DNA of 64,000 bases from Fimbriimonadaceae bacterium. Its GTDB lineage: Bacteria; Armatimonadota; UBA10988. A program made the position numbers and the translations under genes. Every line of letters begins with the position of its first letter. Positions within the stretch are counted from its first letter, which is position 1. Shown piece after piece: positions 1 through 64,000 of the stretch. The stretch spans positions 62,001-126,000 of the forward strand of contig JADZEX010000041.1 of assembly GCA_020850355.1 (NCBI GenBank), given 5' to 3'. Under the pieces are notes generated by a model. It was not told the DNA's origin. It was given only the letters and a program-made list of their open reading frames with translations, and did no database searches.

Positions 1-19
1 TGGGCCAGGGAGCCGTGCC

Positions 20-919
20 GTGTTGGGCGAGGTGATGGACATTGCGGTGGTGCGTCGCGAGGCGGTCTTCACCGATCCGCGGCTGCCGCTGGCGGTCAAA
101 CGGGTCCACGAACATGCCGCCATCCGGGTGCATCGCCACGAGTTCACCGAGCTGGTGGTGGTGCTGCGCGGCACCGGGGTCCATGAGTCGCCGGGCGGGG
201 CCTATCCGATGCAGGCCGGCGACGCTTTCGTGATCCACAGTGGACAGACCCACGGCTATCAGGCGACGGCTGGTCTGGACCTGGTCAACGTACTCTTCGA
301 CCTCGCCGACCTGGCGGTCCCGCTGGCCGACATTGGACACCTCCCGGGCTTCCACATGCTGTTCACCCTGGAGCCGCTCTACCGCGAGCGCGACCGCTTC
401 GCCAGCCGACTGCGCCTCGACCCCGAGAGCCTGGCGCGGGTCACGGCGTTGTTGGGGCGGATGGAACTGGAGCTGACCCAGCAGCGGGCCGGGGCCAGCT
501 TCGCGGCGCTGGCGCACTTCATGCTGCTGGTGGCCGACCTGAGTCGCGCTTTCGGTGAGGCGCCGGACGCGGCGGCGCAACGGCTGCACCAGCTCGGGCG
601 GGCGATCAGCCACCTCGAACACCATTTCGCCGAGGCCTGTAGCCTGGACGACCTGGCGCAGGTGGCCTGCATGTCGCGCCGCAACCTCTCCCGGCAGTTC
701 CGCGCGGCGTTGGGGTGTACGCCCGTCGAGTACCTCCACCGCCTGCGCATCCGGCGCGCCGTCGAGCTGCTGGAGGATCCCGCTCGGACGGTTGGCGAAG
801 TCGCCTGGGAGGTCGGTTTCCGCGACCCCAACTACTTCGCGCGGCAGTTCCGCGCCGTGCTGGGACAGAGCCCGAGTGCCTACCTGCAACGCCGCGCCGG
901 CCTCTCAGCCGAGCGGTAG
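20..919 (+). CDS. AraC-family transcriptional regulator with N-terminal cupin
   Basis: Cytoplasmic DNA-binding regulator, probably a ligand-responsive activator of a carbon-use gene set. Residues about 25-100 form an AraC-type cupin (H38 and H40 in VHRHEF, later H78 in GQTHGY). Residues about 205-295 hold two helix-turn-helix units, with the AraC signature in GFRDPNYFARQFRAVLG near the end. The 299-residue length is normal for the family. GTG at 20 was chosen because AGGAG lies 7 bases upstream; ATG at 35 is a possible later start. It converges with the P-loop gene, and the two coding ends overlap by 15 bp. The target genes are not evident; they may lie left of the window. Confidence 0.9.
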   Translation: MLGEVMDIAVVRREAVFTDPRLPLAVKRVHEHAAIRVHRHEFTELVVVLRGTGVHESPGGAYPMQAGDAFVIHSGQTHGYQATAGLDLVNVLFDLADLAVPLADIGHLPGFHMLFTLEPLYRERDRFASRLRLDPESLARVTALLGRMELELTQQRAGASFAALAHFMLLVADLSRAFGEAPDAAAQRLHQLGRAISHLEHHFAEACSLDDLAQVACMSRRNLSRQFRAALGCTPVEYLHRLRIRRAVELLEDPARTVGEVAWEVGFRDPNYFARQFRAVLGQSPSAYLQRRAGLSAER

Positions 920-1684
920 CGCAAAGCAAGGCTGGCCCTCGTCGTCGGTCTCGGCCACCAGGTGGCCGGTCGCGGTGAGGCCGTCGCAGACGTCGCGCAG
1001 GGCCTGCTCGTCGAGCAGTAACAGCTCGCTGAGGTCACGGACCGTGGCCCGCCGGGCGGTGCGGAAGACCGCCAGCACGCGGGTCCCGGTGGCGGTCAGG
1101 GCGGCCAGGGCTGGGGCCTCGGAGAGGGGTCCCAGACCGCTGCCGGTGCGCCGCAGAGCCAGGCTGCCGGGCACCCCGCCCTCGCGCTTGCGGACCTGCA
1201 ACCGCAGCTCGCCCGGCAGTGGCTGCGGCAGCAGATCGAGCACCACCGTCGCGACCGGCGCCGCCCAGCGGCTGTCGGTCGCCAGCACGACAATCGCCGC
1301 GGGTGTGGCGGCGGCCAGCCGGGCAAGCTGATCGGCGGCCTGGCGCTCGTGGCCGACCAACAGGCCGTAGCCGGCCAGGTCGTCGACCACCAGCAACGCC
1401 CCGGGGACCAGCGCCAGGTGCCAGGTCGAGTCGGCGCAGAGCTCGCGGCAGGAGCCCAGCGGCTGGTGGCGGCGGGCAAAGGACTCGGCCGGGCCCTTCA
1501 GCGCCAGGGCGTAGTGGCCGGCGGCACCCGCCGCGCGGCAAGCCTGGAGCCCCAGCAGGCTCTTGCCGCTGCCGCTGGCGCCGGCCAAGATGGTCAGGTC
1601 GCCGACCGGGTAGCCCCCGTCGAGCAAGCCGTCCAGCAGCCGCAGGCCGCTGCTGACGGTGTCCGCCGACTGCCCCTCGCGCAC
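905..1684 (-). CDS. RecA/KaiC-like P-loop ATPase with C-terminal winged-helix-like region
   Basis: Predicted cytoplasmic ATPase of 259 residues. Walker A GASGSGKS is at about residues 35-42, and a Walker B-like ALLVVDD is at 96-102. The lead-in (SSGLRLLDGLLDGGYPVGDLTI at about 10-31, shortened here in meaning: a loop preceding the P-loop) resembles KaiC/RadA/RecA-core ATPases. Residues about 200-259 look like a winged helix (RATVRDLSELL, then LRDVCDGLTATGHL). GTG at 1684 was chosen because AGGAGG lies 9 bases upstream and it begins 5 bases after the gcvPB stop; reading further upstream runs antisense-like inside gcvPB. It is the last gene of the glycine decarboxylase operon. Its role is unknown, possibly regulatory. 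Confidence 0.75.
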   Translation of the reverse strand: MREGQSADTVSSGLRLLDGLLDGGYPVGDLTILAGASGSGKSLLGLQACRAAGAAGHYALALKGPAESFARRHQPLGSCRELCADSTWHLALVPGALLVVDDLAGYGLLVGHERQAADQLARLAAATPAAIVVLATDSRWAAPVATVVLDLLPQPLPGELRLQVRKREGGVPGSLALRRTGSGLGPLSEAPALAALTATGTRVLAVFRTARRATVRDLSELLLLDEQALRDVCDGLTATGHLVAETDDEGQPCFALPLG

Positions 1685-1689
1685 GGCCC

Positions 1690-3138
1690 CTACCCTCCTG
1701 TGGCGCGCCACCGCAAATCGAGCTGCCGGGCAGCGCGCACCTCGTCGAGCCGCTTGACCGGCGCGGTATGCGGCGCCGCGTGGACAAACTCGGGGTTGAC
1801 CCGGATCTCCTCGGCGATCTGCAGCATCGCCGCAGCGAAGGCGTCGAGGGTCTCCTTGGTTTCGGTCTCGACCGGCTCGATCAACATGCACTCCTCCACC
1901 ACCAGCGGCCAGTAGATCGTCGGCGGGTGGAACCCGAAGTCGATCAGCCGCTTGGCGATGTCCAGGGTGCTCGAACCGGCGGCCTTCTGGCGCCGTCCCG
2001 AGAGCGCGAACTCGTGCATCACGCGCCGCTCGTAGGGCACCTCGAAGGCGCCGCGGAGCAGTTCGCGGAGGTAGTTGGCGTTGAGCACCGCGTCACCGCT
2101 GATGGCTCGCAGTTGCTCCGGCCCGTGGGCCCGCAGGTAGCACCAGGCCCGCACCAGCACCCCAATATTGCCGTGGAAGGCGAGCAGCTTGCCGATGCTG
2201 CGGGGAGCCGTGCCCTCGAGCCGAAAGACGTCCCCATCGCGGACGATCCGCGGCAGCGGCAGGTGGTCCACCAGATGCGCCGCGACGCCGACCGGCCCGG
2301 CGCCCGGGCCGCCGCCGCCGTGCGGGGTCGAGAAGGTCTTGTGGACATTGACATGGACCACATCGAAGCCCATGTCGCCCGGCCGCGCGCGGCCCAGGAT
2401 GCCGTTCAGGTTGGCGCCGTCGTAGTAGAGCAGCGCGCCGGCCTCGTGGACGATGGAGGCGACCTCCAGGATGCGGTCCTCGAACAGCCCGAGGGTGTTC
2501 GGGTTGGTCAGCATCAGCGCTGCGGTGGCGGTGTCCACCTTGCGGCGCAGGTCGTCGAGGTCGACGCCACCGGCCGGGTTGGAGGCCACCTCGACGACCT
2601 CGAAGCCGCACAACGCGGCCGAGGCCGGGTTGGTGCCATGCGCGCCGTCGGGCACCAGCACCTTGCGCCGGCCGGCGCCCTGGGCCCGGTGGTGGGCCTG
2701 GATCACCATCATCCCAGCCAACTCGCCGTGCGCCCCGGCGGCCGGCACCAGGCTGAAGGCCGCCATGCCGCAGATGGTCGAGAGCAGCCGCTCGGTCTCG
2801 TGGAGCAGTTGCAGCACGCCCTGCACGGTCTCGGCCGGGGCCAGCGGGTGGACGTCCAGGAAGCCCGGCAGGGCCGCCACCCGTTCGTTGATCTTCGGGT
2901 TGAACTTCATGGTGCAACTGCCGAGCGGGTAGAACCCGACATCGACCCCGAAGTTGCGACGCGAGAGCGCCACGAAGTGGCGCACCACCTCCGGCTCGGC
3001 CAGCTCCGGCAAAGCCGCTGGCGTGGCGCGTTGGAGAGCTGCCGGCAGCAACTCGTCGAGGGGCACCGCGGGCACCGCCAGCGGCGGCACGAAGTTGCCC
3101 CGACGACCGGCCACCGACTTCTCAAAGCTCAGCTTCAT
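1690..3138 (-). CDS. gcvPB: Glycine dehydrogenase (decarboxylating) subunit 2
   Basis: PLP-binding half of the split P-protein of the glycine cleavage system. With GcvPA it decarboxylates glycine and transfers the aminomethyl group to lipoyl-GcvH. The PLP lysine is K267 in VHVNVHKTFSTPHGGGGPG. Other family motifs are YPLGSCTMKFNPK at about 70-82 and DGAHGTNPAS at about 164-173. The 482 residues match the usual subunit 2 length. ATG at 3138 was chosen because it begins MKLSFEKS like homologues and has GAGG 5 bases upstream; a longer frame upstream is not conserved. It lies 7 bp after the small unknown gene. GcvT and GcvH are not in the window. Confidence 0.97.
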   Translation of the reverse strand: MKLSFEKSVAGRRGNFVPPLAVPAVPLDELLPAALQRATPAALPELAEPEVVRHFVALSRRNFGVDVGFYPLGSCTMKFNPKINERVAALPGFLDVHPLAPAETVQGVLQLLHETERLLSTICGMAAFSLVPAAGAHGELAGMMVIQAHHRAQGAGRRKVLVPDGAHGTNPASAALCGFEVVEVASNPAGGVDLDDLRRKVDTATAALMLTNPNTLGLFEDRILEVASIVHEAGALLYYDGANLNGILGRARPGDMGFDVVHVNVHKTFSTPHGGGGPGAGPVGVAAHLVDHLPLPRIVRDGDVFRLEGTAPRSIGKLLAFHGNIGVLVRAWCYLRAHGPEQLRAISGDAVLNANYLRELLRGAFEVPYERRVMHEFALSGRRQKAAGSSTLDIAKRLIDFGFHPPTIYWPLVVEECMLIEPVETETKETLDAFAAAMLQIAEEIRVNPEFVHAAPHTAPVKRLDEVRAARQLDLRWRATGG

Positions 3139-3145
3139 GCCTACC

Positions 3146-3514
3146 TCACAACTCGTCGAGCGCCTGCAGGAAGTCGCTGGCGGCCTGCTGGCGAGGGCGC
3201 ACACAGACTACTTCGTAGAGGGTCACCAAGGCCGAGCGCGCGCCTTGGCCCGGAAACCGCACGAACTGCTCTTGCGTGGTCCGCGCGAACTCCTCGCCGC
3301 TGGCGTCGCGCAGGGCCAGCGCCAGGCTGCTGACCGCCAGCACCGCGGCGCCGTCCTGCTGCACGCTGGTATAGCTGAGGGCGACCGTGTGGAGTTCGCC
3401 CACCGTGGCCACCGCGAGGCCGGGCGAGAGCTGCCAGCGCACCCGCTGCTGCGAGGTCTTGACGACCAGTTGGTTGACCAGCCGCACCCATTGCTCGGGC
3501 GTCAACGTGGGCAT
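3146..3514 (-). CDS. Small conserved-looking protein encoded inside the gcvP operon
   Basis: Unrecognised protein of 122 residues, with no signal peptide or membrane segment. Its start overlaps the gcvPA stop by one base (TGATG at 3516-3512), and its stop lies 7 bp before gcvPB, so it is almost certainly co-translated with both subunits. The sequence alternates short helices with beta-like stretches (LHTVALSYTSV, AAVLAVSSLALALRDASG, ALVTLYEVVCV), which suggests a small alpha/beta domain. Codon use is like its neighbours. Position suggests an assembly or regulatory partner of glycine decarboxylase, but nothing in the sequence proves that. ATG at 3514 was chosen for the coupling; longer versions would lie inside gcvPA. 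Confidence 0.8.
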   Translation of the reverse strand: MPTLTPEQWVRLVNQLVVKTSQQRVRWQLSPGLAVATVGELHTVALSYTSVQQDGAAVLAVSSLALALRDASGEEFARTTQEQFVRFPGQGARSALVTLYEVVCVRPRQQAASDFLQALDEL

Positions 3515-4845
3515 CAGGCGAGCTCCTCCCAGACGGCGACCAGCCCCTCCAGCTCGGCCCGGGTGCGCTGTTCGGTGGCGCACAGTAGCAGCCCGTCGGC
3601 CAGCTCCGGTTCCCACTCCGCCAACGGCAGTCCAGCCAGGTAGCCGGCCTGGAGCGCCGCCTGGTGCCAGCCACGGGCGTCCGGCACGCGGATCGCAAAC
3701 TCGTGGAAGTGCGGCCCCTCACCCAGCGCGCTGACCCCGGGCAGGGCCAGCAGGCGCCGCCGCAGCCAGCCGGCGTGCTGCAGGTTGACGGTCGCCAGCT
3801 CGCGGAGCCCCTGGCGGCCCAGCAAGGTTAGGTAGATCGTCGCGCGAAGTGCCATCAGGGCCTGGTTGGTGCAGACGTTGCTGGTCGCCTTCTCGCGCCG
3901 AATGTGCTGCTCGCGGGCCTGCAGCGTCAACACAAAACCACGCTGGCCGTCGGCGTCGACCGTCGCGCCGACGATGCGGCCGGGCATCTTGCGAACCAGC
4001 GCGTTGGTGGTCGCCAGGAACCCCAGGAACGGCCCACCAAACTGCAAGGGGATCCCGAGCGGCTGGCCGTCGCCGACACAGATGTCGGCGCCCATCTCGG
4101 CTGGCGTCTTGACCAGCGCCAGGGCCAGCGGGTTGGCAATCACCACCAGCAGCGCACGGTGCCGGTGGCACAGCTCGGCCAGCGCGGTGGCGTCGTGGAG
4201 CTCGCCGTAGGCGGTCGGCAGCGCGACCACCAGGGCGCTGGCACCCGCCGCCAGCTCGGCCTCGAGTCGCGCCGGATCGAGCGCTCCGAGCGGGTCACCG
4301 ACCTCGGCCACAGGGAAGTCGGCCGCGCTGGCGTAGGCGCGCAGCGTGGCGCGCACCAGCGGCGAGACGCTGCGGCTGACCAGGAAGCGGCCCTGGTGGA
4401 CGTGGCGCTCGCTCATCAGCAGCGCCTCCCAGACCGCCGAGGCGCCGTCGTAGAGCGAGGCGTTGCTGACGTCGAGGCCGGTCAGCTCGCAGATCATCGT
4501 CTGGTATTCGTAGATCGCCTGCAACATGCCCTGGGTCATCTCGGGCTGGTAGGGCGTGTATCCGGTGTAGAACTCGGCCCTCCCAGCCAGCTCGCCGACG
4601 GCGGCCGGGATGTAATGGTCGTAGGCCCCGGCGCCCAGGAAGCAGATCAGGTCGGCCGCGCTGTTGCGGGCAGCGAGGCGACCGGCCAGGCGCAGCAACT
4701 CCGGCTCGGTGAGTCCCGGCGGCACCTCCAGCGGCGGGTTGCGCAGGCTGGCCGGCAGATCGGCAAAGAGGTCATCGAGGCGGTCGACGCCGATCCGCGC
4801 GAGCATCGCGGCGCGGTCGTCCGGTCCGTGCGATTGGTAGCTCAA
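3514..4845 (-). CDS. gcvPA: Glycine dehydrogenase (decarboxylating) subunit 1
   Basis: Subunit 1 of the split P-protein, partner of GcvPB in the glycine cleavage system (glycine plus H-protein to CO2 and aminomethyl-H-protein). The N-terminus (DDRAAMLARIGVDRLDDLF) and LICFLGAGAYDHYIPAAVGE at about 85-105 are typical of GcvPA. It lacks the PLP lysine, as expected for this half. At 443 residues it is full length. The start is TTG at 4845, chosen because the conserved N-terminus begins there; AGGAAG lies about 10 bases upstream. It is first in the operon gcvPA-unknown-gcvPB-ATPase, and diverges from a secreted-protein gene at 4933. No glycine riboswitch is visible in the 87-bp leader region. Confidence 0.97.
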   Translation of the reverse strand: MSYQSHGPDDRAAMLARIGVDRLDDLFADLPASLRNPPLEVPPGLTEPELLRLAGRLAARNSAADLICFLGAGAYDHYIPAAVGELAGRAEFYTGYTPYQPEMTQGMLQAIYEYQTMICELTGLDVSNASLYDGASAVWEALLMSERHVHQGRFLVSRSVSPLVRATLRAYASAADFPVAEVGDPLGALDPARLEAELAAGASALVVALPTAYGELHDATALAELCHRHRALLVVIANPLALALVKTPAEMGADICVGDGQPLGIPLQFGGPFLGFLATTNALVRKMPGRIVGATVDADGQRGFVLTLQAREQHIRREKATSNVCTNQALMALRATIYLTLLGRQGLRELATVNLQHAGWLRRRLLALPGVSALGEGPHFHEFAIRVPDARGWHQAALQAGYLAGLPLAEWEPELADGLLLCATEQRTRAELEGLVAVWEELA

Positions 4846-4883
4846 CGGCTTCTCGCTTCCTGCCCTGGCCCCGTTGCGGCGGC

Positions 4884-4912
4884 TTGACCGAGCCCTTGGC
4901 GCAGGGTACGAT
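4884..4912 (+). promoter_or_regulatory. Sigma-70-type promoter for the envelope operon
   Basis: TTGACC at 4884-4889 and TACGAT at 4907-4912 are separated by 17 bases. The -10 box ends 20 bases before the GTG at 4933, so the predicted leader is short (about 14 bases) but still includes the GAGG ribosome site at 4923. It would transcribe the secreted-protein, class A PBP, PBP2 and TPR genes. The call rests on sequence only. Confidence 0.6.
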
Positions 4913-4932
4913 TCGCGGTACCGAGGCGCCGC

Positions 4933-6084
4933 GTGTCACTCCCCTGCCGGCTCTGGTTGGCTACCTTGGTCGCCTCGCTGGCGGCCGCGCCGGGTGCTGC
5001 CTATTGTGACCCGCCGAGCTTTGGCTGTTTAGAGGAACCCGCCCCCGAACTGGCCTTCGACGCACTGCGCGGCGTGCTCCGCCCGAGCCGCCCGGCCGTG
5101 CCGGCCAGCGCTGTCTGGTGCTGGCGCGCCGTCGGACCGCGGCCCGCCCTCAGCCTGCGCTGGGAGGCCATCCTGCGCGACCCTGGCGACCGCGTCGAGT
5201 GCCTCGTCTCGTACGACCGCCAGCGCTGGCTGACGCTGGCCGAGCAGACCTGGCAACGCGACCCGCAGGCGGTGGTGCTGGACTCCTTCGTGGCGACCGG
5301 TGAGCAGACCTGGGTGGCCTTGCGGCTAACCGCCGCGCAACGCCTGGGCGGGCTGGCCCTGCGGCAGGTCGCCTGGCAGAGCCGCAGCCTGAGTCTGGTC
5401 GAAACCGGCGTAGCGCCGCCGCGGCGGGCCTGGGACTATCCCGTCAGGGCCGCCCGCGCGGCGCAACGCCTGGCGCCAGGTCTGCCGCCACTGGTTGGCC
5501 TGCCGCAGCCCGGCGGGCGGCTAAGCTGGCCGCTGGCGGCGACCTGGCAGCAGCGTGGCGAGATCGCCGAACTGGACCGATGGACGCTGCCGCCAGCGGC
5601 GGCGGGCCGGGTGCGGCACCTGCTGTTGCCCGGCGCGGCGGCCGGGGCGGCGTTGGCCTGGGACGAGGTCTGGGTCGCCGTGCAGCCGCGGGCCGGCGGG
5701 CCGCTGGGCTGGAGCATCCCCGCCACCGCGCTCCCCGGACCGCTGCCCCCGCTGGCTTTGCGCGGGGCCGACCCGACGATGCTGCGGGTGGTCGAAACCG
5801 GCCTGCTGGAGCTGCGCGACAGTTGGCTGACCACGACGGTCGGCGGCCGCGCGGTCGAGGCGGTGGTGGTCAACCACTCCGCGCAGGACCTCCCGGGACA
5901 GGTCCGGGCGACGCTGCGCCGGAACGGCGAGCCGCGGCAGCAGAGCGTCGGCGGCCAGCTCTTCCCGCCGGGGGCCTGGCTGGTCCGCCTGCCCCTGGAG
6001 CCCGGCGCCGGCACACTGCGACTGGCGGTGGACCTGGCCGGCCGCGTCTCCGACGAGGCGCTGCTGACGGTGTCGGGATCATGA
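4933..6084 (+). CDS. Secreted protein of unknown function upstream of the PBP genes
   Basis: Predicted exported protein of 383 residues. Residues 1 to about 23 form a signal peptide (hydrophobic LWLATLVASLAAA, cleavage near GAAYC). The middle contains strand-rich segments with conserved-looking tryptophans, possibly a discoidin-like sandwich (about 75-145). The C-terminal 90 residues resemble an Ig-like or CARDB-type sandwich (AVEAVVVNHSAQDLPGQV). No catalytic motif was seen. GTG at 4933 has GAGG 6 bases upstream. Its stop overlaps the next ATG (ATGA), coupling it to the class A PBP, so a role at the cell wall or surface is a reasonable inference. Confidence 0.8.
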   Translation: MSLPCRLWLATLVASLAAAPGAAYCDPPSFGCLEEPAPELAFDALRGVLRPSRPAVPASAVWCWRAVGPRPALSLRWEAILRDPGDRVECLVSYDRQRWLTLAEQTWQRDPQAVVLDSFVATGEQTWVALRLTAAQRLGGLALRQVAWQSRSLSLVETGVAPPRRAWDYPVRAARAAQRLAPGLPPLVGLPQPGGRLSWPLAATWQQRGEIAELDRWTLPPAAAGRVRHLLLPGAAAGAALAWDEVWVAVQPRAGGPLGWSIPATALPGPLPPLALRGADPTMLRVVETGLLELRDSWLTTTVGGRAVEAVVVNHSAQDLPGQVRATLRRNGEPRQQSVGGQLFPPGAWLVRLPLEPGAGTLRLAVDLAGRVSDEALLTVSGS

Positions 6085-8366
6085 GGACCTTGCTGATCGG
6101 CCTCCTGACTGCCTGCGGGGTCGGCATCTGGAGCGGCCACTACGCCTTCGAGCAGGGCTACGCGCAGCTCGAGGCCATCCGCGCCGAGTTGCCGAAGGTC
6201 GACGAGCCCGGCTCCTTCCGCCCGCCCCTGAAGACCCGCGTCGTCGCGGCCGATGGCACGCTGCTCGCCGAGTTGTGGCGCGAGAACCGCGAACTGGTGC
6301 CGCTGGAGCAGATTCCGCGACACCTGATCAACGCCACCATCGCCACCGAGGACCAGCGTTTTCGGCAGCACATCGGGGTCAGCCCGCGCGACATGCTGCG
6401 CGCGGTGGTCGCCAACTACCAGGCTGGCGAGGCGGTGCAGGGCGCTTCGACCATCACGCAGCAGTTGGCGCGTGAGCTGTACCTCAGCCGCCGCCGCCAG
6501 GTCCGCCGCAAGATCGCGGAGGCGCTGCTGGCGATCGAACTGGAACGGCGCTACAGCAAGGACGAGATCCTGGAGCTGTACCTCAACCAGGTCAACTACG
6601 GCAAGGGCCTCTACGGCGTCCGGACGGCGGCCGCCGGTTACTTCGGCAAGGAGCCCCGGGCGCTGACTCTGGCGGAGTGCGCCGCGCTGGCGGCGGTGCC
6701 CGCCCGGCCAACCTCGTTTCATCTGTTCACCGACCGCGCGGGCGCCACGGTCCGCCGCGACCGCGTGCTGCGCGAGATGCAGGTCCAGGGCTACCTCACC
6801 GCGCCCCAACGCCAGGCCGCGGCCGCGCAGCCGTTGCGCGTCAAGACCTGGCAGCCGCCCGACTTCCGGCCCCGGCGAGCACCCTACTACACGACCCACG
6901 CCATCCGCGAGGCGATCACGCAGGTCGGCGAGGAGGCTGTCTACGCGGGCGGGCTGACGATCACCCTGGAGCTGGACCTGCGGCTGCAGGCCACCGCCGA
7001 GGAGGCCGTCGCCGACGCCGTGGCGAACAACCGCGGGCGGGGCGTCTCGCAGGGCGCCGGCGTGCTGATCGACGTGCGCGACGGCGCGGTGCTGGCGCTG
7101 GTTGGCGGCCTCGACTGGAACCGCTCGCAGTTCAACCGGGCCACCCAGGCGAAACGGCAGCCTGGCTCGGCGTTCAAGCTGTTCGTCTACACCGCCGCCG
7201 TCGACCGCGGCTTCCGCCCAACCGACCGCCTGCACGACGGCCCGCTGACGATTCCCGATGGCCGCAAGCCCTGGCGGCCGACCAACTACGACCACCGCTG
7301 GCACGGTGACGTGACGCTGCAGACGGCGCTGGCGCAGAGCATCAACATCCCGGCCGTGAAGCTGCTGCAGCGGCTCGGGCCGGAGGTGGTGATCGGCTAC
7401 GCGCAGCGGCTCGGCATCACCACCCCGCTGCGCAGCGTGCCGTCGCTGGCGCTGGGCACCAGTGAGGTGACCCTGCTGGAGCTGACCGCGGCCTACGGCG
7501 CGTTCCCGGCGGGCGGCGCTCGGCTGCTGCCGCGCTGCGTGCGGCGGATCGTCGACCAGACCGGTCGGGCGCTCTACGAGCCGCGGATCGAGCCACAGGC
7601 CGTGCTCACGCCGTCGACGGTCACGACCATGCTGGGGATGCTGCAAGAAGTCATGCGCAGCGGCACCGGGCGGCCGGCAGCCCTGACCGAAGCGCTCTGC
7701 GGCGGCAAGACCGGCACCACCCAGGACGGCCGCGACGCCTGGTTCATCGGCTTCACACCGGCCTATGTCGGCGGCGTCTGGCTGGGTAACGATGCCTACC
7801 GGCCGATGCGCGGGATCTACGGCGGCACCGACTGCGGTCCGGCCTGGCGCCGCCTGATGCGCGCGGCGGTGACGCAGCGCGGCTGCCCGCGGGCGTTCAG
7901 CGAACCGCACTGGGCCAGCGGCGGCGATCCCCGCGACAGCCGCTCGCTGGGCTACCAGATCGAGATCACCGCCGAGAGCCGCCGCGCCGAAGCGCAGGTC
8001 TGTGCCACGACCGATCTGCTGGCGACCCCCTACTGCCCGCACCGGGTGAAACGCAGCTTCGAGCCGGGCCTGGCCCCGACCGCGAGCTGCCCGCTGCATC
8101 AGGCGCCGCCGGCCAGCGTCCCACCGCCGCGTCCGGAGCCGCTCCGCCGGCCGACCGTGCCGCCCGAGCCGCCGGCCAGCAGCGCTCCGGAGGCCGGCCC
8201 TGCCGCGCCGGCCAGCCCGGTCCCCGAGCCGCCCGACGCGCCGCTGACGGAGCAGTTTGTGATCTGCCCGGACTCTGGGCGGCTGGCCCGGCCGGGCTGC
8301 CCGCGACCGCAGACCGTGGTGCTCGACCCGCTGGCCGCGCCAACGGAAGAGTGTCCCCTGCACTAG
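6081..8366 (+). CDS. Class A penicillin-binding protein (bifunctional transglycosylase/transpeptidase)
   Basis: Peptidoglycan synthase that polymerises lipid II and cross-links the strands; a membrane-anchored periplasmic enzyme of 761 residues. The N-terminal anchor is at about 3-19. In the GT51 transglycosylase domain E90 sits in ATEDQRF, with GASTITQQLAREL at 121-133. In the transpeptidase domain SxxK is S363-K366, SxN is S420-N422 and KTG is 543-545. The tail after about residue 640 is Pro-rich and carries two Cys-containing repeats ending in CPLH, like the C-terminal tails of some PBP1a proteins of Gram-positive lineages. ATG at 6081 overlaps the preceding stop; a longer frame upstream is a shadow. 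It is followed by PBP2, giving a wall-synthesis operon. Confidence 0.95.
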   Translation: MRTLLIGLLTACGVGIWSGHYAFEQGYAQLEAIRAELPKVDEPGSFRPPLKTRVVAADGTLLAELWRENRELVPLEQIPRHLINATIATEDQRFRQHIGVSPRDMLRAVVANYQAGEAVQGASTITQQLARELYLSRRRQVRRKIAEALLAIELERRYSKDEILELYLNQVNYGKGLYGVRTAAAGYFGKEPRALTLAECAALAAVPARPTSFHLFTDRAGATVRRDRVLREMQVQGYLTAPQRQAAAAQPLRVKTWQPPDFRPRRAPYYTTHAIREAITQVGEEAVYAGGLTITLELDLRLQATAEEAVADAVANNRGRGVSQGAGVLIDVRDGAVLALVGGLDWNRSQFNRATQAKRQPGSAFKLFVYTAAVDRGFRPTDRLHDGPLTIPDGRKPWRPTNYDHRWHGDVTLQTALAQSINIPAVKLLQRLGPEVVIGYAQRLGITTPLRSVPSLALGTSEVTLLELTAAYGAFPAGGARLLPRCVRRIVDQTGRALYEPRIEPQAVLTPSTVTTMLGMLQEVMRSGTGRPAALTEALCGGKTGTTQDGRDAWFIGFTPAYVGGVWLGNDAYRPMRGIYGGTDCGPAWRRLMRAAVTQRGCPRAFSEPHWASGGDPRDSRSLGYQIEITAESRRAEAQVCATTDLLATPYCPHRVKRSFEPGLAPTASCPLHQAPPASVPPPRPEPLRRPTVPPEPPASSAPEAGPAAPASPVPEPPDAPLTEQFVICPDSGRLARPGCPRPQTVVLDPLAAPTEECPLH

Positions 8367-10390
8367 CCGTGGCCGGCGGTTCCGGCCAGCTCATCGCAAT
8401 GCCGTTGGCGCAGATGCCCTTGACCATCGAGGAGCCCGAGCCGCGGCCGCACCTGGGCCGGGTGCGGCTGCTGCTGGGCGCCACCGTGCTGCTGCTGGTG
8501 GTTCTGGGCGGCCGCTTGTGGCACCTGCAGGTGACTCGGTTCGTGCGCTACGAGCGGCTGGCCAGCGCCAACCGGGTACGGCACGAGCCGATCGATGCGC
8601 CGCGCGGCGGGATCTTCGACCGCCGCGGGACCCTGCTGGCGGGCAGTCGGCTGGCGACCCAAGTCGCGATCCTCGATCTGGCGGATCCCCGCCAACTGCG
8701 CCGCGGCCTGAGCGTCGGGAGTGGCCTCGGCTGGGAGGCCCTGGCGGCATTGCCCCAGCCGCCAGTCGCCGAGCAGTTGCACGAACTGGCCCGCCTGTTG
8801 CCGCTCGAGACCACCGCCGTGGCGGCGGTCACGGCGGCGCTGGCCGATCCGCAGCGCCCGCGGTTTGCGCCGGTGGTTGTCCAAGAAGAGGTCCCGGCGG
8901 CGGCGGTCTGCCGCATCGAGGAGCGCCTCTGGCGGTTGCCGAACGTGGTGCTGACCAAGGTCCCGCGGCGGCAGTACCCCCAGGGCAGCGCCGTCAGCCA
9001 TGTCCTCGGCTACGTCGGCAGCATCTCGCCGAACCAACTGCTCGACCGCCGGCAGCGCATGGACGAGCAGATTCGCGGTCTGAGTCAGCAGATCGAGTTC
9101 GCCCGGCGCACCTTTGCCGACGAACGGCTGCCCGAGGTGCAGGCGCTGATCGACCGCCTCGGGATCCTCCGCCGACTGCGCAACCAGGCCGCCTGCACCG
9201 TCGGCAAGACCGGCCTGGAGGCGCAGTACGAGGACCTGCTGAAGGGCGAGCCGGGCATTCTGACGTGGCAGGTCAACGCGCGCAACGAGCCGCTCAAGCT
9301 GGTCAACGTCAGCGCCGGCCAGGCCGGCTGCCAACTGGTCCTGAACGTCGACCTGGAGCTGCAGCGGCTCGCCCGGTCCCGTTTCGCTGGCCGGCGCGGT
9401 TCGCTGGCGATGCTCGATGTCCGCGACGGCGCCGTCTTGGCGCTGTTCGGCAGCCCGAGCTACGACAACAACCTGTTCATTCCCCGGATCAAGCCGGCCG
9501 ACTGGCAGGCCATCTTGGAGAACCCGGCCCATCCGCTCCAGAACCGCGCCATCCGCAACGCCTTCCCACCGGGCTCGACCTTCAAGATGGTGACCGCCGC
9601 CGCGGGCCTCGCCGACCGGTCGCTGACCGATCACACCTGGGCCTCATGTGGCGGTGGACGCCGCATCGGGCCGAGCTTCAAGCGCTGCTGGAGCACCCAT
9701 GGCGGCGTCGACCTGACCGCCGCCATCGCGGTCTCCTGCGACACCTTCTTCTACGGCGTCGGCCTGGCCTTGGGACCCGAGAAGCTGCTCCGCGGCGCGG
9801 CGCAGTTCGGGGTCGGCGAGGCGACCGGCATCGACCTGCCGAATGAGGCCCACGGCCGGTTGCCGACGCTCGCCTGGCACCGCCGGGTGCATGAGCGCGA
9901 GTGGTACCCCGGCGACACCGCCAACATCTCGATTGGCCAGGGCGATATCGCCTGCACGACGCTGCAGATGGCCGTGATCACCGCCGCGGTGGCCAACGGC
10001 GGCACGCTCTGGCAGCCGCGACTCCTGCGCGAGGTACGCGACCGGCAAGGGCAGTTGCGGCAGGGCTGGAAGGGGACGGCGGGTCGGCGGGTGAACCTGC
10101 GACCGCAGGACTGGCAACGGATCCGTAGCGGGATGCGCGCGGCGGTGACTTCGGGCACCGCTGGGCTGGCGGCGTTGCCGCAGGTGGCGGTAGCAGGCAA
10201 GACCGGCTCGGCCGAGGACCCGCCGCGGCTGCTGCCGCACGCCTGGTTTGTCTGCTTCGCGCCTTATGATGCGCCGGAGGTGGCCGTGGCGGTGATGGTC
10301 GAGAACGCCGGGCACGGCGGTGAGAACAGCGCCCCGATTGCGCGGGCCTTGCTGGAGCAGTACTTCCGCGGGCGGGGGGTGACGCCGTGA
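8351..10390 (+). CDS. mrdA: Penicillin-binding protein 2 (class B transpeptidase)
   Basis: Elongation-type peptidoglycan transpeptidase, anchored in the inner membrane and acting in the periplasm. A membrane anchor (LLLGATVLLLVVLGGRLWHLQ) is near residues 36-58 and is followed by the dimerisation region (ANRVRHEPIDAPRGGIFDRRG). Catalytic motifs counted from GTG 8351 are SxxK S409-K412 in PPGSTFKM, S462-C-D464 and KTG from K617. At 679 residues it is typical of PBP2. The start is uncertain: GTG 8351 overlaps the previous gene by 16 bp and has GGAAGA very close; ATG 8399 and ATG 8417 are alternatives without a clear ribosome site. RodA, MreBCD and similar partners are not in the window. Confidence 0.93.
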   Translation: MSPALAVAGGSGQLIAMPLAQMPLTIEEPEPRPHLGRVRLLLGATVLLLVVLGGRLWHLQVTRFVRYERLASANRVRHEPIDAPRGGIFDRRGTLLAGSRLATQVAILDLADPRQLRRGLSVGSGLGWEALAALPQPPVAEQLHELARLLPLETTAVAAVTAALADPQRPRFAPVVVQEEVPAAAVCRIEERLWRLPNVVLTKVPRRQYPQGSAVSHVLGYVGSISPNQLLDRRQRMDEQIRGLSQQIEFARRTFADERLPEVQALIDRLGILRRLRNQAACTVGKTGLEAQYEDLLKGEPGILTWQVNARNEPLKLVNVSAGQAGCQLVLNVDLELQRLARSRFAGRRGSLAMLDVRDGAVLALFGSPSYDNNLFIPRIKPADWQAILENPAHPLQNRAIRNAFPPGSTFKMVTAAAGLADRSLTDHTWASCGGGRRIGPSFKRCWSTHGGVDLTAAIAVSCDTFFYGVGLALGPEKLLRGAAQFGVGEATGIDLPNEAHGRLPTLAWHRRVHEREWYPGDTANISIGQGDIACTTLQMAVITAAVANGGTLWQPRLLREVRDRQGQLRQGWKGTAGRRVNLRPQDWQRIRSGMRAAVTSGTAGLAALPQVAVAGKTGSAEDPPRLLPHAWFVCFAPYDAPEVAVAVMVENAGHGGENSAPIARALLEQYFRGRGVTP

Positions 10391-11481
10391 ATCCCATCGC
10401 CAAGCGCTTCGCGCGGGCCCAGCGGGACTCCTGGGCCGGCCGTCACGAGGCCGCCCTGGCCGGGTTCGCGGCCGTCCGGCAGGCCGATCCGGACTGGCCG
10501 CACCTGGCGCTGCAGGAGGCCCTGGCGCTCGGGCGGGTCGACCGGTTCGACGAGGCGCTGGCCCTCTTGCCGGTCGCGGCGACCAGCCCGACCTGCCTCT
10601 TCCGCGGCTTTCTGCTGAGCCGCGCCGGCCACGCCGCCGAGGCGCTGGACGATCTGCTGGAGCTGGCCGCCGCCGAACCGCACAATCGGGTCGCTGCCAC
10701 CGCCGCCAGCTACGCCCTGTTGCGCTGCGACCAGGCCGCCGCGGCGCTGGCCCTGCTGCCGCCGCCGGGTGACAACTTCGAGCTGCTGAGCTGGGTCTGG
10801 CTGGAGCTGGAGCGCGTCGAGCAGGCGGCCGCGGCGCGACCCGCCGCAGCGTTGCCCGCGACAGCCCTGCCGCAGCAGGTCTCGCGTCGCACGGCCGCCC
10901 GCTGGCTGCGCGCCGGGTCCGCCGCGGCGATGGAGCATACCAACTGCGTGCTGCGGCAGCAGGGGCTGGCCATCCGCTGGCTGCGGCCGCTGCTGCTGCC
11001 GCTCGAACGACACTGGCCCAGCGATCCGTTGACCGCCTTCCTGGCGGTCGCTCGGAGCGGGCACCGCTTCGCCGATCTGCCGTTCCAGCTCGGCGCGCAG
11101 TTGGTCGAGAGCGGCCACCCGGCGGCGGCGCTGCCCTACCTCGACCAGGCGATCAGCACGATGGCCGACTCCCCGGAGCTGTACCTGCCGTTGATGTTCC
11201 GCGCGGCGGCGCGGGTCGAACTGCGGCAGTACGCCACCGCCGAGGCCGACCTGGCGGAGGTCGCCCGACTGGACGCCGCCGACGGCGACGATCCGGTGGC
11301 GGCCAGCAGCGGCGAGACCCACGAGTTCGCGCTGCCGCACTGGTTCCACCTGCGCGGCCGGATCCGGCTGCACCAGGGCGACGACGACGCCGCCCGGGCC
11401 GATTTCGAGCAGGCCCTGCTCGGCGATCCGACGGTCTTCGACCAGCGTCTGCGTACTTGGCAGCCGACATCGCAGGTGTGA
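10387..11481 (+). CDS. TPR-repeat protein
   Basis: Cytoplasmic-looking protein of 364 residues built mainly of alternating helices with Ala/Leu-rich tetratricopeptide repeats. Examples are AGRHEAALAGFAAVRQADPD near 17-36 and the pair HPAAALPYLDQAIS and YATAEADLAEVARLD in the second half. No signal peptide or catalytic motif was found. GTG at 10387 overlaps the PBP2 stop (GTGA), and a G-rich ribosome site lies 7 bases upstream, so it is translationally coupled to mrdA. TPR proteins usually mediate protein contacts. A role in organising the wall-synthesis machinery is inferred only from position. Confidence 0.8.
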   Translation: MNPIAKRFARAQRDSWAGRHEAALAGFAAVRQADPDWPHLALQEALALGRVDRFDEALALLPVAATSPTCLFRGFLLSRAGHAAEALDDLLELAAAEPHNRVAATAASYALLRCDQAAAALALLPPPGDNFELLSWVWLELERVEQAAAARPAAALPATALPQQVSRRTAARWLRAGSAAAMEHTNCVLRQQGLAIRWLRPLLLPLERHWPSDPLTAFLAVARSGHRFADLPFQLGAQLVESGHPAAALPYLDQAISTMADSPELYLPLMFRAAARVELRQYATAEADLAEVARLDAADGDDPVAASSGETHEFALPHWFHLRGRIRLHQGDDDAARADFEQALLGDPTVFDQRLRTWQPTSQV

Positions 11482-11528
11482 CAGTTACGGGAGTGGGGTA
11501 CAGCAGCGCTGCAGCGGGAGGTGGCGCC

Positions 11529-13538
11529 GTGAGGATCTGGGGTATCGCCGCGCTGGTGCTGGCCACGCTGGCGGCTGCCGGGGCCCCGCCCGACATCCGG
11601 GTCCGCGCCGGCTTCGCGGGACAGCACTTCGACGGCCGGGCGCTCCCGGTGGCCGTCGAGATTCAGGCCCTCGACACCGCGGTCGCCGGCAACCTGCAGA
11701 TCCCGGTCGGCGACGACCCCGAGCTCCGACCCGATGCGCTCTACACCACCCCGGTTGAGGTGCCCGCCGGCGGGCTGAAGACCTGGCGCCTGGTGGTCAC
11801 CCACGAGATCAGCGGCGCGGACCTGCTGGTGGAGGTGGTCGACCGCAACCGCTCACGCTACCGCAAGACGGTCACGTTGCGCGGCTGGTCTGGCGACACC
11901 AGGCTGGTGGTGACCGTCAACAACAGCGGCGGTGGCTTGCGTTTTCTGAAGCGCGACGAACCGCCGACCAGCCAGCCGGCTCCGGGCGTCAAACCGCCGC
12001 CGCCGGGTGTGGCGGTGGCCAACCTGACCGCTGCCGAGCTCCCCAGCAGTGCCGCCGGCCTGGAAGCTGTGACGCTGCTTGTGCTCAACGACGAGAGCTT
12101 CACGGCGGTCGACGACTCGGTCCGCGCCGCCGTCGAGGCGTATGTCCGGGGCGGCGGTCACCTCGTGCTGGTCGGCGGGCCGGCGGCCGCCGGGCTCTGG
12201 CAGGACAGCCTGATCCGCCGACTCTCGCCAGTCGCGGTGAGCGGCCTGCGGGCGTTCAGCGGCGACGAGGCCGGCCAACTGGCGCGGTCCGTCGGGCAGT
12301 GGCGGCGCCCGGCCGGGAGCTACGCCGGCGCCGCCGGCCGGCTGGTGCGGGGTGAAGTGCTCTGCGGCACCGCGGCCGCCCCGCTGCTGGCGACCTGTCA
12401 GGTCGACCGTGGCCGGGTGATCTTTCTGGCTTTGCCCTACGACCAGGCCCCGCTCCGCGACTGGCCGGGCCTGGAGCAACTCTGGCGGCAGTGGCTGGCG
12501 CCGATCCCTGTGACGGTGCTGTCGCGAGCCGAGTGCTGGCGGCCGTTCTACGGGCTGGCGGCGCGGTTCAGTGGGGTTGAGCTGCCCGCGGTGTCGACCG
12601 TCGCGGCCTTCCTGGTGGCCTACCTGGTGGTCCTGGTGCCGCTGCAGTTCGGCCTGCTGGCGCGCTACCGGCGGCGCGAGTTGGCCTGGGTCTGCACCCC
12701 GCTGATCGTGCTGGTGTTCAGCGTCGGGGCCTACCTGCTGGGCGGCGCCCTGCGCGGGCAGCGCCTGCACACCCAGGCCAGCGGCCTGCTGCTGGCGCAC
12801 CGCAACAGCCGCACGGCGCAGTTGCTCGGGCTGCAGGCGATCTACTCGCCGGACCGCCGCCGCTACGACCTGCGGCCGCCCGTGGGCACCCAGCGGCTGG
12901 CGCTGCTGGCGACCAGCCAGGGCGGCGGAGTCTACGACGGGTCAGCAGTCAGCCTGGCCAAGGGTGAACGCTACGTCGTCGAAACCACGCCGCGGGGGGT
13001 CTGGCTGCCGCAACTGCCGGTGCAGATGTGGTCGGCGCGGACCGTCGGCTTCGATAGCCCAATCTCGTTGCCCAGCGCCCCGCAACTGCAGGTGCGGCGA
13101 CGCGGGGCAACCGCCGCCGTGCTGACCGCCCGCCAGCCCTGGCCAGAGCCGCTGCTGGCCAGCGCCCTGGTCTATGGCGACGCGGTGCATCGGCTTGGCA
13201 CGTTGCCGCCCCAACAGGCGCGGAAGTGGCCGCTGCGTCTGCCGCCCGCGGCGCGGCGAGCCGGGCCCAACGAGCTTTGCGAGAGCCTCCGCACGGCCCT
13301 CGCCGGCGCGGCCGTCAGCAACTTCGCACAGGACTCGCTGGCCCAGGCCCTCAGCAGCCTGCTGCGGGTCAACGGACAGGCCGGCACCACCCCCACCGGA
13401 CTGGATATCCGGGCCGCGGCGCTGTGGGGCTGGCTGGAGCAGCCGGGCAGTCCGTTCGAGCTGGGTGACGGCGTGCGCCCCGCCAAAGCCGCGCAGTTGT
13501 ACCTCGTCCGCATCGCCCTTGACGGGCCGGCGCCATGA
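11529..13538 (+). CDS. Large membrane-anchored exported protein linked to an ABC transporter
   Basis: Predicted envelope protein of 669 residues. A signal peptide or N-terminal anchor is at 1-20 (IWGIAALVLATLAAAG). A beta-rich domain follows (about 20-150), then a Rossmann/GATase-like segment (VEAYVRGGGHLVLVGGPAA near 205-223). Two close transmembrane helices are at about 355-378 and 384-407, with a further extracytoplasmic beta region after them. GTG at 11529 was chosen because GGGAGG lies 7 bases upstream and the signal peptide starts there. It overlaps the ABC-2 permease by ATGA and probably works with it. The layout recalls GldG-like or auxiliary ABC components, but I cannot name a family with confidence. 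Confidence 0.8.
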   Translation: MRIWGIAALVLATLAAAGAPPDIRVRAGFAGQHFDGRALPVAVEIQALDTAVAGNLQIPVGDDPELRPDALYTTPVEVPAGGLKTWRLVVTHEISGADLLVEVVDRNRSRYRKTVTLRGWSGDTRLVVTVNNSGGGLRFLKRDEPPTSQPAPGVKPPPPGVAVANLTAAELPSSAAGLEAVTLLVLNDESFTAVDDSVRAAVEAYVRGGGHLVLVGGPAAAGLWQDSLIRRLSPVAVSGLRAFSGDEAGQLARSVGQWRRPAGSYAGAAGRLVRGEVLCGTAAAPLLATCQVDRGRVIFLALPYDQAPLRDWPGLEQLWRQWLAPIPVTVLSRAECWRPFYGLAARFSGVELPAVSTVAAFLVAYLVVLVPLQFGLLARYRRRELAWVCTPLIVLVFSVGAYLLGGALRGQRLHTQASGLLLAHRNSRTAQLLGLQAIYSPDRRRYDLRPPVGTQRLALLATSQGGGVYDGSAVSLAKGERYVVETTPRGVWLPQLPVQMWSARTVGFDSPISLPSAPQLQVRRRGATAAVLTARQPWPEPLLASALVYGDAVHRLGTLPPQQARKWPLRLPPAARRAGPNELCESLRTALAGAAVSNFAQDSLAQALSSLLRVNGQAGTTPTGLDIRAAALWGWLEQPGSPFELGDGVRPAKAAQLYLVRIALDGPAP

Positions 13539-14506
13539 CCGGCAGCCTGCTGCTGCAACTGGAGCTGCGCCAGGCCTGCCGACGGGTTGGCCGCCTGGGT
13601 GGCAGTCCGGCGGCTCGCCTGCTGCTCCTGCTGCCTGGCTTGCTGCTGTTGGCCGGGTGCGTCGTCTGGCTGAGCACCTCCCAAGGCAAGGACTTCGCCG
13701 AGGTCTTGGTGGCCTGCTGCATCTTCGGCGGCGGGCTGCTGTCGTTGCTGACCGCTCCGGGGGTTGGGGCCACGGCCATCTGCGGCGACCGCCAGCGCGG
13801 TTCGTGGGATCTCCTGGTGACCAGCCTGCTGACTCAGCAGGAGCTGATCTGCGGCAAGCTGGCCGGCCGTCTGTTGTGGGCCGGGCTACCGATCCTGTTG
13901 GCCACCGTGGCGCTGGCCGCAGGCTTGCTGGTGGAGCTGCAGCGCGCGGCCCTGCTGCAAGGCCAGCAGGGCGGTGTGCTGGCGATCGCCGGGGCTACCG
14001 CCGCCGGGCTGGTCGGCCTGCCGTGGCTGCTCTGGCGCCTCGCGGGCCGCTGGCCAGGACCCACGGCCGCGGCGGTGGTCGGACTGCTGCTGCTGATCGT
14101 GGGCAACGGCCTGCTGGCCAGCGACCTGCCCCGCGACGTTGTGCGGGTCGTCGCGGCCGCCTATCTGAGCGGCCCGCTGACGGTGCTGCACCTGACCGTG
14201 GTGGGCCTCTGGTGCAGCGTGGCGGCGCGGCGTAGCGGCGCGGCGTTGGGCCTTAGCTATGGCTACATGGTGGCGACGCAGTTCGTGCTGCCGGTCCTCG
14301 AAGCGATGGTCCGCCGCGGTGAACCGCTGCTCGGCGCCGTCTGGAGCGCCCCGGTGGCGCTGATCCTGTATGCCGACCAGCACGACGCTCCAGAGTGCCT
14401 GCTGGCGATGGGCCAGCCGGTGATGATGCTGCTGCTGACGTCCGTGCTCCTGGCTGCCCTGCTCAGCCCGCGCCGGCGGCGCTGGGTCGAGGGTACGCTG
14501 GGGTAG
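13535..14506 (+). CDS. ABC-2 type transporter permease
   Basis: Integral membrane protein of 323 residues with about six hydrophobic helices. The first is LLLLLPGLLLLAGCVVWL near 28-45; later ones lie near 55-72, 105-130, 145-165, 170-195 and at the C-terminus. GDRQRGSWDLLVTSLLTQQELICGK (about 84-108, given here only as a landmark) resembles the conserved cytoplasmic loop of ABC-2 permeases, in which a membrane helix is followed by an E/G-rich coupling segment. ATG at 13535 overlaps the preceding stop. The ATPase gene starts 20 bp after its stop, so the pair form an exporter of unknown substrate. Confidence 0.88.
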   Translation: MTGSLLLQLELRQACRRVGRLGGSPAARLLLLLPGLLLLAGCVVWLSTSQGKDFAEVLVACCIFGGGLLSLLTAPGVGATAICGDRQRGSWDLLVTSLLTQQELICGKLAGRLLWAGLPILLATVALAAGLLVELQRAALLQGQQGGVLAIAGATAAGLVGLPWLLWRLAGRWPGPTAAAVVGLLLLIVGNGLLASDLPRDVVRVVAAAYLSGPLTVLHLTVVGLWCSVAARRSGAALGLSYGYMVATQFVLPVLEAMVRRGEPLLGAVWSAPVALILYADQHDAPECLLAMGQPVMMLLLTSVLLAALLSPRRRRWVEGTLG

Positions 14507-14526
14507 CTCCTGAAAGGAGCCCGACG

Positions 14527-15459
14527 ATGCTGGAACTGCTGAATCTGACCAAGGAGTACCGCAACCTGCGGGCGGTCGACAACCTCAATCTGACGCTACA
14601 GCCGGGGGAGATCTTCGGGTTCATCGGCCCCAACGGCGCCGGCAAGACGACCACCATCAAGATGATCGCCACCCTGCTGCGGCCGACCAGCGGCGAGGCC
14701 CGCGTCAACGGCATCAACGTCGTCGAAGCACCCGAGAAGGTCCGCTCGATCATTGGCTACATGCCCGACTACTTCGGCGTCTACGACGACGTCAAGGTCT
14801 GGGAGTACCTCGACTTCTTCGCGGCCGCCTACAAGATCCCACGCGGCGAGCGGCCGCGGATCATCGATGACGTGCTGGAGCTGACCGACCTCACCGGCAA
14901 GCGCGAGGCCTTCGTCGAGGAGCTCTCGCGAGGCATGAAACAGCGGCTCTGCCTGGCCAAGACGCTGGTTCACGAACCGCTCCTGCTGCTCCTGGACGAG
15001 CCCGCTTCAGGGCTCGATCCGCGGGCTCGGATCGAGATTCGCGAGCTGCTCAAGGAGCTCCGTCGGATGGGCAAGACGATCTTCGTGTCGTCGCACATCC
15101 TCTCCGAGCTGGCCGACTTCTGCACCACCATCGGCATCATCGAAGCCGGCCGCCTGATCGCCGCCGGCTCGGTCGAGCAGATCATCGAGCGCACTGGCAT
15201 CGTGCGGTCCGTCGAGATCCGCGCCACCGCCGGGCTGGAGAAGGTCGAGAGCCTGCTGCGCGATGTACCGCTGGTGCAGGAGGTCGTCTTCGAGCCGGAG
15301 ACCGACAAGTTCCAGGTCTCCTTCAATGGCCAGTTGGACGACGTCGCCGACCTGCTGAAGACGCTGCTCGACAACGGCGTCCGGGTGGTCCAGGCGATCG
15401 AAAGCGCCAGCGACCTCGAGGAGGTCTTTCTGCGCGTCACCAAGGGCCAGGTCGCCTGA
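14527..15459 (+). CDS. ABC transporter ATP-binding protein (ABC-2 exporter class)
   Basis: ATPase subunit of 310 residues driving the adjacent permease at 13535. Walker A GPNGAGKTT is at 34-42, the signature LSRGMKQRL at 133-141 and Walker B LLLLLDEPASGLDP at 152-164, followed by an H-loop segment in SSHILSEL. About 80 C-terminal residues form the accessory domain common in CcmA/NatA-like exporters. ATG at 14527 has AAGGAG 7 bases upstream. The stop codon directly abuts the stop of the convergent beta-propeller gene, sharing the hexamer TGATCA at 15457-15462, so no intrinsic terminator fits between them. Confidence 0.96.
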   Translation: MLELLNLTKEYRNLRAVDNLNLTLQPGEIFGFIGPNGAGKTTTIKMIATLLRPTSGEARVNGINVVEAPEKVRSIIGYMPDYFGVYDDVKVWEYLDFFAAAYKIPRGERPRIIDDVLELTDLTGKREAFVEELSRGMKQRLCLAKTLVHEPLLLLLDEPASGLDPRARIEIRELLKELRRMGKTIFVSSHILSELADFCTTIGIIEAGRLIAAGSVEQIIERTGIVRSVEIRATAGLEKVESLLRDVPLVQEVVFEPETDKFQVSFNGQLDDVADLLKTLLDNGVRVVQAIESASDLEEVFLRVTKGQVA

Positions 15460-16629
15460 TCAGGGCGCCCAGGCCGGGTCCCGCGCGCCGAGGATCCGGC
15501 GGATCACTCTGCGCGCGGCGACGTCGTGCAGCTCGACTGTCCAGTCGGCGTCCTGCACCTCGAAGTTCTCGGTGCGCAGCGCCTTTTCACTGTCGTAGAC
15601 GGTGTTCGCGACAGCCAGGTACTTGCTGTCGGGCGACCAGCATGGGCTGCTGGCGAGGTTCGTCAGCGCTTCGTTCTGCTTGTGCTTCTGGTCGGCCCAG
15701 AGGTACTCGCGGTAGGTCTGGTCGAGCAGGTTGAGCACATAGAGCTGGCAGGGATTGACGATGGCACTGTCGTGGATCGAGGCCAGTGCCAGCATCTGCT
15801 TGCCGTCGGGCGAGACCGTCACCGTGTGCGCCATCCGGCCGTAGAAGGTCCCGACCTTCGACAACGGCAGCAGCTTGCCGGTCGCCACATCGGCCACGAA
15901 GAAGGCCCAGATGCAGTTACCGGCGGCGCCCATCGAGGTCCCGCAGTTGGTGCCGAACAGGACCCGCGTCCCGTCGGGCGTGATGGCGGGCGGGCTGACC
16001 GACCAGTTGCCGGAGTCGCGGTAGAACTCGGGTTCGATCAGCTCAACCAGGTCCTTCACTTTGTCGGGGTACCTGGCCGCTTTGAGCGCTGCGAAGAGCG
16101 CCTCGGGGCGACCGATGCTGAACAGCGTCCGTTCCTCGCCGCTGGCGGTCTGGCGGACCTTGATCTCTTTGGCAGTGGTCAACGCCATCACGCTGCCGTC
16201 GGCGCTGCAACTGCGCACCTGGAACGGCTCCCGGACCACCTTGTTGCCGTCCAACCGCAGCGCGCCGTCGATGCCGTCGGCCAGCACGTAGCCCAGCCGC
16301 CCGCGCGGGACCCAGTTGAGCTCGTAGGTCACCGCCTTGTTGAGGGGCTCGGGCAGGTCCGCTGCCGTCTTGTACGGTGCCGCCGCCAGCCGGCCGGCGA
16401 GGGCTTCACCCGCTGGCTGGCCAGTCGGCGTGACGAAGAAGACCGCGGCGCCATCGGACGGCCGCAGGCTGACCATCTGCGCGCCGTCGCTGCGCGGCAG
16501 CTTCACCGGCGCGCTGCTGCCAAGGGTCTCGACCCACGCGGCGTTGCCCTTGAGGTACGCCAGCCGGCCGGTCGGCGCGGCCGCAACCGCCACCGTCCAG
16601 AACGTCACCAAGCAGCACAGCCTACGCAT
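15460..16629 (-). CDS. Secreted PD40/TolB-like beta-propeller protein
   Basis: Exported protein of 389 residues. The signal peptide is at 1-18 (CLVTFWTVAVAAAPTG). WD40-like PD40 blades are visible as VSPPAITPDGTRVLFGTN, TVSPDGKQMLALAS and SSPCWSPDSKYLAVAN. The fold binds ligands or proteins; no enzyme motif was found. ATG at 16629 has AAGGGAG 8 bases upstream. A 10-bp palindrome, CACTATAGTG at 16646-16655, lies just upstream and contains TATAGT on the minus strand, but it is too close to the ribosome site to be a convincing -10 box. The AraC gene at 16679 lies directly upstream on the same strand. Confidence 0.82.
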   Translation of the reverse strand: MRRLCCLVTFWTVAVAAAPTGRLAYLKGNAAWVETLGSSAPVKLPRSDGAQMVSLRPSDGAAVFFVTPTGQPAGEALAGRLAAAPYKTAADLPEPLNKAVTYELNWVPRGRLGYVLADGIDGALRLDGNKVVREPFQVRSCSADGSVMALTTAKEIKVRQTASGEERTLFSIGRPEALFAALKAARYPDKVKDLVELIEPEFYRDSGNWSVSPPAITPDGTRVLFGTNCGTSMGAAGNCIWAFFVADVATGKLLPLSKVGTFYGRMAHTVTVSPDGKQMLALASIHDSAIVNPCQLYVLNLLDQTYREYLWADQKHKQNEALTNLASSPCWSPDSKYLAVANTVYDSEKALRTENFEVQDADWTVELHDVAARRVIRRILGARDPAWAP

Positions 16630-16678
16630 CGCGGTCGCTCCCTTCCACTATAGTGACGCCGCTGCCGCGGCGGGTGTC

Positions 16679-17503
16679 TCAGACTCGGGCGCCGCGGCGG
16701 TAGGTGGCGGGCGGGACGCCCATCCGTTGCGTGAAGACGCGCGTGAAGTAGTGCCGGTTGGCAAACCCGCAGCCGGCGGCGATGCGCTCCAAGGTCTCGT
16801 CGCCGAAGGCCAGCCGCTGCGCCGCGTTGGCGACCCGCCGCTCCAGCACATACTGCGTCGGCGTCTGGCCGAGACAAGCCCGGAAGCGGCGCACGAAGTG
16901 GTCCTCGCTGAGTGCGCAGAGCTGCGCCAGCAGCGCGTTCGGCAGCCGGTCGCAGAGGTGCTCCTCAATGTACCGCAGCGCCGCCGCCACCGGCCGGGTC
17001 GCCGCGGCAACCTGCCGACAACGCGCCACGCGCGGCGGGTCCAGCCCTTCGAACAAGCTGGCCAAGGCCAGATGCACCAACGCCTTCGCCCGTAGCAGCG
17101 CTGCCGGCTCCCCGCTTGGGCCATCGTCACGCAGCGCCCAGGGCAGCAGGGCCAGCACCTCCGGCGGGGCACCGATCCCCTGCGGCGCGCCAAACACCTC
17201 GCGGACCACGCTGCCGGGCAGGCCGACCAGGTCGAAGTGGACGTAGAAGTGCTCCACCGGCCGCCGGCAGCAGCAGCTGAAAGTGATCCAGGGAGGCACG
17301 AAGTGGACGTCGCCGGCGGTCAGCAGCCAGTCCCCCCCAGCCCACCGCAGCCAGGCCCCGTCCTGCGCATTGAGATACAGCCGCCAGTAGCTCGACCGTA
17401 CTTCCTGCGCGTTCCAGGCCTCCGTGATCGGCCGGCGAGCGACCTCGAACAGCCGCACGTAGAGGTTGTCGCTGAGCCGGTCGATCGGTTCGAGGTAGGC
17501 CAT
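16679..17503 (-). CDS. AraC-family transcriptional regulator
   Basis: Regulator of 274 residues. The N-terminal half is a sugar-sensor-like AraC cupin (HFVPPWITFSCCC, then FYVHFDLVGL). Two helix-turn-helix units lie at about 180-274: LLAQLCALSEDHFVRRFRAC and IAAGCGFANRHYFTRVF, the latter followed by GVPPATYRR. ATG at 17503 was chosen; reading upstream enters the PhyH promoter region. It is divergent from the PhyH dioxygenase with 97 bp between, the classic position for a local activator. It may also control the downstream beta-propeller gene, which lies 49 bp after its stop. The effector is unknown. Confidence 0.92.
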   Translation of the reverse strand: MAYLEPIDRLSDNLYVRLFEVARRPITEAWNAQEVRSSYWRLYLNAQDGAWLRWAGGDWLLTAGDVHFVPPWITFSCCCRRPVEHFYVHFDLVGLPGSVVREVFGAPQGIGAPPEVLALLPWALRDDGPSGEPAALLRAKALVHLALASLFEGLDPPRVARCRQVAAATRPVAAALRYIEEHLCDRLPNALLAQLCALSEDHFVRRFRACLGQTPTQYVLERRVANAAQRLAFGDETLERIAAGCGFANRHYFTRVFTQRMGVPPATYRRGARV

Positions 17504-17600
17504 GCCTGCCCTTCTTGCCGCGATTCGATACAATCCGCGAGGGCTTCGCCATAGCCTTCGGCGGTCCTTGTCAGCATCCTGCGGGAAGTTGGAGACGACC
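17504..17600. promoter_or_regulatory. Divergent control region between araC-type and phyH genes
   Basis: This 97-bp region must hold both promoters. On the plus strand TACAAT at 17529-17534 is a good -10 match but has no clear -35 box at 16-18 bases, as expected for an activator-dependent promoter. GGAG at 17591-17594 is the ribosome site for the PhyH gene. On the minus strand CTGACA and TATGGC are only 15 bases apart, a weak pair. No obvious AraC half-site repeat was found by eye. Confidence 0.35.
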
Positions 17601-18497
17601 ATGGCGGCAGTGACGGGTGTGACGGTGGCGGACCTCGAGTTCCAGGCGGCGAACCTCGACGTGGCGCGCGCCGCAGCGGTCTATCGCGAGCATGGGGCGC
17701 TGGTGGTGCGAGGGCTGATGCAGCCGTACGTCGATCGCATTCGGGCCGACATCATGCAGGCGGTCGACGCCGCGGTGGCGCTGCTGCCCCAAGCCCGGCA
17801 GATCGATGAAGGCTGGTCCACCCCCGATGGGACGCTGTTCATCCCAGCGCCGGCCGGCTTCCACCGCGACCGGCAGGTGATGGTCAGCTCCTGCCGCTAC
17901 CAGACCTCGGCCGAGTTCTTCCGGTCCGCCTTCGACCCCACCGCGTTGGATCTGGTCGAGGCCATCCTGGGACCCGACGTCGAGCTGTTCATGAACGGCC
18001 AGTGCCTCGTCAAGGAGCCGGTCGGCGGGCACGCCAAGCATCTCCACCAGGACGCCGGCTACTTCGAGCACAAGTACGAGGGGCCCTGCGCGATTCTCAG
18101 CTACGCCGTGCCGACCGACCTGGTCAACGGCGCGTTGTACGTCGTGCCGGGCTCGCACAAGCTGGGGATGTTGCGCCACGTCGACACCACGTCGCACCTC
18201 GGGCTGGACCCCGCCGAGTGGTCCTGGGACGACGCGCTGCCGATCTGCGGCGAGCCGGGCGACAGCATCTTCTTCCACGTCAAGACCATTCACGGCTCGC
18301 CCAGCAACCACAGCCAGGGCCCACGGCCGGTGTTCATCCACCGTTACCGCGCGGCCGCCGACTATGTGGTGATCAGCGCCACCAGCGCCGCCAAGCGCGC
18401 CGCCGCCGAGCAGCACGTCGCCGCCGCCAAGAAGGAGAACCAGCTCGGCTTCATGGTCCGCGGAACGCGCCGCTGGGAGGACCGGACCGACGGCTGA
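17601..18497 (+). CDS. Phytanoyl-CoA dioxygenase (PhyH) family Fe(II)/2-oxoglutarate oxygenase
   Basis: Non-haem iron oxygenase of 298 residues, probably hydroxylating a small metabolite with 2-oxoglutarate and O2. The metal triad is H149 and D151 in HLHQDAGYF plus H231 in KTIHGSP; R242 or R248 further on is the likely 2-oxoglutarate anchor. VNGALYVVPGSHKLG at 175-189 is typical of the PhyH fold. ATG at 17601 has GGAG 6 bases upstream; longer frames run into the regulatory region. The AraC partner is divergent. The substrate is not predictable. Its TGA abuts the TGA of the convergent MFS gene in a TGATCA hexamer at 18495-18500. Confidence 0.93.
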   Translation: MAAVTGVTVADLEFQAANLDVARAAAVYREHGALVVRGLMQPYVDRIRADIMQAVDAAVALLPQARQIDEGWSTPDGTLFIPAPAGFHRDRQVMVSSCRYQTSAEFFRSAFDPTALDLVEAILGPDVELFMNGQCLVKEPVGGHAKHLHQDAGYFEHKYEGPCAILSYAVPTDLVNGALYVVPGSHKLGMLRHVDTTSHLGLDPAEWSWDDALPICGEPGDSIFFHVKTIHGSPSNHSQGPRPVFIHRYRAAADYVVISATSAAKRAAAEQHVAAAKKENQLGFMVRGTRRWEDRTDG

Positions 18498-19787
18498 TCA
18501 GTCCGGGAGTTCCTGACCCTTGGTTTCGGGCACGAACCAGATCAGTACCAGGCCGACCAGCCAGACGCTGCTCATCGCCAGACTGGCCCATTGCGGGCCA
18601 CCCAGCGCGTTGGAGAGCTGGCCGGTGACCAGCACGCCAGCGGCCGAGATGATCCGACCGGCGTTGAAGGTCAGGCCCTCCCCGCTGGCGCGGATGTGCG
18701 TTGGGAACAGCTCCGGCAGGTAGAGCGGCAGCCAGCCGAAGAAGCTGGCGGCGAAGACGCCACCCAGCATTGCCAGCCAGAGCAGCCGCGGCCCGAACTC
18801 GGTGCAGGTCCCGTAGAGCAGCCCCGAGGCGAGCAACGCGCCAACGCAGAAGATGGCGTAGGAGGTGCGGCGGTTGGTCCATTGGGCGAGCAGCCCGCCG
18901 AGCACCGCACCGATGATGCTGCCGTAAGCCATGTACTCGCCGACCTGCGCCCGCGCCGCGCCGACCATCTCCTTGGTTGAGCCAGGCAGCGACTCGACCA
19001 TCGTCTGCACCCAGCCCTGCATCCAGGCCTGGTAGACGCCCCACATCCCGAGCACGGCGACGGCCGACACGGCGATCCCGACGATGGAGTTGCGGCGCAG
19101 CTCGGGACTGAACAGATCGAGGAAGCGGGTCCGCCGACCCTTCTCCTGGACGTGGACAAACTTCTCGCTCTCCTTCACGAAGAGCCGCACGACCAGCGTC
19201 AGAATGGCGGGCAGGAAGCCGAGCATCAGGGCGATCCGCCAGTTCTCGAACCGGCCGACCATTTCGTGGTGGGAGAGCCATTTGGTGAGCCAGGCGGCGA
19301 CCAGGAAGCCGACGTTGGCGGCGCCGCCGAGCAGGCCGGCCAGGAGCGGGCGGCTGGTGTTCGGCCAGGTCTCCATCACCAGCGCCACGCCGAGCCCCCA
19401 CTCACCGCCGAGGCCCATCGCGCCGAGGAAGCGGCAGGCCCCAAGTTGCCAGACGCTGTGGCAGAAGCCGCTGAGGCCGGTGAACAGCGCGTACACGACG
19501 ACCGTCACGATCATCGTCTTGACCCGGCCGATTTTGTCGCCGAGGCGGCCGAAGACAACTCCGCCGAAGGACATGCCGACGAGGAACAGGGCCACGGTGT
19601 AGCTCAGGTAGGGCCCGATGGCCTTGCTGTCGGTCGTGCCCAGGAACTGCTTCAGGGCGGGCGGCACGGCCCACGAATAGAGGCCCATCTCGAGGCCGTC
19701 GAACATCCACCCCAGCCATGCTACCAGCAGCGCGGACCACATCGCGATGCGCTTTTCGCGGGACAGCGGCAGCGGTTGTTCGGCCAC
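18498..19787 (-). CDS. MFS transporter
   Basis: Secondary transporter of 429 residues in the inner membrane with about 12 hydrophobic helices. The loop 2-3 signature is GRLGDKIGRVKTM, and GAMGLGGEWGLG and the loop after helix 6 also fit. The start of helix 1, WLGWMFDGLEMGLYSW, resembles carboxylate or sialate-type symporters (SHS/ACS-like), so an organic acid or acidic sugar is a fair guess. GTG at 19787 was chosen because it begins just before helix 1 and has AGAGG about 9 bases upstream; the much longer frame upstream is antisense to the lipoprotein gene. It is convergent with, and abuts, phyH. Confidence 0.9.
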   Translation of the reverse strand: MAEQPLPLSREKRIAMWSALLVAWLGWMFDGLEMGLYSWAVPPALKQFLGTTDSKAIGPYLSYTVALFLVGMSFGGVVFGRLGDKIGRVKTMIVTVVVYALFTGLSGFCHSVWQLGACRFLGAMGLGGEWGLGVALVMETWPNTSRPLLAGLLGGAANVGFLVAAWLTKWLSHHEMVGRFENWRIALMLGFLPAILTLVVRLFVKESEKFVHVQEKGRRTRFLDLFSPELRRNSIVGIAVSAVAVLGMWGVYQAWMQGWVQTMVESLPGSTKEMVGAARAQVGEYMAYGSIIGAVLGGLLAQWTNRRTSYAIFCVGALLASGLLYGTCTEFGPRLLWLAMLGGVFAASFFGWLPLYLPELFPTHIRASGEGLTFNAGRIISAAGVLVTGQLSNALGGPQWASLAMSSVWLVGLVLIWFVPETKGQELPD

Positions 19788-19895
19788 GGTTCGGTTCCTC
19801 TGCCCGACGGGTTCGGCAACGGGCGGCGCTTCCCTCCGGCCACACCCAACGAGGAGCGGGCGGCGCGCTGGCGAAGAGCGGCACCGGAGCGAGCG

Positions 19896-20726
19896 ATGCG
19901 CCGTTGGGTGCCGGTGGTGCTGTTGGGACTGGTCGGCTGCGGGTCTGAGCGCAGCGATCTGCTGACCGTCGCCCAGACCCAGGCGGTCGAGTCCGTCGCG
20001 CTGTTGACCACCTACCTCGGCAGCGTGCCGGCGTCGTTTGGCAAGCTGGCCAGCCTGCAGGACCAGCTCCCCAGCTTCAGCTTCCAGCCGTTCGGCGATT
20101 GCCCCCACATCAGCGCCCAGCGCGAGGGCCTCGGCGCGCGACTGACCTTCGACTACCGCGGCAGTTGTCAGGTCCCGCTGGCCTTCGGCGAGCCCGTCAG
20201 CGGGGCCGTCAGCATGGCCTTCGATCTGCGGGCGTTCGAGGGCGAGGTCGGTTTCGAGGAGTTCCAGCTCGGCGGCCACCGGGTCGCCGGAGCGGTGGCG
20301 CTGCGGCCGGTCGACCGTCGCCTCGGTCGCTTGCGGGTGCGCTTCGCGAACCTGGCGGTCGACCAGATCGGCTGGCTCAAGGGCGAGGCGGCCCTGGCCC
20401 TGAGCCTCGACGGCAGCCTGACGATGCAGGATGGCGAGTTGCAGCTCCGCGACATCCTGGATTCGTCGTACGCCGTGAAGGTCAGCGGGCTCAGCTTCAA
20501 CCCCTGGTTGCACGGCAACTGCGTCCCGGACGGCGGGCAGGTGGTGTTCGTCGTGCCGCTCAAGATGGTCGGCATCGACAGCATCGAGATGAAGGTCAGG
20601 TTCCTGCCCGAGACGCCCGCCACCGGCAAGGTGAAGGTGCTCGCCGGTCCGCTGGGACCGTTCGATTACACCTTGGAGCATGTCGTGCGTAAGGTCCGCC
20701 GGACCCTCGACGAGCGCCGCAAGTGA
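19896..20726 (+). CDS. Predicted lipoprotein of unknown function
   Basis: Lipoprotein of 276 residues. The signal ends in the lipobox L12-V-G-C15, so the mature protein would be lipidated at C15. The rest is beta-rich with repeated two-strand patterns (AVSMAFDLRAFEGEVGFEEF, GRLRVRFANLAV). Cys residues in DCPHIS, GSCQVP and NCVPDG could form disulfides. No known domain was recognised. ATG at 19896 has GGAG 7 bases upstream. It is divergent from the MFS gene, and the CocE-type hydrolase starts 16 bp after its stop, suggesting co-transcription. Confidence 0.8.
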   Translation: MRRWVPVVLLGLVGCGSERSDLLTVAQTQAVESVALLTTYLGSVPASFGKLASLQDQLPSFSFQPFGDCPHISAQREGLGARLTFDYRGSCQVPLAFGEPVSGAVSMAFDLRAFEGEVGFEEFQLGGHRVAGAVALRPVDRRLGRLRVRFANLAVDQIGWLKGEAALALSLDGSLTMQDGELQLRDILDSSYAVKVSGLSFNPWLHGNCVPDGGQVVFVVPLKMVGIDSIEMKVRFLPETPATGKVKVLAGPLGPFDYTLEHVVRKVRRTLDERRK

Positions 20727-20742
20727 GCCGGAGAGACGTGCC

Positions 20743-22563
20743 ATGGCCGTGACCCGCGCCGGATCGGTCCCCTCCTACGAGGTCGTCGTGCAAAGCAACC
20801 GGCCGTTGCCGCTGCGCGACGGGCTGCGGCTGGCGACCGATCTCTACTTCCCGGCCCGCGACGGCCAGGTGCTCGACGGGCCGTGGCCGGTGGTCTTCCT
20901 GCGAACGCCCTACGACAAACTCGGCCATGGCGCCAGCGGGCGGTTCTACGCCGAGCGGGGCTACGTCGCCGCCATTCAGGATGTCCGCGGCCGCTACGCC
21001 TCGCCCGGTGAGTTCTATGCCTTCGCTCATGAAGGGCCTGACGGCTACGACAGCGTCGAGTGGTTGGCGGCGCAGCCCTGGTGCAACGGGCGCGTCGGCA
21101 CCTTTGGCCAGTCTTACGAAGCGGCGGTGCAAAGCGCGCTGGCGGCGCTGCACCCGCCGCACCTCGCGGCGATGATCCCGACCTTTGGCCCGTCCAGCTA
21201 CTACCACAGCTCGATGCGGCAGAACGGCGCGTTGGAGCTACGCTTCTTCGTCTACGCCTTTGGGATGCTGGCGAGCAGCCGCGAGGCCGCCGCCGACGCC
21301 AACCTGAAGGCCGCCGCCGACCGCGCCAACGCCGACATTTGGGACTGGGTGCGCGCGGCGCCGATCCGGGCCGGGGCTTCGCCGCTGGCGGCGGTGCCGT
21401 CGTACGAGCGGTGGTGCCTCGACCTGCAGCGTCATGTTTGCTACGACGACTACTGGCGTCTGCCCGGCTACGGGCCGCGGCCCTACTACGACCAGCACGC
21501 CGCTGTGCCGACGCTCTATGTCGGCGGCTGGTACGACACCTACACCCGCTCGACGTGCGAGAACTACATCGCCCTGAGCCAGCGCCAGAGCGCCCCGGTA
21601 CATCTGCTGCTGGGCCCGTGGCACCACGGCGGCGTGGGGCAGCCGACCGCGGGCGACCTCGACTTTCGACCCGAAGGCGGGCTGCCGAGCTACGAAGCGG
21701 TCCGCCTGCGCTGGTTCGACCAGTTCCTGAAAGGCCTCGAGACCGGCCTGCTGGCCGAGCCGCCGGTACGCTACTTCGTGATGGGCGGCGGCGCCGGGAT
21801 GCAGGCCGAGAGCCGCACCATCCGCCACGGCGGGCGCTGGCAGACCGCCTCGCAGTGGCCGCCGGCCGAGGTCGTGCCGACGCCCTGGTACTGCCACGCC
21901 GACGGCACGCTGGCGACGGAGCCGCCCACCAACGCCGCCGCGCCGACGGTCTGGCAGTTCGATCCCGCCAACCCCGTCCCGACCATCGGCGGCCAGCTTT
22001 CGGCCATCCCCATCCCGCCCGGCGGGTTCGACCAGCGGCAGGACAGCCGCTTCCCGTTCACCACCGGCCGCCTGCCATTGGCGGCCCGCGACGATGTGAT
22101 CGTCTTCCAGACGCCACCGCTGGAGGCCGACCTGGAGATCGTCGGCCCGCTGCGGGTGCGGCTGTGGGTCAGCACCGACGGGCTGGACACCGACTTCACG
22201 GCCAAGCTGATCGACGTCTACCCGCCCGGCCCGCACTACCCCGACGGCTGCGCGCTGTTGCTGGGCGACAGCATCCAGCGGCTGCGCTTCCGCAACGGCT
22301 ACGAGCGCGAAGAGCTGGCGACCCCGGGCGAGGTCTACGAGCTGAACTTCGAGCTGTACCCCACCGCCAACCGCTTCACTGCCGGCCACCGCCTGCGGCT
22401 CGACATCTCCAGCAGCAACTATCCGCGATTTGATGTCAACCCGAACACCGGCGGCCCGTTGGATGGCGACCGCCGCCGCCGGGTGGCCACCAATACGCTC
22501 TACCACGACCCCGCCCGGCCGTCGCAGATCATTCTGCCGGTGCGTCCGCCGGTGGCGCGCTGA
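20743..22563 (+). CDS. CocE/NonD-type X-Pro dipeptidyl-peptidase family hydrolase
   Basis: Alpha/beta-hydrolase of 606 residues. Its relatives include cocaine esterase, glutaryl-7-ACA acylase and X-Pro dipeptidyl peptidases. The nucleophile is S124 in GTFGQSYEAAV (the family's GxSYxG with the last Gly changed to Ala), the acid D265 in GGWYDTYT and the base H294 or H295 in GPWHHGG. The C-terminal jelly-roll (from about residue 430) contains LRVRLWVSTDGLDTDFTAKL and ends with LDISSSNYPRFDVNPNTG. No signal peptide is clear. ATG at 20743 has GGAGAG upstream. The last 35 bp overlap the convergent SUMF1-like gene. The substrate (amide or ester) is unknown. Confidence 0.93.
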   Translation: MAVTRAGSVPSYEVVVQSNRPLPLRDGLRLATDLYFPARDGQVLDGPWPVVFLRTPYDKLGHGASGRFYAERGYVAAIQDVRGRYASPGEFYAFAHEGPDGYDSVEWLAAQPWCNGRVGTFGQSYEAAVQSALAALHPPHLAAMIPTFGPSSYYHSSMRQNGALELRFFVYAFGMLASSREAAADANLKAAADRANADIWDWVRAAPIRAGASPLAAVPSYERWCLDLQRHVCYDDYWRLPGYGPRPYYDQHAAVPTLYVGGWYDTYTRSTCENYIALSQRQSAPVHLLLGPWHHGGVGQPTAGDLDFRPEGGLPSYEAVRLRWFDQFLKGLETGLLAEPPVRYFVMGGGAGMQAESRTIRHGGRWQTASQWPPAEVVPTPWYCHADGTLATEPPTNAAAPTVWQFDPANPVPTIGGQLSAIPIPPGGFDQRQDSRFPFTTGRLPLAARDDVIVFQTPPLEADLEIVGPLRVRLWVSTDGLDTDFTAKLIDVYPPGPHYPDGCALLLGDSIQRLRFRNGYEREELATPGEVYELNFELYPTANRFTAGHRLRLDISSSNYPRFDVNPNTGGPLDGDRRRRVATNTLYHDPARPSQIILPVRPPVAR

Positions 22564-23419
22564 GCGGGTTGGCACAGCGGAAGCCGCGGTTGGCGGCCCG
22601 TGACTCTTCGTGGTCGCGGCTGCGGTGGCTGACCCGCAGGGCGCGGTCGACCGTGTTCCAGCCGCCGCCGCGGATCGCCTTGGGGGTGTCGTCGGCGCGG
22701 TTGAGCGGGTTGCTGCTCGGCCGTCGTGAGTACCAGTCGGCTTCGTAGGTGTCGAGGCACCATTGCGCCACGTTGCCGGCCATGCCCAGCAGGCCCCAGG
22801 GATTGGCCGCGCAGGCCGCCACAGGCAGGACGTGCTGCGCGGCAGCCTGGTCGCGGTAGTCGCGCCGGCCGTCCCAGTTGGCGTTGGCCAGCGCCGGGTC
22901 GGCGGTGTCGCCCCACCAGTAGAGCCGATCCTCGATCCCGGCGCGCGCGGCGGCCTACCACTCGGCCTCGCTGGGCAGCCGGGCGCCGGCCCAGACTGCG
23001 TAGGCGCGGGCCTCGACCCACGAGACATAGACCGCCGGGTGCAGCGCTGAGGTGGCCGCCTGCCAGCTCTGCCAGGCCTTCGGCGGCGTGCAGCCGGTGG
23101 CCGCCACGAACTGCGCGAACTGCGCGTTGGTGATCGGGTGGAGGTCGATCCAGCAACCGCTCAGGCGGACTCGCGCGGCGGGCCGTTCGTCGAGGTTGGC
23201 GGTGGCGTCCCCGAGCGCCGCCCCGAGTCGCCACTCGCCGGCCGGCAGCAACGCCTGGGGCATCTGGTCGGTCGGCCGTACACGGTACTGCGCCCAGGTC
23301 CGCCCCGGCGGCAGTTGCCAGGCCGGGAGGTAGGCCGGCCAGCCCGCGGGCGGCCCCTCCTGGGCTCCGGACGATGCCACTGCCAGCAGCAGCCAGACGA
23401 GGCGGTGCAAGGTGCCCAT
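22529..23419 (-). pseudogene. SUMF1/FGE-sulfatase-domain protein interrupted by an in-frame TAG
   Basis: The exported SUMF1-like protein would be about 296 residues with a signal peptide (LHRLVWLLLAVASSGAQ). The frame is open from ATG 23419 to a TAG at 22957-22955, right after RLPSEAEW, where the family normally continues with E and an aromatic or alanine. The same frame then continues as AAARAGIEDRLYWWGDT to WGLLGMAGNVAQWCLDTYE, RGGGWNT and GFRCANPL. Both halves are therefore intact except for one codon, and a single G-to-T change (GAG to TAG on the minus strand) would explain it. TAG ends many other genes here, so recoding is unlikely. It could be a recent nonsense mutation or an assembly error. 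GGAGG lies about 10 bases before ATG 23419. Confidence 0.85.
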
Positions 23420-23473
23420 GCGGCCGAGACCCTCCACCGCCCAGTATGCCGCGGCGGCGTGACAAGCCTGTGA

Positions 23474-24334
23474 CTACGCCGTCCGCTGCCAGGCCATCCA
23501 CCATTGTGGATCGAGCGACGCGGGAGTCGCCTCGCGGAGCGGCAGGCCCGCCGCGGCGATCCAGCCGCGGGCCAGCGGGATCAGCTCGGTGAACAGGCCG
23601 AAGGGGAACCAGTCGACCTGCCGGTAGCGCTCCCAGGTCCAGTGGTCGAAGATCAGCCAGCCGCCCGGCCGGACCAGCGTCGCAGCCTGGGCCACCGCGG
23701 CAACCAGCGCCGGCCGCGCCCGCAGCGCCAGCTCGCCGGCCTCGAACTCCTCGGCCAGCCACTCGATCATCTGCCGTTCGTGGGACCACCACTCGAGGCT
23801 GCGGGTGTCCATCCCACGCGGCTCGGCGACGGCGGTCTGCACCAGGTCGTTGACGGCGTGGTGGAAGCAGGCGACGTCGAAGCTCCCCGGCGCCAGGTGC
23901 TGGCCGGCCAGTTGGGCATAGTCGTCGATGATCTGCCAGTCGCCGCGCAGCCTCGCCAGCTTCGGGCGCAGCTCGGCGGCCAGCCGCTGGTTGAGGTTGA
24001 GCGTCACGTACCGCCCCTGGCCGCCGCTGTAGACTTCGGTGGCCAGCGCGATGGGCTCGCTGCTGCCGGCGCAAGGCTCGTAGACCGCCAACTCGCGCGG
24101 CAGTCCCAGGTCTGCGAAGACAGCCAGCCAGCTCCCGGCCAGCGCCGGATTCAGCAACGCCATCCCGGCCACCGGCACCTCCAGCGGATGCGGCCGCACC
24201 AGCACATGGCGACAGCTCTCCAGCACCTCCTGCTCGCTGAACCCGGCGACCTGCTGTTGCAGGGCGTCGGGCAGCAGTCCCCAGAGCGCGCCGTGGCGGA
24301 TCGACTCGGCAATGACAGCGGCATCGGCGGGCAT
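23474..24334 (-). CDS. SAM-dependent methyltransferase-like protein
   Basis: Protein of 286 residues with a Rossmann methyltransferase core. The motif I-like segment AVYEPCAGSSEPIALATEVY is followed by a strand ending in VTLNLN (motif II position) and by GSFDVACFHHAVNDLV (motif IV region). RPGGWLIFDHWTWERY fits the motif VI strand. Motif I is a variant (PCAGSSEP instead of GxGxG), so SAM binding is probable but not certain. ATG at 24334 was chosen because GGAG lies 6 bases upstream; a longer frame upstream runs into intergenic sequence. It lies 54 bp upstream of the broken SUMF1-like gene on the same strand. The substrate is unknown. Confidence 0.72.
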   Translation of the reverse strand: MPADAAVIAESIRHGALWGLLPDALQQQVAGFSEQEVLESCRHVLVRPHPLEVPVAGMALLNPALAGSWLAVFADLGLPRELAVYEPCAGSSEPIALATEVYSGGQGRYVTLNLNQRLAAELRPKLARLRGDWQIIDDYAQLAGQHLAPGSFDVACFHHAVNDLVQTAVAEPRGMDTRSLEWWSHERQMIEWLAEEFEAGELALRARPALVAAVAQAATLVRPGGWLIFDHWTWERYRQVDWFPFGLFTELIPLARGWIAAAGLPLREATPASLDPQWWMAWQRTA

Positions 24335-24428
24335 CGGCAACTCCGGGCCCAGTGTAGCGGATCCGACGGCCGATTGACCCCAACCGCCGGCAGTGGTACA
24401 ACGCCGGCCGCTGCTTTGGGGACCACCG

Positions 24429-24581
24429 ATGCCGATCGGCTCGCTGTTGCTGCTGAGTCTGACCGCCCCACCCGCGCCCGGCGCCTGGCAGGTGCCGCGG
24501 GTGACGATGACCCCGAACCAACGCAAGCGAACGAATGTCCTACCAATCATGATACGACTGCACTATGAGGACGGCCGATGA
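24429..24581 (+). pseudogene. Truncated 5' end of a secreted-protein gene at the island edge
   Basis: ATG at 24429 opens a signal-peptide-like sequence (MPIGSLLLLSLTAPPAPGAW) in GC-rich, native-looking DNA, preceded by GGGGA. After about 24510 the base composition changes and the frame ends as a short unrelated tail at 24581, overlapping the GNAT gene start. The best reading is that insertion of the low-GC island removed the rest of this gene. No downstream remnant was recognised after 26040. Confidence 0.4.
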
Positions 24582-25627
24582 GCGAACAGTTGCGTTTGGT
24601 GCAGTGCGGGTCGCTGGACCCGAACGACAGCTTCTTCGACAGCCTACGCGACGACTACCAGGAGTTCACAGCCTGGTTCGCCAGCAAGTCCACCGAGCCA
24701 GTCTACATCCTCAGGTCAGGCGCCAGCCTTCTGGCGTTTCTTTACCTGAAGGTCGAGTCCGGCCCTGTGACAGACGTCACGCCTGCACTTCCACCAGCCA
24801 CACGAATCAAGATCGGCACCCTGAAGGTGGAGCCCCACGGCACCCGACTCGGTGAACGGCTGCTGAAGAAGGCGTTCGACCATGCCATCGTCGAAGGCGC
24901 CAACGAGATCTACGTTACGATCTTCGCCAAGCACGCCGCGCTCATCGACCTATTGCGACTCTATGGCTTCGAAGAGACGGCCACGAAGACTACCCCAAAC
25001 GGCACAGAGACGGTGCTCGTGAAGCGCCTCAACCACCCGGTAGGCGATCCGGTGACAGACTATCCCCAGATCCTCCAAGCCGGCACCACTCAATACCTAC
25101 TCGCAATCCAACCACAGTGGCACACACATCTGTTCCCAGACTCAATGCTAAGAACCGAGAACTATAGCATCCTAGCAGACGTTAGCCACACAAACAGCAT
25201 CGTCAAGACATATGTTTGCAGAATGGACCTAAGCTGCTTGCACGAACGCGACCTTCTGCTTGTTTATCGCACGAGTGACGGCGCGGCTCCGGCGGAGCAC
25301 CGTTCGGTGGCAACCTCGGTATGCACAGTTCTGGCGGTCCGCTCACGGAACAGCTTTTCCTCCGAAGATGCATTTGTCCGGTATGCCTTAGAGACTAGCG
25401 TCTTCCAGGAGCATGAGCTTCGGCAGTGGTGGCGTGAGTGGTCACGCCTATTCGTGGTCCAAATGCTCTACAACACAGCGCTCCCAAGGCGAGTCACCCG
25501 CCGGCAACTCGCCGAGCAGTGCAACTTGGATCGCTCGGATCGCTGGGGGTTTCTGAAGCTATCGGCCGAGCAGTTCCGGGCGGCCGTCGCCCTCGGGGGT
25601 ATCCATGAACGTATTATTGTCGATTAG
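24578..25627 (+). CDS. GNAT acetyltransferase fused to a PUA/EVE-like domain
   Basis: Predicted cytoplasmic protein of 349 residues. Residues about 40-150 form a GNAT acetyltransferase domain: IKIGTLKVEPHGTRLGERLL carries the acetyl-CoA loop (GTRLGERLL), and FAKHAALIDLLRLYGFEE is the later helix and strand. Residues about 160-345 contain YLLAIQPQWHTHLFPDS, TYVCRMDLSCLHERDLLLVY and SVCTVLAV, a pattern like PUA-fold (ASCH/EVE) domains that bind modified bases. ATG at 24578 has GAGG 7 bases upstream. The ASCH gene overlaps its end by 23 bp. The gene is AT-richer than its neighbours. It may modify an RNA or a base; no substrate can be assigned. Confidence 0.72.
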   Translation: MSEQLRLVQCGSLDPNDSFFDSLRDDYQEFTAWFASKSTEPVYILRSGASLLAFLYLKVESGPVTDVTPALPPATRIKIGTLKVEPHGTRLGERLLKKAFDHAIVEGANEIYVTIFAKHAALIDLLRLYGFEETATKTTPNGTETVLVKRLNHPVGDPVTDYPQILQAGTTQYLLAIQPQWHTHLFPDSMLRTENYSILADVSHTNSIVKTYVCRMDLSCLHERDLLLVYRTSDGAAPAEHRSVATSVCTVLAVRSRNSFSSEDAFVRYALETSVFQEHELRQWWREWSRLFVVQMLYNTALPRRVTRRQLAEQCNLDRSDRWGFLKLSAEQFRAAVALGGIHERIIVD

Positions 25628-26018
25628 GCCCTGCTATGCTGAGAGATTGCTGGATGGCAGCAAGGCGTTTGAGTACCGACGGCGTATCTTCGGCCGGCCA
25701 ATCGGCGCGCGCGTCATCCTCTACTCGTCACAGCCTGTCGGTATGTTGGTTGGCTACTTCACTGTCACCGGTGTCATCGCGGATCGACCGGCACACCTCT
25801 GGCGGAGCACGAGCCATGCCGGGGGCGTCACTCGCGCGGAGTTCTCCGCGTACTTCGGCGATTGCGAAGTTGGGTATGCATTGTGCGTCGGCCGCGTGCA
25901 GGCATTCGCGTCGCCAGTTCCTTTGGACTATCTTCTTCCTGGTCGGCGGGCGCCGCAGTCATACATGTACCTGCCCGAGAGCAATGCCCTCACCCACCTA
26001 CTGCAGGTATCACACTGA
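25605..26018 (+). CDS. ASCH-domain protein
   Basis: Small protein of 137 residues that matches the ASCH (PUA-related) fold. The N-terminus MNVLLSIRPCYAERLLDGSK contains the family GxK signature (K20), continued by E23 and R25 in AFEYRRR. ASCH proteins bind RNA or nucleosides, and E. coli YqfB of this superfamily deacetylates N4-acetylcytidine. The start at ATG 25605 is inside the GNAT gene (23-bp overlap) with a G-rich ribosome site (GGGGG, 5 bases upstream), so the two are coupled. Together they may be an acetylation/deacetylation or modified-base recognition cassette; that is an inference. Low GC. Confidence 0.75.
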   Translation: MNVLLSIRPCYAERLLDGSKAFEYRRRIFGRPIGARVILYSSQPVGMLVGYFTVTGVIADRPAHLWRSTSHAGGVTRAEFSAYFGDCEVGYALCVGRVQAFASPVPLDYLLPGRRAPQSYMYLPESNALTHLLQVSH

Positions 26019-26069
26019 TACAGCCCTGACAACGGTGTAACTGCGCGCGCGTGGCCGGAAGGACCGCTC

Positions 26070-27593
26070 CTACTGCCCCGCCAGGAACCCGCGCAGGTCG
26101 GCGGCCATTTTGGCGAGTTCGGTTTCTTTGGTGTACATCATGTGGCCGGCCTCGTAGTAGCCCATCGCGATGTTGGCGCGGAGGTCGGGCCGCAGGTCGA
26201 GGTGGCTGAAGGTGTACTCGGTGGCATAGAACGGCGTCGCCAGGTCGTAGTAGCCGTTGCAGACGAAGACCCGCAGGTGGGGATTCTTGTGGAGCGCCTG
26301 GCGCAGGCGGTCGGCGACGTCGAGATACTGGTTCTGGTAGTCGCCGTAGTTCCACTTGATGCTGTCCCAGCCGCTGATCTTGTAACGCACCTCGGCTTCG
26401 TGCTGCAGCTCGCCGCGCAGGTAGGCGTTCAGCGCGCCGGTGAAGGCGCCCAGGATCTCGGTGAAGCTGGCGTCGTACTCGGGGTACTCGCCGACGGCGT
26501 CGCGGTCGCTGCCCAGGCAGCGGCTGTCGAAGCGGCCGACGGTGCGGCCCTGCCGCCGGAGCAGCTCTTTGTTGAAGCGGCCCATCCAGATCCGCAGGTC
26601 GTTGGCGGTGAGGTAGTCGCGGTCGAGGCCGGTGTAGCGGGCCAGCTTGCGGACGACCCGCTGCCGCTCGGTGGGCGGCAGGTCGGCGCCGCGCATCAGG
26701 GCGACGTTGTACTCGCTGGCGGCGAACTCGCGCACTTCGGCGACCAGGTCGGCCAGCGGGCGGGCCTGCAGCTCGGGCGCCAACTGCCCGTGGAACCAGG
26801 CCGTCGCGGCGAAGCTGGGCAGGTAGAGCAGGTGCGGCAGGTCGTTGCCGAGGGCGAAGCGGATGGTCTGCATGTTGAGCACCACCGAGACCAGGATGAT
26901 CCCGTTGAGCGTGATGCCGTAAGTGTCGAACAGCAGATTGGCCAGCCCGGCGGCGCGGGTCGTGCCGTAACTCTCGCCGCCCAGGTACTTCGGCGACAGC
27001 CAGCGCTGGTGCTCGGTCAGCCAGGTGGCGATGAAGCGACCGACCGAGGCCAGGTCCTCCTCGACGCCGTGGAACTCCTTCGGCTCGACGCCAGCGGCGG
27101 GCTTGCTGTAGCCGGTGCCGACGGGGTCGATGAAGACGAGGTCGGTCTGGTCGAGCAGGCTGTACTCGTTGTCACGCAGTTGCGGCGGCGGCGGCAGTTG
27201 CTCGCCTTCCGGCCCCAAGGTGACCCGCCGCGGGCCCCAGGCGCCGAGATGCAGCCAGACCGACGACGAGCCGGGACCGCCGTTGAAGGCGAACATCACC
27301 GGCCGTTGGGCCGGATGGTCGACGCCGTCCTTCACGTAGGCGACGTGGAAGAAGCTGGCCTTCTCTTTGCCGTCGTCGTCGCGCAGCGTGAGCGTGCCGG
27401 CGGTGGCGGTGTAACTCAGCGGCGCGCCGTTGATGCTGACGGTGTGCTGCGTTCTGACCCGCGGCGGCTTGTCGGCCGCCGGCCGAGCCGGCTCCTCGGG
27501 CATCGTCAGGCTGACCGCCAGCTTCGGCAGCGCGATTTCACCGCTGATGGTCTTCGGCGCACCAGCGTTCGGGGGCGGGGTCGTCTCACTCAC
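26070..27593 (-). CDS. Serine carboxypeptidase (peptidase S10 family)
   Basis: Alpha/beta-hydrolase peptidase of 507 residues that removes C-terminal residues from peptides. The family motif FAFNGGPGSSS at 101-111 is followed by the nucleophile S208 in LGGESYGTTR. The acid is D450 in CNGYYDLATPF and the base H484 in YEAGHMMY. There is no obvious signal peptide; the N-terminus is Pro/Ala-rich, so export is uncertain although most family members are exported. GTG at 27593 has GAGG 9 bases upstream. It is last in the minus-strand operon with two secreted proteins and a PfkB kinase. It is convergent with the ASCH gene 51 bp away, the only roomy convergent junction in the window. Confidence 0.94.
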   Translation of the reverse strand: MSETTPPPNAGAPKTISGEIALPKLAVSLTMPEEPARPAADKPPRVRTQHTVSINGAPLSYTATAGTLTLRDDDGKEKASFFHVAYVKDGVDHPAQRPVMFAFNGGPGSSSVWLHLGAWGPRRVTLGPEGEQLPPPPQLRDNEYSLLDQTDLVFIDPVGTGYSKPAAGVEPKEFHGVEEDLASVGRFIATWLTEHQRWLSPKYLGGESYGTTRAAGLANLLFDTYGITLNGIILVSVVLNMQTIRFALGNDLPHLLYLPSFAATAWFHGQLAPELQARPLADLVAEVREFAASEYNVALMRGADLPPTERQRVVRKLARYTGLDRDYLTANDLRIWMGRFNKELLRRQGRTVGRFDSRCLGSDRDAVGEYPEYDASFTEILGAFTGALNAYLRGELQHEAEVRYKISGWDSIKWNYGDYQNQYLDVADRLRQALHKNPHLRVFVCNGYYDLATPFYATEYTFSHLDLRPDLRANIAMGYYEAGHMMYTKETELAKMAADLRGFLAGQ

Positions 27594-27612
27594 CGGCTCT
27601 TACCTCACGGCC

Positions 27613-29739
27613 TCATTTCGGCGCCGGTGCCGCGATGCCTGCTGCTGCTGGCTGCGGATAGCTCACCCGCACCACCGCATCGTGCAGCGTCGGCAGCACC
27701 GGCCGCGCGCGGCAGGACTGCCAGACCGCTTCGCCCAGGTCACCGCTGTTGGCGGCGCCGATGCAGACCTCCTGGCGATCCGTGTTGGCCTCGCCGTAGG
27801 CGCCCGGCGCGTCGATCCGCAGCACGTCGTCAACCCACACCCGCACATCGCGGCCGCCGATGCCGACGCGATAGGTGTGCCAGGCCGTGGTGTCCAACGC
27901 CCAGCGCCGGGCGCTGTTGCTGTGCAGACTGATGCCGTCGGGCCGCAGCAGCAGCCGTTCGTGGTACCGGCCGTTGCTGATCAGCACGCTGCTCAGGCCG
28001 CTGACCACCCGCACCCGGACCTCGATGCTGGTCTCCTGGTCGGGGTCCAGGCCGCAGGGGTAGCGGTAGTAGAGGTAGTCGCCGTTGACGTTGCCGCGGT
28101 CGGCCAGCAGCAGACCATCTTCCTGCGGCTGCGCGACGCAGCGCTCCGAGCCGCGGTCGCGGGTCCAGCGGCCGGTCGGCAGGGCCGGACCTTGCCACGC
28201 CACCGGCCAGGCCTCGCCGGGCTCATCGCCTACGGCGCGCAGACCGAGCTGGTTGACGCCCCGCCGGATCTGCGCCGGGGTCAGCGGCAGGTCCAGCCAG
28301 CTCTTCGCCAGCTTGCCCTCGGACAGCGGTTGGCCGTTCCAGGTCGCTGCCACCTCGTTGGCCTGGCGGATGGTCGGCAGCTCCAAACAGAGCGTCACCT
28401 GCGGCGCCGGCGCACCGCTGAAGTCCTCGCCAACCCGCAGGTCCAAGTCGACCGGCCTCTGCCGCTGCAGCGTGCGTGGCGTGTCCGGCGTCAGGACCGG
28501 CAGGCTGCTGTGCCGGCTGCCACCGACCAGCCAGCTATTCGGGTTGCCATCGCGCACGGTCACGAAGTAGAGCTTGTCCTTGCCCCGCAAGGTGGCCGGA
28601 CTGCCCAGCTCGCGCCAGATCGGCGAGCGCGGGTTGAACTGATTGAAGACATGAATCCCCGCGGCGCCAGCGGTCCAGGCGTTGCTCGCCCGGCCGCGGT
28701 AGGACTCCACCGAGTTCCGCCGGAAGCGGCTCTCGTGGAGCACCCGGCTGTCGCTGAGGCAGGGGTAGACCGGCACGCCGTAGCGCCGCCCCAGCTCGAC
28801 GCTGTACTCCCACGGGTTCAGTTGGAAGTAGCAGGTGGTGACCAGCAGATCGAGCAGTCCCTCGCGCAACCAGGTCTCGAGGTCCAGGCCGTGGTCGCGG
28901 CAGTAGGGCACGCTGTCGGGCACCCGGATGCTGAGCAGGAGCGGCCGTCCGCGGGCCAGGCCGACCTGTTCGGTCATCGTTCGCACGCGGCGCAACAGGT
29001 CGGTCAGGGCGTCGCGCTCGGCGTCGCTGGCCACCCCGCCGTGGGCAACGCTACGGAAGTAGCAGAGGTGGCGGAAGAAGTCGAGTTCGAGCCCGTCGAC
29101 CTCGTAGCCACGGGCCACCTCGTCGAGGTAACGGAAGGCGAGCTCGCGGACTTCGGGACGGCCGTAATCGACCGAACTCCAGCGCCCGACCTTCGTCGAC
29201 TTAGCGACTTCGCCCACCAGCCACTCCGGATGCTGCTCCTTCAGCGGCGGGTACAGCAGGTACGGCCGATCGGGGTGGTGCTCAACGTCGTGCGTGTCGT
29301 TCATGCGCAACGACCACCACAGCTCCTGGCGGTTGGCGTGGGCGAAGTCGACCATGATCCGCAGACAGTCCGAGCCCTGCGCCAGCAGGTCGGCCGCGAT
29401 GTTCTTGACGTCGGTCGCCAGCCGGTACTCGGCCGGCTGGCGGGTCAGCAACGTCCCGGCCTGGGTCTGGTGGGTGAAGAAACCAAAGCCCGACGAGATG
29501 CTGCAGTAGGCGATTGCGCCGACCTGCGAACCAGCCAGAGCCGTGGTGCGGAGGTCCAGCAGGCCCGCCGGCGAGACCGGCTGTTGGGCCGGGTAGTGGA
29601 GCACATCGCAGCCGTCGTTGTTGAAGATCACCCCGCGCGGACGGTCGGCCAGAGCCCGACGGGCCGCGCGGTAAGCCGCCAGCTCGGGCGACTGCGCCCA
29701 CAACGGGGCTGTGAGGAGCAACAGCCAGGCCACACGCAT
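27613..29739 (-). CDS. Secreted glycosidase-like TIM-barrel protein with C-terminal lectin-like domain
   Basis: Exported protein of 708 residues. The signal peptide is MRVAWLLLLTAPLWAQ. Residues about 20-400 resemble GHL10-type (DUF187-like) glycoside hydrolases, with YEVDGLELDFFRHLCYF and LLLSIRVPDSVPYCRDHGLD as barrel strands. E and D in GLELDF are possible catalytic residues. The last 180 residues look like a laminin-G/DUF1080-type sandwich (YLYYRYPCGLDPDQETSIEV, TAWHTYRVGIGGRDVRVWVDD). ATG at 29739 was chosen at the signal peptide; a longer frame lacks support and the ribosome site is weak. It lies 66 bp after the 1111-residue protein. The substrate is unknown. Confidence 0.8.
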   Translation of the reverse strand: MRVAWLLLLTAPLWAQSPELAAYRAARRALADRPRGVIFNNDGCDVLHYPAQQPVSPAGLLDLRTTALAGSQVGAIAYCSISSGFGFFTHQTQAGTLLTRQPAEYRLATDVKNIAADLLAQGSDCLRIMVDFAHANRQELWWSLRMNDTHDVEHHPDRPYLLYPPLKEQHPEWLVGEVAKSTKVGRWSSVDYGRPEVRELAFRYLDEVARGYEVDGLELDFFRHLCYFRSVAHGGVASDAERDALTDLLRRVRTMTEQVGLARGRPLLLSIRVPDSVPYCRDHGLDLETWLREGLLDLLVTTCYFQLNPWEYSVELGRRYGVPVYPCLSDSRVLHESRFRRNSVESYRGRASNAWTAGAAGIHVFNQFNPRSPIWRELGSPATLRGKDKLYFVTVRDGNPNSWLVGGSRHSSLPVLTPDTPRTLQRQRPVDLDLRVGEDFSGAPAPQVTLCLELPTIRQANEVAATWNGQPLSEGKLAKSWLDLPLTPAQIRRGVNQLGLRAVGDEPGEAWPVAWQGPALPTGRWTRDRGSERCVAQPQEDGLLLADRGNVNGDYLYYRYPCGLDPDQETSIEVRVRVVSGLSSVLISNGRYHERLLLRPDGISLHSNSARRWALDTTAWHTYRVGIGGRDVRVWVDDVLRIDAPGAYGEANTDRQEVCIGAANSGDLGEAVWQSCRARPVLPTLHDAVVRVSYPQPAAAGIAAPAPK

Positions 29740-29806
29740 CGCTGTCTCGCCGCCGGGTCGGCCCGGCCGTGACAGCGGTACCACGTCGCGGGCCGCGTGT
29801 CCAGGG

Positions 29807-32800
29807 TCAGGGCGCCGCCAGCCGCAGCACCTCACCAGCCGCGCCGCCCAGCTTGCTGAACTGCACCGCGACCTCGCCGTCGCCACCGACCGGGACGATG
29901 AACTCGAACGGCCAGCGCCGGTCTTCGCGGGCGATGGTCTGCCCGTGCTGCGTCAGTCGCAGACTGGCCCCACCAAAGTCGGCGCCGGCGCTGGTGTAGA
30001 CATGCACGTAAGCGGCCTCGGGCGAGACGCCGAGCCAGTGCGCTGTGACCGCGCCGGCGCTGGCGATCCCTGGCACGGCCCGCGCCGGGCGGGGCGTACG
30101 GTGGAGCGGCACGTCGACGCGGCAGCCCCGCCACGCCAGCACCAGCAGGCCCTGCGGCGGCACCGTCACGGTGACGGCCCCGGCGGTCAGCGGCAGCTCC
30201 CCACCGGCCGGCCCGACACTGTGGACCGGCCCCGCGGCACCGCCGGTGACGGCCGGGTCCAGCCGCACCGTGCTGCGGACGGCCTCGTCGCTGGTGTTGG
30301 TGAGCATCACGAAGACGGTCTCGGCGGTGTGGCCGGCCAGCCAGTTCAGCCGCACATCGCTCAAGGTGACCAGCCCGCGGCGCAGCCACGGCCAGACCCC
30401 GGGCGTGCCGTAGACGGAGCCCGGCGCGTGGCCCACCAGGCGGTTGTCGAACCAGGCGTAGCCGCACTGACGGACCGTCGGGAAGCGCACCTGCCCGGCG
30501 CTGCGGACCTCGACATCGCTCACCAGATAGTCCAGGCAGAGCGCGATGTGGGGTGGAATGTGGTGGTAGTAGATCCCACTGACATCCGGTCCCTGCAGCG
30601 GATAGTCGGCGCGCAGGAACTGGTCGGTGTAGTCGGTAGCGTAGTAGCCCGGATAGTTGCCCCAGCGACCGAGCACGGCGTTGTGCGCGGCGGTGGTCAA
30701 CAGCGGATCGCCCAGCCGCAGCAGCGCCGGCGCCCAACTGGCCATCATGATGGCGGCCTGCGGCGAGCGCAGTCGGCGGTAGGTCGTCGGCTGCTCGATG
30801 CCGAGGCCCACCAGGCTCGGGATCCAGCCCGGCACGCGCTGCTCCGGCAGTGCCACAGGCGCCAGGATCTGGTCCTGCCAGGTCTTGATCTGGTCCGCCG
30901 GCTTGGGCAGCGGGACGCCCAGCGTGAACCAGTCGGCGCCGCGCCACCAGAGGATCCCGTTGCCCTCAAACTGCCCGCCACGGTGCACCGTCAGGTCGCC
31001 TGCGACCACCGCCGGCCAGGTCAGCAGACCGCTGACCATGGTCCGGGCCAGCGCCACCGCGGCCGCTCGAGCGGCCGGGTCGTCGAGCAGCGTGGCAGCC
31101 GTCGCGAGGCCCTCCCAGTTGCCGCTGAAGCTGAGCTGGTAGAAGTGGTTGGGGTCGATTTCGACGGACTGCCGCTGCGGCCAGTCCAGGTAGGCCTGCA
31201 GCGCCGCGATGGCCTGCTGGCGGTAGCGCTCGTCAGCGGTCGCCTGCCAGGCCGCCAGGGCGTCGTCGAAGGGCTGCACCTTGCCGTAGCCGGCGGTCCG
31301 GGCGGGATTGCCCGCAGCGTCGGTCAGCAGAGCGGCGAAGGCCGGCGCGTAGCCGTGCGTCGCGGCCAGCGCACCACCGCGGGTGACCGCGCCGTAGAGC
31401 GGCAGCGGACCGCCCAACCGCGGCAGCCCGAGCCGCTGCCCGCCGGCCGGGGTGGTGCTGAAGTGGGTGGTCGGCCGGGACAGCAGGTAGGCCAACGACG
31501 GGATTGCGCGGTTCGCCAGCAGGTCCGGGTCACCGGTGATCTGGGCGGCGCTGAGGATCCCCAGCGGCGAGGCCTGGGTGACACACTCCGAGCCCTCGAT
31601 GTTCCAGGGCCCCAGCCCGTCGTCGCTCCAGCCACCGGCGACCGGGTCGCGCAACAGGTCGATGGCATTGAGCGTCGCCTCGGTCAGACTCAGCCGCACG
31701 TTCTGGCGGTAGTCGCGGTAGCCGTAGATCTCCCGCGCGGCCTGCTCCCAGACGGTCACCAACGGTTGGTCGCCGGCGGTCAACAGCCGGGCCCGCAGAA
31801 CCGCCGGCTGGCCGGCGGCGAGCTGCGCGCCACGGCCGCCAGGGAGCGGGTCCCAGAGCGTCACGCGGTGCCGGCCATCGAGTTCGGTCAGGGTGAACCC
31901 CGACTCCATCTGCCGGACGTCCGGCCAGGCCGTCGAGAGGTTCGCCGGATCGACCGCCAGGCCCCAGGTGTTGCCACCCTGGTTGAGCAGCGCCAGCGGC
32001 GTGCTGCAGCTCTCGATGCTGGTCAACTTCGGCTCGGTCGGCAGCCGGCGGAACTGCCACAGGTAGGGACAGAGCACCTCGCGCACGGTGTCGGCCGAGC
32101 TGGCCGGGCCAACGCCATAGCCGAGGCCGTACGACCCGGCCCGACGCGGGGTGAAGCGCAGCTCGAGCGCCGGCCGGCGGCCGCCGGGTGGCACGCTCCA
32201 AGTGGCGGTGACCTCGCCGACGTCGCCCGCGGCGGTCAGGATCACGCGGTCGCCGTCGCGGCGGGCGGCCCGCGGCACCAGCCACTGCTCCCGGCCGACC
32301 AGCGGCAACCACTGGGCATTGCCGCGGGCGCTGTGGTAGCGCACGGCGCCCAGCCCGACCTCGGCCGGCTGGGGGGTGAACGGCTCCCAGGTCGGCCACT
32401 GCCCGGAGCTGCCCCCGTTCGATTTCAGGACGACCTCGGGCGGCGCCTCCAGGACGCGGTACCGCTCCAGGCTGCAGGCGCCCGTGGCCGTCTGCAACAC
32501 AATGCCCGCGGCAGTGGCCTGAAAGCGCAACTCGCCGTCCGGGGTCGGCAAGCTGGCCTGCGGCACCTGGCCGGCCGGCACCAGCGCCGCGGGCAGCGGC
32601 TGGAGCTGCGCCGCACTGGCCTCCAGCGGCAGCAGCGCGGTCCGCGCGGCGAGCGCCGCCGCGACCGACCGTGGCACGTCAGCGGTGCCGCGCACCAGCG
32701 CCAGGCTATCGCAGCGGCAGAACGGCGTGACCGGCCGCAGCGCCAGCACCGCCGGGCCGGCCGGCAGCTCGAAGCTGCCGCCCTCTTCCCACTTCCAGCC

Positions 32801-33142
32801 CTGGGCGCCGTCGTCGGGATTGCCGTGGGCGCCGAACTCGACCGGGCTGCGCCGGCCGTTGACCTCGACCGCGAAGCGGCGCGTGCCCGGTCGGTCGCGA
32901 GGGAAGTCGCGAGCCCGCACCAGCAGCCGCCAGGCCCCAGCGACGGGCACCTGCACGGCGCCGACCGCCGGCCGCGCGGCCTGCTCGACCGTGCTGATCA
33001 GGACCGCCGAGAGGGCGTTCGGCTCGCCCTGCTGAACGCGCCAGTCGCCCTGCCAGGCAAACTGCTCCGGCTCGATGAAGAGCACCTCGCCGGGCGCCGC
33101 CGAGGCTCCGAGCAGACTCAGCAGCAGGACGGTGCGTCGCAT
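29807..33142 (-). CDS. Very large secreted protein, putative polysaccharide-active
   Basis: Exported protein of 1111 residues with a signal peptide (MRRTVLLLSLLGASAAPGE). The N-terminal region (about 20-150) resembles a carbohydrate-binding sandwich (GAWRLLVRARDFPRDRPG). The middle (about 480-900) is helix-rich with Trp/Tyr-rich segments (WSDDGLGPWNIEGSECVTQA, NHFYQLSFSGNWEGLA), as in alpha/alpha-toroid lyases and glycosidases. The C-terminus is beta-rich. I recognise no specific family and cannot identify catalytic residues. ATG at 33142 has GGAGAG upstream. It lies between a PfkB kinase gene (16 bp) and the GHL10-like gene, so a role in breaking down an external glycan is likely but inferred. 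Confidence 0.75.
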   Translation of the reverse strand: MRRTVLLLSLLGASAAPGEVLFIEPEQFAWQGDWRVQQGEPNALSAVLISTVEQAARPAVGAVQVPVAGAWRLLVRARDFPRDRPGTRRFAVEVNGRRSPVEFGAHGNPDDGAQGWKWEEGGSFELPAGPAVLALRPVTPFCRCDSLALVRGTADVPRSVAAALAARTALLPLEASAAQLQPLPAALVPAGQVPQASLPTPDGELRFQATAAGIVLQTATGACSLERYRVLEAPPEVVLKSNGGSSGQWPTWEPFTPQPAEVGLGAVRYHSARGNAQWLPLVGREQWLVPRAARRDGDRVILTAAGDVGEVTATWSVPPGGRRPALELRFTPRRAGSYGLGYGVGPASSADTVREVLCPYLWQFRRLPTEPKLTSIESCSTPLALLNQGGNTWGLAVDPANLSTAWPDVRQMESGFTLTELDGRHRVTLWDPLPGGRGAQLAAGQPAVLRARLLTAGDQPLVTVWEQAAREIYGYRDYRQNVRLSLTEATLNAIDLLRDPVAGGWSDDGLGPWNIEGSECVTQASPLGILSAAQITGDPDLLANRAIPSLAYLLSRPTTHFSTTPAGGQRLGLPRLGGPLPLYGAVTRGGALAATHGYAPAFAALLTDAAGNPARTAGYGKVQPFDDALAAWQATADERYRQQAIAALQAYLDWPQRQSVEIDPNHFYQLSFSGNWEGLATAATLLDDPAARAAAVALARTMVSGLLTWPAVVAGDLTVHRGGQFEGNGILWWRGADWFTLGVPLPKPADQIKTWQDQILAPVALPEQRVPGWIPSLVGLGIEQPTTYRRLRSPQAAIMMASWAPALLRLGDPLLTTAAHNAVLGRWGNYPGYYATDYTDQFLRADYPLQGPDVSGIYYHHIPPHIALCLDYLVSDVEVRSAGQVRFPTVRQCGYAWFDNRLVGHAPGSVYGTPGVWPWLRRGLVTLSDVRLNWLAGHTAETVFVMLTNTSDEAVRSTVRLDPAVTGGAAGPVHSVGPAGGELPLTAGAVTVTVPPQGLLVLAWRGCRVDVPLHRTPRPARAVPGIASAGAVTAHWLGVSPEAAYVHVYTSAGADFGGASLRLTQHGQTIAREDRRWPFEFIVPVGGDGEVAVQFSKLGGAAGEVLRLAAP

Positions 33143-33158
33143 CAGACTCTCCGCGAGG

Positions 33159-34067
33159 TCACACCTCGAAGGCGGTCAGGGCCCGCAGCGCGCGGCAACG
33201 TTGGTCGATCTGCGCCCGGTCGAGGGTCCGCAGGCGGTCCAGGCTGAACGCCTCGACATTGAAGCTGGCGATGGTCGTGCCGTAGGCCATCGCCGTGCGC
33301 AGCGTGGCCTCGGCAGTCCGATCGGCCGCCGCCAGGTAACCGAGCAGCCCGCCGGCGAAGCAGTCGCCGCAGCCGGTCGGGTCCTGCACCGTGGTCACGG
33401 GATAGCCCGGCAGCAGAAAGCTCCAGTCGCGGGTCAGCATCATCGCGCCGTGCTCGCCCTTCTTGACGATCACCACCTCGGGCCCCAGCTCCAGCAGCCC
33501 TTCGGCGGCGGCCAGGTTGTCCTCCAACCCGGTCAACTGGCGAGCCTCTTCATCATTGACCAGCAGCATCTGCACCCGCCGCATGACTTCGCCCAGCGTG
33601 TCCCGCGCGATGTCGATCCAGAGGTTCATCGTGTCAAGCGCGACGAACTTCGGCGAGGTCATCTGGTCCAGCACTTGCAGTTGCAGCGCGGGGTGGATAT
33701 TAGCCAAGAGCACATAGTCGCTGCTGCGGTACCTCTCCGGGAGGACTGGGTTGAAGTCTTCAAACACATTGAGATGCGTGAAGAGCGTCGTCCGCACGTT
33801 CATGTTCTGCTCGTAGCGGCCGCCCCAATGGAACGTCTGGCCCGGCACCCGCTGCAGACCCGCCAGGTCGAGCCCCCGGGAGGTGAAGAAGTCGAGATGG
33901 GCCTGCTCGAAGTCCTCGCCGACCACGCCGACGATTCGCGCTGGCGCCAGGAAGCTGGCCGCCACTCCCGCGTAAGAGGCCGCGCCGCCCAACGCCTGGG
34001 TGACCTTGCCGTGCGGCGTCTCGACGCTGTCGTAGGCCACCGATCCGACCATCAGAAGCTCTGCCAT
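33159..34067 (-). CDS. PfkB-family carbohydrate or nucleoside kinase
   Basis: Sugar kinase of 302 residues with the ribokinase fold. The C-terminal signature DPTGCGDCFAGG contains the catalytic base D235 and the anion-hole Gly residues. The N-terminal part has MVGSVAYDSVETPHGK and the GGAASYAG substrate motif. The class phosphorylates sugars, nucleosides or sugar-derived substrates with ATP; which one cannot be told. ATG at 34067 has GAGGA 8 bases upstream. It is first in the minus-strand operon kinase, 1111-residue protein, GHL10-like protein, S10 peptidase, and has its own divergent promoter at 34089-34117. The kinase may act on a sugar released by the secreted enzymes. Confidence 0.93.
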   Translation of the reverse strand: MAELLMVGSVAYDSVETPHGKVTQALGGAASYAGVAASFLAPARIVGVVGEDFEQAHLDFFTSRGLDLAGLQRVPGQTFHWGGRYEQNMNVRTTLFTHLNVFEDFNPVLPERYRSSDYVLLANIHPALQLQVLDQMTSPKFVALDTMNLWIDIARDTLGEVMRRVQMLLVNDEEARQLTGLEDNLAAAEGLLELGPEVVIVKKGEHGAMMLTRDWSFLLPGYPVTTVQDPTGCGDCFAGGLLGYLAAADRTAEATLRTAMAYGTTIASFNVEAFSLDRLRTLDRAQIDQRCRALRALTAFEV

Positions 34068-34088
34068 GGCTGCTGTCCTCGCGCCGCC

Positions 34089-34117
34089 AGGATACCCGCG
34101 CCGCCGCCATTTGACAA
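34089..34117 (-). promoter_or_regulatory. Sigma-70-type promoter for the PfkB operon
   Basis: On the minus strand TTGTCA (34117-34112) and TATCCT (34094-34089) are separated by 17 bases. It lies 22 bases upstream of ATG 34067. Its -35 box occupies the same bases as the -35 box of the opposite promoter. Confidence 0.6.
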
Positions 34118-34139
34118 CGGCAGCCGGCAGAGGCAACCT
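34111..34139 (+). promoter_or_regulatory. Promoter for the aminotransferase/S9 peptidase operon
   Basis: TTGACA at 34111-34116 is a perfect -35 box, followed after 17 bases by CAACCT at 34134-34139, a weak -10 match. It lies 18 bases upstream of GTG 34158. It shares five of six -35 positions with the minus-strand promoter, so the two may be mutually exclusive. Confidence 0.5.
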
Positions 34140-34157
34140 GTCGCCACGAGGTGTGCC

Positions 34158-35033
34158 GTGCGCGAGATCGCTTATGTCAACGGAGAGTTCGGTCCGCTCG
34201 AGGAGGCCCGCGTGTCGGTCAACGACCGCGGCTTCACCTTCGGCGACGGGGTCTACGAGGTGCTGCGCGCCTTCGCGGGCCGGCCGTTCCTGGCGACCGA
34301 GCACTGGGCCCGGCTGGGCCGTTCGCTGGCCGAACTCCGCATCGAGGGCGTGGACCTGGCCGCGTTGGCGCGCCTGGTCGACCAGGCTCTTGCGCTCAGC
34401 GAGCTGCCCGATGCGCTGGTCTACATTCAGATCACCCGCGGCGCCGCGCCGCGCCGGCATGACTGGGACCCGGAGACCGTGGTCCCGACCGTCGTGATCA
34501 CCGTGCGTCGCTGGCAGCGGCCGAGCGCTGAGCTGCGCGAGCACGGCGTCAGCGCGATCTGCGTCCCCGAACTGCGCTGGGGACGCGTCGATATCAAGTC
34601 CCTTAACCTGCTGCCGAACGTGCTGGCGAAGCAACTGGCCCGCGAACAGGGAGCCTTCGAGGCGATCTTTGTGACCGCCGACGAGATCGTCACCGAGGGC
34701 ACCTCGTCGGCGATTCTGGCGATGCGCGAGGGCACGCTGCTGTACCACCCGCCGGGTCCGACGACCTTGCCCTCGATCACCGTGCAACTGGTGCTCGAGC
34801 TGGCAGCCAGCGCCGGCATCCCGGCCCGACCTGCCACCCTGCGCCGCGCGGAGTTGCTCGCGGCGGATGAAGTGCTGCTGCTGAACACCAGCGCCGAGGT
34901 CGTTGGGATTGTCCAGGTGGATGGTCAGACGATCCACGATGGTCGCGTCGGCCCGGCCACCAGCCGGCTGATCGCCGCCTACGACCGGGCCATCGCCAGC
35001 CTCCTGCAAGCCCCCGGGAGAGGTCCGACATGA
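34158..35033 (+). CDS. dat: D-amino-acid (D-alanine) aminotransferase, PLP fold class IV
   Basis: Class IV PLP transaminase of 291 residues, most like D-alanine aminotransferases (D-Ala plus 2-oxoglutarate to pyruvate plus D-Glu). The N-terminal family motif is YVNGEFGPLEEARVSVNDRG, the PLP lysine K147 in VDIKSLNLLPN, and the phosphate region EIVTEGTSSAILAM. Residues after GTSSA follow DAAT order. A branched-chain aminotransferase or ADC lyase is less likely, since the short N-terminus and DRGFTFGDGVYE fit DAAT. GTG at 34158 has GAGG 6 bases upstream. Its stop overlaps the S9 peptidase ATG. D-Glu for peptidoglycan would be one possible use. Confidence 0.85.
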   Translation: MREIAYVNGEFGPLEEARVSVNDRGFTFGDGVYEVLRAFAGRPFLATEHWARLGRSLAELRIEGVDLAALARLVDQALALSELPDALVYIQITRGAAPRRHDWDPETVVPTVVITVRRWQRPSAELREHGVSAICVPELRWGRVDIKSLNLLPNVLAKQLAREQGAFEAIFVTADEIVTEGTSSAILAMREGTLLYHPPGPTTLPSITVQLVLELAASAGIPARPATLRRAELLAADEVLLLNTSAEVVGIVQVDGQTIHDGRVGPATSRLIAAYDRAIASLLQAPGRGPT

Positions 35034-36817
35034 GTCTCGACATCGCGGCCTACCTCAACGTTAAGGTCTGCACGAACCCCGCCTGGTCGCCCGATGGCCA
35101 GCGGCTCGCGTTCCTCAGCAACCTGGCGGGCCTGCCGCAGGCCTACCTGTTGGACGCCGCAGGCGGCTGGCCGCACCGGCTGACCTTTACGCCGCACGCC
35201 GTGCGTCAGGTGGCCTGGCGGCCCGCCGGCACCGAGCTGCTCTATGTGATGGACTGCGACGGCAACGAGCGCCACCAGTTCTACCTCTGCGCGCCCGACG
35301 GCTCGCAGTCCCGAGCGTTGACGGCATTGCCCGAGGTGGTGCACAACGCCGGCCACTTCTCGCCCGATGGTCGCTGGTTCTCGTGCTCCGCCAACTGCCG
35401 CGACCCGCGCTGGTTCGACCTGCTGCTGCTGGACGTCGCCAGCGGCGAGCGGCGGCGACTGATCAGCGGCGAGGCCGCGCACTTCGCCGGACGCTTTTCG
35501 CCCGACGGGCAGCACCTGCTGGCCTCCCGCGCCTGGGGCAGCTTCCACCGCGAGCTGCTGCTGATCGACCTGGCCAGCGGCGCGGTCCGGCAGCTCAGTC
35601 CGCCCGGCACCGACTGGTGGGGCCCGGCGCAGTTCAGCGCCGACGGGCAGAGCGTGCTGGTGCTGACCGACTACCGCCGGGAGTACGTCCATCTGGTGCG
35701 GCTACCGTTGGACGGCGGCCCACCCGAACCGGTCGTGACGGCGGCCTGGGACGTCGACGGCTTCGAGCAGTTGCCCGGCCGACTGGCCTACACCCTCAAC
35801 GTCGGCGGCGCCAGCGAGCTGCATCTCCGTTCGGGGCAGTTCGACAGCGTCGTCGACTTGCCCCTGGGCACCGTCAGCGGACTCGAAGCCCGCGCCGACG
35901 GGAGCGCGCTGGTGCTCACGCTGGATCAGCCAACCGCGCCGTCGGACCTCTGGGTGATCGAGCCAGGTCAGCGCCCCCGGCAGGTGACACATGCCGACCG
36001 CGCCGGCCTGCCCGCCGCGGCCTTCAGCGCGCCGCGCGAGGTGCGCTACCCCACCTTCGACGGGCGTGCCGTCCCAGCCTGGTTGTACGGCGAGCGGCCC
36101 GGCCCGCAACCTGCCGTGATGGTGATCCACGGCGGCCCGGAGGGTCAGACCCGCGCGGGGTTCAACCCGCTGATCCAGTTCCTGGCCAACCGCGGCTACC
36201 TGGTCCTGGCGCCGAACGTCCGCGGGAGCACTGGCTACGGCAAGACCTGGCACCACCTCGACGACGTGCGGCTGCGCCTCGACAGCGTCCGTGACGCGGC
36301 CGCCGCGGTGGACTGGCTGGTCGCCGACGTCGCTGCCGATCCGGCGCGGATCGCCTGCTACGGCGGCTCCTACGGCGGGTTCATGGTGCTCAGCCTGGTG
36401 ACCCGCTACCCCGAGCTGTGGGCCGCCGGCGTCGACGTCGTCGGGATCGCCAACTTCGTGACCTTTCTGGAGCGCACCGGGCCCTACCGCCGAAAGCTCC
36501 GGGAGTCCGAGTACGGCAGCCTGGAACACGATGCCGACTTCCTGCGCGAGATCTCGCCCGTGCACTATGTCGACCAGGTGCGCTGCCCGCTGTTTGTGGT
36601 GCAGGGCGCCCAGGATCCGCGGGTGCCGCAACACGAGAGCGACCAAATGGTCGCCCAGCTCCGCGCCCGCGGGCTGGACTGCGAGTACCTGGTCTACCCC
36701 GACGAGGGCCACGGGCTGGTCAAGCTCAGCAATCGCCTGATCGCCTATCAGGCGATCGCCGACTTTCTGGACCAGCACCTGCGGCCCGCCGCGGCTACGC
36801 CGGACGGTGCTGCTTGA
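35030..36817 (+). CDS. Prolyl oligopeptidase-family (S9) peptidase with beta-propeller
   Basis: Serine peptidase of 595 residues without a signal peptide. Residues about 10-320 form a propeller with TolB-like blades ([28 protein letters not shown]). The catalytic C-terminal domain has S447 in [10 protein letters not shown]529 in GAQDPRVP and H561 in DEGHGL, the S9C (acylaminoacyl peptidase) order. It probably cleaves short peptides or acyl peptides in the cytoplasm. ATG at 35030 overlaps the aminotransferase stop (ATGA), with GGGAGAGG about 6 bases upstream. Its last 23 bp overlap the convergent isomerase gene. Confidence 0.94.
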
Positions 36818-37652
36818 GGTAGGCGAGCTGCCCGCCGAGCTTGGTCACGGGGTCGATCCCGCGGAAGTCCTCCAGCGAGAGGTACCCGGCGTACTGTCGT
36901 TCGTGCAGCGCGCGCAGGAAGGCCGGGACGTCGAGGATGCTGTCGGCCAGGTCGCAGACGTCCCACTTCCAGGGCAGTTGGCCATCGTCGCGCCGTTCGC
37001 CAGACGTGGGTCGGCCACCGCCGATGTGAACATGCGCGACGTATTCGCCCAGCAGGTCGAGCCCCATCGTGACCGGCTCGGCACCCTCGCCGAGGCTCAT
37101 GTTGGCAACGTCGAAGATCACCCCGAGTTGGGCTGGATCGAAGTCGCGCGCCACCAGGTAAGCCTGCGACGCGCTGCAGGCGACGGTACCGCGGTGGATC
37201 TCCAGAATGGCCTTGACGCCGAGCGGCGCGCAGATGGCCAGGGCCGCCTCGAAAGCGCGCCGCGTGTCGTCGAGCAGTGTGCGGTAGTTCTCGCTGGCGC
37301 GGTAGCCGCGGGGCGCGCCGAGGCGGAACAGCGGAATGCCCCACTCGGCACAGCCCTCGGCCACCAGCCGGACCTCGTCCAACTGGTCGGCCGGCATGTT
37401 GGTGGCCAGGCCGACGACCTCCAGCCCGCGGGCAGCGCAGGCTTTGGTCAGCTCGCCGCCACGGGCTTTCAGATTGGTTGGCGAGAGATCGTGCTTGACA
37501 TTGCCCCACGGCGAGTAGGGCTGCCCAATGGTATTGGCCGGGATCCGGCGACAACGCCACTCGACTCCCTCGAAGCCGAGCGCCGCCAGCAGCTCGACGG
37601 TCTCACCGAGGTCGTGCTCCGGCAGCATCACCGAGGTTGCGCTGAACTTCAT
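36795..37652 (-). CDS. Sugar phosphate isomerase/epimerase (xylose-isomerase-like TIM barrel)
   Basis: AP_endonuc_2-like TIM-barrel protein of 285 residues. Metal-site segments include VKAILEIHRG, VIFDVANMSL, YVAHVHIGGG and YAGYLSLEDFRG, which place Glu, Asp, His and Glu at the ends of successive strands as in the family. It probably isomerises or epimerises a keto-sugar or an inositol-type compound. ATG at 37652 was chosen for AGGAGG 5 bases upstream; longer frames are unsupported. The gene next to it is a divergent APH-type kinase; no substrate gene set nearby narrows the reaction. Confidence 0.88.
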   Translation of the reverse strand: MKFSATSVMLPEHDLGETVELLAALGFEGVEWRCRRIPANTIGQPYSPWGNVKHDLSPTNLKARGGELTKACAARGLEVVGLATNMPADQLDEVRLVAEGCAEWGIPLFRLGAPRGYRASENYRTLLDDTRRAFEAALAICAPLGVKAILEIHRGTVACSASQAYLVARDFDPAQLGVIFDVANMSLGEGAEPVTMGLDLLGEYVAHVHIGGGRPTSGERRDDGQLPWKWDVCDLADSILDVPAFLRALHERQYAGYLSLEDFRGIDPVTKLGGQLAYLKQHRPA

Positions 37653-37747
37653 GGTCGCCTCCTGCCTGTCGATTCCGACGGCTGCAACCAGGCTGCCAGG
37701 CAGGACTCGGAGTGCGGCCGGGCAACCGCGGCAGCGGCGAGGTGCGG

Positions 37748-38782
37748 ATGACATTGCAGCAACTGCTGGCCGCCTGGGGACGCCGGGCCGACGAGGCGAT
37801 TGGTGCGGGCGGCACCGCGGGCCGGACCTGGCAAGTCGTCAGCGGCGGGCAGCGCTTCTTCCTCCGCCGGCGCGGCCCGCGGACCGCTGGCCCGGCGCGA
37901 ATCGCCTTCGACCACGGCCTGCGCGACCATCTGGTGGCCCACGGCTTCCCAACCGTCGCGCCCCTGCCGACCATCACGGGTGACCGCGCCGTGGCCACCG
38001 CCGAGGGCGTCTACGAGCTCTATCCGTGGGTCACAGGCGAGCCCTACTCCGCCGCCCTGGCCGAACTGGCACGGCCCCAGGTGGCGCGGTGCCTGGCCAC
38101 CTTCCACCGCCTGGCGGCGGCCTTCCGGGGCGCTTGTGAGCCGCTGGTGCCGCAGTGGACGCACTACGCCGACCCCATCGCGCCGCGCCGCCGGTTCGAC
38201 GATCCGGCCGGGCTGGCCGCCGCGGTGGAGCAGGTTGCCGCCCGCTGGGCGCGGCCGGGCGACGGGGCGCGGCTGACCGCGCTGCGCCGCTGGCTGGCCT
38301 GGTGGACTGCCGCCTGGTCGGACGCGGCCCACGACGCGCTGCCGGCCGGCGTGATCCATGGCGACTTCAACGGCGCCAATCTGCTGCTGCAGCCCGACGG
38401 CCGGGTGGCCGGGGTGTTCGACTTCGACTGGGCCTGGCGCGCGCCGCGGGTCCGTGATGTGGGCGAAGCGCTGCTCTTCTTCGGGGCCCGGCGCGACGCG
38501 CTGAGCGGCGGCGACATCTGGTCGCTGACCGCCTGCCCGCGCTTCGAACCGGCGCCGCTGCAGCAGTGGCTGGCGGCCTACCACGCGGTGGCGCCGCTGA
38601 CGCCGGCGGAGTTGGCGGCGGTCCCGCTGGCGCTCTGCGGGCGCTGGCTGGCCTGCCGCACGGAGGGCGTGATGAAAGTGCCGGAGCCGCAGCGAGTGCG
38701 CTTCCTGACCCTGGCCCTGGACGTGCCGTTGCGCTGGTGTGACACGGCCGCGGCAAGCTTGTTGCAGGCTGTCGGTGGTTAG
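37748..38782 (+). CDS. Aminoglycoside phosphotransferase-family (APH) kinase
   Basis: Cytoplasmic kinase of 344 residues with the APH/choline-kinase-like fold. The ATP-side beta sheet includes WQVVSGGQRFFLRR, and the catalytic Brenner motif HGDFNGANLL has D206, with the metal ligand D225 in VFDFDWAWR. These proteins phosphorylate small molecules such as homoserine, choline, sugars or antibiotics; the layout (Trp-rich C-terminal lobe) is like the homoserine-kinase type II or spectinomycin-like group, so no substrate is claimed. ATG at 37748 has GAGG 5 bases upstream. It is divergent from the isomerase gene with 95 bp between. Confidence 0.85.
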   Translation: MTLQQLLAAWGRRADEAIGAGGTAGRTWQVVSGGQRFFLRRRGPRTAGPARIAFDHGLRDHLVAHGFPTVAPLPTITGDRAVATAEGVYELYPWVTGEPYSAALAELARPQVARCLATFHRLAAAFRGACEPLVPQWTHYADPIAPRRRFDDPAGLAAAVEQVAARWARPGDGARLTALRRWLAWWTAAWSDAAHDALPAGVIHGDFNGANLLLQPDGRVAGVFDFDWAWRAPRVRDVGEALLFFGARRDALSGGDIWSLTACPRFEPAPLQQWLAAYHAVAPLTPAELAAVPLALCGRWLACRTEGVMKVPEPQRVRFLTLALDVPLRWCDTAAASLLQAVGG

Positions 38783-38828
38783 GGCGGTTCGGCGGCTGAG
38801 TTCGCCCGTCCGAACAGGTGGCGGCGCC

Positions 38829-40816
38829 ATGATCTGGCCGCGGACGTATGGATGTTGGCTAAGCGTGCTGGCGGTTGGCGCGCTCGGCGCGGCGGAGCCG
38901 GACTTCAGCCCGCAGGCGTTGCCCGCGGTGGTGGTGGCCATCCCGCCGGTGCTCGATGGCAGCCTGGAAGACCCCGCCTGGAGCGCCGCGGCGCATGTCG
39001 ATGGGTTCTACAACCCGGCTGACCAGCGGCTGGAGACCGAGCGCACCGAGGCCTGGATCTGCCTCGACGCCAATGCGCTCTACGCCGCGATCTACTGCCA
39101 CGATTCGCGGCCGGAGACGATCTCTCGCAGCAAACCCAACGCGGCGGGTCGCTGGACCGCGACGACTACGCCGTGCTGCACGTCGACACCTCACGCCGGT
39201 TTGTCGACCAGTACAGCTTCCGGGTGTCGCCCAACGGCACGCAGGACGACAGCATTCCCAACAGTGGGAGCGGCAACTACGCCTGGGCCGGCGACTGGCA
39301 GGCGGCCGCGCAGCGCGTGCCCGACGGCTACCTCGTCGAGCTGCGGGTGCCCTTCACGACGCTGCGCTACCCGCGCGGGCAGACCGAGTTCGGGATTGCT
39401 TTCGGCCGCAACTTCGAGCGCGAGGAAGAGGCCGACTACTGGCCGCACATGCAGGACCGCTTCCGGATGCAGGACATGGCGGTCCTCGGGCCGCTGAAGC
39501 TGCGCAATCCGGTCAACCGCCCGACGCTGCTGCCGTACGGTCTGTTCCGCGCCGACGACGACGGCGCCACGGTGCAGCTCGGGCTCGATGTGAAGCACGT
39601 CTTCCCGAACGATCTGACCGCGCTGTTCAGCTCCAACCCGGACTTCCGCAACATCGAGGATGTCGTCGACTCGATTGCCTACAGCGACACCCCGCGCCTG
39701 CTGGATGAATCGCGCCCCTTCTTCCGGGAAGGCAGCCGCTTCTTCCCCGGCAGCTCGTCGATGAACACGCGGCTGATCCCCGATGTCACCGCCGGAGTGA
39801 AGACCTTTGGCGAGGTGGGGCCGCACGAGTTCGGCGTCTTGGGCGTGCTCGGCGACCGCGGCCGGCTCGACGGCGCCTTCGACTACACCTACAAGATCAC
39901 CCCCGAACACGGCTTTGGCACCGGGCTGGTCTACAGCGACAACGGGCATCCCACCTCGCTGGTCAGCCACAGCCATGTCGACGGCTGGGTGCCGCTGGGC
40001 CGGGCCAGCTTCAGCTACAACGGCGACTTCCGACACAGTTGGACCCGGGGCCCGCTGGGTGAGGGCAACTCCTGGAACGTCGGCTGCAGCTACGGCGGCG
40101 ACGGCGTGATTGGCTTCAACGGCAGCTACTCGCTGGTCGATCCAACGTGGGATCCGCAGATCGGTTACGTCGGCGACCGGGACACCCGCGGTTGGAGTGT
40201 CGGCGTCAGCTCCAGCAAGCGCAGCCAGGGCCGCTTCATCCAGAACCACAGTTGGAGCCTCAACCACGGCGAGTACAACCACGCCGATGGCAGCCTGTTG
40301 CAGTCCAGCTACAGCGCCTCGGGCAGCATGCGCCTGGACTTCGGCTGGAGCTTCGGGCTGGACGCCTTCAGCAATCAGCGCCCACCGAATCGTGACCGCA
40401 CGCTCGGCGGCACGGTGCGCTGGGGACTTGAGACGCTCTACGAAGAGGGCGGCCTGCGCCTGGTCTACGGCGACCGCGGCGGCAGCGACTACTTCTACGT
40501 CAAGCTCGACCAGGGCTGGGCCCCCGTGCGGGACCTGCGGCTGTCGCTCCAGAGCGAGTACACGCGGCGCGATTACAAGGGCGCGGGCGGCCGCGACTCC
40601 GAGCACCGCACCCAGAGTATCCTCACCGCAACCTACGAGCTGAACCCCTACAGCAGCGTCAGCGCTCGGTTCATCGAGCGCGAGGGCCGGCTCAACCTGT
40701 TCCTGGCCTACCGCAACGCCCCGACCAGCGGACGCTCCTGGTACCTCTTCTTCGGCGACCCGAACGCCGAGCGGACCGAGGTGCGGCTCCAGGCCAAGGT
40801 GATCTGGCCGCTCTAA
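38829..40816 (+). pseudogene. CBM9-like/DUF5916 outer-membrane barrel protein with a frameshift
   Basis: The full protein would be about 660 residues: a signal peptide (WLSVLAVGALGAAEP), a CBM9/DOMON-like domain (TEAWICLDANALYAAIYCHDS) and a DUF5916 beta-barrel with the family signature VFPNDLTALFSSNPDFRNIE and RPFFREGSRFF. The frame changes at about 39147: frame one reads SKPNAAG, then nonsense, while the frame that should follow is SLDRDDYAVLHVDTSRR. Loss of one G in the GGG run at 39147 explains it. No slippery heptamer is present, so a real mutation or a sequencing error is likelier than programmed slippage. The rest of the barrel is intact to 40816. It would sit in the outer membrane. 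ATG at 38829 follows an AGGTGG-like site. Confidence 0.85.
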
Positions 40817-41280
40817 GGTGCGCTGGCGGCAGGGGCCATGGTGTCCTCGGTGAGCATTCCCGGCACCCCGCCGGTGATCTGCCAGGTGGCGCCGATCTTG
40901 GCCATCTGCAGCGTCAGCGTCTGGCCGCCGCCAGTCGCTGTGACGGTCGCCTGGTCACCGGTCCCTTGCGCCGCCGCCGCGGCCAAGCCGGTCGACGGGT
41001 AGTTCAGGCGGCGCAGGCCGTTGGCGGTGTCCTCCTGCATCTTGGTCAGGATCTGCGTCCGTTGGCCCTGCGGGATGTTGTCCCAGTCTTCGTTCTCCTT
41101 GGCGGCGGCCCGCTCGTAGTTCACCAGCGCCGCGGCCCCGGCGTAGTCGCCCGACTTCATGGCGCTGTCGAACGCCGCAAAGGTGGCCGCCGGGTCGCTG
41201 CCAGCGGTCGGGCCGGCCTCCTGGCAGCCCACCAGAATCCACGGCAGCACGGCCCAGAGCGCGTAGCGGCATCGTCGCAT
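40813..41280 (-). CDS. Small predicted lipoprotein
   Basis: Lipoprotein of 155 residues. The signal ends in lipobox LVGC (C19). The body has helix-rich Ala-rich segments (FAAFDSAMKSGDYAGAAALV), then a small beta part (GDQATVTATGGGQTLTLQMA, ATWQITGG), like lipoproteins of the DUF4878 type. No catalytic motif. ATG at 41280 has GGGGAG 7 bases upstream. It overlaps the DUF5916 barrel stop by 4 bp and is divergent from the permease with 50 bp between. Confidence 0.8.
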   Translation of the reverse strand: MRRCRYALWAVLPWILVGCQEAGPTAGSDPAATFAAFDSAMKSGDYAGAAALVNYERAAAKENEDWDNIPQGQRTQILTKMQEDTANGLRRLNYPSTGLAAAAAQGTGDQATVTATGGGQTLTLQMAKIGATWQITGGVPGMLTEDTMAPAASAP

Positions 41281-41330
41281 GGCGGCACTCCCCGCGGAGG
41301 ACCCGCCCCCCGCTCGGCGAACCGTTCGCC

Positions 41331-42281
41331 ATGGAACCTGCCGCCCCTGCTGCCGTCTCGCGAGCCTGGCTGGGCCGCTTCCTGCACGACGCGCAGGGCC
41401 TCAGCGGCCTGCTGCTGGTCGCGGCGCTGCTGCTGGCCGCCCTGCTGGCGCCGTGGCTGACGCCGTTTGATCCCCACCAGCAGTACGAAGCTGGCCTGAC
41501 ACCTGCCGGGATGCCGGCCACGCCCGGCACCGTGATCGACCTCAGCGCCGCGGGCGGCCCGGCCAGCGCGGTGATGCGCCTCGGCGCCGACAACCTCGGC
41601 CGCGACCTGCTGACCCGGTTGCTCTTCGGCGCCCGCATCTCGCTGGCGGTCGGCCTGGCGGCGATGGCCACCGCCATCGGCATCGGCGCCCTGGTCGGCC
41701 TGCTGGCCGGCTACTTCCGCGGCCGCGTCGAACTGCTGCTGATGCGGCTGACCGACATGATGCTGACCATCCCCACCCTGGTCCTGGCGATCGCCCTGGC
41801 CAGCCTCCTGCCGAAGACGCCGCTGCAGCTCGGCGGTGGCCGCGAGTTCCCGCGCGAGATCCTCAACCTGTTCATCGTGATCGGCCTGGTCAACTGGACT
41901 GGCGTGGCGCGGATCATCCGCGGCGAGACGCTGCGGCAGGGCAGCATGGAGTACGTCGAGGCGGCCCGGGCACTGGGCTGCGGGCACGGCCGGATCCTCT
42001 TCCGGCATGTCTTGCCCAACGTCCTGCCAACCATCGTCGTGCTCGGCAGTCTGACCACCGCCAACACGATTCTGCTCGACGCCGGCCTGAGCTACCTCGG
42101 CATCGGCACACCGCCGCCCTACCCTTCCTGGGGCGCCATGATCAACGACGGGCAGCCCTACCTGCTGACGGCGAAGTGGCTGATCCTTGGGCCCGGCCTC
42201 TGCGCGATGGCGGCCGTGCTGGGCTTCAACCTGCTCGGCCAGGGACTGCAGAACGCCCTCGACCCGTGGCGGCGGGGGTGA
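41331..42281 (+). CDS. DppC/OppC-type ABC transporter permease (orphan)
   Basis: Inner-membrane permease of 316 residues with six hydrophobic helices. The family's EAA loop is VEAARALGCGHGRILFRHVLPN, read here only as a landmark, at about 203-224 (A-A-A-G-type pattern with G in the middle), and helix 1 is LLLVAALLLAALLAPWL at 26-42. It is typical of the second permease of dipeptide/nickel importers. No DppB partner, ATPase or binding protein gene is nearby, which is odd since these are normally operonic. Upstream it is divergent to a lipoprotein gene; downstream the DUF4258 gene overlaps its stop (TGATG). The ribosome site is poor, so another start is possible. Confidence 0.9.
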   Translation: MEPAAPAAVSRAWLGRFLHDAQGLSGLLLVAALLLAALLAPWLTPFDPHQQYEAGLTPAGMPATPGTVIDLSAAGGPASAVMRLGADNLGRDLLTRLLFGARISLAVGLAAMATAIGIGALVGLLAGYFRGRVELLLMRLTDMMLTIPTLVLAIALASLLPKTPLQLGGGREFPREILNLFIVIGLVNWTGVARIIRGETLRQGSMEYVEAARALGCGHGRILFRHVLPNVLPTIVVLGSLTTANTILLDAGLSYLGIGTPPPYPSWGAMINDGQPYLLTAKWLILGPGLCAMAAVLGFNLLGQGLQNALDPWRRG

Positions 42282-42562
42282 TGGGAATGAACGACTCGCC
42301 GAGTCCAGCGTTCGTCGTCTCCGATCACGCCAGACTGGCCATGCGGGAGCGTGGGATCCATATTGATCAGGTCGCGGAGGTGTTCCGCAACCCCGACGCG
42401 GTCATGCCAGCGCCGCACGGCCGTCAAGTGTGGCAGGGTCGCTGCCTGCACCACGGTCGGCTGCTGCTGTTGCGCATCGTGGTCGGGCCACGAACGGAAC
42501 CGCCGACCATCATCACCGTCTACATGACGAGCCAGTTCGAGCGCTATGAGAGAAGCCCATGA
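42281..42562 (+). CDS. DUF4258-domain protein
   Basis: Small protein of 93 residues. FVVSDHARLAMRERGIHIDQ and VWQGRCLHHGRLLLLRIV fit the DUF4258 fold, which is related to RelE/BrnT-like toxins. It ends in IITVYMTSQFERY. ATG 42281 overlaps the permease stop; ATG 42287 is the alternative. The next gene overlaps it by 4 bp. It may be the toxin-like half of a DUF4258/DUF2283 pair. No RNase active site can be named with certainty. Confidence 0.8.
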   Translation: MGMNDSPSPAFVVSDHARLAMRERGIHIDQVAEVFRNPDAVMPAPHGRQVWQGRCLHHGRLLLLRIVVGPRTEPPTIITVYMTSQFERYERSP

Positions 42563-42759
42563 CAGTCCGCTACGATCGCGAGGTTGATGTGCTTCGGATA
42601 CTGTTCAACGATCACCAGATCGCCGAGAGTGACGAGGTGGCGCCGGGCATCGTGCTCGACTACGACGCCGTGGGGCGGGTGGTCGGGATCGAGGTCTTGG
42701 ATGCCTCGGAGCAGGTCAGCGATCCTGGCTCGATTCGGCTGCAGACGGCCGCGGCCTGA
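42559..42759 (+). CDS. DUF2283-domain protein
   Basis: Protein of 66 residues with the DUF2283 pattern: MTVRYDREVDVLRILF, then ESDEVAPGIVLDYDAVGRVV, then GIEVLDASEQV. DUF2283 genes very often sit directly beside DUF4258 or similar small genes. ATG 42559 overlaps the DUF4258 stop (ATGA). It would be the antitoxin-like partner if the pair is a toxin-antitoxin system, which is inferred from neighbours only. Confidence 0.82.
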   Translation: MTVRYDREVDVLRILFNDHQIAESDEVAPGIVLDYDAVGRVVGIEVLDASEQVSDPGSIRLQTAAA

Positions 42760-42788
42760 CCTGTCCGGGCCATGCGGAGGGCCAAGTA

Positions 42789-43964
42789 ATGGTCTGTCGG
42801 CTTGCTCGCCTCGCACTACTCTCGGCGGCGCTCACGGGTTGCACGCAGCCCGGTGGCGCCGCAGTCGTCCCGGTCGCCGACGCTGCCGGGTTACGCGCAG
42901 CCCTGCGGCAGGCCGGGCCGGGGACCCACCTGGCTCTGGCGCCCGGCAACTACGGCGGCGGCTGGTACCTCAACGACCTGCACGGCAACGCCGCCGCGCC
43001 GATCGTCCTGGCCGCGGCCGACCCGGCGCGCCGACCGGTCTTCGAGGGCGGCAGCGAGGGGCTGCACCTGACCGACTGCACACACCTGGTGCTGGATGGC
43101 CTGGTGGTCCGCGGTGCCAACGGCAACGGCCTCAACATCGACGATGGTGGGACCTTCGACAGTCCGACGCACCACCTGACGCTGCGCCGGCTGCTGCTCG
43201 AGGAGGTCGGCCCGCAGGGCAACCGCGACGGGCTGAAGCTGTCCGGGCTGACCGACTTCAGCGTCGAGGAGTGCGTCTTCCGGACCTGGGGCGACGGCGG
43301 CTCAGGCATCGACATGGTCGGCTGCCGCAACGGCAGCATCCGGCAGTGCAGCTTCGGCCCCGCCCGCGGCGACGGCGCCAATGCTATCCAGGCCAAGGGC
43401 GGCAGCAGTGCCGTGACCATCCAGCGCTGCCGCTTCATCAACGCCGGGGGCCGGGCGCTCAATCTCGGCGGCTCGACCGGCCTGCAGTTCTTCCGGCCCC
43501 GCCCCGCCGGCTACGAGGCCCGCGACCTGACCGTCGAGGGCTGCTTCTTCGAGGGCTCCCAGGCGCCCTTGGCGTTCGTCGGCTGCGACGGTGCGACGGT
43601 CCGGTTCAACACCTTCATCCAGCCGACCAAGTGGTTCGCTCGAATCCTGCAGGAAACCACGGCGCCAGGTTTCGTGCCCTGCCGCAACGGCATAGTCGCA
43701 GACAACGTGATCGTCTTCAGCGCGGCGCGGTGGGCCGAGGGCGGCCTCAACATCGGCCCGCAGACCGCCCCCGAGACGTTCCGTTTCGCCCGCAACCTGT
43801 GGTACTGCAGCGACCGACCGGACCGCAGCCGGCCCACGCTACCCGTTGCCGAGACCGCGGGCGTGTACGGACAAGACCCACGCTTCCGGGACGCGGCCCA
43901 GGGTGACTACACCCCAGCGGCCGACGGGCCGGGCCACGGCAAGGGCCACACCGCGCTGCCGTAG
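42789..43964 (+). CDS. Right-handed beta-helix lipoprotein
   Basis: Surface lipoprotein of 391 residues. The lipobox is LTGC (C18). The rest forms parallel beta-helix coils with repeated short strands (LHLTDCTHLVLDGLVVRGAN, FSVEECVFRT, GSIRQCSFGP, VTIQRCRFIN, LTVEGCFFEG). This fold is common in polysaccharide lyases and pectate-lyase-like proteins; an active site is not obvious, although the Asp-rich loop near NIDDGGTFDS is a candidate. ATG at 42789 has GGAGGG 7 bases upstream. The convergent LCIB-like gene ends 11 bp away. Confidence 0.88.
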   Translation: MVCRLARLALLSAALTGCTQPGGAAVVPVADAAGLRAALRQAGPGTHLALAPGNYGGGWYLNDLHGNAAAPIVLAAADPARRPVFEGGSEGLHLTDCTHLVLDGLVVRGANGNGLNIDDGGTFDSPTHHLTLRRLLLEEVGPQGNRDGLKLSGLTDFSVEECVFRTWGDGGSGIDMVGCRNGSIRQCSFGPARGDGANAIQAKGGSSAVTIQRCRFINAGGRALNLGGSTGLQFFRPRPAGYEARDLTVEGCFFEGSQAPLAFVGCDGATVRFNTFIQPTKWFARILQETTAPGFVPCRNGIVADNVIVFSAARWAEGGLNIGPQTAPETFRFARNLWYCSDRPDRSRPTLPVAETAGVYGQDPRFRDAAQGDYTPAADGPGHGKGHTALP

Positions 43965-43975
43965 GACGCTGCGGC

Positions 43976-44689
43976 TCAGGGCGCCGGAGTCAGCCCTTCG
44001 TCGCGGATCGCGAAGAGGTCTTCCTCGTAATGGCTGGTGTTCAGGAAGAGCCCGCCGATCCACAGCACCGGTGCGCCATGGAACTCCGGCTGGGCGGCCG
44101 CCAGGAGCCGTTGGACCTGGTCGCGGATGTCGTCGTAGAGCCGCTCGGTCGCGGTCACGACGGGCTCCGCTGCCGACAACAGGGCGCGCGTCTGACGCTG
44201 CATCAGCAGGTCCAACTCGGCGGCCTGGAAGTCGAGGCTGGGGTCGGGGCCGGCGTGCCGCTCGCCGCTGGCGGCTTCACGCTGCAGCCGCTGCACCGTC
44301 GCCACCAGCGCGCCGCAGCAGGCCCCGGGCTGCGACTGATGGACCCGCTGCACCCGGCCGGGCTGGCCATCGGGCCCGAAGCCCAGGTGCGGACCGAAGA
44401 GCACCACCGCCGCGCCGCGCTCGGGCACGTGGTGAGCGTAGGCGCCCATGCCGGTGATGCCGGTGAACGGCAGTCCGGCCAGGCCGCCGAGCAGGAAGGG
44501 TCCCGGCAGTACCCCTGCGGCGAACCGCCGCCAGGCCCAGTTGATCTCGTCTGGGCAGGCACAAACCGCCAGCAGCGCGCGGTCGGGCGGCACGCCCACC
44601 TCGCCGAGGCGGGTCACGATGTGCTGCAACAACTCGCTCCGCGTCAAGGCGCCGGGGAACCGCTGCTTCGCGAACTCATGGCTGGTCAC
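43976..44689 (-). CDS. LCIB/C-type carbonic anhydrase-family protein
   Basis: Protein of 237 residues resembling the limiting-CO2-inducible B/C beta-type carbonic anhydrases. The zinc-site pattern is complete: C43 and C45 with D47 in VCACPDEIN, H86-H87 in AYAHHVPE, and C124-C125 in ACCGALVA; GGLAGLPFTGITGMGAY and GPHLGFGPDG are family signatures. Members interconvert CO2 and bicarbonate in algae, but many bacterial homologues are untested. GTG 44689 was chosen because GAGG lies 6 bases upstream; ATG 44713 is the longer alternative. It overlaps the end of the membrane P-loop gene by 14 bp, so the two are likely translated together. Activity is inferred, not proved. Confidence 0.8.
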   Translation of the reverse strand: MTSHEFAKQRFPGALTRSELLQHIVTRLGEVGVPPDRALLAVCACPDEINWAWRRFAAGVLPGPFLLGGLAGLPFTGITGMGAYAHHVPERGAAVVLFGPHLGFGPDGQPGRVQRVHQSQPGACCGALVATVQRLQREAASGERHAGPDPSLDFQAAELDLLMQRQTRALLSAAEPVVTATERLYDDIRDQVQRLLAAAQPEFHGAPVLWIGGLFLNTSHYEEDLFAIRDEGLTPAP

Positions 44690-45815
44690 GACCGTCCTCA
44701 CTGACCGCTGCATTCGCTGCCGTGACGGGCCCCCCTGCTGCGGTGTCGGACGTCTGCCGGAGGCGGATGCCGGTCACCTCATCCGGACGGTTTGGCGCGT
44801 CGGGCGAGTTGAACTCCGCCTCGCCGACCACCCAGACCACCCGCTGGGCCGCGCTCTGGCCAACGGCCTGGAGCAACTCTGCCGGCGGCGGCCAGTGCGC
44901 CACGTCATCCACCACCAGCAAGTCGACCCGGTCCCATTGCCAGAGGATCCGCCCGTCGTCGAACTCCTGCTGCCCGCTGGTCAGCCACTGCGCCGCGGTC
45001 ATCGTGCGGGCTGCGCCAGCCGCCAGCTCGAGCAGCTTGCCGGCGGTCAGGTAGCGCGCCGCACCGAGCTTGAACGCAAACTCCGTGGCGATGCCGCAGG
45101 CCAGGCTGGTGCGGCCACTGCCCCGCGGGCCGCTCAAGACCAGGTGCTGCCGGACCGCGCCGGCCTGGTCCGGATCGGCGAACCGCCGGACGGTGCAGAC
45201 GGCGCCGTTGACACACCCTCCCGAGCAGAGCTGCAGGTGCGACGGAAAGCTGCTGAGTCGGTACAGGAACGGGAGCCCGGCCTGTTGGAAGCAGATCTTC
45301 TGCTGCAGCCAACGGTAGGCCATCACCAGGCTGGCCAGCACCAGGAAGATGGCGGTTGGCGCCACCGACAGGCGGGTGCTGCCGAGCAGTAGCACGGCCC
45401 AGATCGCGCCCACCACGATGTAGAACCAGGCCACCACGATGTTCCACCAGAGCAGTGGCCAGTCGATCTCGAACTGCCCGGCGGACTCGGCCTTCTTGGC
45501 CTTCTCGCGCTGGAAGTCGCCCCACTCCTTGGCCGCGAACGCCGCCACCACCAGCAGACAGGCCAGCTTCAGCAGCAGCCCGGACGGGCGCGCGCCGTCG
45601 CCGAGCCCGACCGCTGGTCGCGCGACCAGCCAGTCGAGGCTGCGCCACAAGACCACGGTCAACACGAAACCCAGGCCGAGGTGCCCCCATTGGTCTGCCA
45701 CCCAGGTGTAGCTGACCGTTGGATTCGACTGGACGTCTTTGCCGAACAGATCCAGGTAGACCTGCTTCGCGATCTCGTAAGGCCCAGGTTTGGGCAGCCG
45801 GCGGTCGATTGCCAT
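44676..45815 (-). CDS. Membrane protein fused to an IstB/DnaC-like P-loop domain
   Basis: Protein of 379 residues. Four transmembrane helices are near 46-65, 80-96, 121-145 and 151-170. After a Cys-rich linker (CSGGCVNGAVC, 197-207), the C-terminal half resembles IstB/DnaC AAA+ ATPases: GPRGSGRTS at 229-237 in place of Walker A (the Lys is R235), LLVVDD at 299-304 as Walker B and LTAGKLLELA. The Arg substitution may weaken ATP hydrolysis. ATG at 45815 has AGGGGG 6 bases upstream. It lies between a Gfo/Idh gene (37 bp upstream) and the LCIB-like gene, which overlaps it. I know of no described protein with this layout. Its role is unknown. Confidence 0.75.
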   Translation of the reverse strand: MAIDRRLPKPGPYEIAKQVYLDLFGKDVQSNPTVSYTWVADQWGHLGLGFVLTVVLWRSLDWLVARPAVGLGDGARPSGLLLKLACLLVVAAFAAKEWGDFQREKAKKAESAGQFEIDWPLLWWNIVVAWFYIVVGAIWAVLLLGSTRLSVAPTAIFLVLASLVMAYRWLQQKICFQQAGLPFLYRLSSFPSHLQLCSGGCVNGAVCTVRRFADPDQAGAVRQHLVLSGPRGSGRTSLACGIATEFAFKLGAARYLTAGKLLELAAGAARTMTAAQWLTSGQQEFDDGRILWQWDRVDLLVVDDVAHWPPPAELLQAVGQSAAQRVVWVVGEAEFNSPDAPNRPDEVTGIRLRQTSDTAAGGPVTAANAAVSEDGRDQP

Positions 45816-45852
45816 CTTGATCCCCCTGTCTCGCAGCGCCAGGCGGCCGGCG

Positions 45853-46869
45853 CTACGGCTCGCAGTACTGATCCAACCCGCACCCTCGCAGATCGGCCAC
45901 GACGCCTTGCTCCTCGGCTTCGTAGAGCCGCCAAATCACCTTCAGGCCCTGCACGCTCTCGGGCCCGTTGGTGAGCGGGATCGCGCCGGTTTCCAGGCAG
46001 TCCAGGAAGTGCGCCATCTCGTTTTCGGTGTGCTTGCCGACCTCGGCGTCGTAGATCTTCTGCTCCTCGCCGCCGACGATCCGGTAGATCGCCCCCTCGG
46101 TGATCCGGGCGTCCAGCAGGCCGCCGGTGCAGTGGGCGTGAAAGCTGTACTTCAGCCGCGTGCCCTTGGCGCCCCAGGTGCCGAAGTGGTAGCCCAGCGC
46201 GCCGCTTTCGAACTCCAGACTGACGTTGCTGGTGCCCTCGCGCTCCATCCAAGGGGTGCCGTAGTTGGTGCCCAGGTGGGTGCCGCGGACCGGGCGGCCG
46301 AGGTACCACAACAGCAAGTCGATGTAGTGGCAACCGTGGCTGAAGAGCTGCCCGCCACCCAAGGTCCGGGCGCTGGAGGCCCAGTGGTCGGGCGGGACCT
46401 GGGTGTGCTGCTCGGTCCAGATGCTGACCTGGAAGACCTCGCCCAGCTCCTGGGCGTCGAGCAGTTGCTTCATCCTGACGACCAGCGGGTGGAAGCGCAT
46501 GCAGTAGGCGACCATCAGCGTGCGCTGCGCGGCCTGCGCCGCGGCGATCAACTCGCGGCATTCGGCTTCGCTGTTGGCCAGCGGCTTCTCGACCAGCACA
46601 TGCTTGCCGGCCGCGAGGCAGTCCAGGGCGACCGGGTGGTGCAGGTGATGCGGCAGCACCAGCAGCGCGGCATCGACATCGGCCAGCACCTCGCGGTAGT
46701 CGGTCGCCGGCTGCGCGCCGGGCAGCACCTCGGCCGCGGCGCGGGCCTTGGCGAGGTCGACATCGACCGCCGCGACCACCTCCAGGCGGTCGGCGAGGTT
46801 GAAGAAGCGGCCGGCATGGGCGCGGGACATGCCGCCGCAGCCGATCAACGCGAGCCTGGTCCGAGCCAT
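45853..46869 (-). CDS. Gfo/Idh/MocA-family NAD(P)-dependent oxidoreductase
   Basis: Sugar or inositol dehydrogenase-like enzyme of 338 residues. The Rossmann motif is LIGCGGMSRAHAG at 8-20, the family EKP triad is E94-K95-P96, and the later GCHYIDLLLW holds the substrate-side His and Asp. It oxidises or reduces a sugar or cyclitol hydroxyl with NAD(P). ATG at 46869 has GGAG 6 bases upstream; longer frames upstream are shadows of the divergent SorC gene. It is first in the operon with the membrane P-loop and LCIB-like genes and is probably under SorC control. Confidence 0.94.
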   Translation of the reverse strand: MARTRLALIGCGGMSRAHAGRFFNLADRLEVVAAVDVDLAKARAAAEVLPGAQPATDYREVLADVDAALLVLPHHLHHPVALDCLAAGKHVLVEKPLANSEAECRELIAAAQAAQRTLMVAYCMRFHPLVVRMKQLLDAQELGEVFQVSIWTEQHTQVPPDHWASSARTLGGGQLFSHGCHYIDLLLWYLGRPVRGTHLGTNYGTPWMEREGTSNVSLEFESGALGYHFGTWGAKGTRLKYSFHAHCTGGLLDARITEGAIYRIVGGEEQKIYDAEVGKHTENEMAHFLDCLETGAIPLTNGPESVQGLKVIWRLYEAEEQGVVADLRGCGLDQYCEP

Positions 46870-46911
46870 CAGCGTCTCCGTCGTGCTGCGCATTCGACCG
46901 GGCCGCGCCGC

Positions 46912-46926
46912 CTCCTGCCGCAGGAG
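46912..46926. promoter_or_regulatory. Palindrome, candidate SorC operator
   Basis: CTCCTGC, one central C, then GCAGGAG: a perfect 7+7 inverted repeat. It sits in the 96-bp gap between the divergent Gfo/Idh (ATG 46869) and SorC-type (ATG 46966) genes, where an autoregulatory operator is expected. No clear -35/-10 pair is visible nearby. Confidence 0.45.
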
Positions 46927-46965
46927 TCCCAGCGGGCGGCACGTATCGAGCGGTTGAGGGACACC

Positions 46966-48012
46966 ATGGCCGACCGGGCAGACTGGATCTTCGAGGCCGC
47001 CCGCCTGCACTTCGAGGAGGGGCTGAAGCAGGAGGACGTCGCCCGTCTGCTGAAGGTCTCGCGCCCGACCGTGACGCGGTACCTGGCAATGGCCCGCGAG
47101 ATGGGTTACGTCCAGACCCGCGTCCTGCAGCCCCAGGGCCACGCCTTCCTGCACGACCTGGAGGTGGCCCTGACCACCCGCTATCCGCTGCTGCGCGAGG
47201 CCCTGCTGACGCCCTCCCGCCGCGATGCCTTCGAGCCCGGCGACGGCCCGGCGCGGCGCGCGCTGGCCGCGGAGCTGGCCGAGCGGACCGCGCGCTGGGT
47301 CGACCAGCAACTGACGGCCCGGCACCGGCCGGCGCCGCCGGTGGTGGCGGTGGCGCGCGGCGAGATGATCGATGCGGTGATCCGCCGGATCCGCCCGTCG
47401 CGGCCGGTACCCGAGTTGGAAGTGCTGCCGATGCTCGGGTATCTGCGCAGCCGCGACTACCCCTACGATGCCAACCGGCTGGCCGAGGAGCTGGCGCGCC
47501 TCTACGGGGGCAGCCACGAGTGGATCCCGGCCCCCGCCGTGGTCACCGCCGAAGAGGCCCAGGTGCTCCGCGGGATGCCCCTCGTGGCGGCCCCGCTGCG
47601 CAAGCTGCAGGAGCAGGTCGACCTGGTGCTGACCAGCATCTCGTGCCCCTACATCACCCACCCCGACGGCCGGCGCGAGCTCCGGCGAGCGACGCTGCTG
47701 CAGAGCCAGCGCGTGGCGCCGCAGCAGATCGAGGACCTCGCCCTGCGGCACGGCGCGGTGGGTGAGATCTGCGGTTGGTACTTCAGCCAGAGTGAGCTGC
47801 TGCCGCTGGCCGGGGTGACCCTGCTGGGCTTGCCCTTGCGCCGCCTGCGGGAGCTGGCGGCCGATCCGCAGCGCAGCGTGGTGGCCGTGGTTGGCGGCGA
47901 CGCGGGTCGTCTGGCGGCGGTCGAAGCGGCCTTGCGACTGGGCCTGGTGAACGTCCTGGTGACCGACTACCTGACCGCCCACCACCTGCTGCAGACACCG
48001 CCGGCGGCTTGA
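46966..48012 (+). CDS. SorC/DeoR-family sugar-binding transcriptional regulator
   Basis: Regulator of 348 residues. The N-terminal helix-turn-helix (about 15-45) includes GLKQEDVARLLKVSRPTVTR. The C-terminal effector domain (about 55-348) is SorC-like, with VVAVARGEMIDAVIRRI and SISCPYITHPDG. Phosphorylated sugars are the usual ligands. ATG at 46966 has GAGGG 5 bases upstream. It is divergent from the Gfo/Idh operon, and a palindrome lies between. It probably controls that operon and itself. The end of the gene carries the promoter of the sigma module. Confidence 0.9.
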   Translation: MADRADWIFEAARLHFEEGLKQEDVARLLKVSRPTVTRYLAMAREMGYVQTRVLQPQGHAFLHDLEVALTTRYPLLREALLTPSRRDAFEPGDGPARRALAAELAERTARWVDQQLTARHRPAPPVVAVARGEMIDAVIRRIRPSRPVPELEVLPMLGYLRSRDYPYDANRLAEELARLYGGSHEWIPAPAVVTAEEAQVLRGMPLVAAPLRKLQEQVDLVLTSISCPYITHPDGRRELRRATLLQSQRVAPQQIEDLALRHGAVGEICGWYFSQSELLPLAGVTLLGLPLRRLRELAADPQRSVVAVVGGDAGRLAAVEAALRLGLVNVLVTDYLTAHHLLQTPPAA

Positions 48013-48038
48013 CGCCGCGTTTCGCCGGGTGCTACACT
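48009..48038 (+). promoter_or_regulatory. Sigma-70-type promoter for the partner-switching sigma module
   Basis: TTGACG at 48009-48014 and TACACT at 48033-48038 are 18 bases apart. The -35 box overlaps the SorC stop codon. Transcription should begin about 48 bases before the STAS gene (48094). It probably drives the antagonist, anti-sigma and sigma genes together. Confidence 0.55.
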
Positions 48039-48093
48039 CGGCTGCCGCAGTCCTGGCCCGCGGGGCCGTCGGGGCCGCGGGCGAGGTGCGTCG

Positions 48094-48459
48094 ATGGCCA
48101 CAGACAGTTCGCAACCGTTACGCGTGGAAGTGGAAGCCGTCGACGGCGTGCGCATCGTGCGGCCCAGTGGCGAGGTCGACATCGCCTCGGTGGTCGTGCT
48201 GCAAGAGGCTCTCAATCGCCTGCTCGACGACGGCGCCACCCGGCTGGTGGTCAACCTTGAAGGGCTCGACTACCTCGACAGCACCGGCATCGGCTGCGTC
48301 ACCGCGGCCCGCCGCCGGGCCCGTGACCTGGGCGGCGATGTGGTGCTGGTCTGCACCCGCGAGCGGGTCCTGCGGCTGTTCAAGATCACCGGCCTGGACC
48401 AGGTCTTCAGCATCTGCGCCAGCGGGACCGAGGCGCTTGCCAAGTTGAAGGGGAACTAG
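48094..48459 (+). CDS. STAS-domain anti-anti-sigma factor (RsbV/SpoIIAA type)
   Basis: Anti-sigma antagonist of 121 residues. The STAS fold shows VEAVDGVRIVRPSGEVDIAS and the phosphorylation site S63 in YLDSTGIG. In the classic scheme it binds the anti-sigma factor when unphosphorylated and frees the sigma factor. ATG at 48094 has GAGG 7 bases upstream. It is followed directly by the anti-sigma gene and then the sigma gene, the usual partner-switching order. The site S63 is intact, although the neighbouring kinase looks degenerate. Confidence 0.94.
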   Translation: MATDSSQPLRVEVEAVDGVRIVRPSGEVDIASVVVLQEALNRLLDDGATRLVVNLEGLDYLDSTGIGCVTAARRRARDLGGDVVLVCTRERVLRLFKITGLDQVFSICASGTEALAKLKGN

Positions 48460-48831
48460 GTGGCTGCCGACCAGTTGACCCTCACCCTCCCGGCGCGGCC
48501 GGAGTTCGTCAGCCTGGCGCGCCTGACCCTGGCGGGTCTCGCCGCGCGGCTCGACTACGATGTCGACGCCGTCGAGGACATCCGCGTGGCTGTCGCCGAG
48601 GCGGTCGGGCTGCTGCTCCGCGAGGGCGGCGCCGACACGGTGGTGGTCAGCGCCCAGTGGAGCCGCGACCAGCTCGCCGTCACGGTCTCGCGGGCGGGAC
48701 ACCTGTTGGCGCGGGAGGCCGAAGAGACTGGGGTCGCCTTGCTGGTGATGGAGGCGATGGTCGACTCCGCGGTCTGCGAGACCACCACCGCCGGCAGCGT
48801 CGTGCGGCTGACCAAACAGCAGGCGCTGTGA
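48460..48831 (+). CDS. Anti-sigma factor-like protein (RsbW/SpoIIAB position), degenerate ATP site
   Basis: Protein of 123 residues with the size and position of an RsbW/SpoIIAB-type kinase. The N-box should read EAxxNA but here is E47-A-V-G-L51-L, so the Mg-binding Asn is replaced by Leu. The G1 loop DxGxG is also missing: the equivalent region reads VSRAGHLLAREAEETG. VALLVMEAMVD is like the later G2 helix of the fold. It may bind the sigma factor without phosphorylating the STAS partner. GTG 48460 follows the STAS stop directly, with AAGGGGA upstream. It lies 13 bp before the sigma gene. Confidence 0.82.
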   Translation: MAADQLTLTLPARPEFVSLARLTLAGLAARLDYDVDAVEDIRVAVAEAVGLLLREGGADTVVVSAQWSRDQLAVTVSRAGHLLAREAEETGVALLVMEAMVDSAVCETTTAGSVVRLTKQQAL

Positions 48832-48844
48832 TGGGGACGGCGCG

Positions 48845-49588
48845 GTGAGCAACCCCGAGCGGCTCGACGCTCTCACCAGCCGGTTCCGCGAGCTCCGGCG
48901 CACCGGCGACCGGGGGCTGCGCGAGCAGTTGATTCAGGCCCACCTGCCGCTGGTCCGCGCCCTGGCGCGCCGTTTCGCCAACCGCGGCGAGCCCGTCGAA
49001 GACCTCATCAGCACCGGTACCGTGGCGCTGATCAACGCCGTCGACCGCTTCGACCCCGAGAAGGGCACGCGCTTCAGCACCTTCGCCACGCCGACTATTC
49101 TGGGCGAGCTGAAGCGCTACTTCCGGGACAAGTCTTGGGCGATGAAGGTCCCGCGCCGGATGCAGGAGCTCAACCGCGCCGCGAACCACGCTCGCGAGCA
49201 GTTGGTGCAGCGGCTCGGGCGCAGTCCCAGCTACCTCGAGATCGCCAGCGAGCTGGGCTGCGACGAGGAGCAGGTGATCGAGGCGATGGAGAGCGGCCGG
49301 GGCTACGACCTGGTTTCGTTCGAGGGCCTCGGCCCAACCGATGACGGCCCGACCCACGATGGGCCGGGCGAGGAAGACGAGCACCTGCTCAACGTGGTGC
49401 GTCGCGTCGAGGTGGCGCAGGCCATGGAATCGATCCTCGACGAGCGCGAACGGCGGATCATCGCAGCATACTACTTCGATGAGATGTCGCAGACCGACAT
49501 CGCGACCCGCGAGGGCATCTCGCAGATGCATGTCTCGCGGTTGCTGGGCCGGGCCAAGAGCAAGCTGCGGCGCTATTTGCAGAGCTGA
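48845..49588 (+). CDS. Alternative sigma factor of the SigB/SigF/SigG group
   Basis: Sigma-70 family factor of 247 residues. Region 2 includes HLPLVRALARRFANRGEP and DRFDPEKGTRFSTFATPTI with core-binding and -10-recognition helices. Region 3 begins VPRRMQELNRAANHAREQL, and the C-terminal region 4 helix-turn-helix is MSQTDIATREGISQMHVSRL. It fits stress or differentiation sigma factors controlled by partner switching. GTG 48845 has GGGGA 7 bases upstream. The next gene, AI-2E, starts 2 bases after its stop. Confidence 0.94.
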   Translation: MSNPERLDALTSRFRELRRTGDRGLREQLIQAHLPLVRALARRFANRGEPVEDLISTGTVALINAVDRFDPEKGTRFSTFATPTILGELKRYFRDKSWAMKVPRRMQELNRAANHAREQLVQRLGRSPSYLEIASELGCDEEQVIEAMESGRGYDLVSFEGLGPTDDGPTHDGPGEEDEHLLNVVRRVEVAQAMESILDERERRIIAAYYFDEMSQTDIATREGISQMHVSRLLGRAKSKLRRYLQS

Positions 49589-49590
49589 CG

Positions 49591-50862
49591 ATGAACGCTG
49601 GGATGCTGTTGATCCTGATCCTCGGACTGCTGGTGGCCTTCGCCTATGCCGCCGGCACGGGGCCCGCTGCGGCCCGCACCCGGCGCTGGCTGGGGGGCGG
49701 GCTGGTGGCGGTGGTGTTGGTTGGACTGGTCTACCAGCTCCGCGCCGTGCTGCCACCGTTCATCGTGCCGCTGGTGCTGGCGTACCTGCTGGACCCCGTG
49801 CTGGACCGCCTCGAACGGCGCGGGCTGAGTCGCACGCGGGCGATCCTACTGGTTTACGCCGCGCTGCTGACCTTGATGATCAGCGCCCTGCTGCTGCTGG
49901 TGCCGCCGGTCGTCAAACAGGTCGGTGAGATCGCCGCGCCGCTGGCCAAGCCGGGCGGGGTCGATCTGTCGAACCTGCAGGGGCTGCTGGCGAACCAGGA
50001 GAAGCTCCGCAAGGGGCTCGCCAAGACCGCGCTGGACGCCGGGCTGCGCGAGAGTTGGGTCCGCCAACTCGAAGAGAACATCGCCTCGCTGAACGTCGAG
50101 CAGCGCCTCACGCAGGCGGTGCGCTGGCTGGCCGAACAAGCCCAGAAGACGGCCGGCTGGGTGGCGGGCCAGGTCGGCGGGCTGCTCTGGCTGATCCTCC
50201 TGCCGGTCACCCTGTTCTATATGTTGCGCGACTACGACCCCTTGCGGCGCCGGCTCTACTACCTCGTGCCACCGGCCAACCGGGCTGCCGCCAGCGCGCT
50301 GACCCGGCAGATCAACACCGCCCTGGGCGCCTATCTGCGGGGCTACGCCGTGCTCTCGCTGGCCGTGGCGATCTGCGTCACCGCGATCCTGCTGCTGCTC
50401 CAGCCGTTCTTCGGGTTCCGCTACGGCCTGCTGGTGGGGCTGACCGCCGGGGCCACCTACATCATTCCGTACGTCGGCAGCTTCTCTTCGGTGATCCTGG
50501 GCGTCGCCGTGGTCTACTTCACCGGCGGCCACAGTCTCGGCGAGGCGCTCGCGGCGTTCGTGCTGCTGCAAGGCTGCAACACCCTCTTCGACAACGTGAT
50601 CACCCCGCGCGTGCTCGGCGGTCAGACCGGGCTGCACCCGCTCTGGGTGATGTTCGCGCTGCTCGTGGCCGGCTCGCAGTTCGGGCTGCTGGGGGTCGTC
50701 CTCTCCACGCCAACGGCGGTCTGTGTTAAGATCGTCCTGGAGCACTTCTTCCCGCGGCTGACCGAGCCGATTCCCGCCGACCAGACTCCCGAGGCGGCCG
50801 ACTGCCCGGCGGCGGACGAGGACGACGCTCCGGCTGGTGATCGAAAGGACCCCGACGCATGA
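49591..50862 (+). CDS. AI-2E family transporter
   Basis: Integral membrane protein of 423 residues with about eight helices. Helix 1 is LLILILGLLVAFAYAA; the helices at about 30-75 are followed by FIVPLVLAYLLDPVLDRLE, a family landmark, and GLTAGATYIIPYVGSFSSV lies near 285-305. The C-terminal tail is charged. Members are exporters or channels of uncertain substrates (AI-2, sodium, others). Start at ATG 49591, 2 bp after the sigma stop. Its stop overlaps alaS by ATGA. The order AI-2E-alaS-ruvX is common in several bacterial lineages. Confidence 0.92.
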   Translation: MNAGMLLILILGLLVAFAYAAGTGPAAARTRRWLGGGLVAVVLVGLVYQLRAVLPPFIVPLVLAYLLDPVLDRLERRGLSRTRAILLVYAALLTLMISALLLLVPPVVKQVGEIAAPLAKPGGVDLSNLQGLLANQEKLRKGLAKTALDAGLRESWVRQLEENIASLNVEQRLTQAVRWLAEQAQKTAGWVAGQVGGLLWLILLPVTLFYMLRDYDPLRRRLYYLVPPANRAAASALTRQINTALGAYLRGYAVLSLAVAICVTAILLLLQPFFGFRYGLLVGLTAGATYIIPYVGSFSSVILGVAVVYFTGGHSLGEALAAFVLLQGCNTLFDNVITPRVLGGQTGLHPLWVMFALLVAGSQFGLLGVVLSTPTAVCVKIVLEHFFPRLTEPIPADQTPEAADCPAADEDDAPAGDRKDPDA

Positions 50863-53558
50863 CTGGCGATGTGATCCGACAACGCTTTCTCGACTTCTTC
50901 GCCGCGCAGGATCATCTCGTGCTGGCCAGCGCCAAGCTGCTGCCCGACGACCCGACGACCTACTTCACGACCGCCGGGATGCAGCCCTTCGTGCCGTACT
51001 TTCTGGGCAACGAGGCCCCGCCAAGCCGTCGCATCGCGACCTGCCAGAAGTGCCTCCGCGCCGACGATCTGGACGAAGTCGGCTACACCGCGCGGCACCT
51101 CACCTACTTTGAGATGCTCGGCAACTTCAGCTTCGGCGACTACTTCAAGAAGGAGGCCATCGCCTGGGGCTGGGAGTTTGTCCGCCAGGGGCTCGAACTC
51201 GACCCGGAACTGCTGTGGGTGAGCGTCTACGAGAACGACGACGAGGCGGCCGAGATCTGGGCCAACCACGTCGGCGTGCGGCGAGAGCGGATCGTGCGCT
51301 TCGGGATGGCCGACAACTGGTGGGGCCCGGTCGGCAACTGCGGGCCGTGCGGTCCATGCAGCGAGATCTTCCTGGACCGCGGCCCGGCCTGGGGCGGCGC
51401 CGCCTCGCCGGTTGAGGACGACGGCGACCGCTACGTCGAGCTCTGGAACCTGGTCTTCCAGCAGTACAACTCGACGATGTCCAAGAAAGAGCTGATGGCC
51501 TGCCGGCAGGTGCCCGACCCGCTGCCCGCGCCGGGGATCGACACCGGCGCCGGCTTGGAGCGGATTGCGGCGGCGATGCAGGGCGTCTCGACGGTTTTCG
51601 AGAGCGACCTGCTGCGGCCGGTCTGCGAGGCCGTGCTGGCGCACGCCGCGGCCCACGGCACGACGGTCGCCTACGGGGCCGACCGCGAGCAGACCGCCGC
51701 GGTCAACCGAATCGCCGACCATGCCCGCGCCTTGACCTTCGCCATCTGCGATGGCATGTTCCCGTCGAACAAGGCCGGCGGCTACGTGCTGCGGCAAGTA
51801 CTACGGCGGGCCGCCCGCTTCGGGCGCCTCCGGCTGGGTCTGCGCGAGCCGTTCGTCTGGCAAATCGCCGCCGCCGTGGCCGACCGCTACGAAGCCGCCT
51901 ACCCCGAAGTGCGGGCCGGTCTGGCGGCCGCCCAAGCGCTGATTCGGCAGGAGGAAGAGCGCTTCGGGGAGACCCTCAACTACGGCATCCCGAAGCTGGA
52001 GGCCGAGCTGCATGACCTGCAGGACCGGGGCGCCACGCAGCTCAGCGGCGACCGCGCCTTCATGGTCTACGAGACCTACGGCGTGCCGATCGAAGTGCAG
52101 GTCGACGTGGCTGCCGAGCGGGGCCTGAGCGTCGATCTGGAGGGCTTCGAGGCGGCCCGCACGAATCGCGAATCGGTCGCCATTGCGAAGGACTTCGAGG
52201 GCCACGGCGACTTTGGCGACGACCTTCTGGCGGCCCAGCCGAAAACCGTCTTCCTGGGCTACGAGGTGGACACCGCGCCAGCCGAGGTGCTCGCGCTGGT
52301 GGTCGGCGGCAGCCTCGATGCGGCGCGCAACATCGTCTCGGCGGGGCAGCTCGTCGAGCTGGCCAGCGACGGCCAAGAGGTGCTGCTGGTGCTCGACCGC
52401 AGTCCCTTCTACGCCGAGTCGGGCGGCCAGGTCGGCGATCAGGGCGTGATCACCGCGGCCGGCGGCAGCCTCACCGTGAGTGACACCCGCAAGGACAAGA
52501 ACGGCCGCTGGCTGCACCATGGCCGCATCGTCGGCAGCCTGCCGGTCGGCGCCAGTGTCACCGCGACGGTCGACACCAGCCGCCGCAACCGCATCAAGCG
52601 GGCGCACACCGCGACGCACCTGCTGCACGCGGCGCTGCGTGGCCGGCTCGGGCAGCACGTCGCCCAGGCCGGGTCCCAGGTTGACGAAGACTGGTTGCGA
52701 TTCGACTTCTCGCACTTCAGCGCGCTCGGCGCGGCCGACCTGCAGGCTGTCGAGGAGCACGTCAACGAGCTGATCCTCGGCAACCACGCGATGCGCATCG
52801 GCGAGCACAGCCTGGACGAGGCGCGCGGCCTCGGGGCGCTGATGTTCTTCGGCGAGAAGTACGGCCAGGTGGTACGGGTCGTCAATGTCGGCGAGCAGTA
52901 CGGCGCGCTGAGCACCGAGCTGTGCGGCGGGACGCATGTGCAACGCACCGGCGACATCGGCCACCTGCGGCTGGTCGCCGAAGGCAGCGTGGGCAGCGGC
53001 GTGCGGCGGGTCGAGGCCCTCACCGGGCAACGCGCCGTGCAGTACGCGCGGGAGCAGGAAGCCCGGCTGCGCGAGGCCGCCAGCCAGTTGCGCGCTCCGG
53101 TCGGCGAAGTGGTCGAGCGGATCGCCGCGCTCAACGCGCAGGTTCGCGAGTTGGAGCGCGAGGCCGAAGCCCTGCGGGCGCAGAGCGTTGCCAACCAGGT
53201 CAGTGGGCTGGTCGGCAAGACGGTCGACGTGGCGGGCCTGCCGGTCCTGGCGCAGGTCAGCGAGCTGGACGTCGATGGCGTGAAGGCCCTGGCCGACGAC
53301 CTCTGCGCGCGGCTGCCGGCCGGGGTGGCGCTGTTGGGCACCGCCGCCGGAGGCAAGGTCATGCTGGTCTGCAAGGCCGGCGAGGCGGCGGTGGCGCGCG
53401 GCGTCCACTGCGGCGAGGTGGTCAAGGCGGCGGCGCAGGCCGCTGGCGGCGGAGGGGGCGGCAAGCCGTCGTTCGCGCAGGCCGGCGGCCGCGACGCGAG
53501 CAAGCTGGGCGAGGCCATCGAGGCGGGTCTCGCGAAGCTGCGGACGCAGGTCGGCTAG
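50859..53558 (+). CDS. alaS: Alanine--tRNA ligase
   Basis: Class II synthetase that charges tRNA-Ala; 899 residues, full length. The aminoacylation core begins with IRQRFLDFFAAQDHLVLASA and TCQKCLRADDLDEVGYTARH. The editing domain has H583 and H587 in HTATHLLH and C689/H693 in CGGTHV, needed to clear Ser- and Gly-tRNA. The C-Ala/DHHA1 tail ends in a Gly-rich GGGGGGKPSFAQAGG, matching family members. ATG 50859 overlaps the AI-2E stop and has AAGGA 9 bases upstream. ruvX follows after 6 bp. Confidence 0.98.
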   Translation: MTGDVIRQRFLDFFAAQDHLVLASAKLLPDDPTTYFTTAGMQPFVPYFLGNEAPPSRRIATCQKCLRADDLDEVGYTARHLTYFEMLGNFSFGDYFKKEAIAWGWEFVRQGLELDPELLWVSVYENDDEAAEIWANHVGVRRERIVRFGMADNWWGPVGNCGPCGPCSEIFLDRGPAWGGAASPVEDDGDRYVELWNLVFQQYNSTMSKKELMACRQVPDPLPAPGIDTGAGLERIAAAMQGVSTVFESDLLRPVCEAVLAHAAAHGTTVAYGADREQTAAVNRIADHARALTFAICDGMFPSNKAGGYVLRQVLRRAARFGRLRLGLREPFVWQIAAAVADRYEAAYPEVRAGLAAAQALIRQEEERFGETLNYGIPKLEAELHDLQDRGATQLSGDRAFMVYETYGVPIEVQVDVAAERGLSVDLEGFEAARTNRESVAIAKDFEGHGDFGDDLLAAQPKTVFLGYEVDTAPAEVLALVVGGSLDAARNIVSAGQLVELASDGQEVLLVLDRSPFYAESGGQVGDQGVITAAGGSLTVSDTRKDKNGRWLHHGRIVGSLPVGASVTATVDTSRRNRIKRAHTATHLLHAALRGRLGQHVAQAGSQVDEDWLRFDFSHFSALGAADLQAVEEHVNELILGNHAMRIGEHSLDEARGLGALMFFGEKYGQVVRVVNVGEQYGALSTELCGGTHVQRTGDIGHLRLVAEGSVGSGVRRVEALTGQRAVQYAREQEARLREAASQLRAPVGEVVERIAALNAQVRELEREAEALRAQSVANQVSGLVGKTVDVAGLPVLAQVSELDVDGVKALADDLCARLPAGVALLGTAAGGKVMLVCKAGEAAVARGVHCGEVVKAAAQAAGGGGGGKPSFAQAGGRDASKLGEAIEAGLAKLRTQVG

Positions 53559-53564
53559 GCCCGC

Positions 53565-53984
53565 ATGGCGGTGATCCTGGCCCTCGACGTGGGCCAACAG
53601 ACCATCGGCCTCGCGGTCTGCGACGACGACGGGCTGCCGCGGGCACTCTACACGATCACCCGCCTCAACCGCCGGCGCGACGTGGCGGCGGTGGTGGCGG
53701 AAGGGGAGCAGCGCCGCGTGACGCAGCTCGTGGTCGGCCTGGCGCGCACCGCCGACGGCGGCGAGGGCGAGAGCGCCCGCCGGGCCCGCCGGATCGGCGA
53801 CCTGGTGGCGGCGGCCTGCGGCCTGCCGGTGGCTTACCAGGACGAGTACCTCAGCAGCTTCGAGGCCGAGGATCGTCTGCGGGCCCGCGGCTTCCGTGGC
53901 GAACCACTCCGCCAACGGCTCGATGCCGAGGCCGCGCGGGTGATCCTGGAAGGCTACCTGGCACGGCCCGACGACCAGGCGTGA
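53565..53984 (+). CDS. ruvX: Putative pre-16S rRNA nuclease / Holliday junction resolvase homologue (YqgF)
   Basis: RNase H-fold nuclease of 139 residues. The N-terminal motif is ILALDVGQQTIGLAVCDDD, with Asp at position 8, followed by VVGLARTADG and YQDEYLSSFEAEDRL, and the C-terminal Asp in RLDAEAARVILEGYL, giving the conserved D, E, D set. Family members process 16S rRNA ends or cleave junctions. It follows alaS by 6 bp, as in many genomes. ATG 53565 has only a weak ribosome site, so coupling to alaS is likely. It is convergent with the PhoX-like gene (9 bp). Confidence 0.95.
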   Translation: MAVILALDVGQQTIGLAVCDDDGLPRALYTITRLNRRRDVAAVVAEGEQRRVTQLVVGLARTADGGEGESARRARRIGDLVAAACGLPVAYQDEYLSSFEAEDRLRARGFRGEPLRQRLDAEAARVILEGYLARPDDQA

Positions 53985-53993
53985 CCGCCCGCG

Positions 53994-56147
53994 TCACCCG
54001 CCGGGCCAGGCACTCGGCTCCTCTTCGCCAGGATGCTGCACACTCACGAACAACGTCCGCCGGTCGGGCGTGAAGCTCGGCCCGGTGCACTCGGCGTCCG
54101 ACGGCATCGCCAGCACGCGCACCGCTTCGCCGTAGCGCGGTTGGTGCTCGTCCAGCTCCAACCGAAACAGGCCGTCAGCCGTCTGGTTGACATCCAGGTT
54201 GCCGTCGGTCCCGAACCAGAGGGCCCCGGTCGGGTCGGTCAGCAGGTTGTCCGGGCAGGCGACGTGGTGCGCCTCCGGGCCGCGGCTGCCTTCCCAGGCC
54301 GCCCAGAAGGTGAACTCGCCGGACCGGCCCGGCGCCGCCGGATCAGCCTCCTCGAGTGCCCAGATCAGGCCCAGGGCATCGCTCCGCGCTGGCGCGGCGA
54401 GGCGGGCCTCACCGGTCAGCAGCCGCCCCTCGGGGTCGCAGACCACGCCGCCCTCGTGCTTGGTACAGGCGATGTAGAGCCGCGGCCGGCCGGCCGGGTC
54501 CCAGGGATGCCATTCGACATCCTCGGGCCGGTTCAGCTCCCGCACGCCGAGCTTATTGCAGGCCGTGAACAGCGCACGGCGGACCATCGCATCGTCGGGG
54601 AAGCCGCCCAGGCCGTTCCACGACGGATCGGCCAGGGCGCTGCCGACCGTGAGTCGCGAGCGCCCCAACGCGGCGCCGTTGGGGGCCGCCTGGCGCTGGT
54701 TGCCGAGGCTTAGCGTCAGCCAGACCCCGCGGCCGGGACGGTGCGCCGTCGGCGTCGCCGCGTCGCGCAGGCGCCGGCCAGTGGAGTTGTCGAGGTCGCT
54801 GAAGTGCGCCACGTGAACCTGCCCGTCGTCGAGCAGGCCGCGCACTTCGCCGCGGGTCATGCCGGGCTGGTAGACCTCGCGGCTGACAAACTTGAAGATG
54901 CGCCCGCTCTTGCGGTCGTCGGCAGCGTAGAGCACCAGCGGCTGACCCGGCAGCAGGCGGCCATCCTGGCCGACCACGACGGTGCAGTTCTCCCAGCGCG
55001 CCCGCCCCAGCGCACCGAGCTTGCGGTGTCCCCGGCCATCGCCGCCGGAGCGCAGCGCAGTGTAGTAGTGGCCCGGGTCCAGGCCTGGATCGAACTCCGC
55101 GACGTACCCCAGCCAGTCGCGATCCCGGTGCAGCGCCGGGTGGCTGCCGGCACTGAACAGCGCGCCGCGGTCCGCCCCCACGGCTGGCTGCAGCGGCCCG
55201 CCCGGGTCGCCGCCGCGTCCGGGTCGGAACTGCTGGTCGCTGCCCCACCACGGCTCCAGGTCGCCGTAGACGTCCTGGGTGTTCTCCTCGCCGCTCAGTA
55301 CAGTGCCCCAGGGCGTCTGCCCGCCGGAGCAGTTGGCAGCCGTGCCGGGCACCACACCGGCCGGCAGCGCGGCGCCCTGGTCGTCGACCGCCCGCCGCGC
55401 CAGCGGCAGGCCGGTCACGGTCAACAACGTGCGGCTGGTGTTATCGTAACGCCGGGCCGCCGGATCCGGGCGCAGCGCAACCCGGCCCGCCGCGTCACGC
55501 TCGGCCCGCAGCCAACTGCCACCCAGCTCGCGGCGGGCCGCCAGGAGGTAGGTGTCGAGGTCGGCGGCGGTCCGGCTTGCCAGCAGATTGCTCGACAAGG
55601 CGCCGCCCCGGTAGAGCGCGTCGGCCAGCAGCAGGTGCTGCCCGGTGGGTGGCGCCTCCAGCCGGGGCGGGTCGTTCGAGAAGTACTCATGGTTGACCCA
55701 CAGCCAGCCAGCCTGACTGGAGCCCTGCCAGGCTGGCGCCGAGCCCAGCCGGTCGCCCGACCAGTCGGCGTTCCACCCGTCGCCGAACCAGGTGGTGTAG
55801 TCGGCGGCGGTGCCGAACCAGGGGCTGTCGGCGGCTGCTGAGAGCCGGTCGCCCCAACGCGCCACGACGCTGACCGTGAGGCCTGGCAGGCTCCGCAACT
55901 CGCGACCCGGAGCGGCCTCCAGCGGCGACGCGACCCGAGCGACCACCTCGCCGATGGTCTGGCCGGCCGGTGCGCTGAGGGCCACGACGGCGGAGCGCGG
56001 GCCGACCAACGGGGCCGTCGTGGTGCGCGGCCAGGTTGGTGGCAGGTCCCAGGCGGAGGCGACCGCCGGAGTCGGGCTCGGCTCGGTGACCGGCCCGCAG
56101 CCGGCCAGCAGGCTGCCAGCCAGAATGGCAGCGGTCCTCCAACTCAT
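53994..56147 (-). CDS. PhoX-like (DUF839) lipoprotein phosphatase
   Basis: Surface lipoprotein of 717 residues. The lipobox is LLAGC (C17), unlike most PhoX proteins, which use Tat signals. DUF839/PhoX landmarks include GWLWVNHEYFSN, CSGGQTPWGTVLSGEENTQD (within which E-E-N is the metal region) and RPEDVEWHPWD, plus DGRLLPGQPLVLYAADDRK. PhoX phosphatases use Ca and Fe and release phosphate from esters, so this may scavenge phosphate; key residues are not mapped one by one. ATG 56147 has GGGAGC upstream. It lies 51 bp downstream of the hybrid histidine kinase gene on the same strand, so the kinase may regulate it. Confidence 0.85.
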   Translation of the reverse strand: MSWRTAAILAGSLLAGCGPVTEPSPTPAVASAWDLPPTWPRTTTAPLVGPRSAVVALSAPAGQTIGEVVARVASPLEAAPGRELRSLPGLTVSVVARWGDRLSAAADSPWFGTAADYTTWFGDGWNADWSGDRLGSAPAWQGSSQAGWLWVNHEYFSNDPPRLEAPPTGQHLLLADALYRGGALSSNLLASRTAADLDTYLLAARRELGGSWLRAERDAAGRVALRPDPAARRYDNTSRTLLTVTGLPLARRAVDDQGAALPAGVVPGTAANCSGGQTPWGTVLSGEENTQDVYGDLEPWWGSDQQFRPGRGGDPGGPLQPAVGADRGALFSAGSHPALHRDRDWLGYVAEFDPGLDPGHYYTALRSGGDGRGHRKLGALGRARWENCTVVVGQDGRLLPGQPLVLYAADDRKSGRIFKFVSREVYQPGMTRGEVRGLLDDGQVHVAHFSDLDNSTGRRLRDAATPTAHRPGRGVWLTLSLGNQRQAAPNGAALGRSRLTVGSALADPSWNGLGGFPDDAMVRRALFTACNKLGVRELNRPEDVEWHPWDPAGRPRLYIACTKHEGGVVCDPEGRLLTGEARLAAPARSDALGLIWALEEADPAAPGRSGEFTFWAAWEGSRGPEAHHVACPDNLLTDPTGALWFGTDGNLDVNQTADGLFRLELDEHQPRYGEAVRVLAMPSDAECTGPSFTPDRRTLFVSVQHPGEEEPSAWPGG

Positions 56148-56198
56148 CGCGCTCGCTCCCGGGTCGCCCCAGTGTTCGCCCGGCCGGTTAGCTGCCGG

Positions 56199-58457
56199 TT
56201 AACGTCGGGAGCGCAGCAGCGCCTGGCGGACCGCCAGCGCCAGTTGGCGTGGGCCGAAAGGCTTGCTCAGCAGCAGAATACTGCGCGGGTCGACGCCGCG
56301 GTCGGAGAGCACGTTGGCGCTGTAGCCCGAGAGGTAGAGCACCGCCAGGTGCGGCCGCTCGGCGCACAGCAACTGCGCCAGGCCGACCCCGTCGAGTCCG
56401 GGGAGCAGCACATCGGTCAGGAGCAGGTCGAGCCGCTGCGCCGCGTCGGTCGCCAGCACCAGCGCCTGGGTGGCATCGGCGGCGGCCAGCACCTCGTAGC
56501 CCAGCATCCGCAGGGTGCGCTCGACCATCGACAAGACGCCGGGCTCATCTTCGACCACCAGCACGCGCTCCCCGTGACCGGTCGGCAGGTCGTGGGGCAG
56601 GCCGGGCGGCAACTCGTCGGGAGCGGCGTCAACCTGCGGCAGCAGCACACGGAAGGCGGACCCGGAGCCCGGCTGGCTGCGGCACTCGACCCCCCCGCCG
56701 GCCTCGCCGACGATGCTGGCGACCATCGCCAGCCCCAGCCCGGTGCCGCCGTGCCCGGCCTTGGTGGTGAAGAACGGCTCGAAGATCTGGCGTTGTGTTT
56801 CGAGATCCATCCCGACGCCGGTGTCGGCTACCTGCAGCACAGCGTAGCGCCCGGCCGGCAGAGCCCCCTGCGGTAGCTCCAGCGGCGCCTCGAGGGTGGT
56901 CGAGCTGGTCGCGACAGTCAGGCGGCCACCGTAGGGCAGCGCGTCCTTGGCGTTCACCACCAGGTTCATCAAGACCTGCTCCAGCTGTCCGCCGTCGGCC
57001 ACCACGGTGCCGGCGGTGGGGTCCAGCTCGACGGTCATCTGGACGTTCTCGCCAACCAGCCGGCCGAGCAGCCCGACCAGGCCATTGACGACGCTGTTGA
57101 GGCCGAGACAGCGCGGTTGCAGGACCCGGCGGCGACTGAACTCCAGCAACTGGCCGGTCAGCGCGGCGGCGCGTTCGGCAGCTCTGAGCACTTCGACCGC
57201 GTCGGCCTGCTCTGGGCTGCCGGCTGGCAGCGCCTCGGTCAGCAGGCCGGTGTAGCCCAGGATGCTGGTCAGCAGATTGTTGAAGTCGTGGGCCACCCCG
57301 CTGGCGAGCTGGCCGACGGCCTGCATTTTGGCCGCCTGCCGCAGTTGTGCTTCGAGCTGCACGGTCTCACTGACATCGCGCTCCAGCGCCACGAAGGCCG
57401 CCACGCCGCCTTTGGGGTCGCGGATCGGCGAAAGGGTCAGGTCGCAGGGGTAGGTCTGGCCATCACCGCGCCGACAGGTCAGCCGTCCCCGATAGGCCCG
57501 TCCAGCGTCGATCGCGGCACTCAGCGGCATCAGCAGGGCCGCCGCCAGCGGCTCACTGCCGTCGTAATGCGCGGTCAGCGCCTGACCGAGCAGCGCCGCC
57601 AGCGGCCAGCCGATGGCCGCCGCGAAGGCCGGGTTGGCATAGGCGATCCGGCACTCGGCATCGGTCACCACGATGGCGTCGGCGCTCTGCTCGACGGCCG
57701 CTGCCAGCCGCTGGTTGAAAGCCTCGTCGTGCTTCCGCAGCGTGACGTCGCGGACGATCCCAAGGAACTCCCCGGCCCGGGTGCGCACCAGCCGGCCTTC
57801 CAGCCAGGTCCGTTGCGGGCCGCGGTCGAGGTAGAACTCCAGGGGCCCAATCGCCCCACCCCCGGCGACCGTTTGGCGCAGCGCGCTGATCGTGCGAAGC
57901 ACCTCGGCTGGTAGGATCCCGCTGCCGTCGGTGCCCAGGAGCTGTTCGGCCGGCACCGGATAGGGGAACCGCGCCGGCACATGGATCTGGTCGAACAGGC
58001 CCTCCGCGGTCTGCACGAAGACCAGGTCCGGCAACGCCGCGTAGAGCGCCGCGACGCGCGCACTCTGTTGCACCGCCGCCGCGGCCGGCAGGGTCTCCTG
58101 GCGGCTCTCCAGCGCCTCCAGCCGGTAGCCGATGAGGCTCTTCCCAGACTCGTAGCTGGCCACCAGCCGGTAGTCCAGGTGCTGCTGGCGGCCGTCGCGA
58201 CCGCGCAGGATGGCGTGCCCCTGACAGGCTGGCTGGGCTGGCGAGCAGCGCACCAGCAGCGCCTCCAACGCGGCCACTTCCTCCGGCGCCAGCAGCTCGC
58301 GCAGCGCGGTCCCCACCGCGACCTCACCGCCAGCGCCCCAACTACGGTGAAAGCTGGCGTTGCCAAAGAGCAAGCGTCCGGCCGCGTCCCAGGTCGCGAC
58401 CTGCGTCGTCAGGCCGTCCAGCAGCGCGCGGCCCACGCCCACCTCTCCTGCCGTCAT
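56199..58457 (-). CDS. PAS-containing hybrid sensor histidine kinase/response regulator
   Basis: Cytoplasmic signal-transduction protein of 752 residues. Three PAS-type segments occupy about 10-370 (ATWDAAGRLLFGNASF near 20; DAIVVTDAECRIAYANPAF near 262). The HisKA motif has H390 in GVAHDFNNLL, followed by the N-box NLVVNAKDAL, the G1 box DTGVGM and a G2 box in GGTGLGLAMV. The C-terminal receiver has the acceptor D682 in LLTDVLLPG and K in LLSKPF. No transmembrane helix was seen. ATG 58457 was chosen; longer frames run into intergenic sequence. It is likely to control the PhoX-like gene or other unlinked genes. The signal is unknown. Confidence 0.95.
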   Translation of the reverse strand: MTAGEVGVGRALLDGLTTQVATWDAAGRLLFGNASFHRSWGAGGEVAVGTALRELLAPEEVAALEALLVRCSPAQPACQGHAILRGRDGRQQHLDYRLVASYESGKSLIGYRLEALESRQETLPAAAAVQQSARVAALYAALPDLVFVQTAEGLFDQIHVPARFPYPVPAEQLLGTDGSGILPAEVLRTISALRQTVAGGGAIGPLEFYLDRGPQRTWLEGRLVRTRAGEFLGIVRDVTLRKHDEAFNQRLAAAVEQSADAIVVTDAECRIAYANPAFAAAIGWPLAALLGQALTAHYDGSEPLAAALLMPLSAAIDAGRAYRGRLTCRRGDGQTYPCDLTLSPIRDPKGGVAAFVALERDVSETVQLEAQLRQAAKMQAVGQLASGVAHDFNNLLTSILGYTGLLTEALPAGSPEQADAVEVLRAAERAAALTGQLLEFSRRRVLQPRCLGLNSVVNGLVGLLGRLVGENVQMTVELDPTAGTVVADGGQLEQVLMNLVVNAKDALPYGGRLTVATSSTTLEAPLELPQGALPAGRYAVLQVADTGVGMDLETQRQIFEPFFTTKAGHGGTGLGLAMVASIVGEAGGGVECRSQPGSGSAFRVLLPQVDAAPDELPPGLPHDLPTGHGERVLVVEDEPGVLSMVERTLRMLGYEVLAAADATQALVLATDAAQRLDLLLTDVLLPGLDGVGLAQLLCAERPHLAVLYLSGYSANVLSDRGVDPRSILLLSKPFGPRQLALAVRQALLRSRR

Positions 58458-58694
58458 CGACCTTGTCGCCCCTTCCGGATCGGCGAGCACCCCGCCAGCC
58501 GACCCCAGGTAACGCCATCGCGGACGCGCCCGCCCGGTCGTCCGGCCGAGAGCGTCGCACCTGTTAGCTAATGTCTCACATCGCAGTGCAGAATCCGTGC
58601 CACACGGGGGTCGCGCTGTTACCTTCGCGTCACACAACGCTCCATCGCAGGATCCGGCGCGGGCCACGCGAAGTCCACTGGACAGGAGTCGGCT
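58458..58694. other. Divergent intergenic region, 237 bp
   Basis: The longest or nearly longest gene-free stretch of the window, between the histidine kinase gene and the Gfo/Idh gene. It is AT-richer around 58561-58600 and contains the 8-bp palindrome TTAGCTAA at 58564-58571. AGGAG 6 bases before GTG 58695 is a ribosome site. I found no convincing -35/-10 pair on either strand and no hairpin, tRNA or small gene. Confidence 0.4.
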
Positions 58695-59711
58695 GTGAGT
58701 GAACGCTGCGTCGTGGTGGGTGCGGGTGGGATCTCCAATGCCTGGTTTCCGCCGCTACGGCAGGAGCAGGTCGAGGTCTGCGCCGTGGTCGACCTGCGGC
58801 CGGAGGCGGCCGCGGCGCAGATTGCGAAGTACCAGCTCCAGGCGGCGCCCCGCACCGATCTGGCCGCGACGCTGGCCGAGTTCTGTCCCGACTTCGTGGT
58901 CGATCTGACGGTCCCGGCGGCCCACCGCGAGGTCACCTGCACCGCGCTGCGGGCGGGCTGTCACGTGGTCGGCGAGAAACCCCTGGCGGACAGCCTGCCG
59001 GCCGCCCGCGAGATGATCCGGGCCAGCGAGGAGAGCGGCAAGCTCTACATGGTCTCGCAGTCGCGGCGCTGGAACGAACGTCACCAGCAGGTCCGCGAGA
59101 CGCTCGCCGGCGGGCCGCTCGGCGAGCTGACGACGATCTGCTGCGACTTCTACATGGGCTGCCACTTCGGCGGCTTCCGCGACGGGATGGACAGTCCGCT
59201 GATCCTGGATATGGCGATCCACCACTTCGATCTGCTGCGCTTCATGACCGGACTCGACGCGGTCGCGGTGTACGCCCGCGAGTACAACCCGCGCGGCAGT
59301 TGGTACCGCGGCGATGTCGCGGCGATGTGCCTCTTCGAGCTGTCCAACGGCGCCTTCTTCAGCTACCGCGGCTGCTGGGCCGCCGAGGGTTGCCACACCT
59401 CCTGGAACGGCGACTGGCGCTTCACCGGCGAACACGGAACGCTGCTCTACGACCACGACCAGGAGCCGCACGGCGAGGTCGTCGCTGGTGGCGAGGGCTT
59501 CAACCGGCCGCTGGCGGCGGTCGAGGTGGCCCCGTCGGTCACCGGGCGGCCCGGTGGGATGCACGGCGCGCTGTCTGAGATGCTGCACTTCCTGCGGACC
59601 GGCGCCGTGCCGCAGACCGAGTGCCACGACAATCTCAAGTCGTTGGCGATGGTGGAGTGCGTCATCGAGAGCTCGCGCAGCGGCGCACGAGTCCTGGTCC
59701 CGAGCTGCTGA
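58695..59711 (+). CDS. Gfo/Idh/MocA-family NAD(P)-dependent oxidoreductase
   Basis: Oxidoreductase of 338 residues. The Rossmann motif is VVGAGGISNAWF at about 7-18, the EKP triad E94-K95-P96 in GEKPLADS, and LDMAIHHFDLLRF holds a family His-His-Asp segment. GTG 58695 was chosen because AGGAG lies 6 bases upstream. It is followed after 48 bp by the GH50-like glycosidase, so it may act on a sugar released by that enzyme or on a modified galactose. It is only distantly like the other Gfo/Idh gene in the window. Confidence 0.93.
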   Translation: MSERCVVVGAGGISNAWFPPLRQEQVEVCAVVDLRPEAAAAQIAKYQLQAAPRTDLAATLAEFCPDFVVDLTVPAAHREVTCTALRAGCHVVGEKPLADSLPAAREMIRASEESGKLYMVSQSRRWNERHQQVRETLAGGPLGELTTICCDFYMGCHFGGFRDGMDSPLILDMAIHHFDLLRFMTGLDAVAVYAREYNPRGSWYRGDVAAMCLFELSNGAFFSYRGCWAAEGCHTSWNGDWRFTGEHGTLLYDHDQEPHGEVVAGGEGFNRPLAAVEVAPSVTGRPGGMHGALSEMLHFLRTGAVPQTECHDNLKSLAMVECVIESSRSGARVLVPSC

Positions 59712-59759
59712 GCACCTTGCTGGCCGCGCCCGGCCGGAGCGGGCGCTGGAGAGCTGACG

Positions 59760-61814
59760 ATGTCTTGGATGATGCTGCTGCTGTCTGTGGGCGCCCCGAC
59801 CGGCCAGCCCCTGGTGACCTTCGACGCGCCGCTGCCGGCGGCGCAGTTGGAGACCCGCGGCGTCACGGCGAGTGTCGCCAACGGGGCGTTGCGGGTGCAG
59901 AGTCGGCACGACCAGGACTGGCCAGGCTTGACCCTGAAGCCGGCCGGCGGCCCGTGGGACCTCCGCGCCGCGGCCGAGGTCGTGGCGGATCTGGTGAACA
60001 CCGGCCCGACCGCCGTCGAGTTGGCGCTGCGCGTTGACAACGCTGGCGCCGATGGCAACAAGCACTGCCTGACCGGCCGGATGCGCCTGGAGGCCGGCGC
60101 CAGCGGCACGCTGCGGGTGCCGCTCGACCGCGACAGCAGCATTCCGGGGGTCAAACTGTTCGGGATGCGCGGCTACCCGGTCGCCAGCGCTGCCAGCGGC
60201 CGGGTGATCGACCCGGCCAAGGTCGTGGCGGTGCTGTTGTTCGTGCCGAAGCCGACCGCGGACCACCAGTTCGAGCTGCGCTCGCTGCGGGCCGACGGGG
60301 TCTTTCAGGCGCCGCCCGCCGACCTGACGGCGGCCAACTTCTTCCCCTTCATCGACACCTTCGGGCAGTACATCCACCGCGCCTGGCCGGGCAAGGTGAC
60401 CTCACTGGACGATCTGCGCAGCCGGGTGGCCAGTGAGGAGGCCGACCTGACGGCGCGGCCGGGGCCGGCCGGCTGGGACGAGTACGGCGGCTGGGCGGCC
60501 GGGCCGCAACTGCCGGCCAGCGGCTTCTTCCGCACGCAGCGCGTGGATGGCAAGTGGTGGCTGGTGGACCCGCTCGGCCGGCTCTACTTCAGCCACGGGG
60601 TGGACTGCGTGCGGGCCGACGACTCGACGCCGATTGACGAGCGCGAGACCTGGTTCGCCGACTTCCCGGGCACCCAGCCAGAGCTGGCCGGCTTCCTTGG
60701 CAAGTCCAGCGCCATCCACAACCACTACGCCGGCCGCTCGTTCCGCTGCTACAACTTCCTGGGTGCCAACCTGCACCGCAAGTACGGCGCGCAGTGGCGT
60801 GAGCCGTGGCAGGAGCGGACGCACCGCCGCCTGCGCAGTTGGGGGCTCAACACCATTGCCAACTGGTCAGAGCCACAAGTCTACCTGCAGCGGCGCACGC
60901 CGTACGTCCTGACCGTCGGCAGCAGCGCCCCGCCGATCGAGGGCAGCAGCGGCTACTGGGGCAAGTTCAAGGACGTCTTCCACGCCGACTTCCGGGCGAA
61001 TCTCGCCAAGACGATGCAGGCCCAGCTCGGCAAGGCGGCCGGCGATCCCTGGTGCGTCGGGATCTTCATCGACAACGAGATCGGCTGGGGCGACGAGCTG
61101 TCGCTGGCCCTCGGGACCCTGCAGTCCCCCGCGACGCAGCCGGCCAAGCTCGCCTTCGTCGCCGACCTGCGCGCCAAGTACGGCGAGATCGCCAGGCTCA
61201 ACGCGGTCTGGCAGACCAGTCACGCCTCCTGGGAGGCCCTGCTGGAGCACACCCAGGCGCCCGACAAGAACCTCGCCGGCGACGATCTCAAGGCCTTCTA
61301 CACCAAACTCGCCGAGACCTACTTCAGCGGCTGCCGCGAGGCGGTCAAAGCCGTCGCACCGCAGCAGCTCTACTTCGGCTGTCGCTTCGCCTGGGTCAAC
61401 GACCGCGCTGCGCTGGCGGCGGCGAAGTACGTCGACGTGATCAGCTACAACCTGTACCGCAAAAGCGTCGCCGACTTCAAGCTGCCGGCCGGGATCGCCC
61501 TGCCCATCATCATCGGCGAGTTCCACTTCGGGGCCCTCGACCGGGGCATGTTCCACACCGGGCTGCAGGCCTGCCGGAACCAGGAGGAGCGCGCCGCGAC
61601 CTACCGCAGCTACGTCGAAGGTGCGCTGCGCCATCCGCAGTTCGTCGGGACACACTGGTTCAAGCTCTACGACCAGGCGGCGACCGGACGCACGCTCGAC
61701 GCCGAGAACTACCAGATCGGCTTCCTGGACGGCTGCGACACGCCCTACCCCGAGACCATCGCCGCGGTGCGCGAGGTGGGCTACCGGATGTACGAAATCC
61801 GCAGCGGCCGGTAG
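59760..61814 (+). CDS. GH50-like (agarase-fold) secreted glycoside hydrolase
   Basis: Exported glycosidase of 684 residues. The N-terminus (MMLLLSVGAPTGQPLVTFD) is a short signal or anchor. A beta-sandwich covers about 25-180 and the catalytic TIM barrel about 220-684. The acid/base Glu lies in GIFIDNEIGWGDE, and the nucleophile Glu in PIIIGEFHFG, as in clan GH-A. AKYVDVISYNLYRKSV is typical of GH50 beta-agarases and related galactan hydrolases, but the real substrate is unknown. ATG 59760 has GGAG upstream. It is probably co-transcribed with the Gfo/Idh gene upstream. The gatCAB promoter lies downstream. Confidence 0.88.
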   Translation: MSWMMLLLSVGAPTGQPLVTFDAPLPAAQLETRGVTASVANGALRVQSRHDQDWPGLTLKPAGGPWDLRAAAEVVADLVNTGPTAVELALRVDNAGADGNKHCLTGRMRLEAGASGTLRVPLDRDSSIPGVKLFGMRGYPVASAASGRVIDPAKVVAVLLFVPKPTADHQFELRSLRADGVFQAPPADLTAANFFPFIDTFGQYIHRAWPGKVTSLDDLRSRVASEEADLTARPGPAGWDEYGGWAAGPQLPASGFFRTQRVDGKWWLVDPLGRLYFSHGVDCVRADDSTPIDERETWFADFPGTQPELAGFLGKSSAIHNHYAGRSFRCYNFLGANLHRKYGAQWREPWQERTHRRLRSWGLNTIANWSEPQVYLQRRTPYVLTVGSSAPPIEGSSGYWGKFKDVFHADFRANLAKTMQAQLGKAAGDPWCVGIFIDNEIGWGDELSLALGTLQSPATQPAKLAFVADLRAKYGEIARLNAVWQTSHASWEALLEHTQAPDKNLAGDDLKAFYTKLAETYFSGCREAVKAVAPQQLYFGCRFAWVNDRAALAAAKYVDVISYNLYRKSVADFKLPAGIALPIIIGEFHFGALDRGMFHTGLQACRNQEERAATYRSYVEGALRHPQFVGTHWFKLYDQAATGRTLDAENYQIGFLDGCDTPYPETIAAVREVGYRMYEIRSGR

Positions 61815-61860
61815 CGGATCAGACCCAGATCGCCGGCCGTCGCAACCAGGCCCGCCGCGG

Positions 61861-61889
61861 TTGACCGCTGGCCATCGCTCCGGCATACT
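61861..61889 (+). promoter_or_regulatory. Sigma-70-type promoter for gatCAB
   Basis: TTGACC at 61861-61866 and CATACT at 61884-61889 are 17 bases apart. The -10 box ends 30 bases before ATG 61920, and GGAGG lies at about 61904-61908. This separates gatCAB from the glycosidase gene. Confidence 0.65.
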
Positions 61890-61919
61890 GAGGCCCTGGT
61901 CTGGGAGGTCCCTGAGCCC

Positions 61920-62219
61920 ATGCAGATGTCCCGCGAAGAGGTCGCGCATGTCGCCTGGCTGGCGCGTTTGGCGTTGAGCGAAGCCGAGCTGGAACGATAC
62001 GCCGGGCAGTTGAGCGGCATCCTCAGCCACATCGTGCAGTTGCAGGAGCTGGACGTCACCGACATCGCCCCGACCGCGATGGCCGTCGAGGCGGGCGGCA
62101 ACGTCGTGCGCGCCGACGTCCCGACGGCGTCGGCGCCGCAGGATGAGGTGCTCGCCAACGCCGCCGACATCGAGGACGGCTCCTTCCGCGTCCGCGCCAT
62201 TCTCGAGGAATCCGCATGA
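61920..62219 (+). CDS. gatC: Asp-tRNA(Asn)/Glu-tRNA(Gln) amidotransferase subunit C
   Basis: Small subunit of 99 residues that stabilises GatA and GatB in the amidotransferase that converts Glu-tRNA(Gln) or Asp-tRNA(Asn). MSREEVAHVAWLARLALSEA at 3-22 and LSGILSHIVQLQELDV are family segments, and the C-terminal ADIEDGSFRVRAILE is conserved. ATG 61920 (alternative 61926) follows a GGAGG by 11 bases. It overlaps gatA by ATGA. Confidence 0.96.
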   Translation: MQMSREEVAHVAWLARLALSEAELERYAGQLSGILSHIVQLQELDVTDIAPTAMAVEAGGNVVRADVPTASAPQDEVLANAADIEDGSFRVRAILEESA

Positions 62220-63703
62220 GCGAGATGTACGAGCTGACCATTGAGCAGGCGGCCATCGCGCTGCGCGTCGGCGCCATCAGCAGCGTCGAGCTGACCCAGG
62301 CCGTGCTCGACCGCCTGGCGGCGACCGAGCCGGCCGTGGCGGCGTTCATCGAGCCGACGCCCGAGGTTGCCCTGGCCGGCGCGGCGGCGGCCGACGCGCG
62401 ACTTCGGGCCGGCGACGCGCCGCTGCTCTGCGGCATCCCCGGCGCGCTCAAGGACCTGATCGCCACCCGCGGCATCCAGACCACCGCGGGGTCGCAGATG
62501 CTGAAGGGCTACCGCCCCATCTACGATGCGCACGTCACCCAGCGTCTGATCGACGCGGGCTACGTTTTGGTCGGTAAGACCAACCTCGACGAGTTTGCGA
62601 TGGGTTCCTCGACCGAGACCTCGTCGTACCAGACGACCCGCAATCCGTTCTGTCCCGATTGCGTGCCGGGCGGCTCGTCGGGCGGCTCCGCGGCCTGCGT
62701 CGCGGCGGGCTCGGCGTTCTTCAGTCTGGGCACCGACACCGGCGGCAGCATCCGGCAGCCGGCCAGCCTGTGCGGGGTCGTCGGCATGAAGCCGACCTAC
62801 GGCCGGGTCAGCCGCTGGGGCGTCATTGCGATGGCCAGCAGCCTCGACCAGGTCGGCCCGTTCGCGCGCACGGTGAAGGACTGTGCGGCGGTCCTGGAGT
62901 GCCTCGCCGGACGCGACGAGCGGGACGCCACCAGTTCGAGCCGTGCCGTGCCCAGCTACCGCGAGGCCTGCGGGCGGGACATCGCCGGGCTCAAGCTGGG
63001 GGTGCCGCGGGAGTACTTCATCGACGGCATGGAGCCCGCTGTCGAGCAGAGCATCCGGGCCGCCGTGGCGCAGCTCGAGGGCCTCGGGGCGACGGCCGTC
63101 GAGATCTCGCTGCCGCACACCTCCTACGCCCTGCCGACCTACTACATCATCATGCCCTGCGAGGTCTCGGCCAACCTGGCGCGCTTCGACGGCATCCGGT
63201 ACGGGGTGCCGCAGCCGGGCGAGACGATGTGGGAAGCCTACGCCAAGACCCGCGGCGCCGGGTTCGGGGCCGAGGTCAAGCGGCGCATTATGCTGGGCAC
63301 CTACGCCCTTTCGGCGGGCTACCACGACGCCTACTACGTCCGGGCGCAGAAGGTCCGGACCTTGATCAAGCAGGACTTCGACCAGGCCTTCGAGCAGGTC
63401 GACGCCATCGTCTGCCCCGCCTCGCCGACCACGGCCTTCCCGTTCGGCGCCAAGATGGACGATCCGATCCAGATGTACCTCTCGGACGTCTTCACCCTGG
63501 CCGCCAGCCTGGCCGGGCTGCCCGGGCTGGTGGTGCCCTGCGGGTTCGACGCCGCCAGCAAGCCGATTGGCCTGCAGTTGATCGCGCCGCACTGGCGTGA
63601 GGAGACGCTCTTCCAGGTAGCCCACGCCTTCGAGCAGAGCACTTCCTGGTCGCAACCCCAGAACCGCCACCGGCTGCGCGTCGGGCAGGGAGGTGCGCAA
63701 TGA
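62216..63703 (+). CDS. gatA: Asp-tRNA(Asn)/Glu-tRNA(Gln) amidotransferase subunit A
   Basis: Amidase subunit of 495 residues that releases ammonia from Gln for the GatB-catalysed step. The Ser-cisSer-Lys triad is K79 in PGALKDL, S154 in GGSSGGSAA and S178 in [10 protein letters not shown], the same positions as in S. aureus GatA. The rest of the amidase signature ([17 protein letters not shown]) is intact. ATG 62216 has GAGGA 6 bases upstream and overlaps the gatC stop. It overlaps gatB by ATGA. Together with gatC and gatB it implies indirect charging of Gln- and/or Asn-tRNA. Confidence 0.98.
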
Positions 63704-64000
63704 GCGAGTGGTTGACCGTGATCGGCATCGAGGTCCACACGCAGCTCCTGACCCGCAGCAAGATGTTCTGCTCCTGCGACAACAACTACGCCGGCGACGA
63801 GCCGAACACGCACGTCTGCCCGGTCTGCCTGGGCGCACCGGGGATGCTGCCGACGGTCAACGCGCAGGCCCTCGAGTACGGCATCATGGCCGCGCTGGCG
63901 CTCGACTGCAGCGTGCCGGAGTTCAGTTGGTTCGAGCGCAAGAACTACCCCTACCCCGACCTCGTGAAGGGGTTCCAGCTCACCCAGTACGCCTACCCGA
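63700..64000 (+). CDS. gatB: Asp-tRNA(Asn)/Glu-tRNA(Gln) amidotransferase subunit B (partial)
   Basis: The gene runs off the right end after about 100 residues; the 3' part is not in the window. [20 protein letters not shown] is the GatB start, and the zinc-site cysteines C24, C26, C40 and C43 (FCSCD and VCPVC) are present, then [20 protein letters not shown]. It kinases the Glu or Asp on the tRNA and transfers the ammonia made by GatA. ATG 63700 has GGGAGG 6 bases upstream and overlaps the gatA stop. Confidence 0.97.

What the first reader, a model, noticed from the sequence alone, without database searches (positions are those of the whole stretch)
24510..26040. GNAT-PUA-like fusion plus ASCH protein in a low-GC island
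A two-gene overlapping cassette of low GC sits inside GC-rich DNA. It joins an acetyltransferase domain, a PUA-like domain and a separate ASCH protein. ASCH members include an N4-acetylcytidine amidohydrolase, so an RNA acetylation/deacetylation or modified-base-sensing pair is possible. It could also be a defence or toxin-antitoxin-like unit.
Basis: partly seen in the sequence, partly recalled or inferred. Interest (0 to 1): 0.62.

Follow-up and report, generated by a model that had tools for sequence, protein, structure and literature searches.

The report
Overlapping GNAT-EVE and ASCH gene pair
A foreign-looking two-gene cassette, of a kind that phages and plasmids carry widely and that is thought to be a toxin with its antidote, has landed alone in an ordinary bacterial chromosome; its two genes share a short stretch of DNA in a way that is kept across very distant carriers.

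Summary
ORF A (24578-25627, 349 aa) is a GNAT domain fused to a PUA-like (EVE/ASCH-fold) domain. ORF B (25605-26018, 137 aa) is an ASCH protein. The cassette is the lowest-GC stretch of its size in the window (0.59 against 0.71).

It is not a new system. Both proteins match PADLOC candidate system PDC-M11 (A 1.5e-122, B 1.8e-38). Bell et al. 2020 describe GNAT-EVE plus ASCH as a predicted toxin-antitoxin module. A GenBank phage record names homologues "GevT toxin" and "GevA antitoxin". Most carriers found here are phages, prophages and plasmids.

The pairing is nearly absolute: 80 of 80 viral loci found through A carry ASCH next to it (one seen only as its start codon). In 54 non-redundant tandem pairs the overlap is 23 nt (48), 29 (5) or 38 (1), always in the same frame relation. 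I found no mention of this overlap. Split GNAT/EVE and convergent-ASCH variants also exist.

The ac4C-deacetylase idea is not supported: the YqfB nucleophile threonine is an invariant glutamate (48 of 48). The GNAT site is atypical too.

Most likely: a horizontally acquired anti-phage toxin-antitoxin module, GNAT-EVE as toxin and ASCH as translation-coupled antitoxin. Toxicity and substrate are untested.

The parts
24578..25627 (+). ORF A: GNAT-EVE (PUA-like) fusion, 349 aa, predicted toxin (PDC-M11A, phrog_6345, GevT-like)
24578..25048 (+). GNAT-fold domain, residues 1-157; motif A reads H-G-T-R-L-G (first Gly of GxG replaced), usual Tyr position is L126
   Evidence: structure alignment; column counts
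25076..25609 (+). EVE/PUA-like domain, residues about 167-344
   Evidence: ZmASCH Z 13.7-14.0 over residues 167-344
25605..26018 (+). ORF B: ASCH protein, 137 aa, predicted antitoxin (PDC-M11B, phrog_3136, GevA-like)
25605..25627 (+). 23-nt coding overlap of A and B (B in the +1 frame of A), conserved in relatives
25595..25599 (+). G-run upstream of the B start, inside the codons of Gly340-Gly341 of A; a candidate Shine-Dalgarno sequence
   Evidence: position -10 is G in 45 of 49 and -9 in 48 of 49 aligned sequences; role inferred

Best explanation
A horizontally acquired, minimal two-gene toxin-antitoxin-like anti-phage module. A (GNAT-EVE) is the toxin: its PUA-like domain binds a nucleic acid, most plausibly RNA such as tRNA, and its GNAT domain transfers an acyl group onto it or onto an attached amino acid, which stops growth. 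B (ASCH) is the antitoxin: it binds A or competes for the same RNA. B starts inside A's last codons, behind a G-rich site that A's own glycine codons form, so ribosomes that finish A restart on B and the antidote is made alongside the toxin. If a phage upsets translation or removes B, A is released and the infected cell stops before the phage spreads. Shown here: fold, family, pairing, conserved overlap, foreign composition, residence of relatives in phages, prophages and plasmids. Inferred: which partner is the toxin, translational coupling, the RNA substrate, the trigger.
For: Both proteins match the PADLOC candidate defence system PDC-M11. Bell et al. 2020 (passages read) predict a toxin-antitoxin role for (PIN)-GNAT-EVE + ASCH operons. 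Phage PhiR47_2 (PV340567) annotates its copies 'GevT toxin' and 'GevA antitoxin' directly downstream of cI. 80 of 80 viral loci found through A carry B beside it: 74 tandem and overlapping, 1 tandem with GNAT and EVE split, 4 convergent, 1 where the contig ends just inside the overlap and only B's first codons show. Of 80 loci found through B: 72 tandem, 3 split, 2 tandem with a stop codon inside A, 1 convergent, 2 at a contig edge. In the home phylum all 7 genomes with a clear A hit have B next to it. The overlap carries 1.67 bits per site against 0.78 in A only and 1.13 in B only. A cI-like repressor of the families queried lies within 500 nt upstream on the same strand in 7 of 66 loci and an integrase nearby in 12 of 66.
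Against: No toxicity or defence test was run here, and no paper with one was found in nine searches; the GevT/GevA names are a depositor's annotation. The GNAT acetyl-CoA motif is degenerate and the usual Tyr position is F/L/I/M, so acetyltransfer itself is not assured. The toxin comes before the antitoxin, unlike most type II pairs (recalled). In the window the cassette is not in a recognised prophage or defence island. Natural breaks with A lost and B kept are only 2 of 80, too few to tell toxin from antitoxin. The convergent form shows that the overlap is not obligatory.
Confidence: 0.55

Rival explanations
1. Reverse roles: the ASCH protein is the toxic RNase, like ZmASCH, and GNAT-EVE is its restrainer or modifies its RNA target.
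For: B is closest in fold and sequence to ZmASCH (Z 20; E 1.9e-19), a reported single-strand RNase (PMC5615036, passages read); the ZmASCH residues Y47 and S128 correspond to Y40 and S119, invariant in 48 of 48.
Against: ZmASCH K53 aligns with G46 here. Both natural A breaks (L118, L149) keep an intact B, which fits B as the antidote better. The GenBank annotation has the opposite roles.
Confidence: 0.15
2. A phage accessory pair that modifies nucleic acid (base acylation or modified-base reading) to protect phage DNA or RNA from host restriction, not a toxin-antitoxin pair.
For: Bell et al. 2020 also raise protection of phages against host restriction. Relatives sit among phage structural genes, e.g. 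L031 between terminase large subunit and head maturation protease. A PUA-like reader domain in both proteins fits modified bases.
Against: Also kept on plasmids and here in a chromosome with no phage genes recognised beside it. In lambdoid PhiR47_2 it lies directly downstream of cI, a place expected to be on in the lysogen rather than late (recalled).
Confidence: 0.2
3. An RNA acetylation / ac4C deacetylation pair with a YqfB-like ASCH.
For: GNAT fold and ASCH fold are both present; YqfB structures align to B at Z 9.6.
Against: The YqfB nucleophile Thr24 corresponds to Glu23, invariant in 48 of 48, and B is far closer to ZmASCH than to YqfB.
Confidence: 0.03
4. A decayed passenger without function in this genome.
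For: No mobile-element genes recognised beside it; close relatives lack it (no A or B hit in 3 same-family genomes and 1 same-order genome).
Against: Both ORFs are open and full length, the overlap is intact, and the family-wide invariant residues checked are kept in both proteins.
Confidence: 0.07

Closest known systems
GNAT-EVE + ASCH operons of Bell et al. 2020 (PMC7641849); PADLOC PDC-M11A/B; PHROG 6345 and 3136
   Same: Same domain order, same ASCH partner, same length, full-length profile matches.
   Different: Bell place GNAT-EVE mostly in beta/gamma-proteobacterial prophages; here it sits in a chromosome of another phylum with no phage genes recognised beside it. The passages found in that paper do not mention the overlap.
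GevT/GevA of Escherichia phage PhiR47_2 (PV340567)
   Same: A 42.7% identical over 348 residues, same order, same 23-nt overlap.
   Different: That copy is in a lambdoid phage next to cI; roles are annotated there, unpublished in the searched library.
PIN-GNAT-EVE + ASCH (long form)
   Same: Same core domains and partner; 6 other genomes of the home phylum carry longer homologues (open frames 435-511 aa).
   Different: The window protein lacks the N-terminal extension. PIN was recognised in only 1 of 4 long forms scanned (below Pfam's cut-off). The A/B junction differs: no 23-nt overlap was seen in the 4 long-form loci that gave both hits.
GNAT toxins TacT / AtaT (type II toxin-antitoxin; recalled)
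   Same: GNAT fold, suspected toxin.
   Different: Motif A and the Tyr are atypical, a PUA-like domain is fused, and the partner is an ASCH protein encoded downstream rather than a DNA-binding antitoxin encoded upstream.
ZmASCH (PDB 5guq, 5gus)
   Same: Fold and part of the RNA cleft (Y40, Q118, S119, R25).
   Different: K53 equivalent is Gly46; nuclease activity of B is unknown.

Membership tests
GNAT-EVE + ASCH module (PDC-M11) | GNAT domain fused to a C-terminal EVE/PUA-like domain | tested here: met
GNAT-EVE + ASCH module (PDC-M11) | ASCH protein encoded beside it in the same operon | tested here: met
   80 of 80 viral A loci have it adjacent, one of them seen only as its first codons
GNAT-EVE + ASCH module (PDC-M11) | Location in a prophage or other mobile element (common, not obligatory) | tested here: inconclusive
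   Nine window proteins scanned per library gave no phage family and only one short weak PADLOC match; no tRNA in the window. The composition is foreign.
Toxin-antitoxin system | One product toxic, the other neutralises it | not testable with these tools
   Needs expression; only a GenBank annotation of a homologue
GNAT type II toxins (TacT/AtaT) | Canonical R/Q-x-x-G-x-G/A acetyl-CoA motif and catalytic Tyr (motif recalled) | tested here: not met
   Position 90 is L/R/K/S in 49 of 49; position 126 is F/L/I/M in 49 of 49, placed with the alignment
GNAT type II toxins (TacT/AtaT) | DNA-binding antitoxin encoded upstream | tested here: not met
   Partner is an ASCH protein downstream
YqfB ac4C amidohydrolase | Lys21-Thr24-Glu74 triad | tested here: not met
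   Thr24 equivalent is Glu23 in 48 of 48; Lys20 and Arg25 are kept; the match of YqfB K21/T24/R26 to K20/E23/R25 was made by spacing, not by a tool alignment
ZmASCH-type RNase | Tyr47, Lys53, Ser128 in the RNA cleft | tested here: inconclusive
   Tyr40 and Ser119 conserved 48 of 48; Lys53 aligns to Gly46; activity not tested

The most novel reading that the evidence does not exclude
The overlap is itself the sensor. GNAT-EVE carries out an atypical acyl transfer on tRNA or another RNA, and the antitoxin can be made only by ribosomes that finish the toxin and restart inside it, so any phage-induced drop in translation starves the cell of antidote and fires the toxin. This would be a translation-coupled abortive-infection switch shared by phages, plasmids and chromosomes across phyla.
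Probability: 0.2. Interest if true: 0.6.

Novelty: new member of a known kind. Interest (0 to 1): 0.33.

Why it matters
The module is a predicted but, in the papers searched, uncharacterised defence or toxin-antitoxin system found in phages, plasmids and chromosomes, including 274 of 5426 complete E. coli genomes. The window adds a minimal copy in a phylum where the other clear copies are longer. The fixed 23-nt overlap, the split GNAT/EVE form and the convergent ASCH form give concrete handles for testing which partner is toxic and whether coupling matters. The conserved residues narrow the chemistry: not YqfB-like deacetylation, and not a textbook GNAT site.

Tried and rejected
Empty-site test: the S10 peptidase that flanks the cassette has relatives in 2 of 4 nearest genomes and the other flanking gene in 1 of 4; the DNA next to them shows no further synteny, so the insertion junction could not be defined. 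No convincing flanking repeats of an insertion element.

tRNA link: prophage Lj965 has four tRNAs just upstream of the pair, but among 54 non-redundant viral loci only 2 had a tRNA anywhere in the fetched stretch, so I dropped it.

Duplication of the two PUA-like domains: profile comparison of A with B aligns A 175-339 to B 2-130 but at probability 11% only; left open.

Defence island: nine window proteins scanned against PADLOC gave only one short weak match (34 residues, E 0.0003), in a protein 19 kb away.

Papers: PMC7641849, PMC5615036, PMC6972931, PMC12839542, PMC9519451 and PMC13190303 were read as passages around search terms, not in full; the rest were seen only in listings. Iyer et al. 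2013 was not held. PMC9519451 has none of the terms ASCH, EVE, GNAT, PUA or acetyltransferase. PMC13190303 names a sister phage (PhiR47.1) but not this pair.

Full report
What is there. Two + strand ORFs overlap by 23 nt: A at 24578-25627 (349 aa) and B at 25605-26018 (137 aa). The cassette has GC 0.59 against 0.706 for the window, third-position GC 0.70-0.71 against 0.91-0.94 in three flanking genes, and it is the lowest-GC stretch of its length in the 64 kb. The neighbours scanned are ordinary chromosomal genes: S15 and S10 peptidases, a sulfatase-modifying-factor-like gene and a GHL10-like gene, with no Pfam hit for the gene just upstream. No tRNA lies in the window. The genome (6.67 Mb, 117 contigs) has one copy of A.

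Family. Pfam gives only sub-threshold GNAT and ASCH hits. PADLOC gives PDC-M11A for A (1.5e-122) and PDC-M11B for B (1.8e-38); PHROGs give phrog_6345 (7e-124) and phrog_3136 (1.2e-34), both of unknown function. Bell et al. 2020 (PMC7641849, passages) describe GNAT-EVE fusions, often with an N-terminal PIN domain, almost always with an ASCH gene, as predicted toxin-antitoxin systems, the short form mostly in prophages; they state that none of the modules had been characterised. 'PDC-M11' occurs in no paper of the library. GenBank PV340567 (phage PhiR47_2) labels the homologues GevT toxin and GevA antitoxin; the searches for those names found no paper on them.

Structure. The AlphaFold model of A (pLDDT 92.0, alignment of 49) splits into a GNAT fold (Z up to 15.0) and a PUA-like domain closest to ZmASCH in the list (Z 14.0, residues 170-341). 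B (pLDDT 94.4, alignment of 48) matches ZmASCH at Z 20.0 over 135 residues; the next entry, 2dp9, scores Z 12.1, EVE (2eve) 9.7 and YqfB (9kyf) 9.6.

Active sites. In 49 aligned A proteins the GNAT motif A keeps G92, with G88 in 48, but position 90, where the first Gly of GxG is expected, is L, R, K or S in 49 of 49; position 126, where many GNATs have Tyr, is F, L, I or M in 49 of 49. K78, G80, T81, K83, R94, D101, H119, Y129, K137 and E144 are invariant (positions placed from the profile alignment). So the fold is GNAT but the textbook site is not. In 48 aligned B proteins E23, K20, R25, Y40, Q118 and S119 are invariant. YqfB needs Thr24 (PMC6972931, passages); the position is Glu23 here. 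That match rests on the spacing of K21-T24-R26 against K20-E23-R25. ZmASCH Y47 and S128 (PMC5615036, passages) match Y40 and S119, while K53 aligns to G46.

Pairing and overlap. In 14 of 14 diverse short-form loci (the window, four genome contigs, four phages, five plasmids) B has a start codon exactly 23 nt before the end of A's stop codon; the depositor annotated 23 nt in 8 of the 9 phage and plasmid records fetched and 11 nt in one, Roseomonas. A viral-contig scan found 195 relatives of A, 80 returned, and 198 of B, 80 returned; only the best-scoring 80 of each were studied, and the two sets share contigs. Of the 80 A loci: 62 overlap by 23 nt, 11 by 29, 1 by 38, 1 is tandem but with GNAT and EVE as separate ORFs (L105), 4 have B convergent on the other strand (L042, L062, L083, L087), and 1 (L044) ends just inside the overlap, where B's start and first codons are visible. 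Of the 80 B loci: 69 overlap by 23, 3 by 29, 3 are split (L147, L173, L176), 2 have a stop codon inside A with B intact (L118, L149), 1 is convergent (L171), 2 begin at the contig edge. The 146 intact tandem pairs fall into 54 clusters at 90% identity: 48 with 23 nt, 5 with 29, 1 with 38, all the same frame relation. Two of these clusters hold an incomplete A (L167, L190). One of the 49 sequences aligned (L031) has no start codon at the expected place but an in-frame GTG 6 nt upstream.

In 49 aligned junctions the overlap carries 1.67 bits per site, against 0.78 in the 60 nt before it and 1.13 in the 67 nt after it; G is found at -10 in 45 and at -9 in 48, inside the codon of A's Gly340. Dual coding explains much of this conservation; translational coupling is an inference from the arrangement.

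Split and convergent forms. In the four split loci an ATG lies at or within two codons after the GNAT stop codon, at the linker, so GNAT and EVE can work as separate chains. The convergent form shows that overlap is common but not obligatory, which counts against the boldest coupling idea.

Contexts. Hits lie in 14 phage records and 33 plasmid records, the weaker plasmid hits being partial. The E. coli phage version is in 274 of 5426 complete E. coli genomes, all at 99% identity or more and all chromosomal. In PhiR47_2 the pair lies directly downstream of cI. Among 66 loci searched with proteins taken from a few of them, a cI-like repressor lies within 500 nt upstream on the same strand in 7 (and one on the other strand downstream), an integrase within 500 nt in 12, and a P-loop kinase-like gene within 500 nt in 16, always on the same strand (kinase named after phrog_761 hits). 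Each count is a lower bound, because few queries were used. The window has none of the three. In the home phylum A is found in 8 of 291 genomes, one of them a weak 187-aa fragment, and B in 12 of 291; all 7 genomes with a clear A have B next to it, and 5 have B without A. Only the window's A is the short form; the other six clear hits lie in frames of 435-511 aa. The PADLOC A model also hits 1 of 14 control genomes, Bacillus subtilis, which I did not follow.

Interpretation. The identification is secure. The most likely function is a toxin-antitoxin-like anti-phage module with GNAT-EVE as toxin. The direction of toxicity, the substrate and the trigger are inferred. This is a new member of a known kind. 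The additions are the conserved overlap, the split and convergent variants, the atypical GNAT site, and the exclusion of YqfB-like chemistry.

Noticed in passing
window 22532-23437, - strand: The sulfatase-modifying-factor-like gene appears as two pieces in different frames (profile positions 7-118 and 172-254), so it may be frameshifted or carry a sequencing error.
   Followed up: partly
window 24429-24581, + strand: A 50-codon ORF with a signal-peptide-like start ends in a TGA that overlaps the ATG of A; it may be the stump of a host gene cut by the cassette, or chance. No counterpart was seen in the one relative checked.
   Followed up: partly
L105, L147, L173, L176: GNAT and EVE are separate ORFs, with an ATG at or just after the GNAT stop codon, and the ASCH gene still overlaps the EVE end.
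   Followed up: partly
L042, L062, L083, L087: The ASCH gene is convergent with GNAT-EVE on the opposite strand instead of overlapping it in tandem.
   Followed up: partly
L016 3310-3885 (Lj965): Four tRNA genes (Ser, Glu, Tyr, Phe) lie just upstream of the cassette in this prophage; not general.
   Followed up: yes
L034, L057, L058, L106, L156 and others: A P-loop kinase-like gene (phrog_761) lies directly beside the pair, upstream or downstream, in 16 of 66 loci; possible third component.
   Followed up: partly
G050, G069, G191, G201, G225 (loci L198-L202): ASCH-partner homologues without a detected GNAT-EVE gene in five genomes of the home phylum.
   Followed up: no

Follow-up and report, generated by a model that had tools for sequence, protein, structure and literature searches.

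RESULTS

Overlapping genes for an LCIB homolog and a membrane P-loop protein

The window, i.e., the whole 64,000-nucleotide stretch of DNA analyzed here, has a GC content of 71% and carries on its minus strand two adjoining genes, whose products we call P0001 and P0002. P0001, a 245-amino-acid homolog of LCIB-family carbonic anhydrases recognized by its PF18599 match, fold match, and active-site columns, is encoded at 43976..44713 (-), and P0002, an orphan membrane P-loop protein of 379 amino acids recognized by hydropathy, motifs, and coding-like GC3, at 44676..45815 (-). From the ATG start of P0001 at 44713 to the stop of P0002 at 44676, the two frames share 38 bp (44676..44713, -); an alternative GTG start of P0001 at codon 9 (44689), with GAGGA in front, would reduce the overlap to 14 bp. 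Both frames lie exactly where the first-pass annotation had placed them, and with an overlap of either length, the co-translation that it considered likely is plausible. The P0002 ATG at 45815 has an AGGGGG ribosome-binding site upstream. In-frame GC composition by codon position is coding-like for P0001 (0.76/0.50/0.90) and P0002 (0.69/0.49/0.88), and less so for the plus-strand ORFs overlapping them. Upstream on the same strand, a Gfo/Idh/MocA oxidoreductase gene (45853..46869, -; PF01408, E 2.4e-25) ends 37 bp before the P0002 start, which makes a three-gene transcript plausible and the oxidoreductase gene a possible first member of a transcription unit with P0002 and P0001.

Two other parts of the window deserve mention. 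Translations inspected at 48094-49588 (+) read as anti-sigma-factor-antagonist-like, RsbW-like, and sigma-B/F-like genes in a row, a probable partner-switching regulator of stress or development. At 42176-42562 (+), a DUF4258 protein (E 4e-8) is encoded directly behind an ABC-transporter permease-like gene.

P0001 is a divergent bacterial member of the LCIB family

A search with the LCIB profile bore out the earlier call of an LCIB-type carbonic anhydrase homolog: P0001 matches PF18599 with an E value of 1.2e-39 and 136 bits (curated cut-off, 25), covering positions 1-212 of the 223 in the profile. Its sequence matches in the PDB are LCIB-family structures (E 1e-30 to 1e-7) plus two others that are insignificant. 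The structure model, built from a two-sequence alignment holding one homolog, is modest (pLDDT 53, pTM 0.60); its best fold match is PtLCIB4 (E 8e-13, TM 0.64), and all significant Foldseek matches are LCIBs. The zinc pattern previously read from the sequence (C-C-D, H-H, C-C) is common to PtLCIB4, where C46, D48, H88, H102, and C125/C126, numbered by reference to the PDB mutants S47R and H88A, align with C53, D55, H95, H109, and C132/C133 of P0001. These putative zinc and active-site positions, whose roles we presume from PDB entry names, are kept in almost all bacterial relatives in an alignment with 32 homologs. P0001 is thus a true LCIB-family carbonic anhydrase homolog, soundly placed as a new bacterial member of this known family.

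The sole unusual feature of the active-site alignment is Pro54, which adjoins the conserved Asp and replaces Ser47 of PtLCIB4. In a tree of 45 LCIBs, the branch leading to P0001 is very long, at 2.13 changes per site, and these two traits together mean that the activity of the protein is not assured. The LCIB of another genome of the same family (G002; L005:1411-2139, +) has Arg at the Ser47 position, matching the engineered S47R entry in the PDB, and may be catalytically altered to judge from this residue. The long branch, the Ser-to-Pro change beside the conserved Asp, and the arginine of the G002 protein would all suit a catalytically weak or dead P0001 serving as the CO2/bicarbonate sensor subunit of P0002; with the putative zinc and catalytic positions of P0001 all intact, we regard this as very improbable.

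P0002 combines four predicted transmembrane helices with a degenerate P-loop core

Hydropathy, motifs, and the helices of a low-confidence model agree with the earlier description of P0002 as four transmembrane helices joined to a P-loop domain. The predicted helices span residues about 46-64, 77-95, 124-144, and 149-170, and a linker with four cysteines (C175, C197, C201, and C207) leads to a P-loop core at about residues 222-350. Basic stretches occur at the N terminus, in the middle loop, and in the linker after the fourth helix, which, with the even number of helices, is consistent with a cytosolic P-loop. The single-sequence model (pLDDT 48) is usable for the four helices only and too poor for a fold search.

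Within the core, the Walker A motif GPRGSGRT (residues 229-236; 45108..45131, -) carries Arg235 in place of the lysine, just as the first-pass annotation had it, and a Walker B motif, LLVVDD, follows at residues 299-304. The label "IstB/DnaC-like" fared less well. Local resemblance is indeed best to IstB, over residues 222-309, and it stays far under the family cut-offs: NCBIfam IstB NF038214 scores 27 bits (E 3e-6) where 200 are required, and Pfam IstB PF01695 scores 15-17 bits (E 0.014) where 24 are. Since RecA, Hda, RuvB, and AAA profiles also match the same stretch weakly, we keep the label as a weak best guess from sequence. Past the P-loop helix, at residues 255-322 (window 44850-45053, -), the core passes through an IstB-like stretch to Walker B.

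The core appears to end shortly past Walker B without a lid, i.e., as a truncated ASCE core. Arg235 and the apparent absence of an AAA+ lid suggest nucleotide binding or sensing rather than vigorous ATPase activity. The AAA+ protein Hda of Escherichia coli naturally has Arg in place of the Walker A Lys. Hda functions in its ADP-bound form (PMC5742627). By this analogy, a Walker A arginine need not imply a dead site.

Two other origins or roles of P0002 were considered. For a derivation of the transmembrane part from DUF2279 (YfiM-like), the likeness comes down to a D..GH motif: profile comparisons fell short of significance (hmmsearch E 0.02-0.06 against a single target; hhalign probability 1.2%), and of 30 true DUF2279 members just one showed the D..GH...KE..D pattern that had suggested it, so we set it aside. 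A role in anti-phage defense was rejected, having behind it only a local P-loop match to IetA (E 3e-4).

Bacterial LCIB genes adjoin transport genes at several loci

Of 345 Bacteroidota genomes sampled, 34 carried an LCIB gene, as did 14 of the 299 genomes of one order; gene neighborhoods were surveyed in the 1.5-kb flanks of 45 LCIB loci. Four of these loci (L039, L042, L049, and L053) have SbtA (PF05982) and an SbtB-like P-II gene beside LCIB. Eight others, from Bacteroidota and one genome of the host phylum, have a gene for a bestrophin-like channel (PF25539; L004, L026, L028, L082, L083, L085, L086, and L087). The SbtA and SbtB-like genes are divergent from LCIB and belong to one clade of Bacteroidota LCIBs, and some of the bestrophin-like loci also carry an ion-channel (PF07885) or TMEM175 gene. 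Most of the surveyed loci lack a dedicated membrane partner within 1.5 kb.

Bestrophin-like proteins are essential for the CO2-concentrating mechanism of Chlamydomonas (PMC6708349). LCIB and bestrophin look like a recurrent bacterial unit that recalls the algal CO2-concentrating parts list; within our incomplete coverage of the literature, we found no description of such bacterial pairs. That bacterial LCIBs adjoin bicarbonate or anion transport genes supports a role in inorganic-carbon handling, and that they often do so makes a role at the membrane plausible.

SbtB is a nucleotide-binding regulator of SbtA. The existence of such a regulator, the positional analogy to the bestrophin-LCIB and SbtAB-LCIB loci, and the four transmembrane helices of P0002 could all be taken to mean that P0002 is an inorganic-carbon or proton conductor gated by its P-loop core and standing in the place of bestrophin or SbtA beside LCIB. 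Against this, phmmer detected no similarity of P0002 to the bestrophins or SbtAs among the LCIB-neighbor ORFs, Pfam assigned it to no transporter family, and its transmembrane part is short and shows no obvious pore features, so we hold a conducting P0002 to be unlikely.

The P0001-P0002 pair is seen in one genome only

The genomes sampled were those of the host phylum and Bacteroidota. No full-length relative of P0002 came up elsewhere in the host genome, in 291 genomes of the host phylum, in 36 LCIB-bearing genomes, or in plasmid, phage, and viral collections; the searches returned local resemblances only, which mostly involved the P-loop in frames the size of RecA. LCIB, too, is rare in the host phylum (3/291 genomes), and a P0001 search of the genome contigs led to a single locus. 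The same-family genome G002 has an LCIB without P0002. There, an orthologue of the Gfo/Idh/MocA gene, 76% identical and truncated by the end of its contig, precedes the gene of an unrelated DUF2723-like protein with seven transmembrane segments, an assignment made by reading its sequence, and the LCIB, 35% identical to P0001, is located elsewhere beside other genes. Vertical inheritance of the LCIB shared with G002 was rejected on this disparity between 35% and the 76% of the Gfo neighbor; the tree leaves both LCIBs as unresolved long branches. In the genomes available, the P0001-P0002 pair thus occurs in this lineage alone, as a single-genome observation, and our search of the literature, incomplete in coverage, found no description of an LCIB paired with a membrane P-loop protein.

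Conserved gene order, to which the first-pass annotation had looked for support, is thus lacking in relatives, and as P0002 has no orthologue, conserved linkage is unusable as evidence for a partnership. That annotation had named two findings that would jointly speak against it, a missing LCIB match and missing gene order; the match exists, and the gene order is indeed missing. Its suggestion of a membrane-localized inorganic-carbon module is supported as regards inorganic carbon, through the SbtA/SbtB and bestrophin-like loci, and not as regards a recurrent P0001-P0002 module.

These data also bear on the main competing explanation, in which P0001 acts alone as a spare soluble carbonic anhydrase and P0002, an orphan of this lineage, has nothing but the transcript in common with it. 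Insertion or chance assembly would then have placed the two-gene block behind the Gfo/Idh gene. The rarity of dedicated membrane partners across the surveyed loci and the arrangement in G002, with a different membrane protein behind the Gfo orthologue and LCIB elsewhere, both fit such a view, as does the fact that gene overlaps are common in GC-rich bacteria. On the other hand, overlapping co-directional genes act together more often than not, and the P0002 gene appears maintained, judging by its codon-position composition. We consider that the two proteins may well have no partnership, a possibility ranking just under, and almost equally likely as, the membrane anchoring or regulation of P0001 by P0002 discussed below.

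DISCUSSION

The host bacterium seems heterotroph-like. Its genome encodes one classical beta-carbonic anhydrase (PF00484), and no RuBisCO was detected in this 95%-complete genome, which together argue against an autotrophic CO2-concentrating mechanism in the host. Two roles of P0001 were accordingly set aside, that of sole carbonic anhydrase of the host, as the PF00484 enzyme is also encoded, and that of a component of a CO2-concentrating mechanism serving RuBisCO. Because RuBisCO was not detected, bicarbonate supply for anaplerotic reactions or pH balance is more likely than carbon fixation as the role of P0001.

The locus displays directly an LCIB-family member with retained active-site residues, encoded in overlap with a protein that has transmembrane segments and a P-loop motif with arginine. 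Our tentative preference, which we put slightly short of probable, is that P0002 anchors or regulates the cytosolic P0001 carbonic anhydrase at the inner membrane face. P0002, made from the upstream, translationally coupled gene, would have its N and C termini, and hence its P-loop core, facing the cytosol, where it would anchor or regulate P0001, the soluble zinc LCIB-type (beta-fold) carbonic anhydrase made from the downstream gene. There, P0001 would interconvert CO2 and bicarbonate while inorganic carbon crosses the membrane, to supply carboxylases that need bicarbonate, or to control pH, in a heterotroph. In this scheme, we infer the catalysis by P0001, its interaction with P0002, the topology, and the regulation. 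In its favor we count the LCIB membership with intact catalytic columns, the overlap of the genes within a compact unit that has ribosome-binding sites, the transporters adjoining other bacterial LCIBs, the helix number and basic stretches that fit a cytosolic P-loop, the failure to detect RuBisCO, and the precedent of Hda. Restriction to a single genome, the long branch and Pro54 of P0001, the pLDDT of 48 for P0002, and the second, classical beta-carbonic anhydrase count against anchoring or regulation by P0002. That the pair would make up a membrane-tethered, nucleotide-sensing LCIB complex of a heterotroph, in which a degenerate P-loop protein with four transmembrane helices replaces bestrophin or SbtA, has in our estimation a small chance of being right. 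Coupling of P0001 and P0002 is suggestive, from one unreplicated genome with P0002 an orphan in the collections searched, and their partnership is a guess.

LCIB proteins are known chiefly from algal CO2-concentrating mechanisms. P0001 shares with PtLCIB4, CrLCIB, and CrLCIC (PF18599) whole-length homology and the same Cys-Asp/His/His/Cys positions; in the fold alignment, P0001 is about 28-31% identical to PtLCIB4 and 6kfs. It differs from these proteins in being bacterial, in its very divergent branch, and in the proline at the Ser47 position, and, unlike the algal genes, its gene adjoins that of an unrelated membrane protein and has no chloroplast or RuBisCO context. P0002 resembles IstB/DnaC P-loop ATPases in its Walker A/B region and local IstB-like stretch, and departs from them in its score (27 bits versus 200), Arg235 for Lys, four fused transmembrane helices, and the lack of a recognizable lid. 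The likeness to DabA-DabB (DAB2/MpsAB) is one of concept, a beta-carbonic anhydrase-like enzyme tied to a membrane subunit, and an analogy only (PMC13144422); in Pfam and NCBIfam scans, neither P0001 nor P0002 matched the DabA or DabB families.

The closest parallel in arrangement lies in the Bacteroidota loci, where a gene for a membrane protein, bestrophin-like or SbtA with SbtB, likewise adjoins LCIB; P0002 itself has no sequence relationship to bestrophin or SbtA, and no counterpart of it turned up in the other genomes and collections searched. The repeated placement of bacterial LCIB genes beside bicarbonate or anion transporters points to a nonphotosynthetic role in inorganic-carbon handling. 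If P0002 proves to be the partner of P0001, the locus described here would add to these arrangements a further way to couple an LCIB enzyme to the membrane.
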